DNA from: Gammaproteobacteria bacterium
GTDB taxonomy: Bacteria; Pseudomonadota; Gammaproteobacteria; HK1
DNA: 64,000 nt
Reading direction: 5' to 3'
NCBI GenBank assembly: GCA_021773635.1
Contig: JAJFJV010000025.1
Span: 62,001-126,000 of the forward strand
The translations under genes and the position numbers were made by a program. How positions within the stretch are numbered: position 1 is the stretch's first letter; each line of letters opens with the position of its first letter. This document shows, piece by piece, positions 1 through 64,000 of this stretch. The notes under the pieces are model-generated. The model was given only the letters and a program-made list of their open reading frames with translations. It had not been told where the DNA came from and made no database searches.

Positions 1-458
1 TGTTCAAAACAAAGCAGGATTTCGTTGACGAGGCAGTGGATGCTCCGCTGGATGGCGGTGGCGAGTGTTTTATTTTTTCCCCACAGACTGCGGGTTGCGG
101 GGTTGTCGCTGAGTACGAGCTTGTAGCCACCCGCCAATTCAGATAGCAGTTGGCGTAACGCACTGGTCTCCGAGCGCGTTTTTTCCAGGGTGCCTGCATT
201 GCTGCCGGAGGTTTGTTTTTCCCGAACTTGCAGCAGGTCGAGGCAGGGCCGCCGGTAGTACTCCAGTAGCTCGAAGCGCAGGCCCGGTTTTAGCGGTGAG
301 CGGTTGAGCTTGTGGAGTGCTCCACGTAATTCGCGCATCAGTACCCCGGGGTTTGCGTAGGGCAGCGCATCGATCCAGTCCTCCACGTAGACAGATCGTA
401 TTTCCACCTCGGGATCGGCTTGTGCGGCCACCTGCGGCAGGCGGATGTTTAGGTCCAT
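1..458 (-). CDS. Conserved hypothetical protein, N-terminal part (runs off window edge)
   Basis: An uninterrupted minus-strand frame of 152 complete codons begins at ATG 458 and leaves the window at base 1, so the C-terminus is missing. It opens with MDLNIRLPQV and continues as a mostly acidic, Leu- and Arg-rich soluble sequence (VEDWIDALPY at about residues 25-34, FELLEYYRRP at about 62-71) with no signal peptide or membrane segment. The helical, charged character suggests a cytoplasmic protein. I recognise no catalytic motif and cannot name the family. It is divergent from the acylphosphatase gene, with about 120 bp between the two starts. The frame is judged real because it is fully open and its codon use looks like its neighbours; the alternative 108-codon frame from 465 looks like a shadow. 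Confidence 0.7.
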   Translation of the reverse strand, partial: MDLNIRLPQVAAQADPEVEIRSVYVEDWIDALPYANPGVLMRELRGALHKLNRSPLKPGLRFELLEYYRRPCLDLLQVREKQTSGSNAGTLEKTRSETSALRQLLSELAGGYKLVLSDNPATRSLWGKNKTLATAIQRSIHCLVNEILLCFE

Positions 459-578
459 TGAGCATCCTCAGGAAAGGGGAAGTGCCCGATTCTCGCAGAA
501 TTGAGTCGATAGGTGAAAGCTATCCGGGTATTAGCGGCGCTATAATTTCCCTTCGAGCGGCAGTTGTGTGGTGGTTTT

Positions 579-857
579 ATGAGCAAGCAGGTATGTCGGC
601 GGTGTCTGGTGGATGGGCGGGTGCAGGGCGTGTATTTCCGGGCCTCGACTCGCCAGAAGGCACTGGAGCTCGGGCTTGGGGGACATGCCAATAATCTGCC
701 CGATGGCCGGGTCGAGGTTCTGGTTTGTGGTGAGATTACCGCGGTCCATGCACTATGTGCCTGGCTGCGCCATGGGCCCAGGGCTGCCCGTGTTGACCAA
801 CTGGACTGTCAGGACATTGCCGGTGCCCTGGCAACGCAGGATTTTTCCACAGGCTAA
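579..857 (+). CDS. acyP: Acylphosphatase
   Basis: Small cytosolic enzyme that hydrolyses the carboxyl-phosphate bond of acylphosphates. The 92-residue product has the family length. The phosphate-binding loop GRVQGVYFR (residues 13-21) carries the catalytic Arg21, and Asn39 in the HANNLPDG segment occupies the position of the second catalytic residue, 18 residues later as in other acylphosphatases. The usual GWVRN before this Asn is altered to GHANN. ATG 579 is chosen over the in-frame TTG at 564 because it gives the standard N-terminus. The kinase gene begins 10 bp after the stop, so the two are probably cotranscribed. Confidence 0.92.
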   Translation: MSKQVCRRCLVDGRVQGVYFRASTRQKALELGLGGHANNLPDGRVEVLVCGEITAVHALCAWLRHGPRAARVDQLDCQDIAGALATQDFSTG

Positions 858-867
858 GAGACTCGAA

Positions 868-2289
868 ATGGCAGATGAACCAACCCGCATGAGCCGGGAA
901 CAGGTACTGGGGGCATTGCCCCCTCCCGTAGCAGACGATTTATTGCCGGCAATTCGCAAGGCAGTACGGGCCAGTGGACGCAAGCTGGTGGTGATTGATG
1001 ATGATCCTACGGGCTGCCAGACGGTACATGACTTGCCGGTGCTGTGTGACTGGTCGGTGGAGAGTCTGGCGGCAGAACTGGCGGGCGAATACCCCGCCTT
1101 TTACATCCTCACCAATTCCCGTGGATTACCCTTGGCCGAGGCGCAGGCGTTAACCCTTGATGTCGCTGAAAATCTTGCTCGGGCGGCGGCGCGGACAGGG
1201 CAGGATTTTGCCGTGGTGAGCCGCAGTGATTCCACCTTGCGTGGGCACTTTCCCGGAGAGGTGGAGGCCTTGGCGGAAGGGCTGACCGACCCCTTTCATG
1301 CGTGGATTCTGATTCCCTTCTTTCTGGAAGGTGGACGATACACCGTTGCCGATGTGCATTATGTAGATGAGGTGGGCTGCTTTGTCCCGGCGGGGGAAAC
1401 CGCCTTTGCCCGTGATCCGGCCTTCGCCTTTAAAGCCTCTAATTTGCGCACATGGGTGGAGGAAAAGACCGCGGGGCGAGTGACAGCTGACGATGTCGTC
1501 TCCATTTCCATAGAAGATCTGCGCCAGGGTGGCCCGGAGCGAGTCAGTGCCCTGCTCAATGCCCTGCCTTGCAAGGCCGTGTGCGTCGTAAACGCGGCTC
1601 ACATGCGTGATCTTGAGGTCTTTAGCCTGGGGCTGCTGGCGGCGGAGGCGGGCGGAAAGCGTTTTCTGTGTCGAACCGCCGCGTCTTTTGTGCCGGCACG
1701 CATCGGCCTCGAACCTCGCCCCCTGCTGGAGTCAACGGAGCTGGAGCTGGGGTCCGGTGGTGGCCTCATGATGGTGGGGTCTCACGTACCAAAAACCACT
1801 GCCCAACTGGAGACCTTGTTGGCTTCCTGGCCCTGTCGGACACTGGAAGTGGACGTGGAGCAGCTACTGCAGGAGGCGCATCGGGAGGCGGAAATCCAAC
1901 GCGTTGCCAGGGCTGCAGGCGAGGCCCTGAAGGCCGGTGAAGACGTGGTGATTTATACCGGGCGTATGTTGCACAAGGTGGCTGGAAAAGAGGCCAACCT
2001 GAATATCAGCCAGCGCGTCTCCGCCGGACTGGTGGCGATACTGCGGGGAATAAACACTCGCCCACGCTACCTGGTCGCCAAGGGCGGCATTACCTCCAGT
2101 GATCTCGCTACCCGTGCGCTGGAGGTCACGCGTGCCCTGGTGCCTGGTCAGATTCTGCCCGGCGTGCCGGTGTGGAATCTCGGGCCTGAAAGTCGCTTTC
2201 CCGGATTGCCCTACGTGGTCTTTCCCGGGAATGTTGGCGACGAGGATGGTTTGCTGGCGATAGCCCGCAAGCTGAGAAAGGAGCCCTAG
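868..2289 (+). CDS. Four-carbon acid sugar kinase family protein (OtnK-like, DUF1537)
   Basis: Predicted ATP-dependent kinase of four-carbon sugar acids such as threonate or erythronate. The N-terminal substrate domain shows the family signature VVIDDDPTG (residues 42-49) and [18 protein letters not shown]. The C-terminal nucleotide-binding domain shows [10 protein letters not shown] and the terminal [13 protein letters not shown]. The 473-residue length fits the family. ATG 868 is chosen because AAGAG lies just upstream and it follows the acyP stop closely; the frame stays open further upstream only over acyP. No dehydrogenase or aldolase of the usual acid-sugar pathway is adjacent, so the true substrate is unknown. 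Its stop codon shares a CTAG with the convergent proS stop. Confidence 0.8.
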
Positions 2290-4010
2290 TCTTCGGCTAG
2301 TTCCGAGGCGATGCGTTTGCCGATCCAGGCGACCACTTCAGCCACGGCAATTTCGGTGTTTTCCTCATCGCGCCGACCCTTGTATTCCACGTTCCCTGCA
2401 TCGAGGCCACGGTCTCCAAGCACTATGCGATGGGGGATGCCGATCAATTCAGCATCAGCAAACATCACGCCGGGACGGACCCGGCGGTCGTCTAACAGTA
2501 CCTCGATGCCCGCATCGCAAAGATCTTTGTACAGGCTCTCCACGGCCTCCCGCAGGCGCGCAGACTTGTGCATGTTCATGGGCAGCAGGGCCACCTGAAA
2601 GGGCGCGATAGCGGTGGGCCAGGTAATGCCCCTGGCATCGTGGTTCTGCTCGATGGCGGCGGCGACGACCCGTGAGACACCGATGCCATAGCAGCCCATG
2701 GTGAGGGCGATGGCTTTGCCCGATTCATCGAGACAGACCGCGTTCATGGCCTCGCTGTACTTGGTGCCTAGCTGAAAGATATGCCCGACCTCGATGCCAC
2801 GGGCGATGCCGAGGGTCCCGTGACCATCGGGGCTGGGATCGCCATCCATGACATTGCGCAGATCGGCGGCCTCGGCCAGCGGCAGGTCACGTTCCCAGTT
2901 CACCCCGCTCAAATGCTGGCCATCGGTATTGGCTCCGCAGACAAAATCAGCGACTTCCAGGGCGGCGTAATCAGCAACAATGGGGATGCCAAGCCCGATG
3001 GGCCCGATAGAACCGGGGCTGGCCCCAGTGGCTGCCCGGACTTGTTCCTCCGCCGCCAGGCAGACGGGCGCTGCCACCAGGGGGTGCTTTCCCGCCTTGA
3101 CGAGATTGAGCTGGTGATCGCCGCGCAGTACCAGGGCCACCAGTTGCTCGTCTGTTCCTTCCACCAGCAGGGTTTTAAGGCAGCGTGTTGCCGGTACTTC
3201 GAGGAATTTGCTGACTTCTTCAATGCTCTGTATTCCCGGGGTGGCCTGCTCGGTCAGGGTCTCGGTGGCGGCGGGGCGTGCCTCGATGGATGGAATCGTG
3301 GCGGCCATCTCGATATTCGCGGCATAGTCACCCTCACTGCTAAAGGCGATGGCATCCTCACCGGAGTCGGCGAGTACGTGAAACTCCTCCGAGCCGCTAC
3401 CACCAATGGCACCGGTGTCGGCCTTGACCACGCGGAAATCGAGGCCGGTGCGGCTGAAGATCCGGGTATAGGCCTCACGCATGTCCTGATAACTTTTATC
3501 CAGGCCTTCCTTGTCCAGATCGAAGGAATAGGCGTCTTTCATGAGGAATTCGCGCGCCCGCATGATCCCGAAGCGGGGGCGGGTTTCGTCGCGGAACTTG
3601 GTCTGGATCTGGTAGAAATTGCTGGGCAGCTGCTTGTAGCTGCGGATCTCCCGTCGCACCATGTCGGTGATTACTTCTTCGTGGGTGGGGCCAACGCAAA
3701 ATTCCCGCTGATGGCGATCATGGAGGCGTAGCAGTTCGGGACCGAATTCACCCCAGCGCCCGGATTCCTGCCAGAGCTCTGCCGGCTGAATGGCGGGCAT
3801 GAGTACTTCTTGGGCACCTGCTCGATCCATTTCCTCGCGCACGATGGCCTCAACCTTGCGCAGTACGCGCAACCCCAGCGGCAGCCAGGTATACAAGCCG
3901 GCGGCAAGCTTGCGGATCATCCCCGCACGCAACATTAACTGGTGGCTTATTATTTCCGCGTCGGCGGGGACCTCCTTGACCGTGGCCAGGAGAAGTCGGG
4001 TGGTACGCAT
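2286..4010 (-). CDS. proS: Prolyl-tRNA synthetase
   Basis: Charges tRNA-Pro with proline in the cytoplasm. This is a class II synthetase of the bacterial type with an inserted editing domain. Visible features are motif 1 around [14 protein letters not shown], motif 2 [17 protein letters not shown], a YbaK-like insertion in the middle (roughly residues 230-390), motif 3 [18 protein letters not shown] and a C-terminal anticodon-binding domain. The 574-aa length from [10 protein letters not shown] matches the family (E. coli is 572). The open frame extends 39 codons upstream to 4127, but ATG 4010 starts the conserved N-terminus and has AAGG upstream. The stop overlaps that of the convergent kinase gene by 4 bp. 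Confidence 0.97.
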
Positions 4011-4044
4011 GGGGGAAACCTTGTGTTTTTGTGGGGGGGGGAAG

Positions 4045-4494
4045 CTACTCGCAGTTCTCTTTAATCTGTTGGCGGGTAGCCTCAAGGCGTTTCTGGCGGG
4101 TCTTTTCATCAAGATAGACAAATTCACCGCCGGTATTTTTGTCGCGGATCCGCGGCGCGGTTTTTAGTACCTCAAGATTCTTTCGGGCTGTTGTGCAATT
4201 TTTCTTTTTCGCTTCCTTGTCCTTTTTGAGCCGGGCGGCCTTTTCGGCCCCAAGTTTTCGTTCCAGTCGCTGTTCTTCGGCCTTCTCCTGCAAAGCCCCC
4301 AGTTGTTTTTTTGCATCTTCATCGCGAACGGGGGAGGTGTGGGCCTTGATCTCGGTAGCGGAACGCCCCACCGGCGGGTGCTGGGTGTATTGGGTCTCAC
4401 CCTTGCTGTCGACCCATTTGTACATGCGGGCAAAACTGTCTTGCATGGGCAGCAAGGTGACTAGAGCGAGCAGAATCAGGAGGAATTTTTGCAT
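4045..4494 (-). CDS. DUF4124 domain exported protein
   Basis: Predicted periplasmic protein of unknown function. A signal peptide (residues about 1-22, [18 protein letters not shown]...) is followed by the DUF4124 core [19 protein letters not shown], then a strongly charged Lys/Glu-rich probable coiled coil (about residues 60-105) and a basic tail. ATG 4494 is preferred over the upstream TTG at 4506 because it leaves a clean signal-peptide N-terminus. It lies 34 bp upstream of proS on the same strand and is divergent from the ilv leader. The family name is firm; the function is unknown. Confidence 0.85.
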
Positions 4495-4542
4495 GGGGAT
4501 ATCCAAGTTATAGGCTCTATATTAGCCCGGGATACCGGGAGA

Positions 4543-4548
4543 GTATAA
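4543..4548 (+). promoter_or_regulatory. Possible -10 box (TATAAG) for the ilv operon
   Basis: A TATAAG hexamer lies about 36 bp before the candidate leader peptide and at a plausible spacing (16 bp) from a poor -35-like TTAGCC. The call rests on sequence appearance only. Confidence 0.25.
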
Positions 4549-4583
4549 GACACGCTGCCAAGGGGTGCTGCCAGGTGGCTCTC

Positions 4584-4661
4584 ATGTTTCTCTCTTCTTT
4601 GCTGTGGAGCGGGCAGGACCCTCACCTGCAGTACCTTGATCTCTCTGCAAATACGCAGTAG
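4584..4661 (+). CDS. Candidate Leu-containing leader peptide upstream of ilvB
   Basis: A 25-codon ORF with a good ribosome-binding site (AGGTGG at 4573-4578, 5 nt before ATG). Leucine occurs at positions 3, 6, 7, 15, 18 and 20, six of 25 codons, with no Ile or Val. It ends 27 nt before an intrinsic-terminator-like hairpin that abuts the ilvB ribosome-binding site. This arrangement is typical of amino-acid attenuators, for which leader peptides rich in the regulatory amino acid are known upstream of ilvB and leu operons. The assignment is inference; the Leu codons are not strongly clustered. Confidence 0.4.
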   Translation: MFLSSLLWSGQDPHLQYLDLSANTQ

Positions 4662-4688
4662 TTTAGCCGGCCAGCATGCTGCATCAGC

Positions 4689-4715
4689 GCCCGCTATCGC
4701 GGGCATTTTTTATTT
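4689..4715 (+). terminator. Terminator/attenuator hairpin before ilvB
   Basis: A perfect 6-bp G+C stem, GCCCGC (4689-4694) and GCGGGC (4699-4704), with a TATC loop, is followed by ATTTTTTATTT. Only 2 nt separate this T tract from the GAGG ribosome-binding site (4718-4721) of ilvB. A terminator placed immediately before a biosynthetic gene, and after a short Leu-containing ORF, suggests transcription attenuation. Confidence 0.65.
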
Positions 4716-4730
4716 ACGAGGTTGTTAATA

Positions 4731-6434
4731 GTGGAACTCACCGGCGCACAAATCCTTTGTCGTTTCCTCAAAGATGAGGGAGTGGAGTATGTCTTTGGTT
4801 ATCCCGGTGGCTCGGTACTGTTCATTTACGATGAGTTGTACAAGCAGGATGCAGTCAAACACATCCTGGTTCGCCACGAGCAGGGTGCTACCCATATGGC
4901 CGACGGCTATGCGCGCGCCACCGGCAAGCCGGGCGTGGTGTTGGTGACCTCCGGGCCAGGGGCGACCAACGCGGTGACGGGTATAGCTACTGCGTACATG
5001 GATTCCATCCCGATGGTGGTCATTACCGGCCAGGTGCCTACCCAGGCCATTGGCAGCGATGCCTTTCAGGAGGTGGACAGCGTGGGTATCACGCGTCCCT
5101 GCGTAAAGCACAATTTCCTGGTAAAGGACGTGAAGGATCTGACCCAGACCCTTAAAAAGGCCTTTCATGTGGCCACTTCCGGTCGGCCAGGCCCGGTGGT
5201 GGTGGATATTCCCAAGGATGTCACGGCACTCAAGGCCGATTATGTGTATCCGACAGCGGTCGAGATGCGTTCTTACAATCCGGTCACCCGGGGACACGGC
5301 GGTCAGATTAAGAAGGCGCTAAAACTGATTCTTGGTGCCAAACGGCCCATGGTGTATTCCGGCGGCGGCGTGGTTCTCGGCGAGAGCTCGGCGGAACTGA
5401 CGGAAGTGGTCCAGCAACTGGGTTATCCCATTACCAGCACGCTCATGGGGCTGGGTGCGTACCCGGGCGCCGATCGCCAGTTTCTCGGTATGCTGGGCAT
5501 GCATGGCACTTACGAGGCTAATATGGCGATGCACGGCTGTGACGTGCTCATCGCCATTGGTGCGCGCTTTGACGACCGCGTGGTGGGCGATGTTAAAAAA
5601 TTCTGCCCCAAGGCGAAGATCATCCATATCGATATCGATCCGGCATCCATCTCCAAGGTGGTAAAGGTTCATATTCCCATCGTGGGTGGCGTCAAAGAAG
5701 TACTCGAGGAACTCCTGGCGGCGCTCAAGACCACCGAGCAGCAGCGCGATGAAGACGCGTTGGCGGGATGGTGGCAGCAGATTGAGGAATGGCGTGCGAA
5801 GAAGTGCCTCTCCTATGCAAATTCCAGCGAGCTGATCAAGCCGCAGGCGGTATTGGAAGCCTTATACAAGCTGACTGATGGTGATGCCTATGTGGCCTCG
5901 GATGTGGGTCAGCACCAGATGTTTGCGGCCCAGTATTATCCCTTCAAGGAGCCCCGACGCTGGATTAATTCCGGCGGGCTCGGGACCATGGGCTTTGGTT
6001 TGCCCGCGGCAATGGGGGTGCAGTTTGCCTACCCTGATGAGACTGTTGCCTGTATCACCGGCGACGGCAGCATCATGATGTGCATTCAGGAACTAGCTAC
6101 CGCCAAACAATATGGTCTGCCAGTCAAGATTCTCAGCTTGAATAACGGCTATCTGGGGATGGTGCGTCAGTGGCAGGAATTCTTTTATGACAAGAATTAT
6201 TCCCAGTCGTACATGGAAACGCTTCCTGATTTCGTGAAATTGGCGGAGAGTTTTGGCCATGTGGGGCTGCGTATCGACAAGGCCGCCGATGTAGAGGGGG
6301 CCTTGAAAGAGGCGTTGTCCCGCAAGGACGACCTGGTGTTCATGGACTTTATTACCGACCCCTCGGAGAACGTCTATCCTATGATGGAGGCCGGTAAGGG
6401 GCACAACGAGATGCTGTTGAGGGAGCTGGCCTGA
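4731..6434 (+). CDS. ilvB: Acetolactate synthase large (catalytic) subunit
   Basis: Thiamine-diphosphate enzyme that condenses two pyruvates (or pyruvate and 2-oxobutyrate) in the first common step of Val/Leu/Ile synthesis. The 567-aa chain has the three-domain TPP-enzyme layout: an N-terminal domain with FGYPGG and the catalytic Glu50 in RHEQGA, a central FAD-type domain (about 190-330), and a C-terminal TPP/Mg-binding motif beginning at [11 protein letters not shown] 4731 is chosen because GAGG (4718-4721) is 9 nt upstream and the alternative TTG at 4722 directly touches that site. Its TGA overlaps the ilvH ATG. It could equally be called ilvI. Confidence 0.96.
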
Positions 6435-6928
6435 TGCGCCATATCATTGCAATGCTGATGGAAAATGAGCCGGGCTCCCTGAGCCGGGTGGCGGGGCTGT
6501 TCTCCGCGCGCGGCTACAATATCCATTCCCTGTGTGTGGCCCCCACGGAAGACCCGACCGTTTCCCGGCTGACGCTGGTCACCCGCGAGAAGGACGAAGG
6601 TATCGTCGAGCAGATCACCAAACAGCTCAACAAGCTGGTGGATGTGATTAAGGTGCTTGATCTGACCGAGGGTGAGCACGTGGAACGCGCGATCATGTTG
6701 GTGAAGGTGCGCGCAACCGGGGCCCGGCGCGAGGAACTGAAGCGTCTCTCCGATATTTTCCGTGGCCGCATCCTTGATGTTTCCAGTTCCACCTACACCA
6801 TCGAAGTTACCGGTGTCGGTGAGAAGCTCGACGCCTTTATCGATGCGCTGGAACCGAAGTCCATACTTGAAGTGGTGCGTTCGGGAGCCCTTGGTATCGG
6901 GCGTGGAACCAAGAGCCTGCGTGTCTGA
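6434..6928 (+). CDS. ilvH: Acetolactate synthase small (regulatory) subunit
   Basis: Regulatory subunit that activates the large subunit and confers feedback inhibition by valine. The N-terminal ACT domain (RHIIAMLMENEPGSLSRVAG, then FSARGYNIHSL) is followed by the C-terminal ALS small-subunit domain (about residues 83-158). The 164-residue length is standard. The start overlaps the ilvB stop (TGATG), indicating translational coupling and a 1:1 complex. Also called ilvN in operons with ilvB. Confidence 0.96.
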   Translation: MRHIIAMLMENEPGSLSRVAGLFSARGYNIHSLCVAPTEDPTVSRLTLVTREKDEGIVEQITKQLNKLVDVIKVLDLTEGEHVERAIMLVKVRATGARREELKRLSDIFRGRILDVSSSTYTIEVTGVGEKLDAFIDALEPKSILEVVRSGALGIGRGTKSLRV

Positions 6929-6998
6929 GTTCACTACAAGCCTGACCACTATTGTGCCCACACAATGCCCTTTTCCGGGCCCTTTCTAGACGAGATAA

Positions 6999-8018
<1,020 letters not shown>

Positions 8019-8032
8019 AGGCCTTTTCAGTT

Positions 8033-8064
8033 AGCCGCTGGCCTGCTGTCAGGTGAGGGCGGCT
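8033..8064 (+). other. Intercistronic hairpin between ilvC and the psd-like gene
   Basis: Outer arms AGCCGC (8033-8038) and GCGGCT (8059-8064) are perfectly complementary and enclose an inner CCTG/CAGG stem. No T run follows, so this is more likely an mRNA-stabilising or processing hairpin than a terminator. Confidence 0.35.
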
Positions 8065-8102
8065 TCAGGCTTTACAGCGATCATTTAACTGGATTCATTC
8101 TG

Positions 8103-8711
8103 GTGCTGGCACGCGAAGGCATTCTCCCCCTGGCTCTGCTCGGCGCCATGGCGTTGGGGGCGGGCTTTGCCTGTGGGCCGTATTGGTCGTTGCCGTTGTG
8201 GGGCCTGATGGCCCTGCTGCTGCGTGTTTTTCACTTTCCCAAACGGAATATACCCGCGCTACCGCTCGCTGTGCTGGCAGCAGTTGATGGCCGGGTCGAG
8301 GCTATGGCTCAAACCGGGGAGCCATATCTCCAGAAACCGCTGCGCCGCCTCCGTATGCAGCTTCCCTTACCGGGCATTACCAGTCTGCGTAGCCCCGCCG
8401 AGGGCACGGTACGGGAAGTCTGGCTTGGGGAGGCCCTGCCTGATGAACCTCGGCAGATCCAGTATGCGGTCTGGATCCAGACCGACGAGGGGGACGATAT
8501 CGTGTTCCGCCTGATCGGTTCGGCCCCTTATCTGCGTTGCCGCTTCACCTTCTCTCCCGGAGAGCGCGTTGGCCAGGGACAGCCTTGCGGTTTCGTTTAT
8601 TGGGCACGGCGCTTTGAGCTGCTTGTGCCCGTGACCTCCTGCTTCGAGGTATGCGTTGGCGAGCGGGTCAAGGCGGGCTCGGGGGTACTCGCGACCCTGG
8701 TACGCGACTAA
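8103..8711 (+). CDS. Phosphatidylserine decarboxylase-like membrane protein, processing site lost
   Basis: A 202-aa homologue of the short form of phosphatidylserine decarboxylase. Two N-terminal membrane segments (about residues 7-25 and 29-45) are followed by VFHFPKRNIP (aligning with the family FRDPxRxIP), VDGRV (family PADGxV) and SPAEGTV. The C-terminal family block GxIxFGSRVDxYLP aligns without gaps to residues 163-176, but the Gly-Ser that self-cleaves to form the pyruvoyl group is replaced by Ala168-Arg169 (codons 8604-8609). The conserved VHxNR His is also missing (GITSLR). Decarboxylase activity is therefore unlikely. It begins at GTG 8103 and sits between ilvC and pssA, the position of true psd in related operons. 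Confidence 0.7.
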   Translation: MLAREGILPLALLGAMALGAGFACGPYWSLPLWGLMALLLRVFHFPKRNIPALPLAVLAAVDGRVEAMAQTGEPYLQKPLRRLRMQLPLPGITSLRSPAEGTVREVWLGEALPDEPRQIQYAVWIQTDEGDDIVFRLIGSAPYLRCRFTFSPGERVGQGQPCGFVYWARRFELLVPVTSCFEVCVGERVKAGSGVLATLVRD

Positions 8712-8781
8712 GTGTGGTCCGGCCCCCGGAGGGGTATCATGGGCCCATGCTCTGGGCCTTTTCGTCTTGAGGAACGATTCA

Positions 8782-9576
8782 ATGAGTACGACACCGGCAC
8801 ACCCGCCTACGAAGAGCCGTCGCGGGATCTACCTGTTACCCAATCTGTTTACCACGGCGGCCCTGTTTGCCGGTTTCTTCGCCATCATTTCCGCGATGGA
8901 GGGGCGCTTTAGTCAGGCCGCGATTGCCATCTTCGTCGCCATGATTCTGGACGGGATCGACGGTCGTGTTGCCCGCATGACCAACACCCAGAGCGCTTTT
9001 GGTGCGCAGTACGACAGTCTCTCGGACATGGTGGCTTTCGGGGTCGCCCCGGCATTGATCGCCTACCTGTGGGCACTGGCGCCCCTCGGGACCCTGGGCT
9101 GGGTCGGGGCCTTCTTTTATACCGCGGCGGTGGCGCTGCGTCTTGCGCGCTTCAATACGCAGGTGGGTATTGCCGACAAACGCTACTTTCAGGGCCTTGC
9201 CAGTCCGGCAGCAGCTGCTCTCATCGCCGGTCTGATCTGGGTGGGTGAGGTCTATGAGGTCGAGGGGGCTAGCCTGGCGGCACTCGTTTTTGCGATAGCC
9301 GTGCTGGCTGCCGTACTTATGGTGAGCAATATCCGCTACCACAGTTTCAAGGAATTGAACCTGCGCGAACGCGTCCCTTTTGTGGCCCTGATGATTATCG
9401 TTCTGCTGTTTGTGCTGGTTTCTCTGGGGCCGCCGCAGGTACTGTTTGGCGCTGCACTGATCTACGCGCTGTCTGGTCCCGTATTGACCCTTTCTCAAAT
9501 CCGTCGCCGCCGCGCCCAGCGCAAGGTGGCGGGACTTGCCGGAGACGGTGGTAGCCCACGAGGAAAGCCCGGCTGA
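8782..9576 (+). CDS. pssA: CDP-diacylglycerol-serine O-phosphatidyltransferase
   Basis: Membrane enzyme that makes phosphatidylserine from CDP-diacylglycerol and serine, the precursor of phosphatidylethanolamine. The CDP-alcohol phosphotransferase signature is complete: DGIDGRVAR, then G and two Asp in GAQYDSLSD (about residues 65-92). About eight hydrophobic segments fill the rest of the 264-aa protein. ATG 8782 has GAGGAA upstream; the frame is open further upstream over the psd-like gene and is not used. It is the type II (integral membrane) enzyme, not the peripheral E. coli type. Confidence 0.93.
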   Translation: MSTTPAHPPTKSRRGIYLLPNLFTTAALFAGFFAIISAMEGRFSQAAIAIFVAMILDGIDGRVARMTNTQSAFGAQYDSLSDMVAFGVAPALIAYLWALAPLGTLGWVGAFFYTAAVALRLARFNTQVGIADKRYFQGLASPAAAALIAGLIWVGEVYEVEGASLAALVFAIAVLAAVLMVSNIRYHSFKELNLRERVPFVALMIIVLLFVLVSLGPPQVLFGAALIYALSGPVLTLSQIRRRRAQRKVAGLAGDGGSPRGKPG

Positions 9577-9608
9577 GTCCGAGACGCGGTCATGACTTGG
9601 AAAGACGC

Positions 9609-9725
9609 ATGAATCCCGCTATATTTCCACCCATGAGCCGTGCGAATCATTCTTGTGTGACCTCAGTTGCCCCCGTGGCGATGCAAGCGCGTCTCGTCCT
9701 CGCCCTGCTGCGACTGCTGCCCTAG
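9609..9725 (+). CDS. leuL: Candidate leu leader peptide upstream of leuA
   Basis: A 38-codon ORF from ATG 9609 (GGAAAG upstream at 9599-9604) ends in the segment LVLALLRLLP followed by TAG: six Leu within the last ten residues. Internal ATGs at 9633 and 9681 would give 30- and 14-aa versions with the same Leu-rich end. A short peptide ending in a cluster of Leu codons, upstream of 2-isopropylmalate synthase, is the hallmark of leu attenuation. The gene symbol is by analogy with enteric leuL; sequence homology is not claimed. Confidence 0.6.
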   Translation: MNPAIFPPMSRANHSCVTSVAPVAMQARLVLALLRLLP

Positions 9726-9787
9726 GGCAGTCATATTCTCTCCACACCAGGTTCCCCGGCGAACCACCCAGAGCAAAGCAACATTTA

Positions 9788-9813
9788 CCAAAGGCGCAGT
9801 GTGCGCCTCTTGG
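9788..9813 (+). promoter_or_regulatory. Hairpin in the leuA leader (candidate attenuator stem)
   Basis: GGCGCA (9793-9798) and TGCGCC (9802-9807) form a perfect 6-bp stem with a GTG loop. It is extended outward by CCAA/TTGG pairing with a small internal mismatch. It lies 62 bp after the leader stop and 60 bp before leuA. Only a weak T-containing sequence follows, so it is not a textbook terminator. Confidence 0.4.
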
Positions 9814-9872
9814 GTGCTTATCCTAGAGATTTCAATGCCTGATTAGCATCGGCTATTCAGAGGGCTTAAGAC

Positions 9873-11408
9873 ATGACCGACAAACTCATTATTTTTGATA
9901 CCACCTTGCGCGATGGCGAGCAGAGTCCTGGCGCCTCCATGAATCAGGATGAAAAACTGCGCATTGCCACTGCCCTGGAGCGTATGCACGTGGACGTCAT
10001 TGAGGCGGGATTTCCCGCTGCCAGTCCAGGGGATTTTGCCGCGGTTCAGGCGGTCGCCAGGCTGGTGAAGGAGAGCTCGGTATGCGGCCTTGCGCGCACA
10101 CTGGATGCAGATATTGACCGCGCGGGTGAGGCATTGAAAGGTGCTGCTGCCCCGCGCATTCATACTTTTATCGCCACCTCGCCCATTCACATGCGGGACA
10201 AGCTCCGCATGGAGCCGGATGCCGTCGTCGAGGCGGCCGTGCACGCGGTTAAGCGGGCGCTTCAGCATACCGATGATGTGGAGTTCTCACCCGAGGATGC
10301 CGGGCGTTCCGAGACTGATTTTCTTTGCCGGGTGATCGAAGCGGTGATCGCTGCGGGTGCGCGTACGGTCAATATCCCGGATACCGTGGGATATGCCTTG
10401 CCGCATCGTTTTGGGACATTGATCCGGACTCTGCGGGAGCGTGTACCCAATTCTGACAAGGCCATATTTTCGGTTCACTGTCATAACGATCTGGGGCTGG
10501 CCGTGGCCAACTCCCTCGCCGCAGTGGATCACGGAGCGCGGCAGGTGGAGTGCACTATAAACGGCCTGGGCGAGCGGGCGGGTAATGCGGCTTTGGAAGA
10601 AATCGTTATGGCCATGCGTACGCGCAGGGATGAGTTTTCCTGTGAATCCGGGGTGGATAGCACCCAGATCGTGCCGTGTTCGCGTTTGGTCTCGACAATT
10701 ACCGGTTTTCCGGTACAGCCGAACAAGGCCATTGTCGGTATCAATGCTTTCGCCCATGAGGCGGGGATTCACCAGGATGGCGTACTCAAGAGTCGCGAGA
10801 CTTACGAGATTATGCGGGCCGAGGATGTAGGCTGGAGCGCCAATCGAATGGTTTTGGGCAAGCATTCCGGCAGAAACGCCTTTCGCTCCCGGCTCGAGCA
10901 GTTAGGCGTCGAGCTGGCCTCGGCCGAGGAGTTGAATGATGCCTTTGCCCGTTTTAAGGAACTCGCCGACAAGAAACACGAGATCTTCGATGATGACCTC
11001 CAGGCGCTGGTAACGGACTCCCGTCTCGAGGGTGAAAACGAGCGCTTCAAGTTACTCACCCTGAAGGTTTGCTCGGAGACTGGCGAGACCCCGTTGGCGC
11101 GCCTTACCCTGAGTGTGGATGGAGCTGAAAAGTCCGCCGAGGCGGAGGGCGGTGGTCCTGTGGACGCCGCCTTCAGGGCGGTCGAGAGGGTCGTGAACAG
11201 TGGCTCCAAGCTGTTGCTCTACTCGGTGAATAACATCACCAGCGGCACCGATTCCCAGGGCGAGGTAACGGTGCGGGTAGAGAAGGATGGCCATATTGCC
11301 AATGGTCAGGGCGCAGATACGGACATTGTTATCGCCTCGGCCAAGGCCTATCTCAACGCACTTAACAAGATTCTGCGTCCGGTAATTCGTACTCACCCGC
11401 AGCTCTAG
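9873..11408 (+). CDS. leuA: 2-isopropylmalate synthase
   Basis: Catalyses the first committed step of leucine synthesis, acetyl-CoA plus 2-ketoisovalerate to 2-isopropylmalate. The N-terminal TIM barrel shows [13 protein letters not shown] (residues 8-20) and the metal-binding HCHNDLG. The C-terminal LeuA dimerisation/allosteric domain (about 390-505) is the site of leucine feedback inhibition. The 511-aa length is typical of the bacterial 2-IPMS type. AGAGGG lies just upstream of ATG 9873. Its substrate 2-ketoisovalerate comes from the upstream ilvBHC products after IlvD, which is not in this window. Confidence 0.97.
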
Positions 11409-11422
11409 CCGGGCCGGATATC

Positions 11423-12088
11423 TTGGACTCGCGCAAACGGCAGTGTCTGACGGTCATGGGGATTAGTCGCTGGATTCCCCGCGGTGAGGGGGAGTCGGCA
11501 CCGGATGAGGTATCGGAAGCAGTGGTGGAAGTGCCAGGCTGGAGCGAACTGGAACGGCAGGTGGCTGAATGTACCGCCTGTGAGCTGCACCGCAGTCGTA
11601 CGCGCACGGTTTTCGGGGTGGGAGATCGTGCTGCCCGCTGGATGATTGTGGGAGAGGCGCCGGGGGCGGAAGAGGACCGCCGCGGCGAGCCCTTTGTGGG
11701 TCGCTCAGGCAAGTTGCTCGACGCCATGCTGTTGGCCCTTGGGCTGGCGCGTAAAGATGTCTACATCGCCAATATTCTCAAATGTCGGCCACCGGAAAAC
11801 CGCGACCCTGCCCCCGAGGAGGCGCTTTGTTGCGCACCCTATCTGCGTTCTCAGATGGCACTGCTTAAGCCGGGAATCATTGTTGCCGTGGGCTTGGTGG
11901 CGGCACAGCGCTTGCTGGATACCAAGCTGCCGTTGGCGCGCTTGCGGGGCCAGATTCACCGTTACGGGGACACCGGTATCCCGTTGGTAGTGACCTACCA
12001 TCCCGCCTATTTGTTGCGTGCCCCATTGCAGAAGAAGAAGGCCTGGCAGGATCTGTTGCTCGCACGCTCCGTGCTGACGGAGTCATGA
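11423..12088 (+). CDS. Family 4 (type 4) uracil-DNA glycosylase
   Basis: Removes uracil from DNA to start base excision repair; an iron-sulfur enzyme. The GEAPGAEEDRRGEPFVG motif (about residues 78-94) forms the uracil pocket and HPAYLLR near the C-terminus is the second motif. Four cysteines fit the [4Fe-4S] ligands: Cys50, Cys53, Cys121 and Cys137. TTG 11423 is chosen because family members begin with a short RxxYLxxMGIxxW helix matching residues 1-17; ATG 11456 would remove it. It follows leuA after 14 bp and overlaps rimI by 4 bp. Confidence 0.9.
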   Translation: MDSRKRQCLTVMGISRWIPRGEGESAPDEVSEAVVEVPGWSELERQVAECTACELHRSRTRTVFGVGDRAARWMIVGEAPGAEEDRRGEPFVGRSGKLLDAMLLALGLARKDVYIANILKCRPPENRDPAPEEALCCAPYLRSQMALLKPGIIVAVGLVAAQRLLDTKLPLARLRGQIHRYGDTGIPLVVTYHPAYLLRAPLQKKKAWQDLLLARSVLTES

Positions 12089-12573
12089 GTGCCGTCATGG
12101 CCTCTGCGCTGGCTGTGCCCCGGCCCATGGTCATGGCGGATGTGGCTGAAATTTGGCGCATAGAACGCGCAGCCTATCCCTTTCCATGGTCCAAGAGCAC
12201 CTTTGCAGACTGTTTATACGCGGCAGGCTATTCCAACTGGGTATTGGCCAATCGGGATACTATCTTTGCCTACGCGGTGTTCTCGGTGGCGGCGGGTGAA
12301 GCTCATATTCTCAATTTGTGTGTGAATCCCGCCTGCCAGGGGAAAGGTTACGGCAAGCGGATGCTTGAGCAATTGCTGGACGTGGCCCGGGGGCATAGCG
12401 CCGAGACCGTGTTTCTCGAAGTTCGCCCTTCCAACACGGCGGCGCTCAAGCTGTACGAAGGTTCTGGTTTCGGTCGTATCGGCCGCCGCCGTGGCTACTA
12501 TCCGGGTGCCGATGGTCGTGAGGATGCGTTGGTGTATTCGCTGTCGATTCCGGCGCCTCAGGTTTGTAGCTGA
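12085..12573 (+). CDS. rimI: Ribosomal protein S18-alanine N-acetyltransferase
   Basis: GNAT-fold enzyme that acetylates the N-terminal Ala of ribosomal protein S18. The 162-aa protein has the acetyl-CoA loop NPACQGKGYGKRML (about residues 78-91), FLEVRPSNTAALKLYEGSGF and RRGYYPG, all typical of RimI. ATGA couples it to the glycosylase gene. Its 3' end overlaps the convergent sensor-kinase gene by 16 bp. Confidence 0.92.
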   Translation: MSAVMASALAVPRPMVMADVAEIWRIERAAYPFPWSKSTFADCLYAAGYSNWVLANRDTIFAYAVFSVAAGEAHILNLCVNPACQGKGYGKRMLEQLLDVARGHSAETVFLEVRPSNTAALKLYEGSGFGRIGRRRGYYPGADGREDALVYSLSIPAPQVCS

Positions 12574-15248
12574 GCTTCAATTTCCCGCCGCAGTTGTTCC
12601 ACCCGGGTCGCGATGCTTGAATATTCCGTATCGATAATCGCCTGCTCCAGCGCACGGGCGGCTGATTTAAGTTCTGTTGCGCCACAGCATGCGGCCCCCC
12701 CGGCGATGGTGTGAGCCTCCTCGCTGAGAGCGCGCCAGTCCTTTGCTTCGAAGGCCCTGGTGATGGTTTCCGGGCGTGACCTCAGATCTTCCCGTAACAG
12801 GGCTCCGAGCTCTGCTTCCAGGGATGGTTTTTCCTTGGGTTCAGGGGGTGGTGCACCCTCGGGTATCGGTGCGGATGCCCAGTTTGGGAGCCAGCGCTCA
12901 AGGGTCTGCCGGAGTGTTGCCCGATCCAGTGGTTTGGTGAGGAAGGCGGCCATGCCAGCGGCCAGTGCCAGGCGATGGGATGCCGGTGTGGCATCGGCAC
13001 TGAGTGCAATGATAGGGGTACGCCGGGTGCCGGACTCCAGCAGATGCAGGCGCTCTGAAAGCCACAGGCCGTCCCGATCCGGCAGGTGTAAATCCATCAG
13101 TATCAGGTCAAATCGATAGCGAAAGAAGGCCTCCAGGGCCTGTTGCCCGGTGACTGCCTGACTGACCTGGATGCCGAACTCACCCAGCAAGGTAGTGATG
13201 AGCTTTTGGTTAACCGCGTTGTCTTCCACCAGCAGGATATGAGCATCCGGGCCCATGAGCTCGCAGGTCTTTTCCCCGGCAAGATCCGTAGTATCCGGTT
13301 CTTCCGGAATTCCCGTAAGCCGCTGCAGTTGTCGGCGCAGTTCTGCGTTACGTACAGGCTTTCTCAGGAAGGTGCAGGGGCGGTTGCCTGGTGCCAAAAG
13401 TTCGGGATCCCGATGATCAAGTATCAGGAGCGGGCATGACAGCGCCATGCGGGCTATCGCTCCTTGCTTGTCGTCCTCCCGGCTCAGATCCAGGATCGCG
13501 CAGTCAGGGTGGGCGCGACGATTCTGTCCGGGGGATTGCCGCCCCGTTGGCGTTGTCAGGGCACGGATATCCCGGACACGTATCCCCCAATTCCGCATTT
13601 GTTCGCGCACCGACATGCGGGTAAATGGGTGGGGTGCGTACAGCGATACCCGGATACCCTCCAGGCCGCTGGGCTCGTAAGCGGGTAACGGTGACTGGCA
13701 GCAGTGGAGCGTGAATGTGAACGTGGAACCCTGTCCTGCCTCGCTTTCCACGGTGATTCCGCCCCCCATGGAGACTGCCAGTTTGGTCGATATGGCAAGC
13801 CCCAGGCCGGTGCCGTTGGCCTTGTGCTCTGGATCAGCCTGTTGATACGGCTGAAATATCTGCTGCTGCTGATCGGCGGGAATGCCGACCCCGGTGTCAC
13901 TCACCGTTATTTCCACCCCCAGGCTTTCTGAATTTTCATCGGCACGGGTAACGGTAACGATGACGCTGCCGGCCGGGGTAAATTTAATTCCGTTGGCCAC
14001 CAGATTTAGCACCACCTGGCGAATTCTCAGAGGATCACCCTGGCAACCGGGCGGGATATCCGAGGCCATGAAGTAAACCAGCTCCAGACCCTTGGCATGG
14101 GCGCCGGGCGCCAGCAGATCCAGTACATCCTCAATACATTCCCCCAGGTGAAATTCGCTGGACTCCAGATTTATCTCACCTGCCTCGATTCTGGACAGAT
14201 CCAGCAATTCATTGATCTGGCCAAGTAAGTGCTCGCTCGAGTTGGAAATGATTTCGGTGTAGCTACGCTGCTCCGAATTCAGTTCGCTGGCTCCCAGCAG
14301 TTCGCAGTAGCCCAAAACCCCATTAAGCGGGGTGCGAAGCTCATGACTCATATGGGTGAGGAAGGCGGATTTTTCCTGACTGGCTGCCAGTGCATGCTCC
14401 TTGGCGGCTTCCAGTTCGATGTTTTGGGATTCCGCTGTACGCAGGGTCTCACGCAGGTGACGGGTTGCCGCGTCCACCTTTTGTTGCAGGTCTTGCTGAG
14501 CCGTCTGCAGGGACCGGGCCATGGCATTAATGCCTCGTTGCAGACTCTGCAGCTCGCCTTCGCCCTCCAGGCTGAGCCGAGTGTCGAGTTGGCCATTCTC
14601 AAGTTGTCCAACTGCCTGAGTGATATGGTGGACGGGTCGAATGATCCCTGATGACCAGCGTAAGGCCAGCGCCATGATGAAGCCTGCTGCGAGCAGGGTT
14701 ATGGCGATGCTATAGCCGATTAACTGGCGCTTGTGTTTGCGCATGGTGGCGCGGGTGAGCTCCACCGTTACCCAGCCTATGGTATATCGTTTCGGTGTTT
14801 CGGCCACATCGGGATCGGGAGAGAAATCCTCAATATCGAGCTCACTGACTTGTACTGGCGCGCGGACGAACAGGCTCTCGCCATCATCTGAGTCAAGTTG
14901 TTGTACGGCCAGGCTTGCGCTGTTTTCGAAGTCGCGATGAGCTCGGGGCGTGGAGCCTTGGTGAACCAGAACCTTGCCGCGAAGGCCCTCAATGCTGACG
15001 GAGCGCACCTGATTGTCGCCAATGGCAGCATTGGAGAGCGTTTCAAGCACCCGTAGATTGCCCGAAAATACTCCGTATTCGCTCGCCGGGGCCAGATAGG
15101 TGGCGAGTGCCAGACCCTGTTCTTCCAGACCACGCTCCAGATCCACGAGTCGCAAGCGGGTATAGATGCCGGTCAGGGACAGGGCGATGACCAGCGAGGG
15201 CACGAGTGCCAGCAGAATGACGCGTCCGCGTATCCCGAGTCGTTTCAC
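12558..15248 (-). CDS. barA: BarA/GacS-type hybrid sensor histidine kinase
   Basis: Tripartite inner-membrane kinase expected to feed the UvrY/GacA-CsrA pathway. Order of parts in 896 aa: membrane helix (8-29), periplasmic sensor (30-175) with the BarA-family opening (ALATYLAPASEYGVFSGN), second helix (176-196), HAMP (197-250), HisKA with His302 in MSHELRTPLNG, HATPase (400-515, NGTGLGLAI), a degenerate receiver (about 530-640, lacking the usual acidic pair), a full receiver with Asp719, and an HPt domain with His846 in EEAHTIAGG. It overlaps the upstream binding-protein gene by 4 bp. Its neighbourhood near cysM and rlmD resembles that of gacS in Pseudomonas as I recall it. Confidence 0.9.
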   Translation of the reverse strand: MKRLGIRGRVILLALVPSLVIALSLTGIYTRLRLVDLERGLEEQGLALATYLAPASEYGVFSGNLRVLETLSNAAIGDNQVRSVSIEGLRGKVLVHQGSTPRAHRDFENSASLAVQQLDSDDGESLFVRAPVQVSELDIEDFSPDPDVAETPKRYTIGWVTVELTRATMRKHKRQLIGYSIAITLLAAGFIMALALRWSSGIIRPVHHITQAVGQLENGQLDTRLSLEGEGELQSLQRGINAMARSLQTAQQDLQQKVDAATRHLRETLRTAESQNIELEAAKEHALAASQEKSAFLTHMSHELRTPLNGVLGYCELLGASELNSEQRSYTEIISNSSEHLLGQINELLDLSRIEAGEINLESSEFHLGECIEDVLDLLAPGAHAKGLELVYFMASDIPPGCQGDPLRIRQVVLNLVANGIKFTPAGSVIVTVTRADENSESLGVEITVSDTGVGIPADQQQQIFQPYQQADPEHKANGTGLGLAISTKLAVSMGGGITVESEAGQGSTFTFTLHCCQSPLPAYEPSGLEGIRVSLYAPHPFTRMSVREQMRNWGIRVRDIRALTTPTGRQSPGQNRRAHPDCAILDLSREDDKQGAIARMALSCPLLILDHRDPELLAPGNRPCTFLRKPVRNAELRRQLQRLTGIPEEPDTTDLAGEKTCELMGPDAHILLVEDNAVNQKLITTLLGEFGIQVSQAVTGQQALEAFFRYRFDLILMDLHLPDRDGLWLSERLHLLESGTRRTPIIALSADATPASHRLALAAGMAAFLTKPLDRATLRQTLERWLPNWASAPIPEGAPPPEPKEKPSLEAELGALLREDLRSRPETITRAFEAKDWRALSEEAHTIAGGAACCGATELKSAARALEQAIIDTEYSSIATRVEQLRREIEAQLQT

Positions 15249-16195
15249 CGTGGGCCCTCCTCACCATCAAGTAGCGAGGTCAATTCGTCCTCGGCGGGCA
15301 GTGACAGCCCCAGAGAGTAGGCCACCTGACGATTCACCGTGATGCTGAAATACCGTGGATATGCTGGCGACGGTAGCCGCCATTTTCCGCTTGTCACCAT
15401 GGCTTCGATCAATTCACCGGTCTGGCGGCCAATCTGCCTCGGTGTGGAATACAGGGACAGCAGCGCGCCCGCATGTGCGTAGCTTTGGGAAAAGCCAAGC
15501 ACAGGGGTACGGTAGCGATAACTGTTGAGCAAGATGGCGTGGACGGTGGCGCGGTTGTATACGGTGGGGTCGGGCAGGGCAAGCAGCAGGTTGCTGGCAG
15601 GCAACAGTGCTTCCAGGGCGGGTATCAGTTCTTTTGCGTCCTTCAGGGTACGGAGTTGTGCTACCTCCGACGCCATCCTCAGTTGATCCTCGTGGATGCC
15701 TGACCAGCGCCCCAGCAGGACACCGATGCGCGGTTTTTCCGGCAGTATCCGGCGGGCCAGACGGAGGAGACGGAAGATCGGTTGGTCCAGGTAGATGGCC
15801 GAGTGGGTCCCGCCCTGTGCGTGGGTCTCGGGCTGCGGGTAGAGCTTCTTGTACGTGGCTTCGGGAATCAGGGTGTGGAGTTCCCGCACGGGCTCTAGTC
15901 CGGCGTCGCGGAAAAATTCTGCTGCCCGACTGCCTACAGTAACGCACAGAATGGGTTGCGCCTGGGGCCGTGTGCCCGCAAGTTCTGACGGACGAATTAT
16001 GCGTAACGGCGGAATAGGCACGGCGGCCCGGGCGAGGCTGTCGCGCAGGCCATGGATAAATTGTTCGTGGGCCGCATGCTCGGGGTTTGCAATGACCCAG
16101 ACGGGCGGCCGGGCATGGGCCGGAAAAGCAAGTAGTACGAGGCTCAGAATGAGGCCCGCGGGACAGTAAAAGCGGCTAATGCTTCCTTCCATCAA
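15245..16195 (-). CDS. Periplasmic ABC-type substrate-binding protein (PF04392-like)
   Basis: An exported solute-binding protein of the ABC_sub_bind fold. A signal peptide (about residues 1-28, ending FPAHA) is followed by two lobes; VIANPEHAAHEQFIHGLRDS, TVGSRAAEFF and the late LGFSQSYAHAGALLSLY and RQIGRQTGELI segments are typical. No permease or ATPase gene is nearby. It starts 33 bp downstream of the receptor gene and its stop overlaps the barA start, so a sensing role (ligand carrier for the kinase) is more likely than transport. The ligand is unknown. The frame offers adjacent ATGs at 16195 and 16192. Confidence 0.82.
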   Translation of the reverse strand: MMEGSISRFYCPAGLILSLVLLAFPAHARPPVWVIANPEHAAHEQFIHGLRDSLARAAVPIPPLRIIRPSELAGTRPQAQPILCVTVGSRAAEFFRDAGLEPVRELHTLIPEATYKKLYPQPETHAQGGTHSAIYLDQPIFRLLRLARRILPEKPRIGVLLGRWSGIHEDQLRMASEVAQLRTLKDAKELIPALEALLPASNLLLALPDPTVYNRATVHAILLNSYRYRTPVLGFSQSYAHAGALLSLYSTPRQIGRQTGELIEAMVTSGKWRLPSPAYPRYFSITVNRQVAYSLGLSLPAEDELTSLLDGEEGPR

Positions 16196-16228
16196 GTGTG
16201 TATTGCCAGCACGCAGTTCAGGCGTGGT

Positions 16229-18160
16229 TCACAAGGGCAGGGCCAGCTGCAGAAAGCCCGCTCGGCCCGAGCGATTCTCGTCACGGAAGTCGAGATATTT
16301 ATCCATCAGGTTATGTACTACCAGGGCAACTTGAGCCTCGCGCCCACGTTTCCCGAAACGTCGGGCCAGGCGAAGATTCAGGCGGCGGAACGAGGGTTGC
16401 AGGTTGCCTTCCCCAAGCCACGTCATTTGGCTCACCCGGGAGAAGGAAAAGCTGGCGTCATAGCGTTCGCCCAGATGGAAGATACCGAGCAGGTGAGTGG
16501 TGGCCGAGGGAGTGCTCTTCTCCAGGCCGGGATCAGCGCTGGTGGTACGCCCATTGGCCTGGCTGAGGACGAAGCGGGCCCGGGCAGTGGGTCGCCACTG
16601 TAGCTGTCCCTCCACGCCCTCGACTGTGGCAGAGCTTTCATTGATGAAGTTAAACGGAAGGACGCCGCTGGTGCCCACCAGATGGCGCAGGGAATTTCTG
16701 AACAGTTTCAGTTCCATCTGGAAGGTTCCGCTGGCGGTGGCTGCTACCAGGCCCAGTTCCCGCGCGATAATGCTTTCCGGCTGCAGTGTGCCCGGGCCGA
16801 GAAAAAGCGGGGCCATGGCGCCACCGCCACCGGCGATGGGTAGCTTCCAGTCCACATTATTTTCTAAAAATGAGGGGGTGCGCAGGCTTTTGCTCAGGCT
16901 CGCGCGGATGGCAACGCGCGGAAAGATACGGTAATTGACGGCCAGTCGGGGGGACCAGTCGGTACCGGTGACGTCATTGCTCTCCATCATCACGCCACCA
17001 TTGAAACCCAGCATGGGCAGCGGGCGCCATTCGAGGTTGCCAAATAGCCGGTAGAGGTGATTTTGCATCCGTGGACGTGCACTGCCGAACAGCAGCGGGG
17101 CCTCTACCTGATCCAGGCGCGCGCTTCCTCCCCAGACTACGCGCCAACTAGTTGCCGGGCGAAAGCGGTGTTCAAGTTCCAGATCGTAGCGGCGCTGGGT
17201 GACCGGGGAGGAGGTGGGAATAAAGGAGATACCACTATCGGTGTTGCCACCCATCGTCTCGCTACGGTGAAAATAATTGTAGTAGGCCTGCAGGCTCAGC
17301 TCGTGCTCGGGATGAAATACGTGTTGCCAGCGCAGCAGGCCGAAATGGGTCCGATCAGCCTTTGTCCGTGGATTCTGCAATGGATCGTTAAGGAAGCCAT
17401 CCTGCCGGGTGCCTTCATTGAAGCCGGCCTGAAACTCCAGCCGGTCCGAGCTTCCTGCCAACCAATCAGCGCGCAGGTTTCCCAATGTGCTGCGCTTGCT
17501 GTCATGGCGCTGGTCGAAGCCGTGATCACCGCGACGACTGATGCTGGTGCGAAAACTGAGCGGCCCCGCACTGTTGGCATAGCGGGCGCGGAACTGTTCT
17601 ACCCCATCGCTACCCCGGGTTATCTTGAGTTGTCCGCCCTGCTCGGCAGCGGAGTGATAGGTATGAATGCTGATGACGCCGAGAAAGGCATTGGCGCCAA
17701 AACTGGCGGCATTGGGGCCACGCACCACCTCGATACGCTCAATGTCATCAACACCAATGGAAAGATTGCTCCACTCCACCTGACCAAGCCCTGGTGTGTA
17801 CACCGAGCGGCCATCGATCAACACCTGCATCCGGCGGGAGAATTGATCCCCGAGTCCATGGTAGGTCACGGTATGGACGCTGCCATTGTCCGAGCCGACC
17901 TGAAAGCCCGGCACCATGCGGAATAACTCGTAGATCTCGCGTGCGCCGCTGGCAAGAATCATTTCCCGGTCGATGATGGTCATCGAGGCGGGGGTATCGA
18001 GCATGGGCTGTGCCAGGCGGGTGGCCGAGAGGACTACCGGGAGCTCAAAATAAATGCTGTCTTCACCGGGCAGGGCGGGCGAGTCGGCAAGCCCGGAAAA
18101 ACTGCTTGTTAGCAGAACCAGGGCTGCGGGTGTCGCAAGCAGAAGTGGCTTTATACGCAC
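16229..18160 (-). CDS. TonB-dependent outer-membrane receptor
   Basis: Predicted 22-stranded outer-membrane channel driven by TonB. A signal peptide (1-25) is followed by a plug domain (about 40-165) with VVLSATR as a TonB-box-like stretch, DTPASMTIIDREMI, VLIDGRSVYTPGLG and IERIEVVRGPNAASFGANAFLGVI. The barrel follows to residue 643, with ENRSGRAGFLQLALPL at the end. The chain terminates in Leu rather than the more common Phe. The ligand (siderophore, cobalamin or other) cannot be read from sequence. It leads a three-gene minus-strand unit with the binding protein and BarA-like kinase and is divergent from cysM. Confidence 0.9.
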   Translation of the reverse strand: MRIKPLLLATPAALVLLTSSFSGLADSPALPGEDSIYFELPVVLSATRLAQPMLDTPASMTIIDREMILASGAREIYELFRMVPGFQVGSDNGSVHTVTYHGLGDQFSRRMQVLIDGRSVYTPGLGQVEWSNLSIGVDDIERIEVVRGPNAASFGANAFLGVISIHTYHSAAEQGGQLKITRGSDGVEQFRARYANSAGPLSFRTSISRRGDHGFDQRHDSKRSTLGNLRADWLAGSSDRLEFQAGFNEGTRQDGFLNDPLQNPRTKADRTHFGLLRWQHVFHPEHELSLQAYYNYFHRSETMGGNTDSGISFIPTSSPVTQRRYDLELEHRFRPATSWRVVWGGSARLDQVEAPLLFGSARPRMQNHLYRLFGNLEWRPLPMLGFNGGVMMESNDVTGTDWSPRLAVNYRIFPRVAIRASLSKSLRTPSFLENNVDWKLPIAGGGGAMAPLFLGPGTLQPESIIARELGLVAATASGTFQMELKLFRNSLRHLVGTSGVLPFNFINESSATVEGVEGQLQWRPTARARFVLSQANGRTTSADPGLEKSTPSATTHLLGIFHLGERYDASFSFSRVSQMTWLGEGNLQPSFRRLNLRLARRFGKRGREAQVALVVHNLMDKYLDFRDENRSGRAGFLQLALPL

Positions 18161-18200
18161 ATTTTTATCACTGGTTTTTATTCCTTAACCCTAAAATGCG

Positions 18201-18243
18201 CGGGTGCACATATCCATCTGTGCAATCTATCAAAAAGCACCCG
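18201..18243. promoter_or_regulatory. Inverted repeat between the TonB receptor and cysM
   Basis: CGGGTGC (18201-18207) and GCACCCG (18237-18243) are exact complements, enclosing a second pair GCACA/TGTGC. It lies in the 150-bp divergent intergenic region, 41 bp upstream of the receptor start, and could form a leader hairpin or an operator. I see no recognisable riboswitch core. Confidence 0.4.
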
Positions 18244-18310
18244 TACTTCCCATTTTCGATCTAGCCGCGTGCGGGATGTGCCGTTCCAGCGCTTCCGCTA
18301 CACTTCCGGC

Positions 18311-19201
18311 ATGAGCTATCCCACGATCGAAGAATTTGTTGGCAACACGCCGCTGGTGCGTCTCCAGCGCCTGGATGCCGGAAGCAGTACGGTACTCCTT
18401 AAACTGGAGGGCAATAATCCCGCTGGCTCGGTCAAGGACCGCCCGGCGCTGAGCATGATTCGGCGCGCCGAGGAGCGCGGTGAACTCAAGCCTGGCGATG
18501 CGCTTATCGAGGCGACCAGCGGGAATACCGGTATTGCGCTGGCCATGGCGGCGGCCATTCGTGGCTACCGGATGATCCTGGTGATGCCGGACAATATGAG
18601 TGTGGAGCGGCGTGCGGTGATGCATGCCTATGGTGCCGAGATCGTACTGACTCCGGCCGCGGGCAGTATGGAGGGCGCCATAGACCGTGCCCGGGCCATG
18701 GAGGCAGCGGGTGAGGGGCACATCCTCGACCAGTTTGGCAACGCGGATAATCCCCGCGCCCATTATGAGGGGACGGGGCCGGAAATCTGGCGTGATACCA
18801 ACGGCCAGATCACCCACTTTGTCAGTGCCATGGGGACCACCGGTACCATCATGGGGGTTTCGCGCTATCTCAAGGAGGTGAATCCTGCCGTTGAGGTTGT
18901 TGGAGTTCAGCCGGCAGAGGGTGCGCGGGTGCCCGGAATCCGTCGTTGGCCGAAGGAATATTTACCGAGCATCTACGATTCGGCACGGGTGGATCGCACC
19001 CTTGACGTGAGTCAGGAAGAAGCCGAGGAGACAGCCCGTGCACTAGCTGCCCGCGAGGGGATTTTTGCCGGCATTTCTTCCGGTGGGGCGGTAGCGGCGG
19101 CCTTGAGGGTGGCCCGCGAGGTGGAGCAGGGCGTTATAGTCACCATCGTCTGCGACCGCGGTGATCGTTACCTCTCGACCGGCGTATTTCCCGACAGCTA
19201 A
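18311..19201 (+). CDS. cysM: Cysteine synthase B (O-acetylserine sulfhydrylase)
   Basis: PLP enzyme making cysteine from O-acetylserine and sulfide or thiosulfate. The 296-aa protein begins MSYPTIEEFVGNTPLVRLQR, typical of CysM. Lys42 in NPAGSVKDRPA is the PLP Schiff-base residue, and EATSGNTGIALA is the substrate loop. IFAGISSGGAVAAAL near the end binds the PLP phosphate region. The shorter length and KDRPA motif favour CysM over CysK. ATG 18311 matches the family start; the open frame reaches 18269 without support. Confidence 0.95.
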   Translation: MSYPTIEEFVGNTPLVRLQRLDAGSSTVLLKLEGNNPAGSVKDRPALSMIRRAEERGELKPGDALIEATSGNTGIALAMAAAIRGYRMILVMPDNMSVERRAVMHAYGAEIVLTPAAGSMEGAIDRARAMEAAGEGHILDQFGNADNPRAHYEGTGPEIWRDTNGQITHFVSAMGTTGTIMGVSRYLKEVNPAVEVVGVQPAEGARVPGIRRWPKEYLPSIYDSARVDRTLDVSQEEAEETARALAAREGIFAGISSGGAVAAALRVAREVEQGVIVTIVCDRGDRYLSTGVFPDS

Positions 19202-19222
19202 GCCGTCCCTTTCTCTCCCTTG

Positions 19223-21268
19223 ATGAGTTCAATTCAAGTCCGGAACGCCCTCTGCGCTTCGGGCTTGTTGCTGTTGGTGAGCGGTCGGGTTTTGGGAAGC
19301 ACCGGTCTGGAGCTGGATACGGGCCCGATGGCGGGTCCGGGGTGGTCCGCAGCCGGTGCCCGTATTGCGCTAGAGTTCACCACTTCCGGCAGCACTCGCG
19401 CCAGTGGGCGTATTTTCGGCCTTGAACTCCCCTCTCCCCTGGAAAAAATCCGGGAGATGGAATTTCTCTGTCCTGCATTAAAGCTGGACAAGGGTTTTGC
19501 CTGCCCCGCGGCACAACTCAAATTCCAGCGATCGGCGGGTGCATGGCGCCCGCCCCCGCTGGCGATTCGATTCGACCCCGTGAGTGGACTGCATTTGCAG
19601 GGACTGATGCTTGCCGACGGTAAGCTGGATCTGCGTTTTATCCCGACGCCTGAGGGTTGGCAGGCGAACTTGCAGGCGGGTGGAGTGGTACTTCCAATAC
19701 TTGCCCAGTGGCTTGCAGGGTGGGGTTTGGCAACGGATCCGGAATTTTCCGCCGGCCAGTTCACCGGGAAGCTTGACTTGGAGCAACAGGCCTCGGTACT
19801 CAAGGGCGAGCTGAACGCCTCATTCATCAATCTTGCCTTCTCCAGCGATGACGGTGAACGTGCCGGAGAAAACCTCAGTGTGGAACTCAGGGCGCGTGGC
19901 GAGCAGACGGGGACGGCGTGGCGGCTGACGGGAAATGCCAAGTTGGCCGCCGGCGTACTGGGCGTGGAGCCGGTGTGGGTCGAGGTAGGGGATGCCCCTT
20001 TGGCGATGCAGTTTGAGGTGGCCTGGCCGGGGCAGGGCAAGGTACTGGAGCTGCAACAATTGCAGATTCAACACCCCGGGGTCGGCGAACTGAATGCCCG
20101 GGCCAGCCTGCTTGATGGTCGCTGGACACTGCATCAGGCCGAGCTTGAACGGGGCCACTTTCCGGCACTTTATCAGGTCTATCTACAGCCATTTTTGTAC
20201 GGCACCCCGCTGGCAGAGCTGGAGACTACGGGCGAACTGAGCTTTGCCCTGCATCGAGCCGGCGGGGATGAGCTGGATGTAGAAATTGAGTTGCAGCAAC
20301 TGGATCTGTACGACAGACAGCAGCGCTTTGGTCTGGAGCAGCTTTCCGGAAGGCTGCACTGGGGCACGGGCAAGCGCGTGCCAGAGAGTGTCCTCAAATG
20401 GGCGGGTGGTCATGTGTATCGTGCCCCACTGGGGCCGGCCAGCCTGCGTGGAGAACTGAAAGGTCAGGACTTTCGGCTCATCGAGCCACTGGAGGTGCAG
20501 GTCCTTGACGGCCCATTACGCGTCGCGGGCTTCAAATTGCAGGGGCTGGGCACCCCGGCACTTTCCTGGGAACTGGCCGGCAGCCTTGGGCCACTCTCCA
20601 TGGCTCGCATCAGCCAGGTCATGGAGTGGCCTTCCTTTGAGGGCAGTCTGGCGGGTGAGATACCGGCGGTTCGTTATGCCCGGGGGGTGATGACCGTGGA
20701 GGGTGAGTTGGGGGTGCGGGTTTTCGATGGTGATGTGGTGGTGCGTGGACTGCACCTTGAAGAACCCTTCGGGGTGGTGCCGCGGCTACGGGCGGAGGTG
20801 GATTTCCGCAACCTTTCACTGGATGCGCTGACCCGGGTTTTCTCCTTTGGTACCATTCGCGGCAGACTGGATGGAGCACTCCACGGCCTGCTCCTGGAGG
20901 ACTGGCAACCGCGCGCCTTCGATGCAAGATTTGCCACCCCGGTGGACGACCATAGTCGCCATCGGATCAGTCAGCGCGCGGTGGGGAATCTGAGCAGTTT
21001 GGGCGGTGGGCCAGCGGATATCCTGTCCCGCAGCTTCCTGCGTTTCTTCGAGGATTTCTCCTACCAGCGTCTCGGTATAAGCTGCCGCCTGCGCCGGGGA
21101 TTGTGTGAAATGGGCGGCGTCGAGGATAGCCCCGAAGGCTATTATCTGGTTAAGGGTGGCGGCATCCCGCGCATCGACGTCAAGGGCTTTAATCGTCGGG
21201 TGGACTGGAGCACTCTGGTAGAGCGCCTCAAACAGGCGACCGCTTCACAGGGACCGGTGGTTAAGTGA
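19223..21268 (+). CDS. YdbH-like AsmA-family intermembrane phospholipid transport protein
   Basis: A large envelope protein of 681 aa. The N-terminal hydrophobic stretch (about residues 10-26, ASGLLLLVSGRVLG) anchors or exports it. The rest is a long series of beta strands typical of AsmA-like bridges, and the C-terminal third resembles the YdbH/dicarboxylate-transport domain (FDGDVVVRGLHLEEPFG, then DDHSRHRISQRAVGNLSS, DILSRSFLRFFEDFSY and MGGVEDSPEGYYLVKGGG). In E. coli YdbH works with YnbE and YdbL in moving phospholipids to the outer membrane. Here it is followed by a YdbL-type lipoprotein gene and no separate ynbE. It lies 21 bp after cysM. Confidence 0.75.
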   Translation: MSSIQVRNALCASGLLLLVSGRVLGSTGLELDTGPMAGPGWSAAGARIALEFTTSGSTRASGRIFGLELPSPLEKIREMEFLCPALKLDKGFACPAAQLKFQRSAGAWRPPPLAIRFDPVSGLHLQGLMLADGKLDLRFIPTPEGWQANLQAGGVVLPILAQWLAGWGLATDPEFSAGQFTGKLDLEQQASVLKGELNASFINLAFSSDDGERAGENLSVELRARGEQTGTAWRLTGNAKLAAGVLGVEPVWVEVGDAPLAMQFEVAWPGQGKVLELQQLQIQHPGVGELNARASLLDGRWTLHQAELERGHFPALYQVYLQPFLYGTPLAELETTGELSFALHRAGGDELDVEIELQQLDLYDRQQRFGLEQLSGRLHWGTGKRVPESVLKWAGGHVYRAPLGPASLRGELKGQDFRLIEPLEVQVLDGPLRVAGFKLQGLGTPALSWELAGSLGPLSMARISQVMEWPSFEGSLAGEIPAVRYARGVMTVEGELGVRVFDGDVVVRGLHLEEPFGVVPRLRAEVDFRNLSLDALTRVFSFGTIRGRLDGALHGLLLEDWQPRAFDARFATPVDDHSRHRISQRAVGNLSSLGGGPADILSRSFLRFFEDFSYQRLGISCRLRRGLCEMGGVEDSPEGYYLVKGGGIPRIDVKGFNRRVDWSTLVERLKQATASQGPVVK

Positions 21269-21273
21269 TTTAT

Positions 21274-21309
21274 GGAAGCGCTGAATAAATCAGGGCTTCC
21301 CTGTTTTTA
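21274..21309 (+). repeat. Palindromic repeat/hairpin (IS5-like MITE ends fused) after the ydbH-like gene
   Basis: Arms GGAAGCGCTGA (21274-21284) and TCAGGGCTTCC (21290-21300) pair over 10 of 11 bases around an ATAAA loop and are followed by CTGTTTTTA, so it can act as a terminator. The right arm read in reverse (GGAAGCCCTGATTTATTC) matches the terminal repeat of the MITE at 40497-40655 at 16 of 18 positions, suggesting a solo remnant of the same element family. It starts 5 nt after the stop codon. Confidence 0.65.
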
Positions 21310-21325
21310 TGGCAAGGAGATGGCA

Positions 21326-21913
21326 ATGAAAAAACTGCTCTGTAGTAGCTGGATGCTGATATTTCTCAGCGCTTGCGTGACCATCAATGTCTATTTTCCC
21401 GCAGCGGCCGCGGAGAAGGCAGCGGATCGCATTATTGAGGATGTCTGGGGTGGTGGCCAGGACAAGAAGGCGCCCGCGGACAAGGGGGCACACTATCAAC
21501 CGCAATCTGATGGCGTGTTGCAACAGGTGGTGGGATTTTTCATTCCCAATGCAGTGGCGGCTACGCCCAATCTCGACATCTCTTCGCCCGCTATCGCGCG
21601 CATTCGCGGGGCCATGCGCCAGCGTCACGGCCAGCTTGCGCCCCAGTATGCGGCCGGTGGTATCGGTTTAACCGAAAATGGTGAACTTGCAGTACGCGAC
21701 CTGAAGTCCATCGCCCTGCGTTCCCGCTCCCAGGTGGCGCGTCTGGTGGCCGATGAAAATCGCGACCGCAGTGCCCTGTACCGGGAGATTGCCCGTGCCA
21801 ATGGTCACCCCGAATGGGAGGCGGAAATCCGTGCGACCTTTGCGCGCCGCTGGGTGGCCAAGGCGCGGTCTGGCTGGTGGTATCAAAGCGGTGGCAGGTG
21901 GCGGCAAAAATAA
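21326..21913 (+). CDS. DUF1318 (YdbL-like) lipoprotein
   Basis: A 195-aa predicted lipoprotein. The signal peptide ends in LSAC with Cys17 as the lipidated residue, followed directly by VTINVYFPAAAAEKAADR. A linker with a second hydrophobic patch (GFFIPNAVAATP) leads to a C-terminal YdbL-type DUF1318 domain (about residues 95-190: LAVRDLKSIALRSRSQVARL, then ENRDRSALYREIARANGHP and RRWVAKARSGWWY). ATG 21326 is preferred over 21320 because AAGGAG (21314-21319) is 6 nt before it. The gene belongs with the ydbH-like gene. E. coli YdbL is a soluble periplasmic protein without a lipobox, so the lipoprotein form is notable. Confidence 0.8.
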   Translation: MKKLLCSSWMLIFLSACVTINVYFPAAAAEKAADRIIEDVWGGGQDKKAPADKGAHYQPQSDGVLQQVVGFFIPNAVAATPNLDISSPAIARIRGAMRQRHGQLAPQYAAGGIGLTENGELAVRDLKSIALRSRSQVARLVADENRDRSALYREIARANGHPEWEAEIRATFARRWVAKARSGWWYQSGGRWRQK

Positions 21914-22683
21914 TGCACGTCTTTGTTTTCGATCTGGAAACCATCCCCGACGTGGAGGCCGGAAGGCGGCTCTACGATCTCGAGGGGCTGGATGATGCCG
22001 ATGTGGCGCGTGCCATGTTTCACCAGCGCCAGCAGGAGACGGGGCACGAGTTCCTGCGTCATTATCTACACCGCATCGTGGCCATCTCCGCGGTATTGCG
22101 CTCTGGCGATCTTTTCAAGGTCTGGTCCCTCGGCACGGAGGAATCCTCCGAGGCGGAACTGATCCAGCGCTTCTTCGACGGGGTGGCGAAGTATTCCCCC
22201 ACCCTGGTTTCCTGGAACGGTGGCGGCTTCGACCTGCCGGTGCTTCACTACCGTGCACTGTTGCATGGCATCGACGCGGCGCGCTACTGGGAGAACGGCG
22301 ATGAGGATCGCAATTTTCGCTTTAACAATTACCTCAGCCGTTTCCATGAGCGTCATACCGACCTTATGGATGTGCTCTCCGCCTACCAGTACAACGCCAA
22401 GGCTCCGCTGGATCAGATTGCTACCTTGCTGGGTTTTCCGGGCAAGTTAGGGCAAAGCGGCGCCCATGTCTGGGACCAATATCTGGCGGGGGATGTGAAG
22501 GGAATCCGTGATTATTGCGAAACCGATGTGCTTAATACCTACCTCATTTATCTGCGTTTCGAGCAGACTCGTGGTCACCTGACCGCAGCGGCCTATACAC
22601 AGGAATGCCAGCGGGTACGCGATACCCTCGCCGCCGACGGGCAGGCCCACTTACGCAAATTTCTGGACGCCTGGAAGGCATGA
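21913..22683 (+). CDS. 3'-5' exonuclease, PolB-proofreading-like (PF10108)
   Basis: A 256-aa DnaQ/RNase H-fold exonuclease. Exo I is FDLETIPD with Asp7 and Glu9, Exo II is WNGGGFDLPVL, and Exo III is RDYCETDVLNTYLIY, so the DEDD residues are present. The family is described as predicted DNA-polymerase-B-type 3'-5' exonucleases; the biological substrate is unknown. Its ATG overlaps the stop of the DUF1318 gene (TAATG). It precedes rlmD by 64 bp, which include a CCCGAA/TTCGGG hairpin. Confidence 0.85.
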   Translation: MHVFVFDLETIPDVEAGRRLYDLEGLDDADVARAMFHQRQQETGHEFLRHYLHRIVAISAVLRSGDLFKVWSLGTEESSEAELIQRFFDGVAKYSPTLVSWNGGGFDLPVLHYRALLHGIDAARYWENGDEDRNFRFNNYLSRFHERHTDLMDVLSAYQYNAKAPLDQIATLLGFPGKLGQSGAHVWDQYLAGDVKGIRDYCETDVLNTYLIYLRFEQTRGHLTAAAYTQECQRVRDTLAADGQAHLRKFLDAWKA

Positions 22684-22747
22684 GGCTGCTTCTTGCAGCT
22701 TGCCCGAATCCACGGGTTCGGGAGTTGTGCCGTGGAGGCTACGCACC

Positions 22748-24070
22748 ATGAGCCGGCGCCGCAGACGTTTTCGAGATACCGTGATGACTGCCCGCATAGA
22801 GTCTTTGGATGGGCAGGGCTGGGGCCTTTGCGAAGTCGATAATCGTGCTTACCGGGTGCAGGGAGCATTGGAAGGCGAGCTCGTGCGTTTTCGTCCCCAG
22901 CGCCAGCGTAAAGGTCTGCTGGAGGCCAAGGTTGAAGCCGTGCTGGAGCCGTCGTCCCTGCGGGTGGAACCGGCCTGCCCGCATTTTTCCGAATGTGGTG
23001 CCTGCAATCTGCAACACTTGGAATACCGGGCGCAACTTGAGCTCAAGCAGTCCTGGTTATTGGCGGCCTTTGCCGCTGAGGGTGAGATAGAGCTTCCCGA
23101 GCTGACACCGCCACTGGCCCGTCACCCCTGGGGTTATCGTCGCAAGGCGCGCATGGGTGCCAGGTATGTAGCCGCCAAGGGCGGCGCGCTGGTAGGCTTT
23201 CGCGAGCGCTTCGGTGGGCGGCTCGCAGTGATGGAGCATTGCCCGACCCTGGACCCGGCCATCGGACTGCGCATCGCCGCACTCCGGAAACTGCTCTCAT
23301 CACTGGATGCGCGGACCGCCATCCCACAGATTGAAATAGCCGTGGGTGATACTGGTTGCGCGCTGATCCTGCGTCATCTGGAGCCACTGGGTGATGGTGA
23401 CCTTGAGAGTTTGCGCCGCTTTGCCCAGCAGGAAGGCCTCCAGCTCTATCTCCAGTCCGGTGGCCCGGAGACGGTAACAGCGCTGTGGCCGGAGGCGCCG
23501 GTGCTGGCCTATAGATTGCCGGCCGAGGGTCTCGAGTACCGTTTTGAGCCGCTGGATTTTGTCCAGGTAAATGGTGCCGTGAACCGGGCCTTGATAGCGC
23601 GGGCCATGGCATGGCTCGCGCCGCAGGAGGGCGAAAACTTTCTCGATCTCTACTGTGGCTTGGGCAATTTTTCCTTGGCCATCGTCGCGCGGGGTGGGCA
23701 GGTCACGGGTCTGGAAGGCGACGAAGAACTCATTCAGCGGGCCCGAAGCAACGCCCTGAGCAATGGATTGCAGGCCGAATTTCATGCCGCGGATCTGCGG
23801 CTGCCCAAGGTCTTTTCGCCGTATCTGGCCCGGCGCTGGGACGGCATCCTGTTGGACCCGCCGCGCACCGGTGCCGCCGAGGTCATCGCCCGGCTGGCCG
23901 CTCCCTATCCACGCCGGATCCTCTATGTTTCCTGCAATCCTGAAAGCTTGGCGCGTGATGCCGCTACTTTGCTGAAGCGGCATGGCTATCGCCTCAGCCG
24001 TCTGGGGGCGGTGGATATGTTTCCCCAGACCACCCACCTGGAGGCCATCGCCCTGTTCCAGCGGGATTAG
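22748..24070 (+). CDS. rlmD: 23S rRNA (uracil-1939-C5)-methyltransferase
   Basis: Methylates U1939 of 23S rRNA with S-adenosylmethionine. A TRAM domain (about 12-70) is followed by four iron-sulfur ligands, Cys77, Cys83, Cys86 and Cys165, and a C-terminal SAM domain with FLDLYCGLGNFSL, LLDPPRTGA and the nucleophile motif YVSCNPESLARD. The 440-aa length from ATG 22748 (GGAGG upstream) fits RlmD. The basic start MSRRRRRFRD is usual. It overlaps the convergent YihY gene by 4 bp. relA, often next to rlmD in gammaproteobacteria, is absent here. Confidence 0.95.
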   Translation: MSRRRRRFRDTVMTARIESLDGQGWGLCEVDNRAYRVQGALEGELVRFRPQRQRKGLLEAKVEAVLEPSSLRVEPACPHFSECGACNLQHLEYRAQLELKQSWLLAAFAAEGEIELPELTPPLARHPWGYRRKARMGARYVAAKGGALVGFRERFGGRLAVMEHCPTLDPAIGLRIAALRKLLSSLDARTAIPQIEIAVGDTGCALILRHLEPLGDGDLESLRRFAQQEGLQLYLQSGGPETVTALWPEAPVLAYRLPAEGLEYRFEPLDFVQVNGAVNRALIARAMAWLAPQEGENFLDLYCGLGNFSLAIVARGGQVTGLEGDEELIQRARSNALSNGLQAEFHAADLRLPKVFSPYLARRWDGILLDPPRTGAAEVIARLAAPYPRRILYVSCNPESLARDAATLLKRHGYRLSRLGAVDMFPQTTHLEAIALFQRD

Positions 24071-25416
24071 GAATCAGATGCCTCTGTCCCGGCGTCCTCA
24101 AGCAGAGCCCGCAATGAACGCCCGTCCAGGCGCCGGCTGGCGGCGTTCTCCGCCTCTTCCAGTACCTGATCCACGGCGGGCTCACGCCGTACTTGCCAGG
24201 GGCCGAGCAGGCCTTTCTCTTCGGCCCGATGCATGGTTTCCAGAATGGCGTGGATCGGGATGCGCTCCAGTGCCCGGGCGGGCAGGTAGGCCGGGGGCTG
24301 CGCATGATCGGGGCTGAGCAGGCCACCTTCTTCGAGGGTATTCAGGGCACGCTGGAGGCTTCCCAGGGGCACCCGAAGATGAGCGGCCAGGGCCTCGGCG
24401 GTCCACGGCGTACCGCCGTTCAGATGCTGGGTGCCGACGTGGTACATCGCGAGTAATGCCAACTGCTCGCGCTGGCGCGGGCTCAGTCGGAACTCGCGCT
24501 GGCGGCTGATGAGGTACTCGCCGTGCTGATGATAAAAGGCAATCGTGGCGCCAATGAGGAGGATCAGCCAGGCGAGGTAGAGCCAGATCATGAACAGGAT
24601 GAGTATGGCGAAGCCGGAGTAAATAGCGGTGTAGCTGGCGGAGGAGACTACGAAGGAGGCAAAGCCCCAGCCGACGCTCTGCCACAGCACCCCTGCGACG
24701 ATGGCCCCGACGAGTGCCGAACCAAGACGTACGCGGGTGTTGGGCACGAAACAGTAAACAAAGCTGAAGGCGGCGATGACCAGCAGGTAAGGCAGCATTT
24801 TGGCGCCGAAATTCACCAGATAACCCAGCGGCTGGATGGCCACCAAGGATTGCACCACCGAGGTACTCATCACCGAGGCAGTGGCGCCAAGGGCTGAGAA
24901 GACCAGTACCGGACCGATGAGGATAACGCTCAGGTAGTCACTGAAGCGCTGGGCAAAGGGTCGGGCCTTATCGACTCGCCAGATGAAGTTAAAGGCCCGT
25001 TCAATTTTCTGGATCAGGGAAATAACGGTGTAGAGCAGCAGTGCCATGCCAACCGCGCCCAGCACCCCGACACGCATATTCTCCACGAAGCCGATGATGG
25101 TCTGGCTGATCTCCACACCTTTTTCACCGAGGGGGGTGAGCAGGTTGAGGAGCATCGGCTCCACCTGATTGTGTACCCCGAAGCCTTTTAGCACCGAGAA
25201 ACTGACGGCCAGCAGGGGCACCAGGGACAGCAAGGTGGTGTAGACCAGGCTCATGGCACGCAGGGTGAGCTGGCCCGCGGCCAAGTCGCGGAATACCGCG
25301 TAGCCGATTCGCAGGGCGCAAACGGCCCCCCCTTTCAGTCCGCCCGGAAGGGCACGCTCGCCGCCCCAGAGCAGCGCCTGGCATTGGTCCCTGATTTCCT
25401 GCAACCGGCCTTCCAT
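24067..25416 (-). CDS. YihY/BrkB-family inner-membrane protein with C-terminal winged-helix region
   Basis: A polytopic membrane protein of the YihY (formerly misnamed RNase BN) family. Six hydrophobic segments lie between residues 50 and 305. The family signatures LTLRAMSLVYTTLLSLVPLL, FNFIWRVDKARPF and YSGFAILILFMIWLYLAWLI are visible. A cytoplasmic C-terminal extension (about 310-449) includes EALAAHLRVPLGSLQRALNT, a probable winged helix. Function is unresolved in the family. The stop overlaps that of rlmD by 4 bp; the DUF2628 gene lies 19 bp upstream on the same strand. Confidence 0.88.
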   Translation of the reverse strand: MEGRLQEIRDQCQALLWGGERALPGGLKGGAVCALRIGYAVFRDLAAGQLTLRAMSLVYTTLLSLVPLLAVSFSVLKGFGVHNQVEPMLLNLLTPLGEKGVEISQTIIGFVENMRVGVLGAVGMALLLYTVISLIQKIERAFNFIWRVDKARPFAQRFSDYLSVILIGPVLVFSALGATASVMSTSVVQSLVAIQPLGYLVNFGAKMLPYLLVIAAFSFVYCFVPNTRVRLGSALVGAIVAGVLWQSVGWGFASFVVSSASYTAIYSGFAILILFMIWLYLAWLILLIGATIAFYHQHGEYLISRQREFRLSPRQREQLALLAMYHVGTQHLNGGTPWTAEALAAHLRVPLGSLQRALNTLEEGGLLSPDHAQPPAYLPARALERIPIHAILETMHRAEEKGLLGPWQVRREPAVDQVLEEAENAASRRLDGRSLRALLEDAGTEASDS

Positions 25417-25435
25417 GTGGGCGTCCTCCTAGAGC

Positions 25436-26017
25436 CTATTCATTGGACATCAGATCCCTGAGTACAGAAAAGCCCGTGCGGCTTTCTCCGGAAATAAATT
25501 TACTGACGATAGAGGTCGCGGAGCCGAGCACCAAAATGGAAACCAGCAGCCAGGGCACCCAGCTGTGCACTCCACCGGCAAAAGTGAGGTTAGCGATGGT
25601 CTTGTGTCGTTCCGCATTGGTTCCGGAGAGACGGGTCACCATACGTCCCACCTTGTGGTAATAAAGGGCATTGCCAAAGAGGCCGAATGCCAGGGCCATG
25701 GCCAGTAACAGGCCCATGGCGACGGGGTTGGACTCCGCGCGCAGCCCAAGGGCGACATAAACGAGTATTGCCCAAAGCGCTGCGCTCACATACATCTTGC
25801 GGTAGAAGGCCCAGAAGCCACCAAACAGAAAGGCGGGGAGATTCCAGGTGGGTCTGAGGACGCTGCCGTTTTCCTGGAAGTCATAAAAAATCTGCAGATA
25901 ATATTGGTGGCCCTTCGCGCCAACGACGTGCCCATAAGCGGGTTCCATTAAACTTTCGATGGGGTCCGATGAGTTGGAGGGATTGTCGTTAGTGCTGGCT
26001 TCGGTCTGTGAATTCAT
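25436..26017 (-). CDS. DUF2628 membrane protein
   Basis: A 193-aa protein of unknown function. After a polar Asn/Ser-rich N-terminus comes the DUF2628 core YYLQIFYDFQENGS, then TWNLPAFLFGGFWAFYRKMY, followed by three or four hydrophobic helices (about residues 78-170). Such proteins usually sit in the inner membrane. ATG 26017 is chosen because the upstream extension to 26068 lacks a convincing ribosome-binding site. It probably forms a unit with the YihY-family gene. Confidence 0.8.
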   Translation of the reverse strand: MNSQTEASTNDNPSNSSDPIESLMEPAYGHVVGAKGHQYYLQIFYDFQENGSVLRPTWNLPAFLFGGFWAFYRKMYVSAALWAILVYVALGLRAESNPVAMGLLLAMALAFGLFGNALYYHKVGRMVTRLSGTNAERHKTIANLTFAGGVHSWVPWLLVSILVLGSATSIVSKFISGESRTGFSVLRDLMSNE

Positions 26018-26096
26018 GGTTTGTGGGTGCAGTACTCGAGTGGGATGTAGTCGGCCTTTGGGAGGCAATCGGGTGGATTATAGCGGAGTCTTGGGG

Positions 26097-26195
26097 TCTG
26101 TCGGGCACAGGGTTTTTCTGTGGGACTACCTGGGTCAAGGGGGCAGGGCAACTCAGAATGCTGAATCCGGGTGGGCGAACCCTGTGCCCGACAGA
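26097..26195. repeat. Perfect 18-bp inverted repeat with 63-bp spacer, upstream of mutL
   Basis: TCTGTCGGGCACAGGGTT at 26097-26114 is the exact reverse complement of AACCCTGTGCCCGACAGA at 26178-26195. The pair lies in the 234-bp divergent gap between the DUF2628 gene and mutL. It could be a long hairpin, a small inverted-repeat element or two operator half-sites. No direct duplication flanks it. Confidence 0.8.
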
Positions 26196-26251
26196 TTCCC
26201 GATAGAGGCTGGCCAAGGCCGGATGGTGGCGAGACAATAGCGGTAGGCAAT

Positions 26252-28051
26252 GTGGACCAGGGCGTGGCGGACAAAATACAGACTACAAACAGCAGGCAGG
26301 CTCCACGAATTCAGCGTTTGTCTGCCGCACTTGCCAATCAGATCGCCGCAGGAGAGGTGATAGAGCGTCCTGCCTCGGTGGTTAAGGAGCTGATCGAGAA
26401 TAGTCTCGACGCCGGTGCCCGGCGGCTACGGGTGGAAGTAGAGGCGGGGGGCGCCGGGCTTATCCGGGTGCGGGATGATGGTTGCGGCATCCATCCACGG
26501 GATTTGGCTCTGGCCGTGGATAGCCACGCCACCAGCAAGATTCGTAGTCTCGCGGATCTGGAGGGAGCGGGTAGTCTGGGCTTTCGCGGCGAGGCGCTGT
26601 CCAGCATTGCCTCGGTATCGCGTTTCCGTCTTCTTTCCCGTGCTGGCAATGAGGCCATGGGATGGGCACTACGGGTGGAGGGCGGGAGAAATCCCCCGGA
26701 TCCGGAACCCGTGGCCCAATCGCCGGGGACGACTATTGAAGTCCGCGAACTTTTTTACAATACGCCGGGGCGACGCAAATTTCTGCGTACCGAGAAGACC
26801 GAAAGCCGCCATATTGAAGCGGTGGTACGGCGTGCCGCGCTGAGCCATTTTGAAGTTGCCTTCGAACTCGTGCGGGGTGGTCAGCGGATATTCCAGCTCG
26901 CATCTGCTACGGCTCCGGTGGTGAAGACAAAGCGTGTGGCCCGCCTTTGCGGTCAGGCTTTTGTAGACAATGCCCTGTCGCTGGAATATGAGAGCGCTGG
27001 CCTGCGGCTGAGTGGCTGGCTGGGACTACCGCCTTTTTCACGCAGCCAAACCGATCTCCAGTACTTCTTCGTCAATCGTCGTGCCGTTCAGGACCGCTTG
27101 CTGCAGCATGGCGTGCGTCAGGCCTTTCAGGATTTGCTCTATCCCGGCCGCCACCCCACCTACGTGTTGTATCTCGAACTGGATCCGGCGCGGGTGGATG
27201 CCAACGTACATCCGGCCAAGCAGGAGGTGCGTTTTCACGAGGCCCGGCTGGTACACGACTTCATTTTTCGTAGTCTGCAGCGTGCGCTTGAACAAGGTGA
27301 GTCCCTGGAATTGCCACGCACGGGAGTCGATCCTGGGGCCACAGAAGGCTCCCCTGTGCCGGCTTCGTATTCAAATTATGATGCTTCCAGCGGGCGATCA
27401 GAGGTGCATGTTTCGGGGCCAGCACCAAGAGTCCGGGAACAGTTTCTCGCCTATGAGCGCCTGCACGCCGCCCAGCCGGATTCCGCACCGGGGGCATCCC
27501 GGGAGTTGCCCCTGGGGCGTGCCCTTGGCCTGATCGACGGGCCTTATCTGCTCGCCGAAAACAGCTCCGGTCTCGCAGTGGTGGATCTGAATGCCGCATG
27601 GCAGCGACGCAGTGAGCACGAGTTGCAGAAAGCCCTGGAGATAGAAAATCTGTGTCCCCAGCCCTTGTTGTTGCCGCTTGAGCTGAACCCCGGGGCTGAG
27701 ATAGTAGCCCGATTGGAAGCCGGGCCAGAGTGGTTGCGGATGCTTGCTCTTGAACCGCGAATCTGTGGGCCGGAGTCGGTGATAATCCATCAGCTGCCGG
27801 CGCTGCTGCGCAGCGTTTCCCCGAAGCCCTTGTACGCGGAGTTGTTTGCCACCTGGGGTATAGACGCAGACGCAGACACACAGGCCCGTGCTGCCTTGCC
27901 CTTGCTGGCCCGGCATATGGTGGCAGCCATGCGACTGCCGGTGGGTATTGCGGAAATGGAGGCAGAACTGCGGGCACTGGAAGCGATAGATGGTGGCAAG
28001 AACATGTGGGTGCAACTGGATCATGTGGCCCTGGCCCGACTGTTTTCGTAG
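26252..28051 (+). CDS. mutL: DNA mismatch repair protein MutL
   Basis: ATPase that links MutS mismatch recognition to strand incision. GHKL motifs are clear: VIERPASVVKELIENSLDAGA, DDGCGI, SHATSKI and GFRGEALSSIASVS. The C-terminal dimerisation domain (about 410-599) is present, but the endonuclease motif DQHAAHER reads DLNAAWQR (residues 445-452), so it is the non-nicking, E. coli-like kind. The start is uncertain: GTG 26252 has TAGG 4 nt upstream, GTG 26264 is equally possible, and the frame is open to 26171. miaA follows after 8 bp. Confidence 0.93.
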   Translation: MDQGVADKIQTTNSRQAPRIQRLSAALANQIAAGEVIERPASVVKELIENSLDAGARRLRVEVEAGGAGLIRVRDDGCGIHPRDLALAVDSHATSKIRSLADLEGAGSLGFRGEALSSIASVSRFRLLSRAGNEAMGWALRVEGGRNPPDPEPVAQSPGTTIEVRELFYNTPGRRKFLRTEKTESRHIEAVVRRAALSHFEVAFELVRGGQRIFQLASATAPVVKTKRVARLCGQAFVDNALSLEYESAGLRLSGWLGLPPFSRSQTDLQYFFVNRRAVQDRLLQHGVRQAFQDLLYPGRHPTYVLYLELDPARVDANVHPAKQEVRFHEARLVHDFIFRSLQRALEQGESLELPRTGVDPGATEGSPVPASYSNYDASSGRSEVHVSGPAPRVREQFLAYERLHAAQPDSAPGASRELPLGRALGLIDGPYLLAENSSGLAVVDLNAAWQRRSEHELQKALEIENLCPQPLLLPLELNPGAEIVARLEAGPEWLRMLALEPRICGPESVIIHQLPALLRSVSPKPLYAELFATWGIDADADTQARAALPLLARHMVAAMRLPVGIAEMEAELRALEAIDGGKNMWVQLDHVALARLFS

Positions 28052-28059
28052 CCTTGCCG

Positions 28060-29004
28060 ATGCCCGATCACGCTATTTCCCCACCGGTCATTTTCCTCAT
28101 GGGTCCCACCGCGAGTGGCAAGACCGAGGTGGCGCTAGAACTCAGTACACATCTCCCCTGTGACATCGTTAGTGTGGATTCCGCGCTGGTCTACCGAGGC
28201 CTGGATATTGGCAGTGGCAAGCCATCGCCTGAAGTGCTTGCCGCCTTTCCCCATCGCCTGGTGGATATCTGCGAACCCACCGAGATCTATTCCGCCGCAC
28301 GCTTTCGCACAGATGCCTTGGGCGAGATTGCTGAAATTCGGGATCGTGGACGAATTCCCCTGCTGGTAGGGGGAACCGGACTCTATTTTCGTGCCCTCCA
28401 GCATGGCCTTTCGACATTGCCGTCGGCGAATGCGGAAATCCGCCAGCGCCTGCTACATGAAGCGGAAAGTGCCGGCTGGGATATTCTGCACCAGCGTCTG
28501 CAGACACTTGACCCGGCTGCGGCTGCGCGCCTGCATCCCCGGGATACCCAGCGTCTGCAGCGTGCCCTGGAGATCATTGAGTTGACCGGTCGGCCCATGA
28601 GCGAGCAGTGGGCCAGACCTAGGGAAGGGTATTTGACGGGCCCTGTATTGACCGTGATTCTGGCGCCGGCGCAGCGAAAAATACTCCACCAGGCTATTGC
28701 CCGGCGCTTTCAGGCGATGCTTGGTGCTGGTCTGATTGCCGAAGTAGAGTCGCTGCGTGCCAATCCCGGCCTGGAGCCGGCGTTACCTGCGGTGCGGGCG
28801 GTGGGTTATCGGCAGGTTTGGGCCTATCTCGATGGTCTATGGGATTATCCAACCATGGTGGAAAAGGCCTTGGTTGCCACCCGTCAGCTGGCCAAGCGCC
28901 AACTGACGTGGCTGCGGGGTGAGGCCGGAGCGCGCTGGTTCGATTGCCAGGACCCCGGGCTACATAATGCCGTCCGGGCCTGGCTCTCTCTACGGCTCGG
29001 CTAG
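28060..29004 (+). CDS. miaA: tRNA dimethylallyltransferase
   Basis: Adds a dimethylallyl group to A37 of tRNAs reading UNN codons. The P-loop [11 protein letters not shown] (residues 12-22), [16 protein letters not shown] and [10 protein letters not shown] are all characteristic, as are the later [12 protein letters not shown] and RAVGYRQVW. Length is 314 aa. ATG 28060 lies 8 bp after the mutL stop, the standard gammaproteobacterial mutL-miaA-hfq order. Confidence 0.96.
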
Positions 29005-29053
29005 GCCGCGCACATATGGTTTATACTCAGGTCGCAGAAATGCTCCACAGATC

Positions 29054-29065
29054 CTGGCCGGCCAG
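29054..29065. other. 12-bp perfect palindrome in the hfq leader
   Basis: CTGGCCGGCCAG sits 78 bp before the hfq start, within the 139-bp miaA-hfq gap. TATACT at 29022-29027 is a -10-like hexamer without a convincing -35. The palindrome may form a leader hairpin; no function is assigned. Confidence 0.3.
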
Positions 29066-29143
29066 CCAGGAACCGGCAAGGACACCGGCGGGTCACAAAC
29101 GTACTGTGGAAGCCATAATAAAAGTGAGTCAGGAGGAAAGACC

Positions 29144-29392
29144 ATGAGCAAAGGACAATCATTACAGGACCCTTTTCTGAATGCCCTGCGTAAAGAGCGT
29201 ATGCCGGTTGCCATCTTTTTGATCAATGGCATCAAGTTACAGGGGCAGATCGAATCCTTTGACCAGTTCGTGGTGCTGCTAAAAAATTCCGTCAGTCAGA
29301 TGGTCTATAAACACGCGATTTCCACTGTTGTTCCCGCGCGTAATATCAAGCTTCCTCGTCATGATGAAGAGGATGGCGACGACCACGAATAA
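29144..29392 (+). CDS. hfq: RNA chaperone Hfq
   Basis: Hexameric Sm-like protein that pairs small RNAs with mRNAs. The 82-aa sequence keeps Gln8 and Asp9 of the proximal U-binding face (SLQDPFLN), Sm1 ([19 protein letters not shown]) and Sm2 with Tyr55-Lys56-His57. The short acidic tail ([10 protein letters not shown]) is unusual in carrying seven acidic residues. The start has a near-perfect AGGAGGA seven bases upstream; the open frame reaching back to 28919 overlaps miaA and is rejected. Confidence 0.98.
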
Positions 29393-29457
29393 AGTAACCG
29401 TCATTACCGTTTTCAGCTGGACGAAAGGGGCACCGCCGTTGTCTCTGGAAAGCCTTT

Positions 29458-30741
29458 TTGTTTGAGCGCCCCGAGGGTGGTTCCGCCGCCGTTCTTGTCC
29501 ACCTTGAATTTCATGATGCCGCCATTCACGAGGAGGTTGGGGAATTCCGCGAACTGGTAATTTCCGCGGGCGCCGAGCCGCTTGTGCTGATCGGTGGCCG
29601 CCGGCGGGCACCGGATGCGCGTTATTTTGTTGGTCGGGGCAAGGCCGAGGAGATTCGCCAGCAGGTGCAGGAAACCGGCGCGGAACTGGTGATCTTTGAT
29701 CACGCGCTCAATCCGGGGCAGGAGCGCAATCTTGAACAGTTGTTGCAGTGTCGTGTGCTGGACCGCACCGGGCTGATTCTCGACATTTTCGCCCAGCGCG
29801 CCCAGAGTTTTGAAGGCAAGCTGCAGGTGGAGCTGGCGCAACTGCGCCACCTTTCTACCCGTCTGGTACGCGGCTGGACGCATCTTGAGCGCCAGAAGGG
29901 TGGCATCGGTTTACGTGGCCCGGGTGAAAAACAGCTGGAGACCGATCGCCGGTTGTTGAACGCCCGCATCAAGCAGATCAACCACCGCTTGGACGGGGTC
30001 GAGAAGCGCCGCGAACTGAGTCGCCGTTCACGCCGCAAGGCCGACGTGCCCGTGATCTCGCTGGTGGGCTATACCAACGCCGGAAAATCCAGCCTCTTCA
30101 ATCGCTTGAGTGGGGCCAATGTGCTTGCCGAAGATCGCCTGTTTGCGACCCTGGATCCTACTCTGCGACGGGTCACGGCGGAGGGTGCCGGACCCTTTGT
30201 GCTGGCCGATACGGTAGGTTTTATCCGCCACTTGCCCCACGATTTGGTGGCCGCCTTCCGCGCCACCCTGGAGGAGACCCGGAACGCCAGCCTATTGTTT
30301 CACGTCATTGATGCGGCGGCTCCCGAGCGCGAACAGCGCATCGCTCAGGTCAACGAGGTATTGGAGGAGATTGGGGCCGGCGGGGTGCCGCAGATTGAGG
30401 TTTACAACAAGGTGGATCTGATGACGGGCCAGCTGCCACGGCTGGAGCGGGATAGCGAGGGAGCCATCCAGCGGGCCTGGGTCTCTGCTAGCACCGGGGC
30501 GGGTGTATCACTGTTGCGTGATTTGCTGGTGGAGCGTTATGCCAGGCGCATGGTGCATTGTGAGGTGCGATTGTCTCCGGCCGAGGGGCGCTTGCGGGCG
30601 CGTTTGTTTGAGCTGGGGAAAATCCTCCACGAAGAGACAGATGAAAACGGGGTCTGGACCCTGAAGGTGGAGATCGAACCTTCTCTGCTAGAGAAGCTGT
30701 GCCGTGACGAGGGTTTGGATCGTGCTGCTATTGCGGCCTGA
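29458..30741 (+). CDS. hflX: Ribosome-associated GTPase HflX
   Basis: GTPase that splits stalled 70S ribosomes, notably under heat stress. The N-terminal HflX domain (FVGRGKAEEI, FDHALNPGQERNLEQL, WTHLERQKGGIGLRGPGEKQ) precedes the G domain with G1 GYTNAGKSSLF, G3 DTVGF and G4 NKVD. TTG 29458 is preferred because the family N-terminus begins MFERPEGG-like exactly there and GGAAAG lies upstream. At 427 aa it matches E. coli HflX. hfq precedes it by 65 bp. Confidence 0.95.
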   Translation: MFERPEGGSAAVLVHLEFHDAAIHEEVGEFRELVISAGAEPLVLIGGRRRAPDARYFVGRGKAEEIRQQVQETGAELVIFDHALNPGQERNLEQLLQCRVLDRTGLILDIFAQRAQSFEGKLQVELAQLRHLSTRLVRGWTHLERQKGGIGLRGPGEKQLETDRRLLNARIKQINHRLDGVEKRRELSRRSRRKADVPVISLVGYTNAGKSSLFNRLSGANVLAEDRLFATLDPTLRRVTAEGAGPFVLADTVGFIRHLPHDLVAAFRATLEETRNASLLFHVIDAAAPEREQRIAQVNEVLEEIGAGGVPQIEVYNKVDLMTGQLPRLERDSEGAIQRAWVSASTGAGVSLLRDLLVERYARRMVHCEVRLSPAEGRLRARLFELGKILHEETDENGVWTLKVEIEPSLLEKLCRDEGLDRAAIAA

Positions 30742-30852
30742 CGAGGGGCGCAACGGTGTCAAAACGTGGCCTTTTCTGCCCGGACTTGGCACAATGCCGC
30801 CTTTGCCCACGGGGGCTCCCTGAGCGGTGTTGCGGGTCCCTGGAAGGCTGTT

Positions 30853-30878
30853 CTTGAAGAGTTCCTGTTTACCCGACT
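30853..30878 (+). promoter_or_regulatory. Candidate sigma-32 (heat-shock) promoter upstream of hflK
   Basis: CTTGAA (30853-30858) matches the sigma-32 -35 consensus exactly and CCCGACT (30872-30878) matches the -10 CCCCATNT partly, with a 13-bp spacer. It lies in the 241-bp gap between hflX and hflK, 104 bp before the hflK start. Confidence 0.35.
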
Positions 30879-30982
30879 CCGGATAAAGTGTTCCCGGCCG
30901 TCTTATATGACGGAGGGCTTGGGCAGGGATAGTGCAAACAGTGATTGCCAATGTGAATTCATTGGTAATCGGAGACGATTTT

Positions 30983-32176
30983 ATGGCGTGGAATCAACCC
31001 GGTGGCGGGAATGGTGGAGACAAGGATCCTTGGGGTAACCGTGGCGGGCAGGCGGGCCCACCGGATCTGGACGAGGCCCTGCGCAAGCTGCAGGCGATGC
31101 TCGGCGGTTTGTTCAAGGGGGGTAAATCCTCGGGTACTCCATCGGCTGGTGGCCGCGGACCCGGTGCCCCGGGACTGGGCCTGATTCTTGTTCTGGCGGT
31201 TTTGGGATGGCTGGCTGCCGGCGTTTACATCGTCGAGCCAGCGGAAGTGGGCGTGGTGTTGCGCTTCGGAAAATACAGCCACAGTACCGGTTCGGGCCCG
31301 CACTGGGCGCCTTACTTCATCGACTCGGTGGAGAAGGTGAACGTGGAAGAGGTGCGTAACGCAGAGATCGGCTTTCGTAGTGCCAGTGGCAGCAATGCCG
31401 GGGTCCCGCATGAATCACTGATGCTGACCAAGGATGAAAACATCATCGATATCCAGTTTGCCGTGCAGTATCGGGTCAAGGATGCGCCGGACTTCCTCTT
31501 CCAGGTACGTGATCCAGAGATGACCCTGCGTCAGGCGACCGAGAGTGCGGTGCGCGAGATCGTGGGCAAGAGCAACATGGACTTCGTGATCACCGAGGGA
31601 CGTGAGCAGGTGGCTTCCCGGGTGAAGTTGTTGACCCAGGATATTCTCGACCGCTACAAGGCCGGCTTGCAGATCTCCGCGATCAATATGCAGAGCGCGC
31701 AGCCGCCACGGGAGGTGCAGGAGGCTTTTTCCGATGCGGTGCGTGCCCGAGAGGATGAGCAGCGCAAGAAAAATGAGGCGCGTGCTTACGCGGCCGATAT
31801 TCTGCCCAAGGCGCGTGGTGAGGCCAGTGCCATGAAGGAACGCGCGGTCGCCTACAAGCAACGGGTAGAGACCGTGGCGCGAGGTGAAAGCAGTCGCTTT
31901 CTCAAGGTGCTGGAGGAGTATCACAAAGCCCCCGGGGTAACCCGTCAGCGTCTTTATCTGGACGCCATGGAATCCGTGCTTTCCCGTTCCAGCAAGGTCT
32001 TGGTGGATACTGAGGGTGGCAACAACCTGATGTTGTTGCCGCTGGACAAGCTGATTTCAAAAAGTGCCGGAGCAGCAACGGATACGGCGACTGGCAGCGG
32101 TCGTGATACCACCGAGGAGATCCTCCGCGGTTTACGTCAGCCGAACGATCGGCGTAGCGGGAGGAGCCGCCCATGA
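30983..32176 (+). CDS. hflK: FtsH protease modulator HflK
   Basis: Inner-membrane SPFH/prohibitin-family protein that with HflC encloses and regulates FtsH. A Gly-rich cytoplasmic N-terminus (MAWNQPGGGNGGDKDPWG) is followed by one membrane helix (about residues 65-82) and the SPFH domain beginning EPAEVGVVLRFGKY. The late segment RAREDEQRKKNEARAYAADILPKARGEA is the family helical region. ATG 30983 has GGAGA upstream; the open frame extends 17 codons further. Its stop overlaps hflC (ATGA). Confidence 0.95.
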   Translation: MAWNQPGGGNGGDKDPWGNRGGQAGPPDLDEALRKLQAMLGGLFKGGKSSGTPSAGGRGPGAPGLGLILVLAVLGWLAAGVYIVEPAEVGVVLRFGKYSHSTGSGPHWAPYFIDSVEKVNVEEVRNAEIGFRSASGSNAGVPHESLMLTKDENIIDIQFAVQYRVKDAPDFLFQVRDPEMTLRQATESAVREIVGKSNMDFVITEGREQVASRVKLLTQDILDRYKAGLQISAINMQSAQPPREVQEAFSDAVRAREDEQRKKNEARAYAADILPKARGEASAMKERAVAYKQRVETVARGESSRFLKVLEEYHKAPGVTRQRLYLDAMESVLSRSSKVLVDTEGGNNLMLLPLDKLISKSAGAATDTATGSGRDTTEEILRGLRQPNDRRSGRSRP

Positions 32177-33045
32177 TAAATCAGTTGAAGGCCTTGGCCG
32201 TATTGCTGGTGTTGGCGGGCGTGCTCGCTTCGGGCAGCCTGTTTGTGGTGGAAGAGCGTGATCTGGCCATCAAGTTTCAGCTTGGCAAGATCATTCGCTC
32301 CGACTATAGCCCGGGGCTGTATTTCAAGATCCCGCTGTTGCAAAGCGTGAAGAAGTTCGACCGTCGGGTGCAGACCCTGGATTCGGAGCCGGAGCTCTAC
32401 CTCACCAGCGAGAAGAAAAACGTCAAGGTGGATTCCTTTGTGAAGTGGCGGGTCAAGGATGTAGAGCGTTACTTTACGGCTACCGGCGGCAATGCACTGC
32501 GGGCGGCCTCGCGCCTTTCTACGGTGGCGCAGAAACGGCTTAAGGATGAATTCGGCAAGCGCACTATTCGCGAGGTGGTCTCAGGTGAGCGTACCGACAT
32601 GATGAGTGCGCTGAGCGTGGCCCTTGACGAGGAAGCCGTACCCTTTGGAATTCAGATCGTCGATGTGCGGGTCAAGCGCATTGATTTGCCGGAAAATGTG
32701 AGCAACTCGGTATTCCAGCGGATGTCGGCAGAGCGTAAGGAAGTGGCCCAGATGTTTCGTTCCCGGGGTTCCGAGGCGGCCAAGGTGATTCGGGCCAAGG
32801 CGGATCGTGAGCGTGAAGTGTTGCTCGCGGAGGCCCAGAGTGCGGCGGAACAGTTGCGTGGTGAGGGTGATGGCGCGGCCGCCGAGATCTATGCCAATGC
32901 CTATCAAAAGGATGCGGAATTTTATGCCTTTTATCGCAGCATCAATGCCTATCGCAATACCTTTTCCAATCCTTCTGACGTGTTGGTGCTTAGTCCTGAG
33001 GGTGATTTTTTCCGCTACTTCAGCAAGCGCAAGGGTGGCAAGTAG
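32173..33045 (+). CDS. hflC: FtsH protease modulator HflC
   Basis: Partner of HflK in the membrane complex around FtsH. An N-terminal membrane helix (residues 6-26) is followed by an SPFH domain (VVEERDLAIKFQLGKI, DRRVQTLDSEPELYLTSEKK, VKWRV) and the helical tail FRSRGSEAAKVIRAKADRER ending in YFSKRKGGK. The 290-aa length is standard. Translation is probably coupled to hflK. Confidence 0.96.
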   Translation: MINQLKALAVLLVLAGVLASGSLFVVEERDLAIKFQLGKIIRSDYSPGLYFKIPLLQSVKKFDRRVQTLDSEPELYLTSEKKNVKVDSFVKWRVKDVERYFTATGGNALRAASRLSTVAQKRLKDEFGKRTIREVVSGERTDMMSALSVALDEEAVPFGIQIVDVRVKRIDLPENVSNSVFQRMSAERKEVAQMFRSRGSEAAKVIRAKADREREVLLAEAQSAAEQLRGEGDGAAAEIYANAYQKDAEFYAFYRSINAYRNTFSNPSDVLVLSPEGDFFRYFSKRKGGK

Positions 33046-33090
33046 TCGGGGGAGACGCTCGGTCCGGTTGAGCGTTCGCCGGACGTGTTG

Positions 33091-33276
33091 ATGTGGCAGG
33101 ATTTATGGGCCGCCCTGGCATTGGTACTGATCATCGAGGGCGTTATGCCCTTTCTTAATCCCCGGGGCTTGCGCCGGACCATGCAGTTGTTAAGCGAGAT
33201 AAGTGACAATACGCTGCGTTTTGTGGGCCTCAGCTGCATGGTCGTCGGCACCATCCTGCTGGCCCTGATTAGATAA
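33091..33276 (+). CDS. DUF2065 (YjeT-like) membrane protein
   Basis: A 61-aa protein with two hydrophobic helices (about residues 5-21 and 42-60) joined by NPRGLRRTMQLLSEISDNTLR, typical of DUF2065. It lies between hflC and hisZ/purA in many gammaproteobacteria, as here. ATG 33091 is chosen over the adjacent in-frame GTG 33085 and TTG 33088. Function is unknown. Confidence 0.88.
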   Translation: MWQDLWAALALVLIIEGVMPFLNPRGLRRTMQLLSEISDNTLRFVGLSCMVVGTILLALIR

Positions 33277-33288
33277 TAGTGGTGCACT

Positions 33289-34479
33289 ATGCAGACTAGC
33301 CCCGATCGCTGGTTATTACCCGAAGGTATCGATGAGATCGTGCCTCCGCAGGCGGTACATTTTGAGTCGTTGCGCCGCCGGCTGCTGGACCTTTTCGGTA
33401 CCTGGGGTTACGAGTTAGTCATCCCGCCTTTTATCGAGTATCTGGAATCACTCCATATCAGCGCCGGGAGCGATCTGGAGTTGCAAACCTTCAAGCTGAC
33501 CGACCAGCTCACCGGTCGGCTCATGGCGGTGCGAGCAGACATGACCCCGCAGGTGGCGCGTATCGATGCACATCATCTGCAACGCGAGGGGCCGGTTCGT
33601 CTGTGTTATATGGGCACCGTGTTGCACACCCGTCCCGACGGCTTTTCCCATAGCCGCAGCCCCTTTCAGGTAGGCGCGGAGCTATATGGATATGCGGGCA
33701 TTGAAAGTGATGTCGAGGTGCTTTGCCTGATGCTTGCGACCCTTGAAGCCGCCGGGGCCAAAGGTGTCCATCTGGATCTTGGGCACGTGGGAATATTTCA
33801 GGCGTTGGTGGGCAAGTTAAAGCTGGGTGAGCAGGGGGAGGCGGAGCTATTAGATGCCCTGCAGCGCAAGGCACATGCGGAAATAGCGGCCTTGCTGGAA
33901 AGTCACCAGGTAACAGCGGCGGAGATAAAGCGGATTACCGGGCTGGCTGATCTCAATGGTGGGTCCGAGGTCTTGCCGCGGGCGCGACATCTGCTAAAAG
34001 GGAGCGGTGAGGTGGTACTGGCCGCCCTTGCAGCGTTGGAAGAACTTGAGCGGGTAATGACGACACGGGCGCCGGGCGTGGCGTTGCACTTCGATCTGGC
34101 CGAATTGCGGGGTTATCGCTATCACCCGGGACTGGTGTTTGCTGCCTTCGTGCCGGGACACGGTCAGGAGGTGGCACGCGGCGGGCGTTACGATGGCATC
34201 GGCGCGGCCTTTGGGCGCAGCCGTCCGGCCACCGGCTTTAGCACTGACCTCAACACTTTGATGGTACTTGGCGGTGGCGGGCAAGAGCAGGCTGTCGGGC
34301 GTGTTTTCGCACCGTGGTCTGATGCGCCGGGGCTGTTGAAAGCCATTGATGATTTGCGGGCGCGTGGCGAGCAGGTGGTACAGGGGCTTCCCGACCAGGC
34401 TGAGGGGCCACGGGAGATGGATTGTGACTGCGAGCTGATGGAGGTCGATGGCGCCTGGGTGCCACGGCCGCTTGTCTGA
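33289..34479 (+). CDS. hisZ: ATP phosphoribosyltransferase regulatory subunit HisZ
   Basis: Catalytically inactive paralogue of histidyl-tRNA synthetase that forms the regulatory half of the short-form HisG-HisZ enzyme, the first step of histidine synthesis. The class II fold is visible (RLLDLFGTWGYELVIPPFIEYLE, LMAVRADMTPQVARI, and the late VARGGRYDGIGAAFGRSRPATGFS), while the anticodon-binding domain is absent, leaving 396 aa. It follows the DUF2065 gene by 12 bp. Its presence implies a short HisG elsewhere in the genome. Confidence 0.94.
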   Translation: MQTSPDRWLLPEGIDEIVPPQAVHFESLRRRLLDLFGTWGYELVIPPFIEYLESLHISAGSDLELQTFKLTDQLTGRLMAVRADMTPQVARIDAHHLQREGPVRLCYMGTVLHTRPDGFSHSRSPFQVGAELYGYAGIESDVEVLCLMLATLEAAGAKGVHLDLGHVGIFQALVGKLKLGEQGEAELLDALQRKAHAEIAALLESHQVTAAEIKRITGLADLNGGSEVLPRARHLLKGSGEVVLAALAALEELERVMTTRAPGVALHFDLAELRGYRYHPGLVFAAFVPGHGQEVARGGRYDGIGAAFGRSRPATGFSTDLNTLMVLGGGGQEQAVGRVFAPWSDAPGLLKAIDDLRARGEQVVQGLPDQAEGPREMDCDCELMEVDGAWVPRPLV

Positions 34480-34506
34480 ACGGCATTTGAGCGGAAACTA
34501 AGGCAG

Positions 34507-34570
34507 GGCGCGCCGTGTGCGCCGCACGATGGTGGTTGTAGCAGGGCCATGGTGGATAGGGTCCACCCTA
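34507..34570. repeat. Pair of intergenic hairpins (REP-like) between hisZ and purA
   Basis: First hairpin: GGCGC (34507-34511) with GCGCC (34519-34523). Second: GGTGGA (34551-34556) with TCCACC (34562-34567), which alternatively folds as TAGGGT/ACCCTA. The style, G+C hairpins with a GGGTGGA-like core, resembles the short dispersed repeats common in proteobacterial intergenic DNA. Only these copies were noticed in the window. Confidence 0.45.
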
Positions 34571-34576
34571 CCTTGA

Positions 34577-35940
<1,364 letters not shown>

Positions 35941-35941
<1 letters not shown>

Positions 35942-35955
35942 TCGCCCTAGGCGAT
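35941..35955. terminator. Hairpin spanning the convergent purA and aldolase stops
   Basis: ATCGCC (35941-35946) and GGCGAT (35950-35955) form a perfect stem; the 3-nt loop CTA is the complement of the aldolase stop codon, and the first base is the last base of the purA stop. No T tract follows on either strand, so bidirectional terminator function is only possible. Confidence 0.35.
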
Positions 35956-36999
35956 AGTTACCTCGGGAGACAAATACACGTCCTGAATGGCGTGCAGCAG
36001 GCGGATGCCCTCGGACATGGGTTTCTGGAAGGCCTTGCGGCCGGAGATCATGCCCATGCCGCCGGCCCGCTTGTTAATCACCGCCGTGCGTACTGCCTGG
36101 TGGAGATCATCCTTGCCACCGGAGGCGCCACCGGAGTTGATCAATCCCGCTCGCCCCATGTAGCAATTGGCCACCTGGTAGCGCACCAGGTCGATGGGGT
36201 GATCACTGCATAGTTTGTCGTAGACCAGGGGATGGGTTTTTCCGAAGCCAATAGCGCTGTAGCCACCGTTATTCTCCGCCTGTTTTTGTTTGACGATATC
36301 AGCCTCAATGGTGGCAGCCAGATGGTTGGCCTGGCCAGTGAGGTCCGCGGAGGCATGGTAGTCGGTGCCCTCGTGCTTGAAGGCCGAATTGCGGAGATAG
36401 GCCCACAGCACCGTGACCATGCCCAGCTCGTGGGCGTGGGCAAAGGCCTCACTGACCTCCATGATCTGTCGACGTGATTCATTCGAGCCATAAAAAATCG
36501 TGGCCCCTACGGCGATAGCACCCAGATCAAAGGCCTGGTCGACGCTGGCAAACAGGGTCTGATCGAAACTGTTGGGATAGGTCAGTAGCTCGTTATGGTT
36601 GAGCTTGACCAGAAAGGGGATGCGATGGGCGTATGCGCGGCTAACCGACCCCAGTACGCCCAAGGTAGAAACCACCGCGTTACAACCCCCCTCCATGGCA
36701 AGGCGAACGATATTTTCCGGATCGAAATAGATAGGATTGGGGGCAAAGGAGGCGCCACCTGAATGTTCCACGCCCTGGTCCACGGGTAGCAGGGAAAGAT
36801 AACCGCTGCCGGCAGTGCGGCCGTGATTGTAAAGGGTTTGCAGATTACGCAGCAGCGCCGGTGTGCGGTCGCTCTGGGCTACCACTCGATCAATAAAATC
36901 GGGCCCGGGCAGATGCAACAGGGAGTGCGGGATGCCTACACACTCATAGTCCAGCAGTTCTCTTGCCTCGCTGCCCAGTAAAGCTTGAATATCGGTCAT
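35947..36999 (-). CDS. fbaB: Class I fructose-bisphosphate aldolase (FbaB/DhnA family)
   Basis: Schiff-base aldolase interconverting fructose 1,6-bisphosphate with two triose phosphates. The 350-aa protein equals E. coli FbaB in length. Family segments include [34 protein letters not shown] (strand with Lys), the later [18 protein letters not shown] phosphate loop and [15 protein letters not shown]. Related enzymes can act on other substrates, so the exact activity is inferred. ATG 36999 has AGGGGGA upstream. It is convergent with purA, 5 bp apart. Confidence 0.9.
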
Positions 37000-37095
37000 T
37001 GCGGATTCCCCCTGTCGGAATAAGCTCATACACTGAAAAATATAGCAGTCCTTGAGTGAAAATCACGGACTGGAATTTTATCTCCGAGGAATATG

Positions 37096-38172
37096 ATGAG
37101 CATGCACTTCATCCGCGACTGGTTCAGAAGACATTTTTCCGACCCGCAGGTTGTGGGTCTCGGGGTCATCCTGATTTCCCTGTCGGCCGCAGTGCTGCTG
37201 GTGGGAGATCTGCTGGCGCCAGTGATTGCCAGTCTGGTCATTGCCTATCTGCTGGAGGGTCCGGTGGCCGGCGGTGAGCGGCGCGGGATGCCACGACTAT
37301 GCGGTGTGTGGCTGGTATTCCTGGCCTTCATGGCCTTTCTGGTGCTGGTGGTTTTTGGCATCTTGCCGCTGCTTTCGCGTCAGCTTACCCAACTGGCCCA
37401 GCAACTGCCGGGCATGGTGGCCCATGGCCAGGCGGCGCTGCTGGATCTGCCGGCACGCTACCCTCAGCTCTTTTCCGAGGCCCAGGTCAACGAGATCATC
37501 GCCTCTCTGCGCGGTGAGCTGGGGCTGTTGGGGCAGAAGGTGCTGTCCTGGTCGCTGGCCTCGGTGCTGGGGCTGCTGACCCTTGCGGTCTATCTGGTGA
37601 TCATGCCGTTACTGGTATTTTTCTTTCTAAAGGATAAACAGGCGCTGGTGGCCTGGGCTACGTGTTATCTGCCGCGCAAGCGCAGCCTCATTGCCCGGGT
37701 CTGGGAGGATGTGGACCGGCAGATTGGCAATTATGTGCGCGGAAAATTCATCGAGATCCTGGTAATTTGGGTGACCACCTTCATCACCCTGAAATTACTG
37801 AATATGCAATTCGCCATGCTGCTTTCCGTGCTGGTAGGGCTTTCCGTGCTCATCCCCTATGTGGGTGCGGTGGTGGTGACCCTGCCGGTGCTGGTCATCG
37901 CCTATTTCCAGTGGGGCTTCGGCACTGATTTCTACTTTGCCCTGGGGGCCTATACGGTCATTCAGGCCCTAGATGGAAATCTGCTGGTGCCGCTGCTTTT
38001 TTCCGAGGTGGTTAATCTGCACCCGGTCGCCATCGTGGTTGCCATTCTGGTATTTGGTGGCCTGTGGGGTTTCTGGGGGGTGTTTTTTGCCATCCCCCTC
38101 GCCACCCTGGTCCAGGCGGTGCTGAAGGCCTGGCCTTCGATTCCACCGGCCGGGGCGGAGGAGGCTGGATGA
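37096..38172 (+). CDS. AI-2E family (PerM/YhhT-like) permease
   Basis: A polytopic inner-membrane protein of 358 aa with about eight helices. Typical family features are the paired N-terminal helices, an amphipathic middle (LSRQLTQLAQQLPGMVAHG), FFFLKDKQALVAW, and the C-terminal LSVLIPYVGAVVVTLPVLVI and ALDGNLLVPLLFSEVVNLHP motifs. Some members export autoinducer-2 or act as Na+/H+ antiporters; substrate is unknown here. ATG 37096 has GAGGA 5 nt upstream; 37093 and 37102 are alternatives. It overlaps the next gene by ATGA. Confidence 0.87.
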   Translation: MSMHFIRDWFRRHFSDPQVVGLGVILISLSAAVLLVGDLLAPVIASLVIAYLLEGPVAGGERRGMPRLCGVWLVFLAFMAFLVLVVFGILPLLSRQLTQLAQQLPGMVAHGQAALLDLPARYPQLFSEAQVNEIIASLRGELGLLGQKVLSWSLASVLGLLTLAVYLVIMPLLVFFFLKDKQALVAWATCYLPRKRSLIARVWEDVDRQIGNYVRGKFIEILVIWVTTFITLKLLNMQFAMLLSVLVGLSVLIPYVGAVVVTLPVLVIAYFQWGFGTDFYFALGAYTVIQALDGNLLVPLLFSEVVNLHPVAIVVAILVFGGLWGFWGVFFAIPLATLVQAVLKAWPSIPPAGAEEAG

Positions 38173-38408
38173 CCTCCCCGGTTTTAACCCTCTACGGTAG
38201 CCCGCAGTGTCACCTTTGCGATGAGATGCAGGCCGCGTTGCGGCCCTGGCAGACGCGCCTTGGCTTCAGCCTTGTTCATGTGGCCATTGAGAGTGATCCG
38301 AAATTGGAAAAACGTTTTCGAAAAAAGATTCCCTGCCTGCATTTCGAGGGTCGGGAGATCTGCCATTACCATTTGGATGAAACCGCATTGCAGGAGTGTC
38401 TCGGGTGA
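38169..38408 (+). CDS. Glutaredoxin-like family protein (DUF836-type)
   Basis: A 79-aa thioredoxin-fold protein beginning MTSPVLTLYGSPQCHLCDEM. The redox CHLC motif is at residues 14-17 and KKIPCLHFEG contains the cis-Pro (IPCL). Such proteins are predicted small disulfide reductases. It overlaps the permease and Nudix genes by 4 bp each, so the three form a tight operon. Confidence 0.85.
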   Translation: MTSPVLTLYGSPQCHLCDEMQAALRPWQTRLGFSLVHVAIESDPKLEKRFRKKIPCLHFEGREICHYHLDETALQECLG

Positions 38409-39298
38409 GTTTTCTCGATCGTATTCGTGCCGCTAACGGTTACGATCGCAGTGGCTTCCGCTCCTTTGAAATTGCCGGTCAAAACAGCGGCTGGCTGCGT
38501 CATGCTTTTGCCGAAAGACTGACGCGCTGGCCTGAGGTATTCCGGGTAGAGGCAGAGCATGTCGCCCTGGCACCGGCATTGAATCAGCCTACGACCCCCG
38601 AAGCAGAGCGCAGTCAGGCGGTGGCTGAGGTATTGCAGGCGTTGCGTGAGGAGGGGGTGATTCCCGGCTGGCGCGGTGAGCTGTATCCCCTCAACCGCTA
38701 CTGGGCCGATCCACCCGTGTTGCTTATCGAACGTGCGGCGTCGGCGTTGTTCGGGATCTGCGCCTACAGTGTGCACATGAACGGATTCGTGTGCCGGCCA
38801 GACGGTCTGCACATGTGGGTGGCGCGGCGTTCCTGGAACAAGCCCACGGAGCCCGGGAAACTCGATCAACTGGTAGCTGGCGGTCAGCCCTGGGGGATCG
38901 GGTTGCGGGAGAACCTGGTCAAGGAGTGTGGTGAGGAGGCGGGAATCGCACCGGCCATGGCGGTTCCGGCCCAATCCGTCGGTGCTATCAGTTACGTGGT
39001 GGAGAGTTCCCAGGGGCTACGGCCAGACGTGATTTTCACTTACGACCTGGAGTTGCCGACAGACTTTGTGCCTCGCAACACCGACGGTGAGGTGGAGGAG
39101 TTTTTCCTGTGGCCCATCGAGCGGGTGATCGGGACGGTACGCGAAAGCGAGGACTTTAAATTTAACTGCTCGCTGGTGATCATCGACTTCCTCATCCGCC
39201 ACGGCATTCTGGGGCCCGAGCACCCGGATTACGTGGCTTTGCAGAAAGGTTTGCGGACTCGCGATGAGGGTTTGGCCATGGATGGCCTTATGTCGTGA
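38405..39298 (+). CDS. Nudix hydrolase with DUF4743 N-terminal domain
   Basis: A 297-aa protein with an N-terminal DUF4743 region (about 1-115, RIRAANGYDRSGFRSFEIAG) and a Nudix fold (about 120-260). The Nudix box is GIGLRENLVKECGEEAGI, fitting GX5EX7REUXEEXGU with Gly, Arg-Glu and Glu-Glu retained. Relatives are annotated as thiamine-pyrophosphokinase-like Nudix enzymes; the substrate is unclear. GTG 38405 overlaps the preceding TGA. The last codons (from 39282, including the stop) lie inside a direct-repeat copy, so the present C-terminus may be derived from the repeat. Confidence 0.85.
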   Translation: MSFLDRIRAANGYDRSGFRSFEIAGQNSGWLRHAFAERLTRWPEVFRVEAEHVALAPALNQPTTPEAERSQAVAEVLQALREEGVIPGWRGELYPLNRYWADPPVLLIERAASALFGICAYSVHMNGFVCRPDGLHMWVARRSWNKPTEPGKLDQLVAGGQPWGIGLRENLVKECGEEAGIAPAMAVPAQSVGAISYVVESSQGLRPDVIFTYDLELPTDFVPRNTDGEVEEFFLWPIERVIGTVRESEDFKFNCSLVIIDFLIRHGILGPEHPDYVALQKGLRTRDEGLAMDGLMS

Positions 39299-39576
39299 AG
39301 CACAGGGACCGCTCCTTGGCATCCCTGCCACCGCGGCATAAGTACATCCCTGTATAAAATGTGCGAGAGCGACGCTTGGCCATGGGCTGCTCCTTGGCAT
39401 CCTCGGCAATTGCTCCTGCAATTCCCTACTAACGCGCATCCATGCGCGTAATGCCATCGCAGCATAAGTGCATCCCTGCACAAAATGGCCTTATGTCGTG
39501 AAGCACAGGGACCGCTCCTTGGCATTCCTGCCACCGTGGCATAAGCACATCCCTGTACAAAATGTGCGAGAGCGAC
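39282..39576. repeat. Intergenic repeat array: 92-bp direct repeat plus a related middle unit
   Basis: Copies at 39282-39373 and 39485-39576 are 203 bp apart and identical at 88 of 92 positions. The middle part (about 39384-39486) repeats the cores CTCCTTGGCAT and GCATAAGnnCATCCCTG in diverged form, making three related units. The first copy covers the last codons of the Nudix gene; the last ends 1 bp before the stop of the convergent PHP gene. Small ORFs within it are repeat artefacts. Confidence 0.9.
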
Positions 39577-39577
39577 C

Positions 39578-40417
39578 TTAGGTAGCTCCTGAGTGCCGCC
39601 ACACCGGCTCAAGGTCAGCCGGGAGTGCAGGTAGTTCTCCTAGCCGGACACCCCCCTGTCTGGGGCCATGGTAGTCCGAACCCAGTGAGGCCTTGAGGTG
39701 GTATTCCCGGGCCAGTTGGGCGCTCTTGCGGTTTTCGGCAGGGGTATTCCTGCCGTAGACCACCTCTATGGCACTGCCCCCCGCTTTCCGGAATGCCTCC
39801 AGGACAAGCGGCAGCCACAGGCGGGTGAGTCCGTAGGCGAGCGGGTGTGCCAGTATCGCGATCCCGCCCGCCCCGGTGATCCAGTTGACGGCCTCGGTCA
39901 GCCCCGCCCCGGGGCTGGCAACATAGCCCGGACAGCCTTTTCCGAGCAGGCGCCGGAAGGCATCCTGCGGGCTTTTTGCCTGTTTTTCCGCCACCAGGGC
40001 GCGGGCATAGTGGGCGCGGGTAATCATCTCGCCCTGGGCAAATCGTTTGGCGGCCTGGTAGCTTTCATCTATACCGTGGCGGGTGAGGCGCCGACCAATC
40101 TCGCGGGCACGGGTCTCCCGCTCATGCCGCAGGATGGCCATGCCAGCCTGCAGGGGCGGGTGGCGGGTATCGATGTAGAGTCCCACCACGTGCAGGATCT
40201 TGCCCTCCCAGGAGACCGACAGCTCGGCTCCGGGTACCAGCTCTATGCCAAGCTCCTGTGCGCGTTGCTGGGCGGCTGCCAGGCCCGCGGTGGTGTCGTG
40301 ATCCGTGAGCGCAAAACGTTTTATACCCTGTTTTGCGGCATGGCTTAGCAGGGCCTCGGGAGAGAGGGTGCCATCGGAGGCGGTGGAGTGACTGTGAAGG
40401 TCGGTGGTAGAGGACAT
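39578..40417 (-). CDS. PHP-domain phosphoesterase (RNase AM/YciV-like)
   Basis: A metal-dependent PHP-family phosphoesterase of 279 aa. Metal-site motifs are DLHSHSTASDG (residues 6-16), LTDHDT, an Ala-His-Pro (ILAHPL) and GSDYHG near the C-terminus. Relatives hydrolyse 3',5'-nucleoside bisphosphates or act as a 5'-3' exoribonuclease on 5S and other rRNA precursors. ATG 40417 is chosen over the in-frame TTG at 40426. The stop is adjacent to the repeat array. Confidence 0.9.
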   Translation of the reverse strand: MSSTTDLHSHSTASDGTLSPEALLSHAAKQGIKRFALTDHDTTAGLAAAQQRAQELGIELVPGAELSVSWEGKILHVVGLYIDTRHPPLQAGMAILRHERETRAREIGRRLTRHGIDESYQAAKRFAQGEMITRAHYARALVAEKQAKSPQDAFRRLLGKGCPGYVASPGAGLTEAVNWITGAGGIAILAHPLAYGLTRLWLPLVLEAFRKAGGSAIEVVYGRNTPAENRKSAQLAREYHLKASLGSDYHGPRQGGVRLGELPALPADLEPVWRHSGAT

Positions 40418-40492
40418 CAGGCGCAAACCTAAAGTACCTGGCTTGCGGATACAAACCGGCTGCCAAAAGTAGCGGAATTTTATCTGGACTGA

Positions 40493-40659
40493 CTAAGGAA
40501 GCTCTGATCTATTCGTGAACTCGTATCTTGCGCCCAAAATGTCCATCTTTATCGTTGCCGCTCTTCGCAATAGCCAGCTATTACGTGCGACCAGCGCCTC
40601 AAAGCTGAACATTTTGCATCGTAATCTATTTCGCCCAGAATAAATTAGAGCTTCCCTAA
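40493..40659. mobile_element. IS5-like MITE (non-autonomous element)
   Basis: Direct repeats CTAA (40493-40496 and 40656-40659) flank 18-bp terminal inverted repeats GGAAGCTCTGATCTATTC (40497-40514) and GAATAAATTAGAGCTTCC (40638-40655), complementary at 16 of 18 positions. The 123-bp interior has no transposase, only a further short complementary pair AAAATGT/ACATTTT. A C-T-A-R target and GGAAG ends are features I recall for the IS5 group. It occupies the 405-bp gap between the PHP gene and parA; the rest of that gap shows no gene. Confidence 0.8.
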
Positions 40660-40822
40660 AGTTTTCGCGTGGTGTGCGGTAATATTGCCACTTGCCCGCA
40701 AGATGTTCGCCAGACTTGGGAGGCGGGCATTGTATCAACGTGTACACGGACCCTGATTTGGTACTTCAAACCGGTTTTTATGACTTTTCTCTCGCCTGTA
40801 ATTTTCCCGTGGGGATAACACC

Positions 40823-41578
40823 ATGCAAATGATGGCCGTGGTCAATCAGAAGGGGGGTGTGGGTAAGACCACCACCACGGTCAATCTGGCGCATGCGTTG
40901 GTGCTGGCGGGAAAAAAGGTCACCGTGATCGACATCGATCCGCAAGGCCATTTGGCCATCAGCCTGGGGGCTAATGAGTCGCCCCGGTCCGGCATGGACG
41001 AGGTGCTGCTGGGGAATGCCGCCATCAATGATTATCTGATTGAGGTGCGTGATGGCCTTCATTTAGTCCCGGCCGGTCCGCGTCTGGGAGACGTGGAGCT
41101 ACTGGCTCAGGGCGGCGCGGCGCGGGGTTTTAAGCTGAAAAACGCCCTCAATGGCCACTTCGATAGCGAGGATTTTGTGCTGTTGGACTGTCCGCCGGCC
41201 TCGGGTCTGCTGATGGTTAACGCCCTGGTGGCCAGCGGTGAAATTCTGGTGCCGGTGTCGGGGGATTATCTTGGATTACGCGGCCTGGTATATCTGGCCA
41301 AGACTTGCAAGCGCCTGGAGGGCCTGCTCAAGCGCAGTATTGCGCGCTCTATCGTACTCACCCGCTATCATCAACGTCGACGCCTTGCCCGGGCGGTGCG
41401 GCAAAAGTTGCAACATTATTTCCCCGGAGAGGTTTTTGCCACGCCCATCCGCGAGGTCAGTGCGCTGGCCGAGTGTCCCCGCCAGGGCAAGACGATTTTC
41501 GAATATCGGCGCCGCAGTAATGGCGCTCTGGACTATCACGCCCTCGCCCGGGATCTCATTGACGGGCGGATGATGTAG
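40823..41578 (+). CDS. Orphan ParA/Soj-family ATPase
   Basis: A deviant-Walker ATPase of 251 aa: VVNQKGGVGKTTTTVNLAHA (Walker A), VIDIDPQGHL (A'), LLDCPPASG (Walker B). Such proteins position chromosomes, plasmids, chemotaxis clusters or other cargo. No parB, minE or partner is adjacent. The downstream STAS/CheC-like genes raise the possibility of a role in placing chemosensory proteins, but that is inference from neighbourhood. The C-terminal part (RYHQRRRLARAVRQKLQHYF, PRQGKTIFEY) is ordinary for chromosomal Soj-like proteins. Confidence 0.87.
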   Translation: MQMMAVVNQKGGVGKTTTTVNLAHALVLAGKKVTVIDIDPQGHLAISLGANESPRSGMDEVLLGNAAINDYLIEVRDGLHLVPAGPRLGDVELLAQGGAARGFKLKNALNGHFDSEDFVLLDCPPASGLLMVNALVASGEILVPVSGDYLGLRGLVYLAKTCKRLEGLLKRSIARSIVLTRYHQRRRLARAVRQKLQHYFPGEVFATPIREVSALAECPRQGKTIFEYRRRSNGALDYHALARDLIDGRMM

Positions 41579-41679
41579 CTGCCAAAACTCCGTCAGTACC
41601 TCCGATGTCTATAAGGCTCCCCTCTGGCTATCAGGGGAATCCCAATCACCTGCTGTAGTGTTCTCCGGTTTTATCGCGC

Positions 41680-41706
41680 TCAAGTTTCTTCTGGAACGGG
41701 CGATGC
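41680..41706 (+). promoter_or_regulatory. Candidate sigma-28 (FliA) promoter
   Basis: TCAAGTTT (41680-41687), an 11-bp spacer and GGCGATGC (41699-41706) compare with the FliA consensus TAAAGTTT-N11-GCCGATAA at 7 of 8 and 5 of 8 positions. It lies 163 bp before the STAS gene, in a 290-bp gap with no other gene visible. Confidence 0.5.
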
Positions 41707-41868
41707 AATGGCTGGCGTTTCCGTGAACAAGATTTCGGCAGCGCGGGCTGCAGGGCGAATGTAACCACGCCTTCCGGCGATATTTGTGCGGGCAATTGAT
41801 ACGCAGACCTTGGGCCACGGAATTCCCGTGTGCGCAGAGCCTGGTGAGTTATAGATTGGAGAGATGTC

Positions 41869-42174
41869 ATGGCGGTACATAGCAACGCAACGGAGGATGG
41901 TAGTGCCATTACCATTCGCGTAAGCGGGCGCTTCGATTTCAGCGTCCATCAGGACTTCAAAGCGGCCTATGAACAGTTACCGGGCAAGGGGGCAAAGTAC
42001 ACCATCGATCTGGGCGATACCGAGTATCTCGATAGTTCGGCACTGGGGATGCTGCTTATCCTGCGTGATTATGCGGGTGGCGACGCTGCCGATCTGCTGG
42101 TTACCAACTGTCGCGATGAAGTAAAGAATGTGCTCACCATCGCCAACTTTCAGCAACTAATGGAAATCCAGTGA
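41869..42174 (+). CDS. STAS-domain protein (anti-sigma-factor-antagonist-like)
   Basis: A single STAS domain of 101 aa. It starts AVHSNATEDGSAITIRVSGR and keeps the phosphorylation site region EYLDSSALGML with Ser56/Ser57 as candidate acceptors. Such proteins relay signals by binding a kinase or anti-sigma factor. No anti-sigma kinase (HATPase_c RsbW-like) is near. A ribosome-binding GGAGAG precedes ATG 41869. It heads the group with the 57-aa ORF, CheC-like and GGDEF-EAL genes. Confidence 0.9.
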   Translation: MAVHSNATEDGSAITIRVSGRFDFSVHQDFKAAYEQLPGKGAKYTIDLGDTEYLDSSALGMLLILRDYAGGDAADLLVTNCRDEVKNVLTIANFQQLMEIQ

Positions 42175-42211
42175 GCTGCCGTCAGTGGTTTTGTGAAAGG
42201 CTGGAGTTTTA

Positions 42212-42385
42212 ATGCCTGAAACGAGGGGCACGCACATCACTAATACGTTTCCATTCTCGCAGCGGGTGATCCGGGGCTATACCAGGACGGTGGAACGGGA
42301 CCCCAAGCAGGGGCAGCCAGGTCAACAGGGAGAGGTTATCGGGGTCAGGGTCGTCTCCGGGTCACTGACCGTGGAGATCAGCTAA
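42212..42385 (+). CDS. Small unrecognised protein, 57 aa
   Basis: An ATG-to-TAA frame of 57 codons with GGAG nine bases upstream, placed 37 bp after the STAS gene and 2 bp before the CheC-like gene. The product is basic and polar in the first half (RVIRGYTRTVERDPKQGQPG) and ends in an alternating hydrophobic strand-like segment (GVRVVSGSLTVEIS). No signal peptide, Cys or membrane helix is present. The position and close spacing support a real gene; homology is unknown to me. Confidence 0.5.
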   Translation: MPETRGTHITNTFPFSQRVIRGYTRTVERDPKQGQPGQQGEVIGVRVVSGSLTVEIS

Positions 42386-42387
42386 GA

Positions 42388-43005
42388 ATGTCTGAATTGG
42401 CGGAGCGTCGGCAGAATGCTGTCGCTGAACTGTTCAATATGGGCGCGAGCAATGCAGCTGAGGCACTCAGTCAGATGGTCCAGGAAGTGATCTCCCTTTC
42501 GGCCCCCAAGGTGCTGTTTCTCTCTCGTGGTGAGGCGGCCAAACAAATTTGCGCGCAGGGCGGAAAGCCTTTTTCCAGTGTGCAGGAAGAATTTTCTGGT
42601 GCCGTCCGGGGGGAGGCCTTGTTGGTCTTTCCGGAGGATAAAGGGCTCGATCTGGTGCGTGCCCTGATGCAGCAAGAGGCATCGGCGGCAGAATTTACCG
42701 GTTTGGAAAAAGAGGTGTTGGTGGAGGTGGGCAATGTCGTCATCAATGCCTGTCTTGGCGCCTTGGGAAGCAGGCTGGAAGAGGAGATCAGTACTGCATT
42801 TCCGGTTTATTTGAACGGGGATTGTGAGCTTGTGCTGGCGCGAGAGAATGCCGGGAACTCCGCGAGCGAAGTGATGCAGTGTTGCATCGATTTTTCCCTC
42901 CAGGAGCAGAAAAAAGATATTCAGGGTTTCTTCATGCTCAGGCTTGACGAGGGCTCTGTAGAACAGCTGGCGAGCAAGATCGAGGGGCGGATGCCGCGGC
43001 AATGA
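42388..43005 (+). CDS. CheC-like chemotaxis phosphatase
   Basis: A 205-aa CheC/FliY/CheX-family protein predicted to dephosphorylate CheY-P-like receivers. Two active-site helices fit xxxxExxN: Glu14/Asn17 in AVAELFNMGASNAAEAL and Glu113/Asn116 in VLVEVGNVVINACLGAL. The usual first Asp/Ser position is Asn10 in one site and Glu109 in the other. No CheA, CheY or flagellar gene is in the window. It overlaps the next gene by ATGA, so its partner may be the response-type signalling around that GGDEF-EAL protein or a distant CheY. Confidence 0.85.
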   Translation: MSELAERRQNAVAELFNMGASNAAEALSQMVQEVISLSAPKVLFLSRGEAAKQICAQGGKPFSSVQEEFSGAVRGEALLVFPEDKGLDLVRALMQQEASAAEFTGLEKEVLVEVGNVVINACLGALGSRLEEEISTAFPVYLNGDCELVLARENAGNSASEVMQCCIDFSLQEQKKDIQGFFMLRLDEGSVEQLASKIEGRMPRQ

Positions 43006-45185
43006 AGGCATCGGACCGGCCAGCTGAAAATTTTTCCGACTCGACCCCGGGTCTGGATCCGGGAATTGCCGAGGCGGTTGTGAATGCCAGTGAGATCGGT
43101 GATGTGGTACTGGACCAGGACGCCCGGGTTGTCCTCTGGAATGCCTGGATGGCAAGGCTTTCCGGAGTTTCGGTGGATGCTGCACTGGGCAGAACACTCA
43201 GCCAGATATTTCCGCAGCTGCTTGATACACGGCTGCTGGTAAATATCGATCAGGCACTTGGAAAGGGCATGGCGGGCATGCTTTCTCCCGGTCTGCACCG
43301 TCACCCCTTGCCGCTTTACCGTAGCTCGGCAGAGCGAATAAAGGGGCAGCGCCTGCACCAGATGGTGACGGTCAAGCCGGTCAGGGTCACGGATGCCCCC
43401 CGTCATTGCCTGATCCAGATACAGGATGTTTCCGCCTCATTTGTCCGCGAGGGCATGCTGCGGGAGCAGGCAAGCAGCCTCAACCGCTTGATGGCGGAGT
43501 TGGGAGAGAATGAATTACGTCTGCGTACGATCCTCGAAAATATCCAGGATGGCGTTATTGTCGTCAGCCCCTACGGTGTGGTGAACAGTGTCAATCCGGG
43601 TGCTGAAAAACTCTTTAGAAAAGGCAGCGACCGACTTGTAGGCATGGAGTTGGTGCAGCTTATCCCCGACATCATACTGCCCTCACCCTTCACGGAAGAC
43701 GAGGAAGCTGAAACTTCGGCCCGCCCCTATCAGTCTGCAGGCGAGAGTGCGGTGCTTCGCGGTGGTGATATTCCCTGTGCTATCTCTTATGTGTTGAACG
43801 AACTCTGGCTGGGTGGCCAGCGGATGTTTTTGTGTACCGTGGAAGATATCTCGGTACGCAAGCAATCAGAAGAACGAATTCGTCGGCTCGCACACTACGA
43901 TGCCCTCACCGACCTCCCCAATCGTGCCTTGTTTCAGGACCGCCTTGAGCACGCGCTGGCGCAGACGAGACGGGATGGTGTACTGATGGGGGTGATGTTC
44001 CTTGATCTCGACCGCTTCAAAAATATCAATGATGTTCATGGACACCACATTGGTGACCTGTTGCTGCAGGCGGTAAGCAAACGCTTGCGGGTCTGTACGC
44101 GCGAGATGGATACAGTGGCGCGCCTGGGCGGTGATGAATTCGCTATCATCCAGAGTTCCCTGAAGTCGGAGAGTGGCGCGGCCGTACTGGCAGAGAAGAT
44201 CGAGAAGGCGCTCTCCAGACCCTTCATGCTCGACAATATCGAGATTTATACCAGCCCAAGTATCGGAATTACCCTCTACCAGGGAGAGGCCGGAAAGACC
44301 CCGCATGAGGTGCTCAAGGAGGCCGATGTGGCGATGTATCAGGCCAAGGCGGGGGGGCGTAATACCTATCGTTTTTTCAGTGCCCGGATGCACGCGGATA
44401 CGCAGCACAAGCGCCACGTGGAAAAGGAGCTGCGCCGGGCTCTTCAGCAAGGGGAATTGCGGCTCCACTATCAGCCACTCATCGATTTGACCTGCAATCG
44501 GGTGACTGCGGTAGAGGCATTATTACGTTGGGAGCACCCCAAGCGTGGCTTGCTTCCGCCATCAGAGTTTATTGAAGTGGCCGAGGAAAGTGGCCTCATT
44601 GTCCCCATGGGACTGTGGGTGTTGCGAGAGGCCTGCCGCCAGAATCGTGCCTGGCAGGATGCGGGGGTACCGGAATTGCGGGTGAATGTGAATCTCTCGG
44701 CCGTCCAGTTCAGAGATCCCAAATTGATACCCGATATTTGCAAGGTTCTGAAACAGACCGGACTGGAAGCTCGTTACCTGTCCCTGGAGATTACCGAGTC
44801 GCTACTGATGGCGCAGGTGGAGCAAACCACCGAAATGCTCAGGGAGCTGGATCAGATGGGGGTTGAGCTGGCTATCGATGATTTCGGTACCGGTTATTCT
44901 TCGTTGAGCTATCTGAAGCGCTTTCCTGTGTCCAAGGTGAAGATCGATCGCTCTTTTGTACGTGATATCCATTGTGACCCGGAGGATGCGGCCATTGTCC
45001 GCGCCGTGATCGGCCTTGGGCATAGTCTGGGACGCAAGGTAGTCGCCGAGGGAGTGGAGACAGAAGAGCAACTCGGCTATCTCAAGGAACAGGGGTGTGA
45101 TGAAGTGCAGGGCTATTTTTTCAGCCGCCCCCTGGCGGCGGATGACTGCGAGGCGTTTTTGCGCAACCGTCTGCAGATGGTCTAG
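43002..45185 (+). CDS. PAS-GGDEF-EAL c-di-GMP signalling protein
   Basis: A 727-aa cytoplasmic protein with two PAS-like sensor regions (about 22-150 and 170-290), a GGDEF domain (about 293-455) with intact RLGGDEF at 376-380, and an EAL domain (about 470-720) with Glu505-Ala506-Leu507, DDFGTGYSSL and KVVAEGVETEEQ. Both catalytic motifs are intact, so it could synthesise or degrade c-di-GMP. No membrane segment is seen. It is coupled to the CheC-like gene by a 4-bp overlap, linking c-di-GMP to motility signalling. Confidence 0.93.
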   Translation: MKASDRPAENFSDSTPGLDPGIAEAVVNASEIGDVVLDQDARVVLWNAWMARLSGVSVDAALGRTLSQIFPQLLDTRLLVNIDQALGKGMAGMLSPGLHRHPLPLYRSSAERIKGQRLHQMVTVKPVRVTDAPRHCLIQIQDVSASFVREGMLREQASSLNRLMAELGENELRLRTILENIQDGVIVVSPYGVVNSVNPGAEKLFRKGSDRLVGMELVQLIPDIILPSPFTEDEEAETSARPYQSAGESAVLRGGDIPCAISYVLNELWLGGQRMFLCTVEDISVRKQSEERIRRLAHYDALTDLPNRALFQDRLEHALAQTRRDGVLMGVMFLDLDRFKNINDVHGHHIGDLLLQAVSKRLRVCTREMDTVARLGGDEFAIIQSSLKSESGAAVLAEKIEKALSRPFMLDNIEIYTSPSIGITLYQGEAGKTPHEVLKEADVAMYQAKAGGRNTYRFFSARMHADTQHKRHVEKELRRALQQGELRLHYQPLIDLTCNRVTAVEALLRWEHPKRGLLPPSEFIEVAEESGLIVPMGLWVLREACRQNRAWQDAGVPELRVNVNLSAVQFRDPKLIPDICKVLKQTGLEARYLSLEITESLLMAQVEQTTEMLRELDQMGVELAIDDFGTGYSSLSYLKRFPVSKVKIDRSFVRDIHCDPEDAAIVRAVIGLGHSLGRKVVAEGVETEEQLGYLKEQGCDEVQGYFFSRPLAADDCEAFLRNRLQMV

Positions 45186-45355
45186 CATCAAGTCCGTAGC
45201 CTGCCGGCAAATCTCGGGAGGGCACTATGCAGACTGAAATCGGTCTAAAATCGCATCCTTAAACAGCTACAGCGATGCCTGAGCCGGACCGATGCCTGAA
45301 CGTAACCATCTTGCCAGTGCCCTCTTTCCATAAGTCGAATTAAAGCGGAACCCCC

Positions 45356-46174
45356 ATGTCTGATGAACTTCCCCTGATTCTGGAACCTGATGCACTGCAG
45401 GCGCTGCTTGGCCAAAGTGACTTGCTGGTGGTACACGTCGGTACACGTGCCGGCTATGTGCGTGGCCATATCCCCGGCGCCGTACATCTTGAATATGACG
45501 CCATTACCTGGGATCGGCCGCCGGTCTCCGGTCTTTTGCCGCATCCTGCTCACCTGGAGCGGGTGTTCTCCGGCATTGGTCTCACAGCGGATACCCGGGT
45601 GGTGGTCTACGACGATTTGGGGGGCGCGCAGGCAGCCCGTTTGCTCTGGACATTGCACGTCATGGGCCATACTCGGGTGTCTTTTCTGAACGGTGGATGG
45701 CACGCCTGGGCAACCGGGGGGCTGCCGCTGAGTTTGCGTTTACCGCGAGTGAGGCCAAGTTGCTATCGCGCCCGGGTCAATAGTCAGTATCTTGCGGAAC
45801 GGGATTATATCCTTGCTCACCTGGGGGCACGAAATACCACGCTGCTGGATGTTCGTAGCGCGGAAGAATTCAGCGGGGAAAAACGCCACGCGGCACGGGG
45901 CGGGCATATTCCCGGCGCCCTGCATCTGGAATGGACCCGGGCCATCGACCCCGAGCGGGCCATGCGGTTGCGGCCGGAGGCGGAATTGCGCGCCCTGCTC
46001 GGAGCCCTGAACATCAATGAATCACAAGAACTTATCGTCTACTGTCAGACCCACCGTCGTTCTTCTCACACCTACGTCGTGTTGCGGGCACTGGGCTATG
46101 ACCGGGTGCGTGGCTATCCCGGGGCCTGGTCGGAGTGGGGGAATTTATCCGATACGCCGGTGGAGACCGGCTAG
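45356..46174 (+). CDS. Two-domain rhodanese-family sulfurtransferase
   Basis: Transfers sulfane sulfur, from thiosulfate or 3-mercaptopyruvate, to an acceptor. The 272-aa protein has two rhodanese domains: the first (about 5-130) lacks a Cys at its active-site loop, and the second ends in VYCQTHRRSSHTYVVL with the catalytic Cys in a CQTHRRSS loop, close to the CQTHHRSG loop of Azotobacter RhdA. No signal peptide is seen. The stop overlaps the convergent GGDEF gene by 4 bp (CTAG). Confidence 0.92.
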   Translation: MSDELPLILEPDALQALLGQSDLLVVHVGTRAGYVRGHIPGAVHLEYDAITWDRPPVSGLLPHPAHLERVFSGIGLTADTRVVVYDDLGGAQAARLLWTLHVMGHTRVSFLNGGWHAWATGGLPLSLRLPRVRPSCYRARVNSQYLAERDYILAHLGARNTTLLDVRSAEEFSGEKRHAARGGHIPGALHLEWTRAIDPERAMRLRPEAELRALLGALNINESQELIVYCQTHRRSSHTYVVLRALGYDRVRGYPGAWSEWGNLSDTPVETG

Positions 46175-47529
46175 GCTGTTCGGCACTGATTACGGCCACC
46201 GTCCTTGGCCTGGTAGAGGGCTTTGTCTGATCGCTCCAGTGCGCTCTCGGGGGTGTCGCCCTGATGAAATTCGGTGAGGCCGCAGGAGGCCGTTATTTGT
46301 AGCGGCTTGCCCTGAAAAGTGAAGCGGATGTTCTCCACCTGAGTGCGCAGCTTTTCCGCTACCTGCAGGGCTTCTTCCTGACTGGTGGCGGGCATCAGGA
46401 TAATAAATTCTTCGCCGCCATAACGCGCGACAAAGTCGGTTTTTCGACAGGTGTTTTGCAGCTTGTTGGCGAAGGTGGTGAGTACCTTGTCCCCCGCTGC
46501 GTGCCCGAAGCGGTCATTCACCTGTTTGAAGTTATCGATATCCCAGAATACCAGTGATAAAGGTTGGCCATAGCGCTGCCAGCGGGCGTATTCCTGCATG
46601 ATGCGCTCGTCGTAGGCGGCACGGTTATAGACGTGGGTCAAGGAATCCAGCAAGGCCTCTCGATGCTGGGTCCGGAGCGTCTCACGCAGGCCATATCCTT
46701 CCCGTTCAAGTTCGTCGAGGCGGGTTTTCAGCTTTTCCTGCCCTGCTTCCAGACGTTCCTGTTGCTTGTGTTCTTCCGTGATAAATTTTTCCAGATGGCC
46801 CTGGAGTACGCCAACCCGTTGTTGGAGAGCTAGTCTGAGCTCGCCGAGCTCGGTCGCATCGCGAGCATCCTCACCCATATTTCCTACCGTACTTCTGACC
46901 GATTCCTGCAAACGTGTGCGCGCATCCAGAGAATCATCCCGTGACTCATCACTGAGCGCGAGAAACTCGTCGATATCTTCGAGGCGTCCGTCGATGACGC
47001 GGAGGAACAGTTCTACCTCCTGACGCTCATGCTGAAAATGGAGGCGCATCTTGATCACCAATTTGGTGATGGCGGGAATCGCTTCATCCAGCCACTGCCC
47101 AGCCTCCGCTCCATCCAGGCATTCCTTCCATTTTATTATTTCAGGCAGGTACTGTTCCGGGAGGATCAGAGCATCCAGGAGCTGAATGAGGGGTTGTGCA
47201 GCATCCTGATGGAGGGCAGGGGGTTTTTGCCGGCCTGTTGCAGATGGAGCGGCGGTAGCATCGGGATGTTCAACGGCCTTGTGCGCGGCCTCGATAAGCG
47301 GAGACAGCAGGCTATGTGATTGCTGTCGGCGTAGCGCTTTGCGTAACGCGTCGAGATGCCCATCCAGTTTTCGGTTGTTGCCGTAAGGAACCAGGGCCAG
47401 GCGAGCCATATCCTGATAGAGCGCTCTCTCTATCTCTTCCCACTGTTGTTCTTTTTGTCCAAGCGTCTCGAGGCTGCTGTAGTATTTTTCTTTCCAGCGA
47501 GCAATCCTCTCATCTCGGTCGAAAAACAT
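46171..47529 (-). CDS. Diguanylate cyclase with helical N-terminal region
   Basis: A 452-aa soluble protein. Residues 1-285 are mostly helical and strongly charged, with probable coiled coils at about 240-290 (EEHKQQERLEAGQEKLKTRL). The C-terminal GGDEF domain (about 290-450) has LTHVYNRAAYDERI, FWDIDNFKQVNDRFGHAAGD and RYGGEEF at 369-375, so diguanylate cyclase activity is likely. No RxxD inhibitory site is seen just before GGEEF. It starts 14 bp downstream of dsbA and is convergent with the rhodanese gene. Confidence 0.9.
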   Translation of the reverse strand: MFFDRDERIARWKEKYYSSLETLGQKEQQWEEIERALYQDMARLALVPYGNNRKLDGHLDALRKALRRQQSHSLLSPLIEAAHKAVEHPDATAAPSATGRQKPPALHQDAAQPLIQLLDALILPEQYLPEIIKWKECLDGAEAGQWLDEAIPAITKLVIKMRLHFQHERQEVELFLRVIDGRLEDIDEFLALSDESRDDSLDARTRLQESVRSTVGNMGEDARDATELGELRLALQQRVGVLQGHLEKFITEEHKQQERLEAGQEKLKTRLDELEREGYGLRETLRTQHREALLDSLTHVYNRAAYDERIMQEYARWQRYGQPLSLVFWDIDNFKQVNDRFGHAAGDKVLTTFANKLQNTCRKTDFVARYGGEEFIILMPATSQEEALQVAEKLRTQVENIRFTFQGKPLQITASCGLTEFHQGDTPESALERSDKALYQAKDGGRNQCRTA

Positions 47530-47543
47530 AGCTCATCCCGGCG

Positions 47544-48182
47544 TCACTTTGCCTTGCGCATCCTCGTTGACTCTTTAGCGACCAATTTGTTGACAACCTT
47601 AATCATGTTTTCAAAGCTGCCCGCGCTGCTGCCGGAAACCCGATAGCGACCATTGACGATGATGGTGGGAACGCCACGGATCTTGTAGCGGCGGGTCATT
47701 ACCCGTGCCCGCCGGAGCATGGAGGATACGGCGTAGGAATCCCAGGTCTTGATGAACTGCTCTTCACTGACCCCGAAGCGGGTGAAGAAGGCGGCGAGAC
47801 TTTTTTGGTCATTCAGTTTCCGGTTTTCCACATGGATGGCATCGAACAGCGGGCCATGGACCTGCTCTACGATATCCAGAATCTCGGCGATGAAATAGGC
47901 GCGTGCATGGGGCTCCCAATTGGCACGGAAAATGGCGGGCATCAGGCGAAATGCAGCATGCTCCGGCTTGGCGGACTTCCAGTTTTCCACATGAGGATGA
48001 AAGCGAAAGCAGTGAGGGCAGCCGTACCAGAAGATTTCCAGTACCTCCACCTGGTCACCGGTGGTGGTGGGCTGCGCCGGTTCGATGACCTCGTAGCCAC
48101 CCTCGGGACCAGCGGCAAAGCCCGGCCCGGGCAACAGGGCAGAGAGGCTCAGGAAAAGGAACGATAGCAGGGCGTTACGCAT
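47544..48182 (-). CDS. dsbA: Thiol:disulfide interchange protein DsbA
   Basis: Periplasmic oxidase that introduces disulfides into exported proteins. A signal peptide (about residues 1-24) is followed by a thioredoxin fold with Cys55-Pro-His-Cys58 in FWYGCPHCFRFHP, the helical insertion, and the cis-Pro loop KIRGVPTIIVNGRY. The 212-aa size is usual. The basic tail (KESTRMRKAK) is unremarkable. It lies downstream of the cytochrome c genes as in many gammaproteobacteria, but is separated from them by a 148-bp inserted element. Confidence 0.95.
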   Translation of the reverse strand: MRNALLSFLFLSLSALLPGPGFAAGPEGGYEVIEPAQPTTTGDQVEVLEIFWYGCPHCFRFHPHVENWKSAKPEHAAFRLMPAIFRANWEPHARAYFIAEILDIVEQVHGPLFDAIHVENRKLNDQKSLAAFFTRFGVSEEQFIKTWDSYAVSSMLRRARVMTRRYKIRGVPTIIVNGRYRVSGSSAGSFENMIKVVNKLVAKESTRMRKAK

Positions 48183-48402
48183 GGAAAAGCTCTCCTTGGA
48201 ATAGACAGGCGCATTGTAGCGGGCGCAGCGGACGCTGCAACGAGAAATATCGGGGGTCCGTTAAACCCGGGACTGTCCTGGTTTGGGGCTCTGATCAGGA
48301 TGCGCCTGAACCAGACAGGTTTCAGGCGGAAAGGTTCCAGACGGAAAACGCGCTGTTCGTTGCCAAGGGCTGGCGGTGGTTGAACCCGAGCGAAAAGCTC
48401 GT
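48183..48402. other. Upstream region of dsbA without a gene
   Basis: No ORF with coding character is seen. A short perfect hairpin CGAGC-GAAAA-GCTCG ends one base before the adjacent element at 48403. The dsbA promoter is expected here but no convincing -35/-10 pair was found. Confidence 0.5.
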
Positions 48403-48550
48403 CTAGCAGGCTATTGAAAAAGCCTCATGCGGCACAATACGGCGTTAAAAACCGGCTCGAAATGCTCATTTACTGCTTGTAAACTGCGCTTTCTCGCCGA
48501 TTTTTGCCTTGTCTTGCACTTGCCTGAAACTTCTTCAACAGTACTGCTAG
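48403..48550. mobile_element. MITE with CTAG duplications, between cytochrome c4 and dsbA
   Basis: CTAG at 48403-48406 and 48547-48550 flanks imperfect terminal inverted repeats, CAGGCTATTGAAAAAG (48407-48422) and CTTCTTCAACAGTACTG (48530-48546). The 107-bp interior has no transposase. The right CTAG contains the stop codon of the cytochrome c4 gene. The ends resemble widespread GCAGGCTGTTGAAAAA-type repeats of proteobacteria as I recall them. Confidence 0.7.
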
Positions 48551-49155
48551 TGCAGGGCGGAGATATAGGCGGCCAAGGCCTTGATTTCGGCCTCACTGAG
48601 CTTGGCGGCGATATCACGCATCATTTTGCCGGCATCGTTGCTGCGTTCGCCCGAACGGAAGGCGGTGAGCTGCTTCGCAGTGTACTCCGCGTGCTGGCCG
48701 GAAAGTGCCGGGAAGGCTGGTGGAACGCCAGCGCCATCGGGGCCGTGGCAGGACATGCATGCCGGCAGGCCGGTGGTGCGATTACCCCCACGATAGAGCT
48801 TTTCGCCGAGGGCCGCCTGGGCTTTATCAACACTTCCTGCCTTGACCTTCTGGCTGCTGTACCAGGCACCAAGATTGGCCATATCTGTGCTCGATAGCCC
48901 CATGGCCATGGGGCCCATCATCGGGTCCTTACGGGTGCCGGCCTTGAGATCCTGCAGCTGTTTGACCAGATAGCTCGCGTGCTGTCCCGCAAGTTTTGGC
49001 CATACCGGGTTAGGGCTATTTCCATCCTCGCCATGACAGGCGGCACAGGCAGCTGCCCGAACCTTGCCCGCGGCGGCATCGCCGCTGGCATGCGCCAGTG
49101 AAGTGACAGCAAGGCCCAGCAGAGCCACGAGTATGCGGGGAAGCAGTGCTTTCAT
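48547..49155 (-). CDS. Diheme cytochrome c4
   Basis: Periplasmic or membrane-attached electron carrier of 202 aa. A signal peptide (about 1-23, ending SLAHA) is followed by two heme domains with CAACH (about residues 37-41) and CMSCH (about 132-136), plus Met ligands in KDPMMGPMAMG and the second-domain GKMMRDIA. Cytochrome c4 typically delivers electrons to terminal oxidases. The gene ends ALH-stop, the TAG lying in the target duplication of the adjacent element. The first domain closely resembles the neighbouring monoheme cytochrome. Confidence 0.92.
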   Translation of the reverse strand: MKALLPRILVALLGLAVTSLAHASGDAAAGKVRAAACAACHGEDGNSPNPVWPKLAGQHASYLVKQLQDLKAGTRKDPMMGPMAMGLSSTDMANLGAWYSSQKVKAGSVDKAQAALGEKLYRGGNRTTGLPACMSCHGPDGAGVPPAFPALSGQHAEYTAKQLTAFRSGERSNDAGKMMRDIAAKLSEAEIKALAAYISALH

Positions 49156-49175
49156 AAGCCTTTGACCTGGGAAGA

Positions 49176-49484
49176 TTATTTCTGTTTCTGGGAAGAGAAG
49201 TAGGCGGCCAGATTGTTGATATCTGCATCACTCAGCGGAGCAACCATCGGGGCCATCATGGGATCCTTGCGCTTACCAGCCTTGTAGTCTTTGAGTGCCT
49301 TGACCAGATAGCTGGCATGTTGGCCGGCGAGCTTCGGCCAAATGGGGTTGACGCTGTTCCCGTCGGGGCCATGGCAACCCGCACAGACAGCTGCTTTCGC
49401 CTTGCCCGCGGCCGCGTCGCCGCCGGCAAAGGCGGTGGGGGCGAGCATCAAAAGGGTGGCGGTGGCGATAATAAAACGGTTCAT
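49176..49484 (-). CDS. Monoheme c-type cytochrome (c4-domain-like)
   Basis: A 102-aa exported cytochrome with a signal peptide (about 1-20, APTAFA) and one heme site CAGCH (about residues 34-38); Met in [12 protein letters not shown] is the likely sixth ligand. From GDAAAGK to SSQK most positions are identical to the first half of the adjacent cytochrome c4, pointing to duplication. It lies 20 bp upstream of that gene in the same direction. It probably shuttles electrons in the periplasm; the partner is not known. Confidence 0.9.
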
Positions 49485-49580
49485 CTGGCGGATCTCCTGT
49501 TCCAGTGAAAGCGGGCGGCGGGCCGGGAAAACGACGTATTTAATCGCAGTTTGACGGGGTGGTCAACCAAAGTTACAGGC

Positions 49581-49627
49581 AAAAAAAGCCCCGGCTCGCC
49601 AATCAGGAGAAAGGCAACGGCCGGGGC
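49581..49627 (-). terminator. Intrinsic terminator on the minus strand, downstream of the M48 protease gene
   Basis: GCCCCGGC (49588-49595) pairs with GCCGGGGC (49620-49627); on the minus strand the stem is followed by seven T (A run at 49581-49587 on the plus strand). It lies 141 bp beyond the M48 stop. Two more hairpins (TGCCCGA/TCGGGCA near 49634-49657 and a G-rich one after it) separate the terminator from the stop. Confidence 0.8.
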
Positions 49628-49767
49628 GAGGTATTGCCCGACTGGGGATGTCGGGCAGGGCTCCCGTCCAGGGAGGGGGACGGGGAGCACCATGGGGGTG
49701 GCACTCGCTGAGTTAGAGAGGGGGGGTCCAACTTAGTTCCCGTGCTTTTGGTACCCGCGGGAGTTGG

Positions 49768-51228
49768 CTATTCCACAATTTTTAGCAGCGCTCCGGGTTT
49801 GGGTTTGCCAGCTGGATAGTGGCTGTTTAGCAGGCGGAGTTGTTGCTCCGGATCGTTGGGAATGGGCGAGTCTGCGGCCAATGTCCGGTAGCGGGTCCGG
49901 GCGTCGCTGCGTAACAGGCCGAGCTTGAGTGGAATGCCAAGGGCATATTCCCGCGGACGTAGCGGGTGCAGGCTCAGGGCGGTATTCAGAAAATCGGTGC
50001 GGTAGCGTGGTTCGGTGCCGGCCTTGCGCGGTGCGCCGGCAAAGATGTAGGCCTGTTCATGAAGATAGATGACCGTGAAACGGGTCAGGCGGCGACCGAA
50101 AGGGGTTTTGGCCCAGGCAACGGCGGTGTAGCCGGGGAGCTTGCCGGCATGCACTTTTTTTCCGTCACGCAAATTTTCCAGTTTCAGGCGATGAATCAGG
50201 AAATCCCGTGGGCTGAGCCTTTTGTTCAGATCCGCGGTGATGACCTCCAGGGAGGCACCACCCTTGGGCGGCAAGGCCACCAGGCGCCGGGGCTCGTTGA
50301 GCACCCGCCAGCCCTTGGGGAAGTGCAGGGCGATGCCCAGATCGCGATGATAGAAATCCTGCCCGCGTAATACGCCCTCGGCAGGTTTTGGGCCAAATCT
50401 GAGACCATCGATATGATGGAGGAAGGTTTCGCGGCCAATATTCTGTTGCTTGCCGGCGAGTGGTTTCGCCTTGGCTACAACCTGCTTCAGGCGGGTATCG
50501 TTATCCGGATGGGTGGAAAACACCCCGTGATAGACCCTGGCCTCGCGGCCCTCGGTCTTCGCGCGCGCACGTTCAAAAACCTCCTGATTTTTGAGGACCC
50601 GGATAACGCCGAGCATGGCTGCGGGCTGGTAGTCGCTGCGGGCCAGATACTCTGCGCCCAGCCTGTCTGCCTCCAGTTCGTGTTCCCGGCCATAACCGCG
50701 CAACAACACATTGCCAAACAGATTGGCGAGATTTTGTGCCCCCTGATTGCGCATCTGGGGCATGAGTATGGAACCGATGGCAAGGCCGATATTGGCGGCT
50801 TGCTGGGCGGTGTACTGACGGACCGAGTGGCGCGCGGTGACATGACCCACCTCATGTCCAAGTACCGCGGCAAGTTCTGCCTCTGAATTAAGGTAGGCCA
50901 GCAGTCCGCGGGTGATGTAAATGTAACCACCGGGTAGGGCAAAGGCGTTGATCTCCTCACCGTCCAGTATCGTAAAGCGATAAAAAAGCCCCTGGCGGTG
51001 GCTGTTGGCCGCTACCTTCTCTCCCACTTCCTGAACGTAGCGTTGCAGGGCTGCATCCTCGTAGCGCGGGTATTGTTTTAACACCTCGGCGTGGCTTTTT
51101 CTGCCGAGTGCAATCTCCTGCTCCTCGGACATCAGTACAAAATCGGATTTTCCGCTGACCGGATTCTGCGCACAGGAGGAGAGCAGGCTAACAAGCAGCA
51201 GGCAGGCGATCGGCATGTATATATTCAT
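49768..51228 (-). CDS. M48-family zinc metalloprotease lipoprotein (YfgC-like)
   Basis: Envelope protease of 486 aa. The lipoprotein signal ends LLSSC (Cys19). The peptidase domain carries HEVGH (in AAVLGHEVGHVTARHSVRQY) with the third zinc ligand Glu in HELEADRLGAEYL. The C-terminal half (about 270-486) lacks obvious TPR motifs and looks like the PsbP/Mog1-like domain of one subgroup, ending LRLLNSHYPAGKPKPGALLK. It is thus not a strict BepA. The family degrades or assists misassembled outer-membrane proteins. It overlaps the nuclease gene by 4 bp. Confidence 0.9.
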   Translation of the reverse strand: MNIYMPIACLLLVSLLSSCAQNPVSGKSDFVLMSEEQEIALGRKSHAEVLKQYPRYEDAALQRYVQEVGEKVAANSHRQGLFYRFTILDGEEINAFALPGGYIYITRGLLAYLNSEAELAAVLGHEVGHVTARHSVRQYTAQQAANIGLAIGSILMPQMRNQGAQNLANLFGNVLLRGYGREHELEADRLGAEYLARSDYQPAAMLGVIRVLKNQEVFERARAKTEGREARVYHGVFSTHPDNDTRLKQVVAKAKPLAGKQQNIGRETFLHHIDGLRFGPKPAEGVLRGQDFYHRDLGIALHFPKGWRVLNEPRRLVALPPKGGASLEVITADLNKRLSPRDFLIHRLKLENLRDGKKVHAGKLPGYTAVAWAKTPFGRRLTRFTVIYLHEQAYIFAGAPRKAGTEPRYRTDFLNTALSLHPLRPREYALGIPLKLGLLRSDARTRYRTLAADSPIPNDPEQQLRLLNSHYPAGKPKPGALLKIVE

Positions 51229-52025
51229 GGTGTCGATTGTAGGGGATGTTTTGCCTCTACCTCCAGCGCCGCCGGATGGCGGATTCGCATCCGCAACTGG
51301 CCCTTGCGACGATGGACCCAGCCGCGGGCCTCCACCCGTTGTTTAAGCAGTGTCTCTGGCCGATAGTGCTTGAAGTAAGGGAGATCGGTACGCGCAATGC
51401 GCAGGGCGAAGCGGGAGCCCAATTCAAGCCACAGGGAACGCCTGCTATGGCCGATACGGCTGATGCGTCCGGTAACAATGCGGTATCCGAGGTCATTGGA
51501 CTCCAGGCTGTCCACCGTTCTGGGTTGATAGCGTGGCAGCGCCCAGATGCCCAGGCGCTGGCTGCGGGCACGGGCTTCGGCACGACGGTAACACCCGATA
51601 TTCAGGTTATTGGGCGGTACTACCAGGGTGGTAGCGAGTCCGGCGGCGAGAATCTGCTCCTGGATGTTGCTGCCGTTGGTGCGCTGGAGGTGGGCGAGCG
51701 TGCGCTGATAGCGGTCCTGGCGCTCGTGGTCGAAGCGCAACCCCAGCCGAGTGCCCGCCGGGGCCAGTCGATTCAGCAGTTTTCGCGCTTGCTGCGCCAG
51801 AGCTTCGGGTGGCTTTTTATCGCGCCCCAGTTCCGGGGTGTTGATGCCTACCAGCCGGATGATGCGCCCATCTGACAGGCGCAGGGTATCGCCGTCGAAT
51901 ATTTGGGCCACGATGCCGTGGTCATTTGCCTTTGCGGCTTGGCATTCCGTCGCTGCGGCCAGCGGGATGCCAATACCCCACAATGCGGACAGGAGGCCGA
52001 GCAGGGCCCAAAACCGCTGCCCCAA
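51225..52025 (-). CDS. Secreted thermonuclease-like (SNase) protein
   Basis: An exported endonuclease-like protein. After a signal peptide (GQRFWALLGLLSALWGIGIP...) comes an SNase domain (about residues 30-160) with FDGDTLRLSDG, RLVGINTPELG and DRYQRTLAHL, so the metal Asp residues, catalytic Glu and both Arg are in place. A C-terminal OB-like region (about 175-260, RIVTGRISRIGHSRRSLWLEL) follows. The start is unsure: TTG 52025 gives a clean signal peptide but lies in the T run of the rpmE terminator; GTG 52073 would put the terminator within the coding region. Its stop overlaps the M48 start. Confidence 0.82.
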   Translation of the reverse strand: MGQRFWALLGLLSALWGIGIPLAAATECQAAKANDHGIVAQIFDGDTLRLSDGRIIRLVGINTPELGRDKKPPEALAQQARKLLNRLAPAGTRLGLRFDHERQDRYQRTLAHLQRTNGSNIQEQILAAGLATTLVVPPNNLNIGCYRRAEARARSQRLGIWALPRYQPRTVDSLESNDLGYRIVTGRISRIGHSRRSLWLELGSRFALRIARTDLPYFKHYRPETLLKQRVEARGWVHRRKGQLRMRIRHPAALEVEAKHPLQSTP

Positions 52026-52056
52026 AAAACAAAAAGGCGCCTCCAGGGGCGCCTTT
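52024..52056 (-). terminator. rpmE terminator
   Basis: On the minus strand AAAGGCGCC-CCTGGA-GGCGCCTTT forms a 9-bp stem (52033-52056) followed by a T-rich run (52024-52035 on the plus strand as A). It lies 24 bp after the rpmE stop and overlaps the start region of the nuclease gene. Confidence 0.88.
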
Positions 52057-52079
52057 CGTTCGCTGGTAAGCACGGCTGT

Positions 52080-52283
52080 CTAGCCCATGCCGTACTTCTT
52101 GCGGAATTTATCCACCCGCCCAGCGGTATCCATGATGCGTTGCTTGCCGGTATAAAAGGGATGGCAGGCAGAGCAGACATCGAGAAGCAGATCTTCTTTC
52201 AGAGTGGAGCGGGTCTTGAACTTGTTGCCGCAGGAGCACTCAACTGCGATCTCGTTATATTCGGGATGAATGTCGGCTTTCAT
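52080..52283 (-). CDS. rpmE: 50S ribosomal protein bL31, zinc-binding type
   Basis: Large-subunit ribosomal protein of 67 aa. The zinc ligands are kept: CSCG (two Cys) and CSAC (two Cys), so it is the zinc-containing C+ paralogue rather than Ykg[21 protein letters not shown] is the conserved C-terminus. ATG 52283 (MKADIHPEY) is the family start; the upstream open frame to 52355 is not used. A strong terminator follows it. Confidence 0.97.
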
Positions 52284-52367
52284 CAAAAGGGCCCTTCGCT
52301 GTACGGTATAAAATGGGAACGGGTAACTATAATCTATATCCAGCCCTTCCTGCAAAGTTTAATCGCC

Positions 52368-53849
52368 TCATTTTGGGGCGGGGGCGGATATACCCAGCTC
52401 ATCCCAAAGTGCGTCCACCCGTGCAATGATTTCCGCTTGCATGCGGATGGGAGTGCCCCAGGCCCGATCGGTTTCGCCGGGCCACTTGTTGGTGGCATCG
52501 AAGCCGGCCTTGGAGCCAAGCCCGGCTACCGGCGAGGCAAAATCCAGATAGTCGATGGGGGTCCGTTCCACCAGGGTGAGATCGCGTGCCGGGTCCATGC
52601 GAGTACTCATGGCCCAGATCACCTCCTTCCAGTTCCGCACATTGATATCGTCATCGGTGACGATGAGAAATTTGGTGTACATGAACTGGCGCAGTACGGA
52701 CCAGATGCCAAACATCACACGCTTGGCATGCCCCGCATACTGTTTGCGGATGCTGACTACGGCAAGGCGGTAGGAACAGGCCTCCGGCGGCAGATAGAAA
52801 TCCACGATCTCCGGGAACTGCTTTTGCAACAATGGGATGAAGACCTCGTTCAGCGCCGCGCCCAGTACCGCGGGCTCATCCGGTGGTTTGCCGGTATAGG
52901 TGCTGTGGTAGATGGGATTCCGGCGGTGAGTGATGCGCTCTACGGTGAATACCGGGAAGGTCTCTACCTCGTTGTAGTAACCGGTGTGATCCCCAAAGGG
53001 GCCTTCCGGGGCCTCATCGCCGGGATGGATGCAGCCTTCCAGCACGATCTCGGCCCGTGCCGGCACCATCAGCTCGCTGCCCAGACATTGGGCCAGCTCG
53101 GTGCGTGTACCTCGCAGCAGGGCGGCAAAGGCGTATTCGGACAAGGTGTCGGGGATGGGGGTCACCGCCGCCAAGGTAGTGGCGGGGTCCGCGCCCAGCG
53201 CCACAGCTACGGGGAAAGGCTCTCCCGGGTGGTGTTGTAACCAGTCCTGGTAGTCGAGGGCGCCGCCGCGATGAGAGAGCCAACGCATGATCAGGCGGTT
53301 GTGGCCGATAAGCTGTTGCCGATAGATTCCCAGGTTGAGGCGCTTTTTTTCCGGACCGCGGGTGATCACCAGTGGCCAGGTAATCAGCGGGCCGGCATCT
53401 CCGGGCCAGCAGGTCTGGATGGGGAGTTGCCCAAGGTCCACCGCATCACCCTCCAGCACAACCTCCTGGCAGGGAGGGCGTTTGACCACCTTGGGGGACA
53501 TATCCAGCACCTTGCGGTAGGCCGGTAGCTTTTCCCAGGCATCGCGCAGCCCGCCGGGGGGCTCCGGGTTGCGCAGAAAGGCAAGCAATTCACCGACTTC
53601 CCGGAGCGCATCGGCAGATTCAACGCCTAGGGCCATGGCGATGCGTTGCGGGGTGCCAAAGAGATTGGCAAGCAGGGGCATGTCCGTGCCCACGGGGTGC
53701 TCAAACAATAACGCCGGACCCTCCATGCGCAGGGTGCGATCACATATTTCCGTAATTTCCAGGTGCGGGTCTACCGGCACTGTGACCCGTTGCAGTTCCC
53801 CGGTTTTTTCCAGGGCGGTGATAAATTCTCGCAGGTCGCGATATTTCAT
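52368..53849 (-). CDS. ubiD: 4-hydroxy-3-polyprenylbenzoate decarboxylase
   Basis: Prenylated-FMN-dependent decarboxylase in ubiquinone synthesis. The 493-aa sequence has [19 protein letters not shown] at the start, the prFMN/Mn region [19 protein letters not shown], and the catalytic Glu-Arg-Glu area around [11 protein letters not shown]. The C-terminus includes [17 protein letters not shown] 53849 is chosen over GTG 53855, matching the E. coli start MKYxDLR. It follows the transporter gene by 2 bp. A UbiX flavin prenyltransferase is required but not in the window. Confidence 0.96.
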
Positions 53850-53851
53850 GT

Positions 53852-55690
53852 TCACAGGTTGTAAAGGGTGGGCAGCAGCCAGCTAAAGGCAAGCCACAGA
53901 ATAATGGTGAGTGGCAGGCCAATGCGGACAAAATCACCAAAGGTGTAGCCGCCTGCGTTCATCACCAGCAGGTTGGTGGTATAGGCCATGGGGGTGGCAA
54001 AGCTCATGTTGGCGCCGAACAGTACCGCCAGCACGAAGGGCTCAGCCTGTAGCCCCAGACGATCAGCGATGCCGATGGCGATGGGGGTGCCGATGACCGC
54101 GGCGGCGTTATTGGAGACGACGTTGGTAGCCAGTGCCATCACCAGCATCAGGGCACTGAGAATGACCGTGTGCGAATTTCCATGTACCAGGAAGATGAAC
54201 CAGCCGGCGAGGAAATCGGCGGCCCCGGTTTTCAGCAGGGCGACACCCAGGGCGAGGCTGACCACCACGATGAGGATCACCTGGGCACTGAGCGCCCGGG
54301 TGGCATCTTTCCAGCCGAGGCAACCGTTTTTGATCATCAGCAGGGCACCCGCTAACGCACTGACCGCGATGGGCAGGATGCCCAGCGCTGCAAGGGTTAC
54401 GGTGCCCGCCATGGTAGCCAGGGCGATGGGAGCTTTGCGGGTGAAGGGCAGGTCCGTGGTGGCATCCAGTACCAGTAGTTCGCCGCTTCGCTTGAGTGTG
54501 GCAATCTGTTCTCGTGGCCCCTGCACCAGCATCACGTCGCCGGTTTGCAGAGTCACGTCACCGACACCCGAGGGTCCCATATCCCGGGCCTCACCGGCAT
54601 GATGCAGGGCCAGCGTGGCCAGCTGATAGCGATCAGCGAAGCGCGCACTGCGCAGGGTGGTGTTTTCCAGGATGGAGCCACGGGTAATCACGATTTCCGC
54701 CAGTTGCTGATCGTCAGCGGTGAGTGGGTGCTCCTCGTCCACCGGGATACTGCCCTCCTGTCCGGTATAGAGGGTGGCTTCGAGTACCTGCTCGTATTCC
54801 TTGAGGTTTTGCGGGGTGTCTCTGAGCATCAGGCGGTCGCCGGTGCGTAGCCGGACATCCGGGAGCGGCATCAGGCGGGTATGTTTACTGCGCTGGATAT
54901 ACCGCACGCGCAGGCCGGGTACCTTCTGGCTGACGTTCAGCAGGGTCTCGCCATGGGCAAAGCCTTCGTCCGGAACAATCAACTGGGCATCGAACAGGCG
55001 CGGTGAGGCGTCACCCAGGAGCGGTTCGCGGCGGGGCAGCAGCAAGGGGGCAATAAGCCACAGATAGAGGATGCCGATCCCCCCTGCCATGAGTACCGGA
55101 AGGGCAAAGTCGAACATGCCCAGGCGGCGCATGCCCATATCTGCGGCCACCGAAACCACCAACAGGTTGGTGGAGGTGCCGATGGTTGTGCTCATACCGC
55201 CAATAATGGTGGCCAGCCCCATGGGCATCAGTACCCCGGACGCCGGGCTGCCGGTGCGTATCGAGACCCCGGTAAGGATAGGCAGCAGCAGTACCACGAT
55301 GGGGGTGTTGTTGACGAAGGCGCTCAGCGCACCGGCTACCAGCAGGGCCACCAGAAAAGAGAGCTTTGGGCTTACGCCCCACAGGTAGGACATGCTCCGT
55401 CCCACCGGCTCCAGCGCCCCGGTACGTACCAGACCCTGGCCCATGATCATCAGCGCGCAGACCGCCACCAGGGCCTCGTGGCCAAAGCCGGAGAAAAAAG
55501 TGGACGCCCGCAGCTGACTGCCATCCTCCATCATGAAGGGAAACAGCTCGAACATGGCGGCCAGTACTGACAGTATAAACAGGCTGGAGGATTCCAGCGG
55601 TATGCGCTCGCGGGTGAAGAGAATGAGTGCCCCCACCGTTAGCAGCAGCACAAAGATGGCATGGGGCTCCGGCGCCAATGGTGCGTTCAA
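53852..55690 (-). CDS. SLC13-family transporter with two RCK_C (TrkA-C) domains
   Basis: A 612-aa inner-membrane protein of the divalent anion:Na+ symporter superfamily. The N-terminal transport half (about 10-210) shows [17 protein letters not shown] and [17 protein letters not shown]. Two cytoplasmic RCK_C domains follow (about 225-300 and 315-395). The second transport half (about 415-612) has [20 protein letters not shown] and the final [20 protein letters not shown]. Substrate may be sulfate, a dicarboxylate or another anion; it cannot be settled from sequence. It lies directly upstream of ubiD, separated by 2 bp. Confidence 0.9.
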
Positions 55691-55810
55691 TACGGTCTCC
55701 TTCCCGGCTGAGCGCTTATAGTTTTTTTAGTGAGAGGCATGGGGCTAGGGTCACTGATCCTGCACCGGTCTGTAAATACCCTCTTCCAGCGAGCTGTAAT
55801 TTTCCGCGCC

Positions 55811-57094
55811 TCAGGTATCGGCCAGTACGTGCGCAATGGCGCGGGTGATGCGGCCGAGTTCGTCAGCGGCAATGACAAAGGCGGGCATCACGTAGATCAG
55901 GTGGCCAAAGGGCCGTAGCCAGACGCCTTGCTCCACCAGACGGGGCTGCAGGGAGCGCAGATCCACGGGCTCTCGCATCTCCACCACCCCGATAGCGCCC
56001 AGCACGCGTACATCGGCGACGGCGGGATGCTGGCGCAGGGGAGCGAGCTCCGCATTCAACTGGGCCTCGATGGTCGCCACCCGTTGCTGCCAGGGGCTAT
56101 CGAGCAGCAGATCGATGCTTGCTACCGAAACTGCGCAGGCAAGGGGGTTGGCCATGAACGTGGGGCCGTGCATAAAGCAGCCGGCGGCGCCACCACACAG
56201 GGTCTCGGCCACGGTGGTATTGGTGAGGGTGGCGGCGAGGCTCAGATAACCACCGGTCATGGCCTTGCCAAGGCAGAGAATATCCGGGCTAACGCGCGCG
56301 TGTTCGCAGGCAAACAGCCGACCGCTACGGCCAAAGCCGGTGGCGATTTCATCAGCGATCCACAACACTTCGTAGTGATCGCAAAGCTTCCGTACCTGGC
56401 GCAGATATTCCGGGTGATAAAAGCGCATACCACCGGCGCCCTGGACGATGGGTTCCAGGATCACCGCAGCCAGCTCCTGGTGATGCTGCTCCATCAGTTC
56501 CGTCAGCGCAGTGATGTCCGTCGGGTCCCAGGGGGCGTCAAAGGCGCAGGACGGGGCCGGAGCAAAGAGCTGGGAGGGCAGCAGGCCGCTGAATAACTCG
56601 TGCATCCCGGTTACCGGGTCACACACGGACATGGCGCCGAAGGTATCACCGTGATAGCCCTTGCGCAGGCTCAGCAGTCGGTGTTTTTGCCGTTGTTCCC
56701 GTGCCTGCCAGTATTGCAGCGCCATCTTGATCGCCACCTCCACGGCCACCGAACCAGAGTCGCTGAAAAACACCTTGTCGAGGGGCTCAGGCGTCAGGGC
56801 CACCAGCCGCCGTCCCAATTCCACCGCGGGTTCGTGGGTGAGGCCACCGAACATCACGTGGGCCATCTGCTCCATTTGCTGAGCCAGTGCCTGGTTCAGT
56901 GTGGGATGGTTATAGCCGTGAATCGCACACCACCACGACGCCATGCCATCGATGAGCTCACGACCATCAGCCAGTTGGATGCGCACTCCCCGGGCGGAGT
57001 TGACCGGCCAGACCGGCTGTAGATCGACGATGGAGCTGTAGGGGTGCCAGAGGTGTTGCTGGTCAAAATCAATCAATGTTGTGATGTCTTGCAT
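55811..57094 (-). CDS. bioA: Adenosylmethionine-8-amino-7-oxononanoate aminotransferase
   Basis: PLP aminotransferase of biotin synthesis using S-adenosylmethionine as amino donor. The 427-aa chain has HLWHPYSS (14-21), [33 protein letters not shown] and the PLP Lys277 in [12 protein letters not shown] (Lys274 in E. coli). [13 protein letters not shown] and the C-terminal [15 protein letters not shown] are also typical. ATG 57094 is taken because the open frame beyond it crosses the divergent promoter region. No other bio gene is here. Confidence 0.96.
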
Positions 57095-57121
57095 CCGGAT
57101 TATTGCCCTTTGTCGGTCCGT

Positions 57122-57151
57122 GGGTATCCTGTGCGGAACAACAGCATACCC
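57122..57151. promoter_or_regulatory. Inverted repeat between bioA and dodecin (operator candidate)
   Basis: GGGTATCCTGT (57122-57132) and ACAGCATACCC (57141-57151) are complementary at 10 of 11 positions with an 8-bp centre. The site lies in the 74-bp divergent gap, 28 bp from bioA and 18 bp from the dodecin start. It does not look like the BirA operator. Confidence 0.45.
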
Positions 57152-57168
57152 GAGCAAGGAGAATAGCA

Positions 57169-57378
57169 ATGCCTGACCACGTGTACCGCAGTATGGAATT
57201 AACCGGTTCTTCCCGTAGCGGTATGGAGGACGCGATACAAAATGCCATCGCCCGCGCCGCCAGGACCACGCCCAAGCTGCGCTGGTTTGAGGTGGTGGAG
57301 ACCCGCGGCCATATTGAGGACGATGCCGTGGCCCATTGGCAAGTGACTATCAAGGTGGGTTATCACCTTGACGACTAA
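57169..57378 (+). CDS. Dodecin (flavin-binding small protein)
   Basis: A 69-aa dodecameric flavin-storage protein. The sequence [32 protein letters not shown] and [13 protein letters not shown] carries the Trp that stacks on flavin and the family helix; [16 protein letters not shown] ends it. A strong AAGGAG lies upstream of ATG 57169. Its 3' end overlaps the HAD gene by 11 bp. Confidence 0.93.
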
Positions 57379-58003
57379 GTTCGTCATATTCGACTACGAC
57401 GGGGTTATTGTGGACTCCCTGGAGCTGGCGCTAAAGGCCGCCACTGAAGCGGCCAGTGCGGTCGGTGTGGAGCGGGTGGTTAGTGCCAATGATCTGGAGA
57501 CGCTGGATAACGTTACCTTCGATGATTTGGGGCGCCACATCGGTATACCCGAGGCCCGTATCGATGACTTTATGGCCAGCTTGCTGCCCTTTCTGGCACG
57601 GCATGGTGATCTCGTAGAGGTCTTTGCCGGCATGCCGGAACTGCTACGCGGGCTGGCAGAGCAGCACCAGGTGGCGATTATCTCCGCCAGTGAGCGTGCC
57701 ACCATCCGGGCGGTGCTGGAGCGGGAGGGGCTGGAAGATGCCATCACCGTGATCCTCGGTTCCGATATCCCCGGCGCCAAGGCGGAGAAGATTGCCGGTG
57801 CCGCCAAACAGCTGGACATGGATCAAGAGCGGGTCTGGATGGTAGGCGATTCCATCAGCGATATTCGTCAGGGCAAGCTTGCCGGGGTGCACACCATGGC
57901 GGTCACCTGGGGCTGGCAGAGCCGCGCGCGTTTGGTGGCGGAGCAGCCGGATGCAATTTTTGACGAGCCAGGGGCGATCATGGATTTTTTCAATTCGCGC
58001 TGA
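57368..58003 (+). CDS. HAD-superfamily phosphatase (phosphoglycolate-phosphatase-like)
   Basis: A 211-aa haloacid dehalogenase-fold phosphatase. Motif I is [10 protein letters not shown] (Asp nucleophile), motif II is [10 protein letters not shown] (Ser), and motif IV is [10 protein letters not shown] helical cap (about 15-90) lies between motifs. It could act on phosphoglycolate or another small phosphate ester. TTG 57368 is the only start giving the full N-terminal strand; it overlaps the dodecin 3' end by 11 bp. The last segment reads [10 protein letters not shown]. Confidence 0.85.
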
Positions 58004-58016
58004 CTGAGGGCCGGAG

Positions 58017-60818
58017 TTAGTTGTCTTCCTTGTCGGTGAGCCTGGGTCGCCTCAGATGCGGATGTTCGCAAGGAGCGCCTTGGCCCACGATACTCGTTAT
58101 CTCTTCGAGCAGGGAGTCGGTGTCGGAATTTTTGTCGATGATCCGCTCGACGCCACGTTTCAGGCGGTGGCGTTCATCTTCGCTGAGATCTTTGGCGGTA
58201 ATGATGATGACCGAGATGCTTGCCCATTCCGGGTTCTCGCGCAGCCGTTCCAGGAATTCGAATCCATCCATTTCCGGCATCATCAGGTCCAGCAGCACCA
58301 GGTCTGGAAGCTGCTGGACCAGTCGTTCCATGCCCTCGCGGCCATTGTCCGCGTGGTTCACTTCCCAACCCAGTTTTTCCAGGGTCCGGCAGAAGAGTTC
58401 GTTGGTGGCCTCGTCATCCTCCACCACCAGCGCCCGGCAGGGCGGGTCAGTGCAAGGATATTTCTCCAGCGCCTTGAACAATCGATCGCGTTGGATGGGC
58501 TTGACCAGGTAGTCCGTCGCCCCGAGGGCGTAGCCGCGTTTCTTATCATCCACGACGGTACACATGACAACGGGAATATCTCTTGTTTCCGGTAGTTGTC
58601 TCAGTTTTTCAAGTACGTTCCAGCCATTGATATCGGGCATGAGCACATCAAGGGTGATGAGTGCCGGCTGCAACTCGCGGGCGAGTCGCAGTCCGGCCAC
58701 ACCGCCAATGGCGATCACTACCTGGCAGGGGGTCGGCAAGGTGTGAAGCTGGCGCTCCAGTAGCTTTGCTTCTTCCGGTTCATCCTCGATGATCAATATG
58801 ATCGGTTTGCCCTCGGCGTTGAGGGCGGAACGGGGATTTTCCGTTGCCATCACGTCGGTCACGGGTTCTGGTGTCTGTGCGGGGATGCGTGCGGTAAATG
58901 TCGAACCCACCCCGGCGCTACTCTCTACCTTGAGGCTGCCGCCCAGCATTTCACAGTAGCGACGGCTGATAGCAAGTCCAAGACCGGTGCCACCGAAGCG
59001 CCGCGTGGTGGACCTGTCGGCCTGTACGAACTCGGAAAAGATCCCTTCCAATTGCTCCGGATCCATGCCAATGCCGGTATCTTGCACCCGGAAAATGACC
59101 CAGTCCGTATCCGCGAGCCCTTCCCGTTTGACCTCAAGCTGGATTTCTCCATTCTCGGTGAACTTTGCCGCATTGCTTAGCAGGTTAAAGAGTATCTGGC
59201 GGAGTTTGATTTCATCTGTGGCTATCAGCCCGGAATTCTCGGCACAAACCAGTTTCAGGCGATTGGTGTTTTTTTTCGCTAGCGGCTGGGTCATGGAGAC
59301 GACATCGTCCAGAAACGCCTGCAGCGGAAAGCGCTCGATCAGCAGTTCCATGCTGCCCGCCTCAATCTTCGACAGGTCGAGAATATCGTTGATCAAGGTG
59401 AGCAGATGCTTGCCGGCACCATGAATTCTTTCCAGATCCGGCACGAAGGTATCCAGCTTCAGCTCCTGCGCTTCTTCCTCCAGCATCTCGCTGTAGCCGA
59501 TGATGGCATTGAGCGGGGTGCGCAACTCGTGACTCATGTTGGCGAGAAAACTGGATTTCGCCACGTTGGCCGCCTCGGCTGCATCCCGCGCCGCCAGTAT
59601 CTCGCGCTCTGCCTGTTTGCGCTCGGTGATATCACGCACGACACCGGTGAACATGCGTTCACCGGCCACCTGCATCTCGCTAACGGCCAGCTCGAGGGGA
59701 AACACCGTGCCGTCCTTGCGTTTACCCTCCACCTCACGGCCCGTACCAATCACCTTCGCATCACCCGTGGCTACGTAATTTCGGACGTAGCCATCGTGCG
59801 CACTCTGGTAGGGTTCGGGCATGAGCAGCTTGACGTTTTGCTCCATGACCTCGTCGTCGGCATAGCCGAAGAGTCGCTCGGCCGCCGGATTAAAGGCTTT
59901 GATATTCCTCTGTTCGTCGATGACGATGATGCCGTCCACAGTGGTGTCAAGAATCGCACCCATACGCTGTTCGCTATCGCTGAGCGTAGCTACGGCGTGC
60001 TGTAGTTTTGCATTGGAGTCTTGGGCCTGCGTTGTTACCGCCTGTAGCGCTGTTTCGCTCTCAAGAATCGATGCCTGAGCTTTTTTCAGTGCATGCAGCA
60101 GCGTTCCCACCTCATCGGCAGAGCTGTCATCTATAGCAATGTCCCGTTCCCCCGAAGAAAGGCGCCGGGCGATGTTTACCGCGGTACCTATCCGGGAGAG
60201 CACGCTGCGCATGGTCAGAAAGGTGACCAGTACGACCAGCATGACTGCCGTGGCCAGACCGATCGTTGTGGACAACCGCGCGATTCGGATGCTGGCCCGG
60301 GCGCTTTCTTCCCTCAGCCTCAGGAGATGGGATTCGGCGCTGCGCATCTCCACGGTTAGCGCACGAATGCCGTCCATGAGCTGCTTGCCACGCCCTGACC
60401 GCACTACTGCCATCGCGGCCTCGTGATCTCCCTTTCTCTGGTACTGAATCGACCGCTTTGATTCTGCAATTTTTGCATCGAGCAGGGGTCTTAGCCGTTC
60501 GATCATCCGTTGTTGTGAGGGATTGTCGGCGGTCAGCGTGGCGAGTCTTTCAAGCTCGCTGTAGACGTCTTTCCTCGCCGAGAGATAGGGCTCAAGAAAT
60601 ATCTCATTGCTGCTGAGGATGAAGCCACGTTGCCCGGTTTCAAGATCCTTGGAATAGGAGATCAGGTTTTCGAGCGTGCCGAGGACCTCGTACGTATGAG
60701 CCTTCCAGTGCATGGTTTTGACCAGCCTGGTGTTGTTGAAATGCGACCCCAATCCGACGATTACAAGAATCATCACCGGGATGCCCAGGCCGACGAGTAG
60801 TTTGGATTTAATCGTCAT
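58017..60818 (-). CDS. CHASE3-HAMP-PAS hybrid histidine kinase with two receivers
   Basis: A 933-aa membrane kinase. An N-terminal helix (5-24) is followed by a periplasmic CHASE3 domain (about 30-180, DLETGQRGFILSSNEIFLEPY), a second helix (184-204), HAMP (205-260), PAS (about 285-400), HisKA with His430 in NMSHELRTPLNAII, HATPase (about 535-645, GGTGLGLAISRR), and two receivers with Asp724 and Asp844. Both receivers keep the acidic N-terminal pair and Lys-Pro or Lys near the end. No HPt domain is present. Its start overlaps the upstream kinase stop (TAATG), so the two kinases are cotranslated. Confidence 0.92.
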   Translation of the reverse strand: MTIKSKLLVGLGIPVMILVIVGLGSHFNNTRLVKTMHWKAHTYEVLGTLENLISYSKDLETGQRGFILSSNEIFLEPYLSARKDVYSELERLATLTADNPSQQRMIERLRPLLDAKIAESKRSIQYQRKGDHEAAMAVVRSGRGKQLMDGIRALTVEMRSAESHLLRLREESARASIRIARLSTTIGLATAVMLVVLVTFLTMRSVLSRIGTAVNIARRLSSGERDIAIDDSSADEVGTLLHALKKAQASILESETALQAVTTQAQDSNAKLQHAVATLSDSEQRMGAILDTTVDGIIVIDEQRNIKAFNPAAERLFGYADDEVMEQNVKLLMPEPYQSAHDGYVRNYVATGDAKVIGTGREVEGKRKDGTVFPLELAVSEMQVAGERMFTGVVRDITERKQAEREILAARDAAEAANVAKSSFLANMSHELRTPLNAIIGYSEMLEEEAQELKLDTFVPDLERIHGAGKHLLTLINDILDLSKIEAGSMELLIERFPLQAFLDDVVSMTQPLAKKNTNRLKLVCAENSGLIATDEIKLRQILFNLLSNAAKFTENGEIQLEVKREGLADTDWVIFRVQDTGIGMDPEQLEGIFSEFVQADRSTTRRFGGTGLGLAISRRYCEMLGGSLKVESSAGVGSTFTARIPAQTPEPVTDVMATENPRSALNAEGKPIILIIEDEPEEAKLLERQLHTLPTPCQVVIAIGGVAGLRLARELQPALITLDVLMPDINGWNVLEKLRQLPETRDIPVVMCTVVDDKKRGYALGATDYLVKPIQRDRLFKALEKYPCTDPPCRALVVEDDEATNELFCRTLEKLGWEVNHADNGREGMERLVQQLPDLVLLDLMMPEMDGFEFLERLRENPEWASISVIIITAKDLSEDERHRLKRGVERIIDKNSDTDSLLEEITSIVGQGAPCEHPHLRRPRLTDKEDN

Positions 60819-62296
60819 TATGTAATTGTTTCGAGCTTGTGGTTGGGGAGCGCCAGTATAGCCATCGTTCCCTTTCCGACTTCACTCTCAAACTCCAGGG
60901 TGCCGCCAAGCAGGCAGCTATAGCGTTGGCTTAAGGCCAGGCCGAGCCCGATACCATCAAATTTTCGCGTCGGTGAGCTGTCGCCCTGGGTAAACGGTTT
61001 GGTGAGGCCCTCGGTGATTGCCGGGGCCATACCGATCCCGGTGTCCTGAACCCGAAAAATCATCCATTCGCCACTTTTACGCTGCTCCCGTTCCACCTCC
61101 AGGGCAAGCTGACCCTGTTCGGTAAATTTCGCCGCATTGTGGCCCAGATTGTAGAGAATACGGCGGAGCAGTACGGCATCCGTATGCATATCATTAGCCC
61201 CATCGCTACAACGCAGGCTCAGGGTATTTTCACGTTGGGCGTTGAGCGCCGCGAGTCGGGTTGCGGTCTCTTCAAGGAGGGGGGGGATAGCGCAAAGCTC
61301 AAAATTTGCCTCTATCCGTCCGGCCTCTATCTTTGCGATCTCGAGAAGGGCCTCAACAAGCTGAAGCAGATGTTTGCCTGAGGTGTGAATTTTGCCCAAA
61401 TCCTTCACCACCTCGCCGGCTTCCATCTCGCCCATATCATCGACCAACATTTCGCTGTAGCCGATGATGTGGTTGAGGGGGGTTTTCAGCTCGTGGCCCA
61501 TGTTGGCAAGGAATTCGGATTTGCCGCGGCTTGCGGTCTCCGCCATTTTCCTGGCCTCTTCCAGCTTTTTCTCGGCTTCGACCCTGTGCGTTACATCGCT
61601 CCCTACACCCCGGTAACCGGAAAATTTTCCTTTGGGGTTGAAGGTGGGCTTGCCGCTGGCATTGAGGATGAGCAAACGCCCGTCCGGCGTTTGGAACTCA
61701 TAGCTGAAATCCCGAAACGGGAGATGTTTGTCGAGCTCATCATAGTGCTGGTTCCAGCGTTCACGCTGAGCTTTTGGGTGGCCGGGCAACTCCCCGCGTT
61801 TGGTTCCGATGATGTCCTGGGCGGAAATACCCAAAAGCTCGTAAATCTTTTCGGAAATAAAAATGTAGCGGAGATCGGGGCCCACCTCCCACACCCAATC
61901 GGCCCCGGCCTCGGAAATGTCGCGAAACCGTTGTTGGCTCTGCGCCAGTTCTCGTGTTACCCGCTTGCGCTTGGCTACTTCATTCGTCAATTCCTCGACC
62001 GATGGCGCCCAACGGATCAGGCCCAGCGTCAACAGCACATAACCTCCGAGATACCCTACAAATTTCTCAAGAAATGCCTCGGCTTCGGTATCACCGATAA
62101 CCACCAGGTTGTTGAGAGAATCAAAGTTGTCGGTAATATCGAGCAAGGTTCCGAACAGCAGCAGGGAAAAGCCCAGCAGGATTTGGTTCCAGCCTGAACA
62201 AGAGAGAAAATTCTTGTGCCTCCCCAGTTTCCAGAGGAATCCCACCAGCACCAGCAGTACACCCGCGCGGATGCTTTCCAGGATTATGTCTAGCAA
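60818..62296 (-). CDS. PAS-domain sensor histidine kinase
   Basis: A 492-aa kinase with an N-terminal membrane region of about three helices (8-25, 37-55, 82-97), a PAS domain (about 118-240), HisKA with His268 in NMGHELKTPLNHIIGY, and a HATPase domain (about 370-485) with DTGIGM and GIGLGLALSQR. The usual MSHELRTPLN is MGHELKTPLN. TTG 62296 is used because GGAG lies nine bases upstream and no ATG fits. It has no receiver, so its phosphate may pass to a partner; the hybrid kinase in the next gene has two receivers. Confidence 0.9.
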   Translation of the reverse strand: MLDIILESIRAGVLLVLVGFLWKLGRHKNFLSCSGWNQILLGFSLLLFGTLLDITDNFDSLNNLVVIGDTEAEAFLEKFVGYLGGYVLLTLGLIRWAPSVEELTNEVAKRKRVTRELAQSQQRFRDISEAGADWVWEVGPDLRYIFISEKIYELLGISAQDIIGTKRGELPGHPKAQRERWNQHYDELDKHLPFRDFSYEFQTPDGRLLILNASGKPTFNPKGKFSGYRGVGSDVTHRVEAEKKLEEARKMAETASRGKSEFLANMGHELKTPLNHIIGYSEMLVDDMGEMEAGEVVKDLGKIHTSGKHLLQLVEALLEIAKIEAGRIEANFELCAIPPLLEETATRLAALNAQRENTLSLRCSDGANDMHTDAVLLRRILYNLGHNAAKFTEQGQLALEVEREQRKSGEWMIFRVQDTGIGMAPAITEGLTKPFTQGDSSPTRKFDGIGLGLALSQRYSCLLGGTLEFESEVGKGTMAILALPNHKLETIT

Positions 62297-62362
62297 GTGT
62301 CCACTCCTTCAATTCAAAGACGCCAGGAAGAGCATCACCAAGCTGTGGTAAAAGGGGATATC

Positions 62363-64000
62363 TTAAACATTGGTGTTAAAGGTTTTTTCTTCGACCATCA
62401 ACTGGAGAAAGTCTGCAACCGGCATGGGTCGTGCGAAATAAAAGCCTTGCACCGAGTCACACTGGCACGCGCGCAGGAAAGCGAGCTGCTCTTTGGCATC
62501 CATGCCCTCGGCGATTACCCTTAATTCCATGCTGTGGGCAAGGGCGATCACGGCCTGGACGATGGCGGCGCTCTTTGGGTCGCGAGTCATCTGGATGATG
62601 AACGAGCGGTCCACCTTGAGGGTCTCGATGGGGAAGCGACTGAGTGAAGAAAGGGACGAGTGGCCGGTGCCAAAATCGTCCAGAGCCAACCCCAAGCCGC
62701 GTTCGCGAAAGGCATCCATGACTCCACTGAGCTGATCCACATTCTCCATGACGATATTTTCCAGCAGCTCGATTTTCAGGCTCCTTGGATTAGCGCTGGT
62801 CTCTGCGAGGACCTGGTCAACCATCTCGACGATTTTCGGCTCGCGCATCTGATTGCGGGAAAAATTTACGCTCAAGCTGAAGGGATTAACGGGGAATCCG
62901 TTTTTCTCCATTTTTTTCAGCGTGGTACATGCGCGATGCAGCACCCATTCTCCCAGCGGTACGTCGAGGCCCGTTTCTTCCGCCAAGGGGATGAATTCCC
63001 CCGGGGAGATGAGTTTGCCGTCTGGGGGCTGCCAGCGCACCAATGCCTCCGCGCCCTCGATGCGACCCGTATCCATGGCGATCTGCGGCTGCAGGTAAAT
63101 GAGCAGCTCCTCGTTGTCCAGCGCCCTGCGCAGTTTTTTCTCCAGGGAGAGGCGGCGCATCGCCGTGGCGTTCATGTCGGCGGTAAAAAACCGGTAGCTA
63201 TTTCCTCCCTGTGCGATGGCCTGACGCACGGCACTTGTCACGTTCTTGAGCAATGTCTCCGGGTCATCACCATTCTCCGGAAACAGGCAGATACCTATGT
63301 TAGCGCTTAGATGAAACTCGTGATTTTCTATCACCAACGGTGCCTTGAAGTCAGTCAGGAACTGCTGGGCGAGGCGGGAAACACGAGTGGTGGTCGGAAA
63401 CCAGGTTATCAGGATGCTGAATTCCTGGGGTCCGGTGCGAGCGATGGTATCCCCGGCCTCGGTATATTTCGCAAGGCGTTGCGCCGCCAGATCGATCGAT
63501 TTATCTGCCGCCGTCTGGCCGAGGGTCTCTTTAATGAGCCCGAGTTTGCTCAGGCGAATGGTCAAAATGGCCAGAGGTTTTTTTTGGGGGCCAAAAATCC
63601 CGGTAAAGTGGGTGACGCGGTCCGTGAACAGTCGAAGATTGGGTAATCCGGTTGACTGGTCGAAATAGGCCAGGTGCTCGATGTGCTGCTCTGCCTGCTT
63701 CAACTCGGTGATATTGGTGTGCATGGCAATGGCGCCGGCGCCGGATCTGCCTTGCAGAGTCACATTGTAGTGCCGCTCCTCTCCATCGGCCCGGCATGCG
63801 TGTTCAAAAATCAATCTCCGGCGTTTGCCGGAAAGTACAGCCTCCAGGTCACTAACCAGTTGCGGCATGTTCTCGTCGGTGAAGCAATGGGCCTTTTTGC
63901 AGATAGCCAGATAATCACTTTCCCCGCCAGAGTCATCGTAATTACCCAAATCACAGGAGAACCGGAGCCAGCGTTGGTTGGCTGCAATGATCTTGCCCGC
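62363..64000 (-). CDS. PAS-degenerate GGDEF-EAL protein (5' end beyond window)
   Basis: The frame is open through base 64000, so the N-terminus is missing; the apparent start at 63949 is internal. A PAS-like region (IIAANQRWLRFSCDLGNYDD, ERHYNVTLQG) precedes a GGDEF domain whose signature reads TGPQEF, so cyclase activity is unlikely. The EAL domain is complete: Glu-Ala-Leu in GAEALVRWQPP, LDDFGTGHSSLSSL, and RVIAEGMDAKEQ. It is therefore most likely a c-di-GMP phosphodiesterase. It lies 66 bp upstream of the PAS kinase in the same direction. Confidence 0.88.
   Translation of the reverse strand, partial: AGKIIAANQRWLRFSCDLGNYDDSGGESDYLAICKKAHCFTDENMPQLVSDLEAVLSGKRRRLIFEHACRADGEERHYNVTLQGRSGAGAIAMHTNITELKQAEQHIEHLAYFDQSTGLPNLRLFTDRVTHFTGIFGPQKKPLAILTIRLSKLGLIKETLGQTAADKSIDLAAQRLAKYTEAGDTIARTGPQEFSILITWFPTTTRVSRLAQQFLTDFKAPLVIENHEFHLSANIGICLFPENGDDPETLLKNVTSAVRQAIAQGGNSYRFFTADMNATAMRRLSLEKKLRRALDNEELLIYLQPQIAMDTGRIEGAEALVRWQPPDGKLISPGEFIPLAEETGLDVPLGEWVLHRACTTLKKMEKNGFPVNPFSLSVNFSRNQMREPKIVEMVDQVLAETSANPRSLKIELLENIVMENVDQLSGVMDAFRERGLGLALDDFGTGHSSLSSLSRFPIETLKVDRSFIIQMTRDPKSAAIVQAVIALAHSMELRVIAEGMDAKEQLAFLRACQCDSVQGFYFARPMPVADFLQLMVEEKTFNTNV

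Follow-up and report, generated by a model that had tools for sequence, protein, structure and literature searches.

Kinases of the BarA/GacS type are master regulators, and the locus described here raises the question of how such a kinase acquires its signal. The Escherichia coli BarA protein responds to protonated acetate and formate via its periplasmic domain (PMC8639471), and the ligand of GacS still was termed unknown in papers of 2020 (PMC7695008) and 2025 (PMC12148439). In the window, which is the whole stretch of 64,000 nucleotides of a gammaproteobacterial contig that was analyzed, a preliminary description grouped the genes for a TonB-dependent receptor (TBDR), a periplasmic binding protein (SBP) and a BarA/GacS kinase into a unit, and proposed that a ligand admitted by the receptor is presented by the binding protein to the periplasmic domain of the kinase. 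The open-licence papers that were searched contained no description of an SBP or TBDR as a partner of BarA/GacS.

Organization of the locus

The features of the locus are as follows.

12558..15248, minus strand: BarA/GacS-type hybrid kinase, 896 aa (Pfam domains, NCBIfam; sole full-length BarA-like gene in the genome)
14730..15152, minus strand: sCache_4 periplasmic sensor domain of the kinase, residues 33-173 (Pfam, 48.6 bits; model pLDDT 89; CitA-like)
15057..15086, minus strand: sensor motif ASEYGVFSGN, kinase residues 55-64, candidate contact site (helix 1/helix 2 junction)
15245..16195, minus strand: SBP with a PF04392-like class I fold and a signal peptide (Pfam score below cut-off; AlphaFold2; Foldseek)
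16229..18160, minus strand: TBDR, 643 aa (Pfam Plug and barrel above cut-off)
18161..18310, minus strand: intergenic region between the divergent TBDR gene and cysM, probable promoter region of the trio as judged from the sequence

The layout given in the preliminary description was confirmed in that the TBDR, SBP and hybrid kinase are specified by three successive open reading frames on the minus strand, and no permease or ATPase was detected in the neighborhood. The reported gap of 33 bp from the TBDR stop codon pertains to the TTG start codon of the SBP gene at 16195; the adjacent ATG at 16192, which is the more likely start, is 36 bp distant. Bases 15245-15248 are common to the SBP stop codon and the GTG start codon of the kinase gene, which is the 4-bp overlap noted earlier. 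A simple consensus match, which is uninformative here, located no sigma-70-like promoter in the 18161..18310 region. The trio is flanked by cysM and then rlmD on one side, and by rimI, uracil-DNA glycosylase and leuA genes on the other, with some of these names assigned by similarity alone. A 682-aa protein without a Pfam or NCBIfam match that is encoded on the plus strand (19220-21268) is retained after cysM in several relatives. Elsewhere in the window, a cluster on the minus strand (58017-63949) encodes a CHASE3-PAS hybrid kinase, a PAS kinase and a GGDEF-EAL protein, with more kinase matches beyond the window end.

The kinase and its pathway

The kinase possesses the domain order sCache_4-HAMP-HisKA-HATPase-REC-Hpt that typifies the BarA/GacS architecture, with all domains above the Pfam cut-offs. 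The protein matched the NCBIfam PRK11107 equivalog over nearly its full length with 556 bits compared to a cut-off of 890 and, because this cut-off was missed, is denoted BarA/GacS-type instead of a certified equivalog. The gene is single-copy and occupies the cysM/rlmD site that is classical for barA, and the product is the single full-length BarA-like protein in the 2.55-Mb genome. One UvrY/GacA-like regulator with 51% identity to E. coli UvrY and one CsrA also are present. As there is a single BarA-like kinase, UvrY/GacA and CsrA, a canonical BarA-UvrY-CsrA pathway is plausible in this genome, which has the kinase architecture, the chromosomal site and the single UvrY and CsrA proteins in common with the known BarA/GacS-UvrY/GacA-CsrA system. 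Nevertheless, the E. coli barA gene adjoins rlmD and relA with neither an SBP nor a TBDR gene beside it, unlike the window, and short acids are sensed directly by its product (PMC8639471). In the kinase tree, which was rooted at the midpoint, E. coli BarA, the window kinase and most SBP-bearing kinases are located on one side with a weak support of 65. The sensor domain model (pLDDT 89) matches the periplasmic domain of CitA. A solved GacS periplasmic domain sought via E. coli BarA yielded no sequence match.

The TonB-dependent receptor

The TBDR comprises a signal peptide, a TonB-box-like sequence (ELPVVLSATRL), a plug and a barrel, and is one of two proteins with plug-domain matches in the genome. 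In FecA/FpvA-type signaling a TBDR feeds a signaling pathway, and a TBDR would supply such a pathway in the trio as well. However, an N-terminal signaling domain was not detected in the window TBDR and there is no sigma/anti-sigma pair; instead, a soluble SBP stands between the receptor and the sensor. The nearest named family is that of the alkane-linked TOL_0244/OmpS receptors (NF053590; PMC6304351), to which the TBDR was matched with 217 bits, short of the cut-off of 645 for membership. Among 51 strong NF053590 matches only one is upstream of an SBP of this type. An alkane ligand by analogy with TOL_0244/OmpS was rejected since the TBDR does not reach the family cut-off and an SBP of this type hardly ever neighbors the strong members.

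The binding protein and the search for a transporter

The sole Pfam match of the SBP was with PF04392 (ABC_sub_bind) at 18.9 bits, which is less than the gathering cut-off of 25.9. As the predicted fold agrees despite this score, the protein is best regarded as PF04392-like. The AlphaFold2 model has a mean pLDDT of 92 and, in Foldseek comparisons, resembles the binding proteins 3lkv, 3lft (with L-Trp) and 6hni, and also LuxP (2hj9) and XylFII (5xsj) which are partners of sensors. Cleft residue Asp209 is conserved in 97% of the SBPs of the module and, when aligned, corresponds to the IDN/TDN-motif Asp of 3lkv, 3lft and 6hni. The alignment hints at an amine-bearing ligand, and SBPs related to that of the window bind aromatic amino acids. 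The window SBP thus shares its fold and conserved cleft Asp with TrpX-like binding proteins of ABC transporters (3lkv, 3lft, 6hni), but differs from these in its score below the PF04392 cut-off and in the lack of a permease and ATPase. A search of plasmids with the SBP provided two weak partial matches.

Cooperation of the SBP with a distant ABC transporter had been specified as an outcome that would count against the proposed unit. No matching leftover ABC system was identified in the genome, and the operon lacks the permease and ATPase genes expected with a PF04392 protein. The SBP provided the single PF04392 match of the genome, in which just two PF02653 permeases are encoded; the genes of these permeases lie on a different contig and share an operon with those for a dedicated Peripla_BP_6 protein and an ATPase. 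Therefore, no transport partner of the type expected for the window SBP is visible. Moreover, none of the strong SBPs that were inspected is beside a permease. A distant SBP (L236; 56 bits) is followed by permease-like and ATPase-like proteins, as read from translations, in the manner of a transporter operon. The fixed location of the SBP gene beside a sensor gene in the absence of a transporter is the arrangement of LuxP-LuxQ-type systems.

Co-occurrence of the trio in Gammaproteobacteria

The co-occurrence survey that had been suggested was performed with 370 gammaproteobacterial genomes. The sCache_4 domain was found at 116 loci in 99 genomes, SBP matches in 101 genomes (74 strong) and the TBDR clade in 105 genomes at E <= 1e-40 (70 strong). 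The SBP gene is directly upstream and on the same strand at 70 of the 116 sCache_4 loci, which corresponds to 67 of the 99 genomes, and a TBDR gene precedes the SBP-sensor pair at 45 of these 70. A strong SBP and sCache_4 coexist in 65 genomes, sCache_4 occurs alone in 34, the SBP alone in nine, and neither in 262; most of the nine proved to possess a sensor of sCache_4 type that was overlooked by the Pfam model. Similarly, 65 genomes have both a strong TBDR and a strong SBP, compared to five with the TBDR alone and nine with the SBP alone, and at 14 SBP loci without an adjacent TBDR gene the receptor is elsewhere in the same genome. The association is far above chance with extreme Fisher P-values, uncorrected for kinship, both for SBP with sCache_4 and for TBDR with SBP. 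Between 28 and 30 sCache_4 kinases, including E. coli BarA, have no adjacent SBP. The SBP also was absent from 14 genomes of other genera in the family of the window genome, and sCache_4 from the two of these that also were scanned for it. Close relatives beyond the genus therefore lack the module.

Three genomes, all from a single family (L224:2611-4430, L225:5985-8113 and L228:5131-7086), contain the TBDR-SBP pair with no adjacent sensor gene, and the genes that follow resemble a TsaA-like gene, fabA and fabB, as named by eye. A sensor may act in trans in these cases. A second, parallel family (L160, L187, L197, L198, L202 and L208) consists of TBDRs and weaker PF04392-like SBPs (26-43 bits with the A3 SBP profile) that adjoin long kinases whose sensors display RQSxLALLYGxxEN in place of ASEYGVFSGN.

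The preliminary description also had made its proposal dependent on conservation of the neighboring genes with barA in related genomes. Accordingly, 47 barA loci of the cysM/rlmD site were compared, i.e., those with cysM or rlmD nearby, with E. coli and the window included. The SBP is present at 34 of these loci and the TBDR at 27, in agreement with the proposal.

The receptor-binding protein pair precedes sensors with different outputs

Eighty extra loci were fetched from named genomes by TBDR similarity. Many are from Betaproteobacteria (Gallionellaceae, Rhodocyclaceae, Burkholderiales and others), accompanied by Cycloclasticus, Marinobacterium and Pseudomonas, and the TBDR-SBP-sensor order recurs in most of them. 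Marinobacterium and Cycloclasticus possess forms of the module near barA, whereas Pseudomonas ceruminis and P. farsensis carry the TBDR-SBP-sCache_4 arrangement with a short non-GacS kinase (L082:8857-13873 and L083:8872-13831), a form that is tractable in the laboratory. When 55 sensors were scanned, that of the window included, sCache_4 and HAMP each were detected in 53, HisKA in 35, GGDEF in 20 and EAL in 12. Across all loci, a sensor of sCache_4 type directly follows the SBP in 126 of 142 cases at a median distance of 16 nt, in a set that is biased as it was picked via the TBDR, sCache_4 or SBP and in which L052 and L141 look like one genome. GGDEF/EAL outputs are present in 24 of the 126 SBP-sensor units, and GGDEF outputs were swapped at least six times on well-supported branches of the SBP tree. 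Distances in the SBP and sensor trees correlate with r = 0.68 compared to a permutation maximum of 0.18, which partly reflects common ancestry. As the pair accompanies sCache_4 at other sites with changing outputs, synteny alone is not a sufficient explanation for the association. The partner of the TBDR-SBP pair is the sCache_4 sensor domain and not BarA as such, with other kinases and GGDEF/EAL proteins bearing the same front end. Overall, co-inheritance and the common sensor domain strongly support the view that the TBDR, SBP and kinase are a functional unit.

A sensor motif retained with the binding protein

The ASEYGVFSGN motif (residues 55-64) is located where the first long helix ends and in the next short helix of the sensor model. 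A Gly followed by Asn or Asp in the motif is found in 51 of 64 SBP-paired sensors, but in only five of 30 unpaired sensors. Thus, the motif is preserved in sensors that have the SBP and has decayed in those that do not, and it is a candidate contact site for the SBP. When independent pairs on supported branches were counted, 5.1 pairs were in the expected direction versus 0.1 in the other (median p = 0.06). In mutual information analysis of the SBP and sensor no single pair exceeded the shuffled controls, and the mean of the top 20 was only slightly higher, which could be due to kinship. The pocket residues of GacS/BarA also were considered as a marker of SBP dependence, and were rejected as paired and unpaired sensors did not differ clearly in these positions.

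History of the front end

The presence of the SBP on the kinase tree requires at least 14 changes, in which gain and loss are not separable as the root is the midpoint; repeated loss of the SBP among BarA-type kinases is the preferred reading. E. coli BarA works without the TBDR-SBP front end. A tentative proposal, to which we give somewhat less than even chances, is that this front end was the ancestral input of the Gac/Bar system, that it was lost from E. coli BarA and the other orthologues without partners, which now sense directly, and that the original Gac signal was a TonB-imported compound presented by the SBP. The position of E. coli BarA among SBP-bearing relatives and the 14 or more changes in SBP presence fit with this proposal.

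Discussion

The TBDR, SBP and kinase probably form a dedicated signal-input chain that passes from the TBDR to the SBP docked on sCache_4, then to BarA, UvrY/GacA and CsrA, in which we infer import, ligand binding, docking and phosphorelay. The TBDR would bind a scarce extracellular compound and import it via TonB, and the PF04392-like SBP would capture the compound in the periplasm with no transfer to an ABC permease. The SBP would then dock on the sCache_4 domain, probably near ASEYGVFSGN, and thereby might set the kinase/phosphatase balance of BarA, whose His-Asp-His relay would lead to UvrY/GacA and CsrA. This reading builds on the observed gene order and co-inheritance, on the constant combination of TBDR, SBP and sCache_4 across outputs, on the predicted folds, and on the single UvrY and CsrA proteins. 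By analogy, a periplasmic SBP relay of the LuxP-LuxQ type with its own outer-membrane importer is the most likely arrangement. The LuxP-LuxQ (AI-2) and XylFII-LytS systems, like the window, have the gene for a transporter-less class I SBP beside that for a sensor kinase with a PAS/Cache-type or other periplasmic domain. TorT-TorS and ChvE-VirA are further examples of sensor kinases that depend on binding proteins. LuxP docks on its kinase, as the SBP would in the trio.

The presentation of a receptor-admitted ligand to the BarA sensor, as envisaged originally, is supported by the co-occurrence data, by the fact that the pair stays with one type of sensor domain while the outputs vary, and by decay of the motif without the SBP, with physical presentation as the conjectural step. 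Against such a chain stand the 28-30 sCache_4 kinases without an adjacent SBP, E. coli BarA among them, the three genomes that keep TBDR-SBP without an adjacent sensor, the mutual information that rose above shuffles for no pair, and the p-value of about 0.06 with independent pairs. The imported ligand instead might bind directly in the sCache_4 pocket, with the SBP serving only to concentrate or buffer it without contacting the kinase. E. coli BarA answers protonated acetate and formate through its own pocket (PMC8639471), the window kinase keeps a His at the position of GacS His97, and the sensor model matches the ligand-binding CitA. However, pocket residues are kept inconsistently in SBP-paired sensors while the motif outside the pocket is kept, the cleft Asp209 of the SBP itself is highly conserved, and LuxP and XylFII, which share the SBP fold, dock on their cognate kinases, so that direct pocket binding is unlikely.

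Two further explanations separate the SBP from signaling. In one, the TBDR and SBP function separately in uptake, and their genes are situated between cysM and barA merely as part of an old region of conserved gene order. Because cysM, rlmD and barA are themselves conserved neighbors, adjacency in close relatives is cheap, and a few genomes have TBDR-SBP but no sensor. Nevertheless, this sensor domain also follows the pair at different sites, among Betaproteobacteria and with GGDEF/EAL outputs, and co-occurrence holds for non-adjacent genes; this explanation is very improbable and already largely refuted. The other holds that the SBP serves a distant or unrecognized inner-membrane transporter, with the uptake system as a target of BarA and not its sensor input. 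TrpX-like relatives of the SBP are ABC transport proteins and the distant homologue L236 sits with a permease and ATPase, but no second PF04392 protein was detected in the genome, the sole PF02653 permeases come with an SBP of their own, and no strong SBP that was inspected adjoins a permease; this explanation likewise is very improbable. The preferred reading remains that of the signal-input chain.

In this reading, the TBDR and SBP probably deliver the long-unknown signal of the BarA/GacS sensor. Should a dedicated importer and SBP serve these kinases in many Gammaproteobacteria, purification or screening of the SBP instead of the sensor domain would offer a route to the ligand, and, if the front end is indeed the ancestral input, the original Gac signal could be fished out using the SBP. 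Moreover, the presence of the front end on GGDEF/EAL proteins as well points to a portable cassette for sensing, by which outer-membrane import is linked to a phosphorelay or c-di-GMP output.
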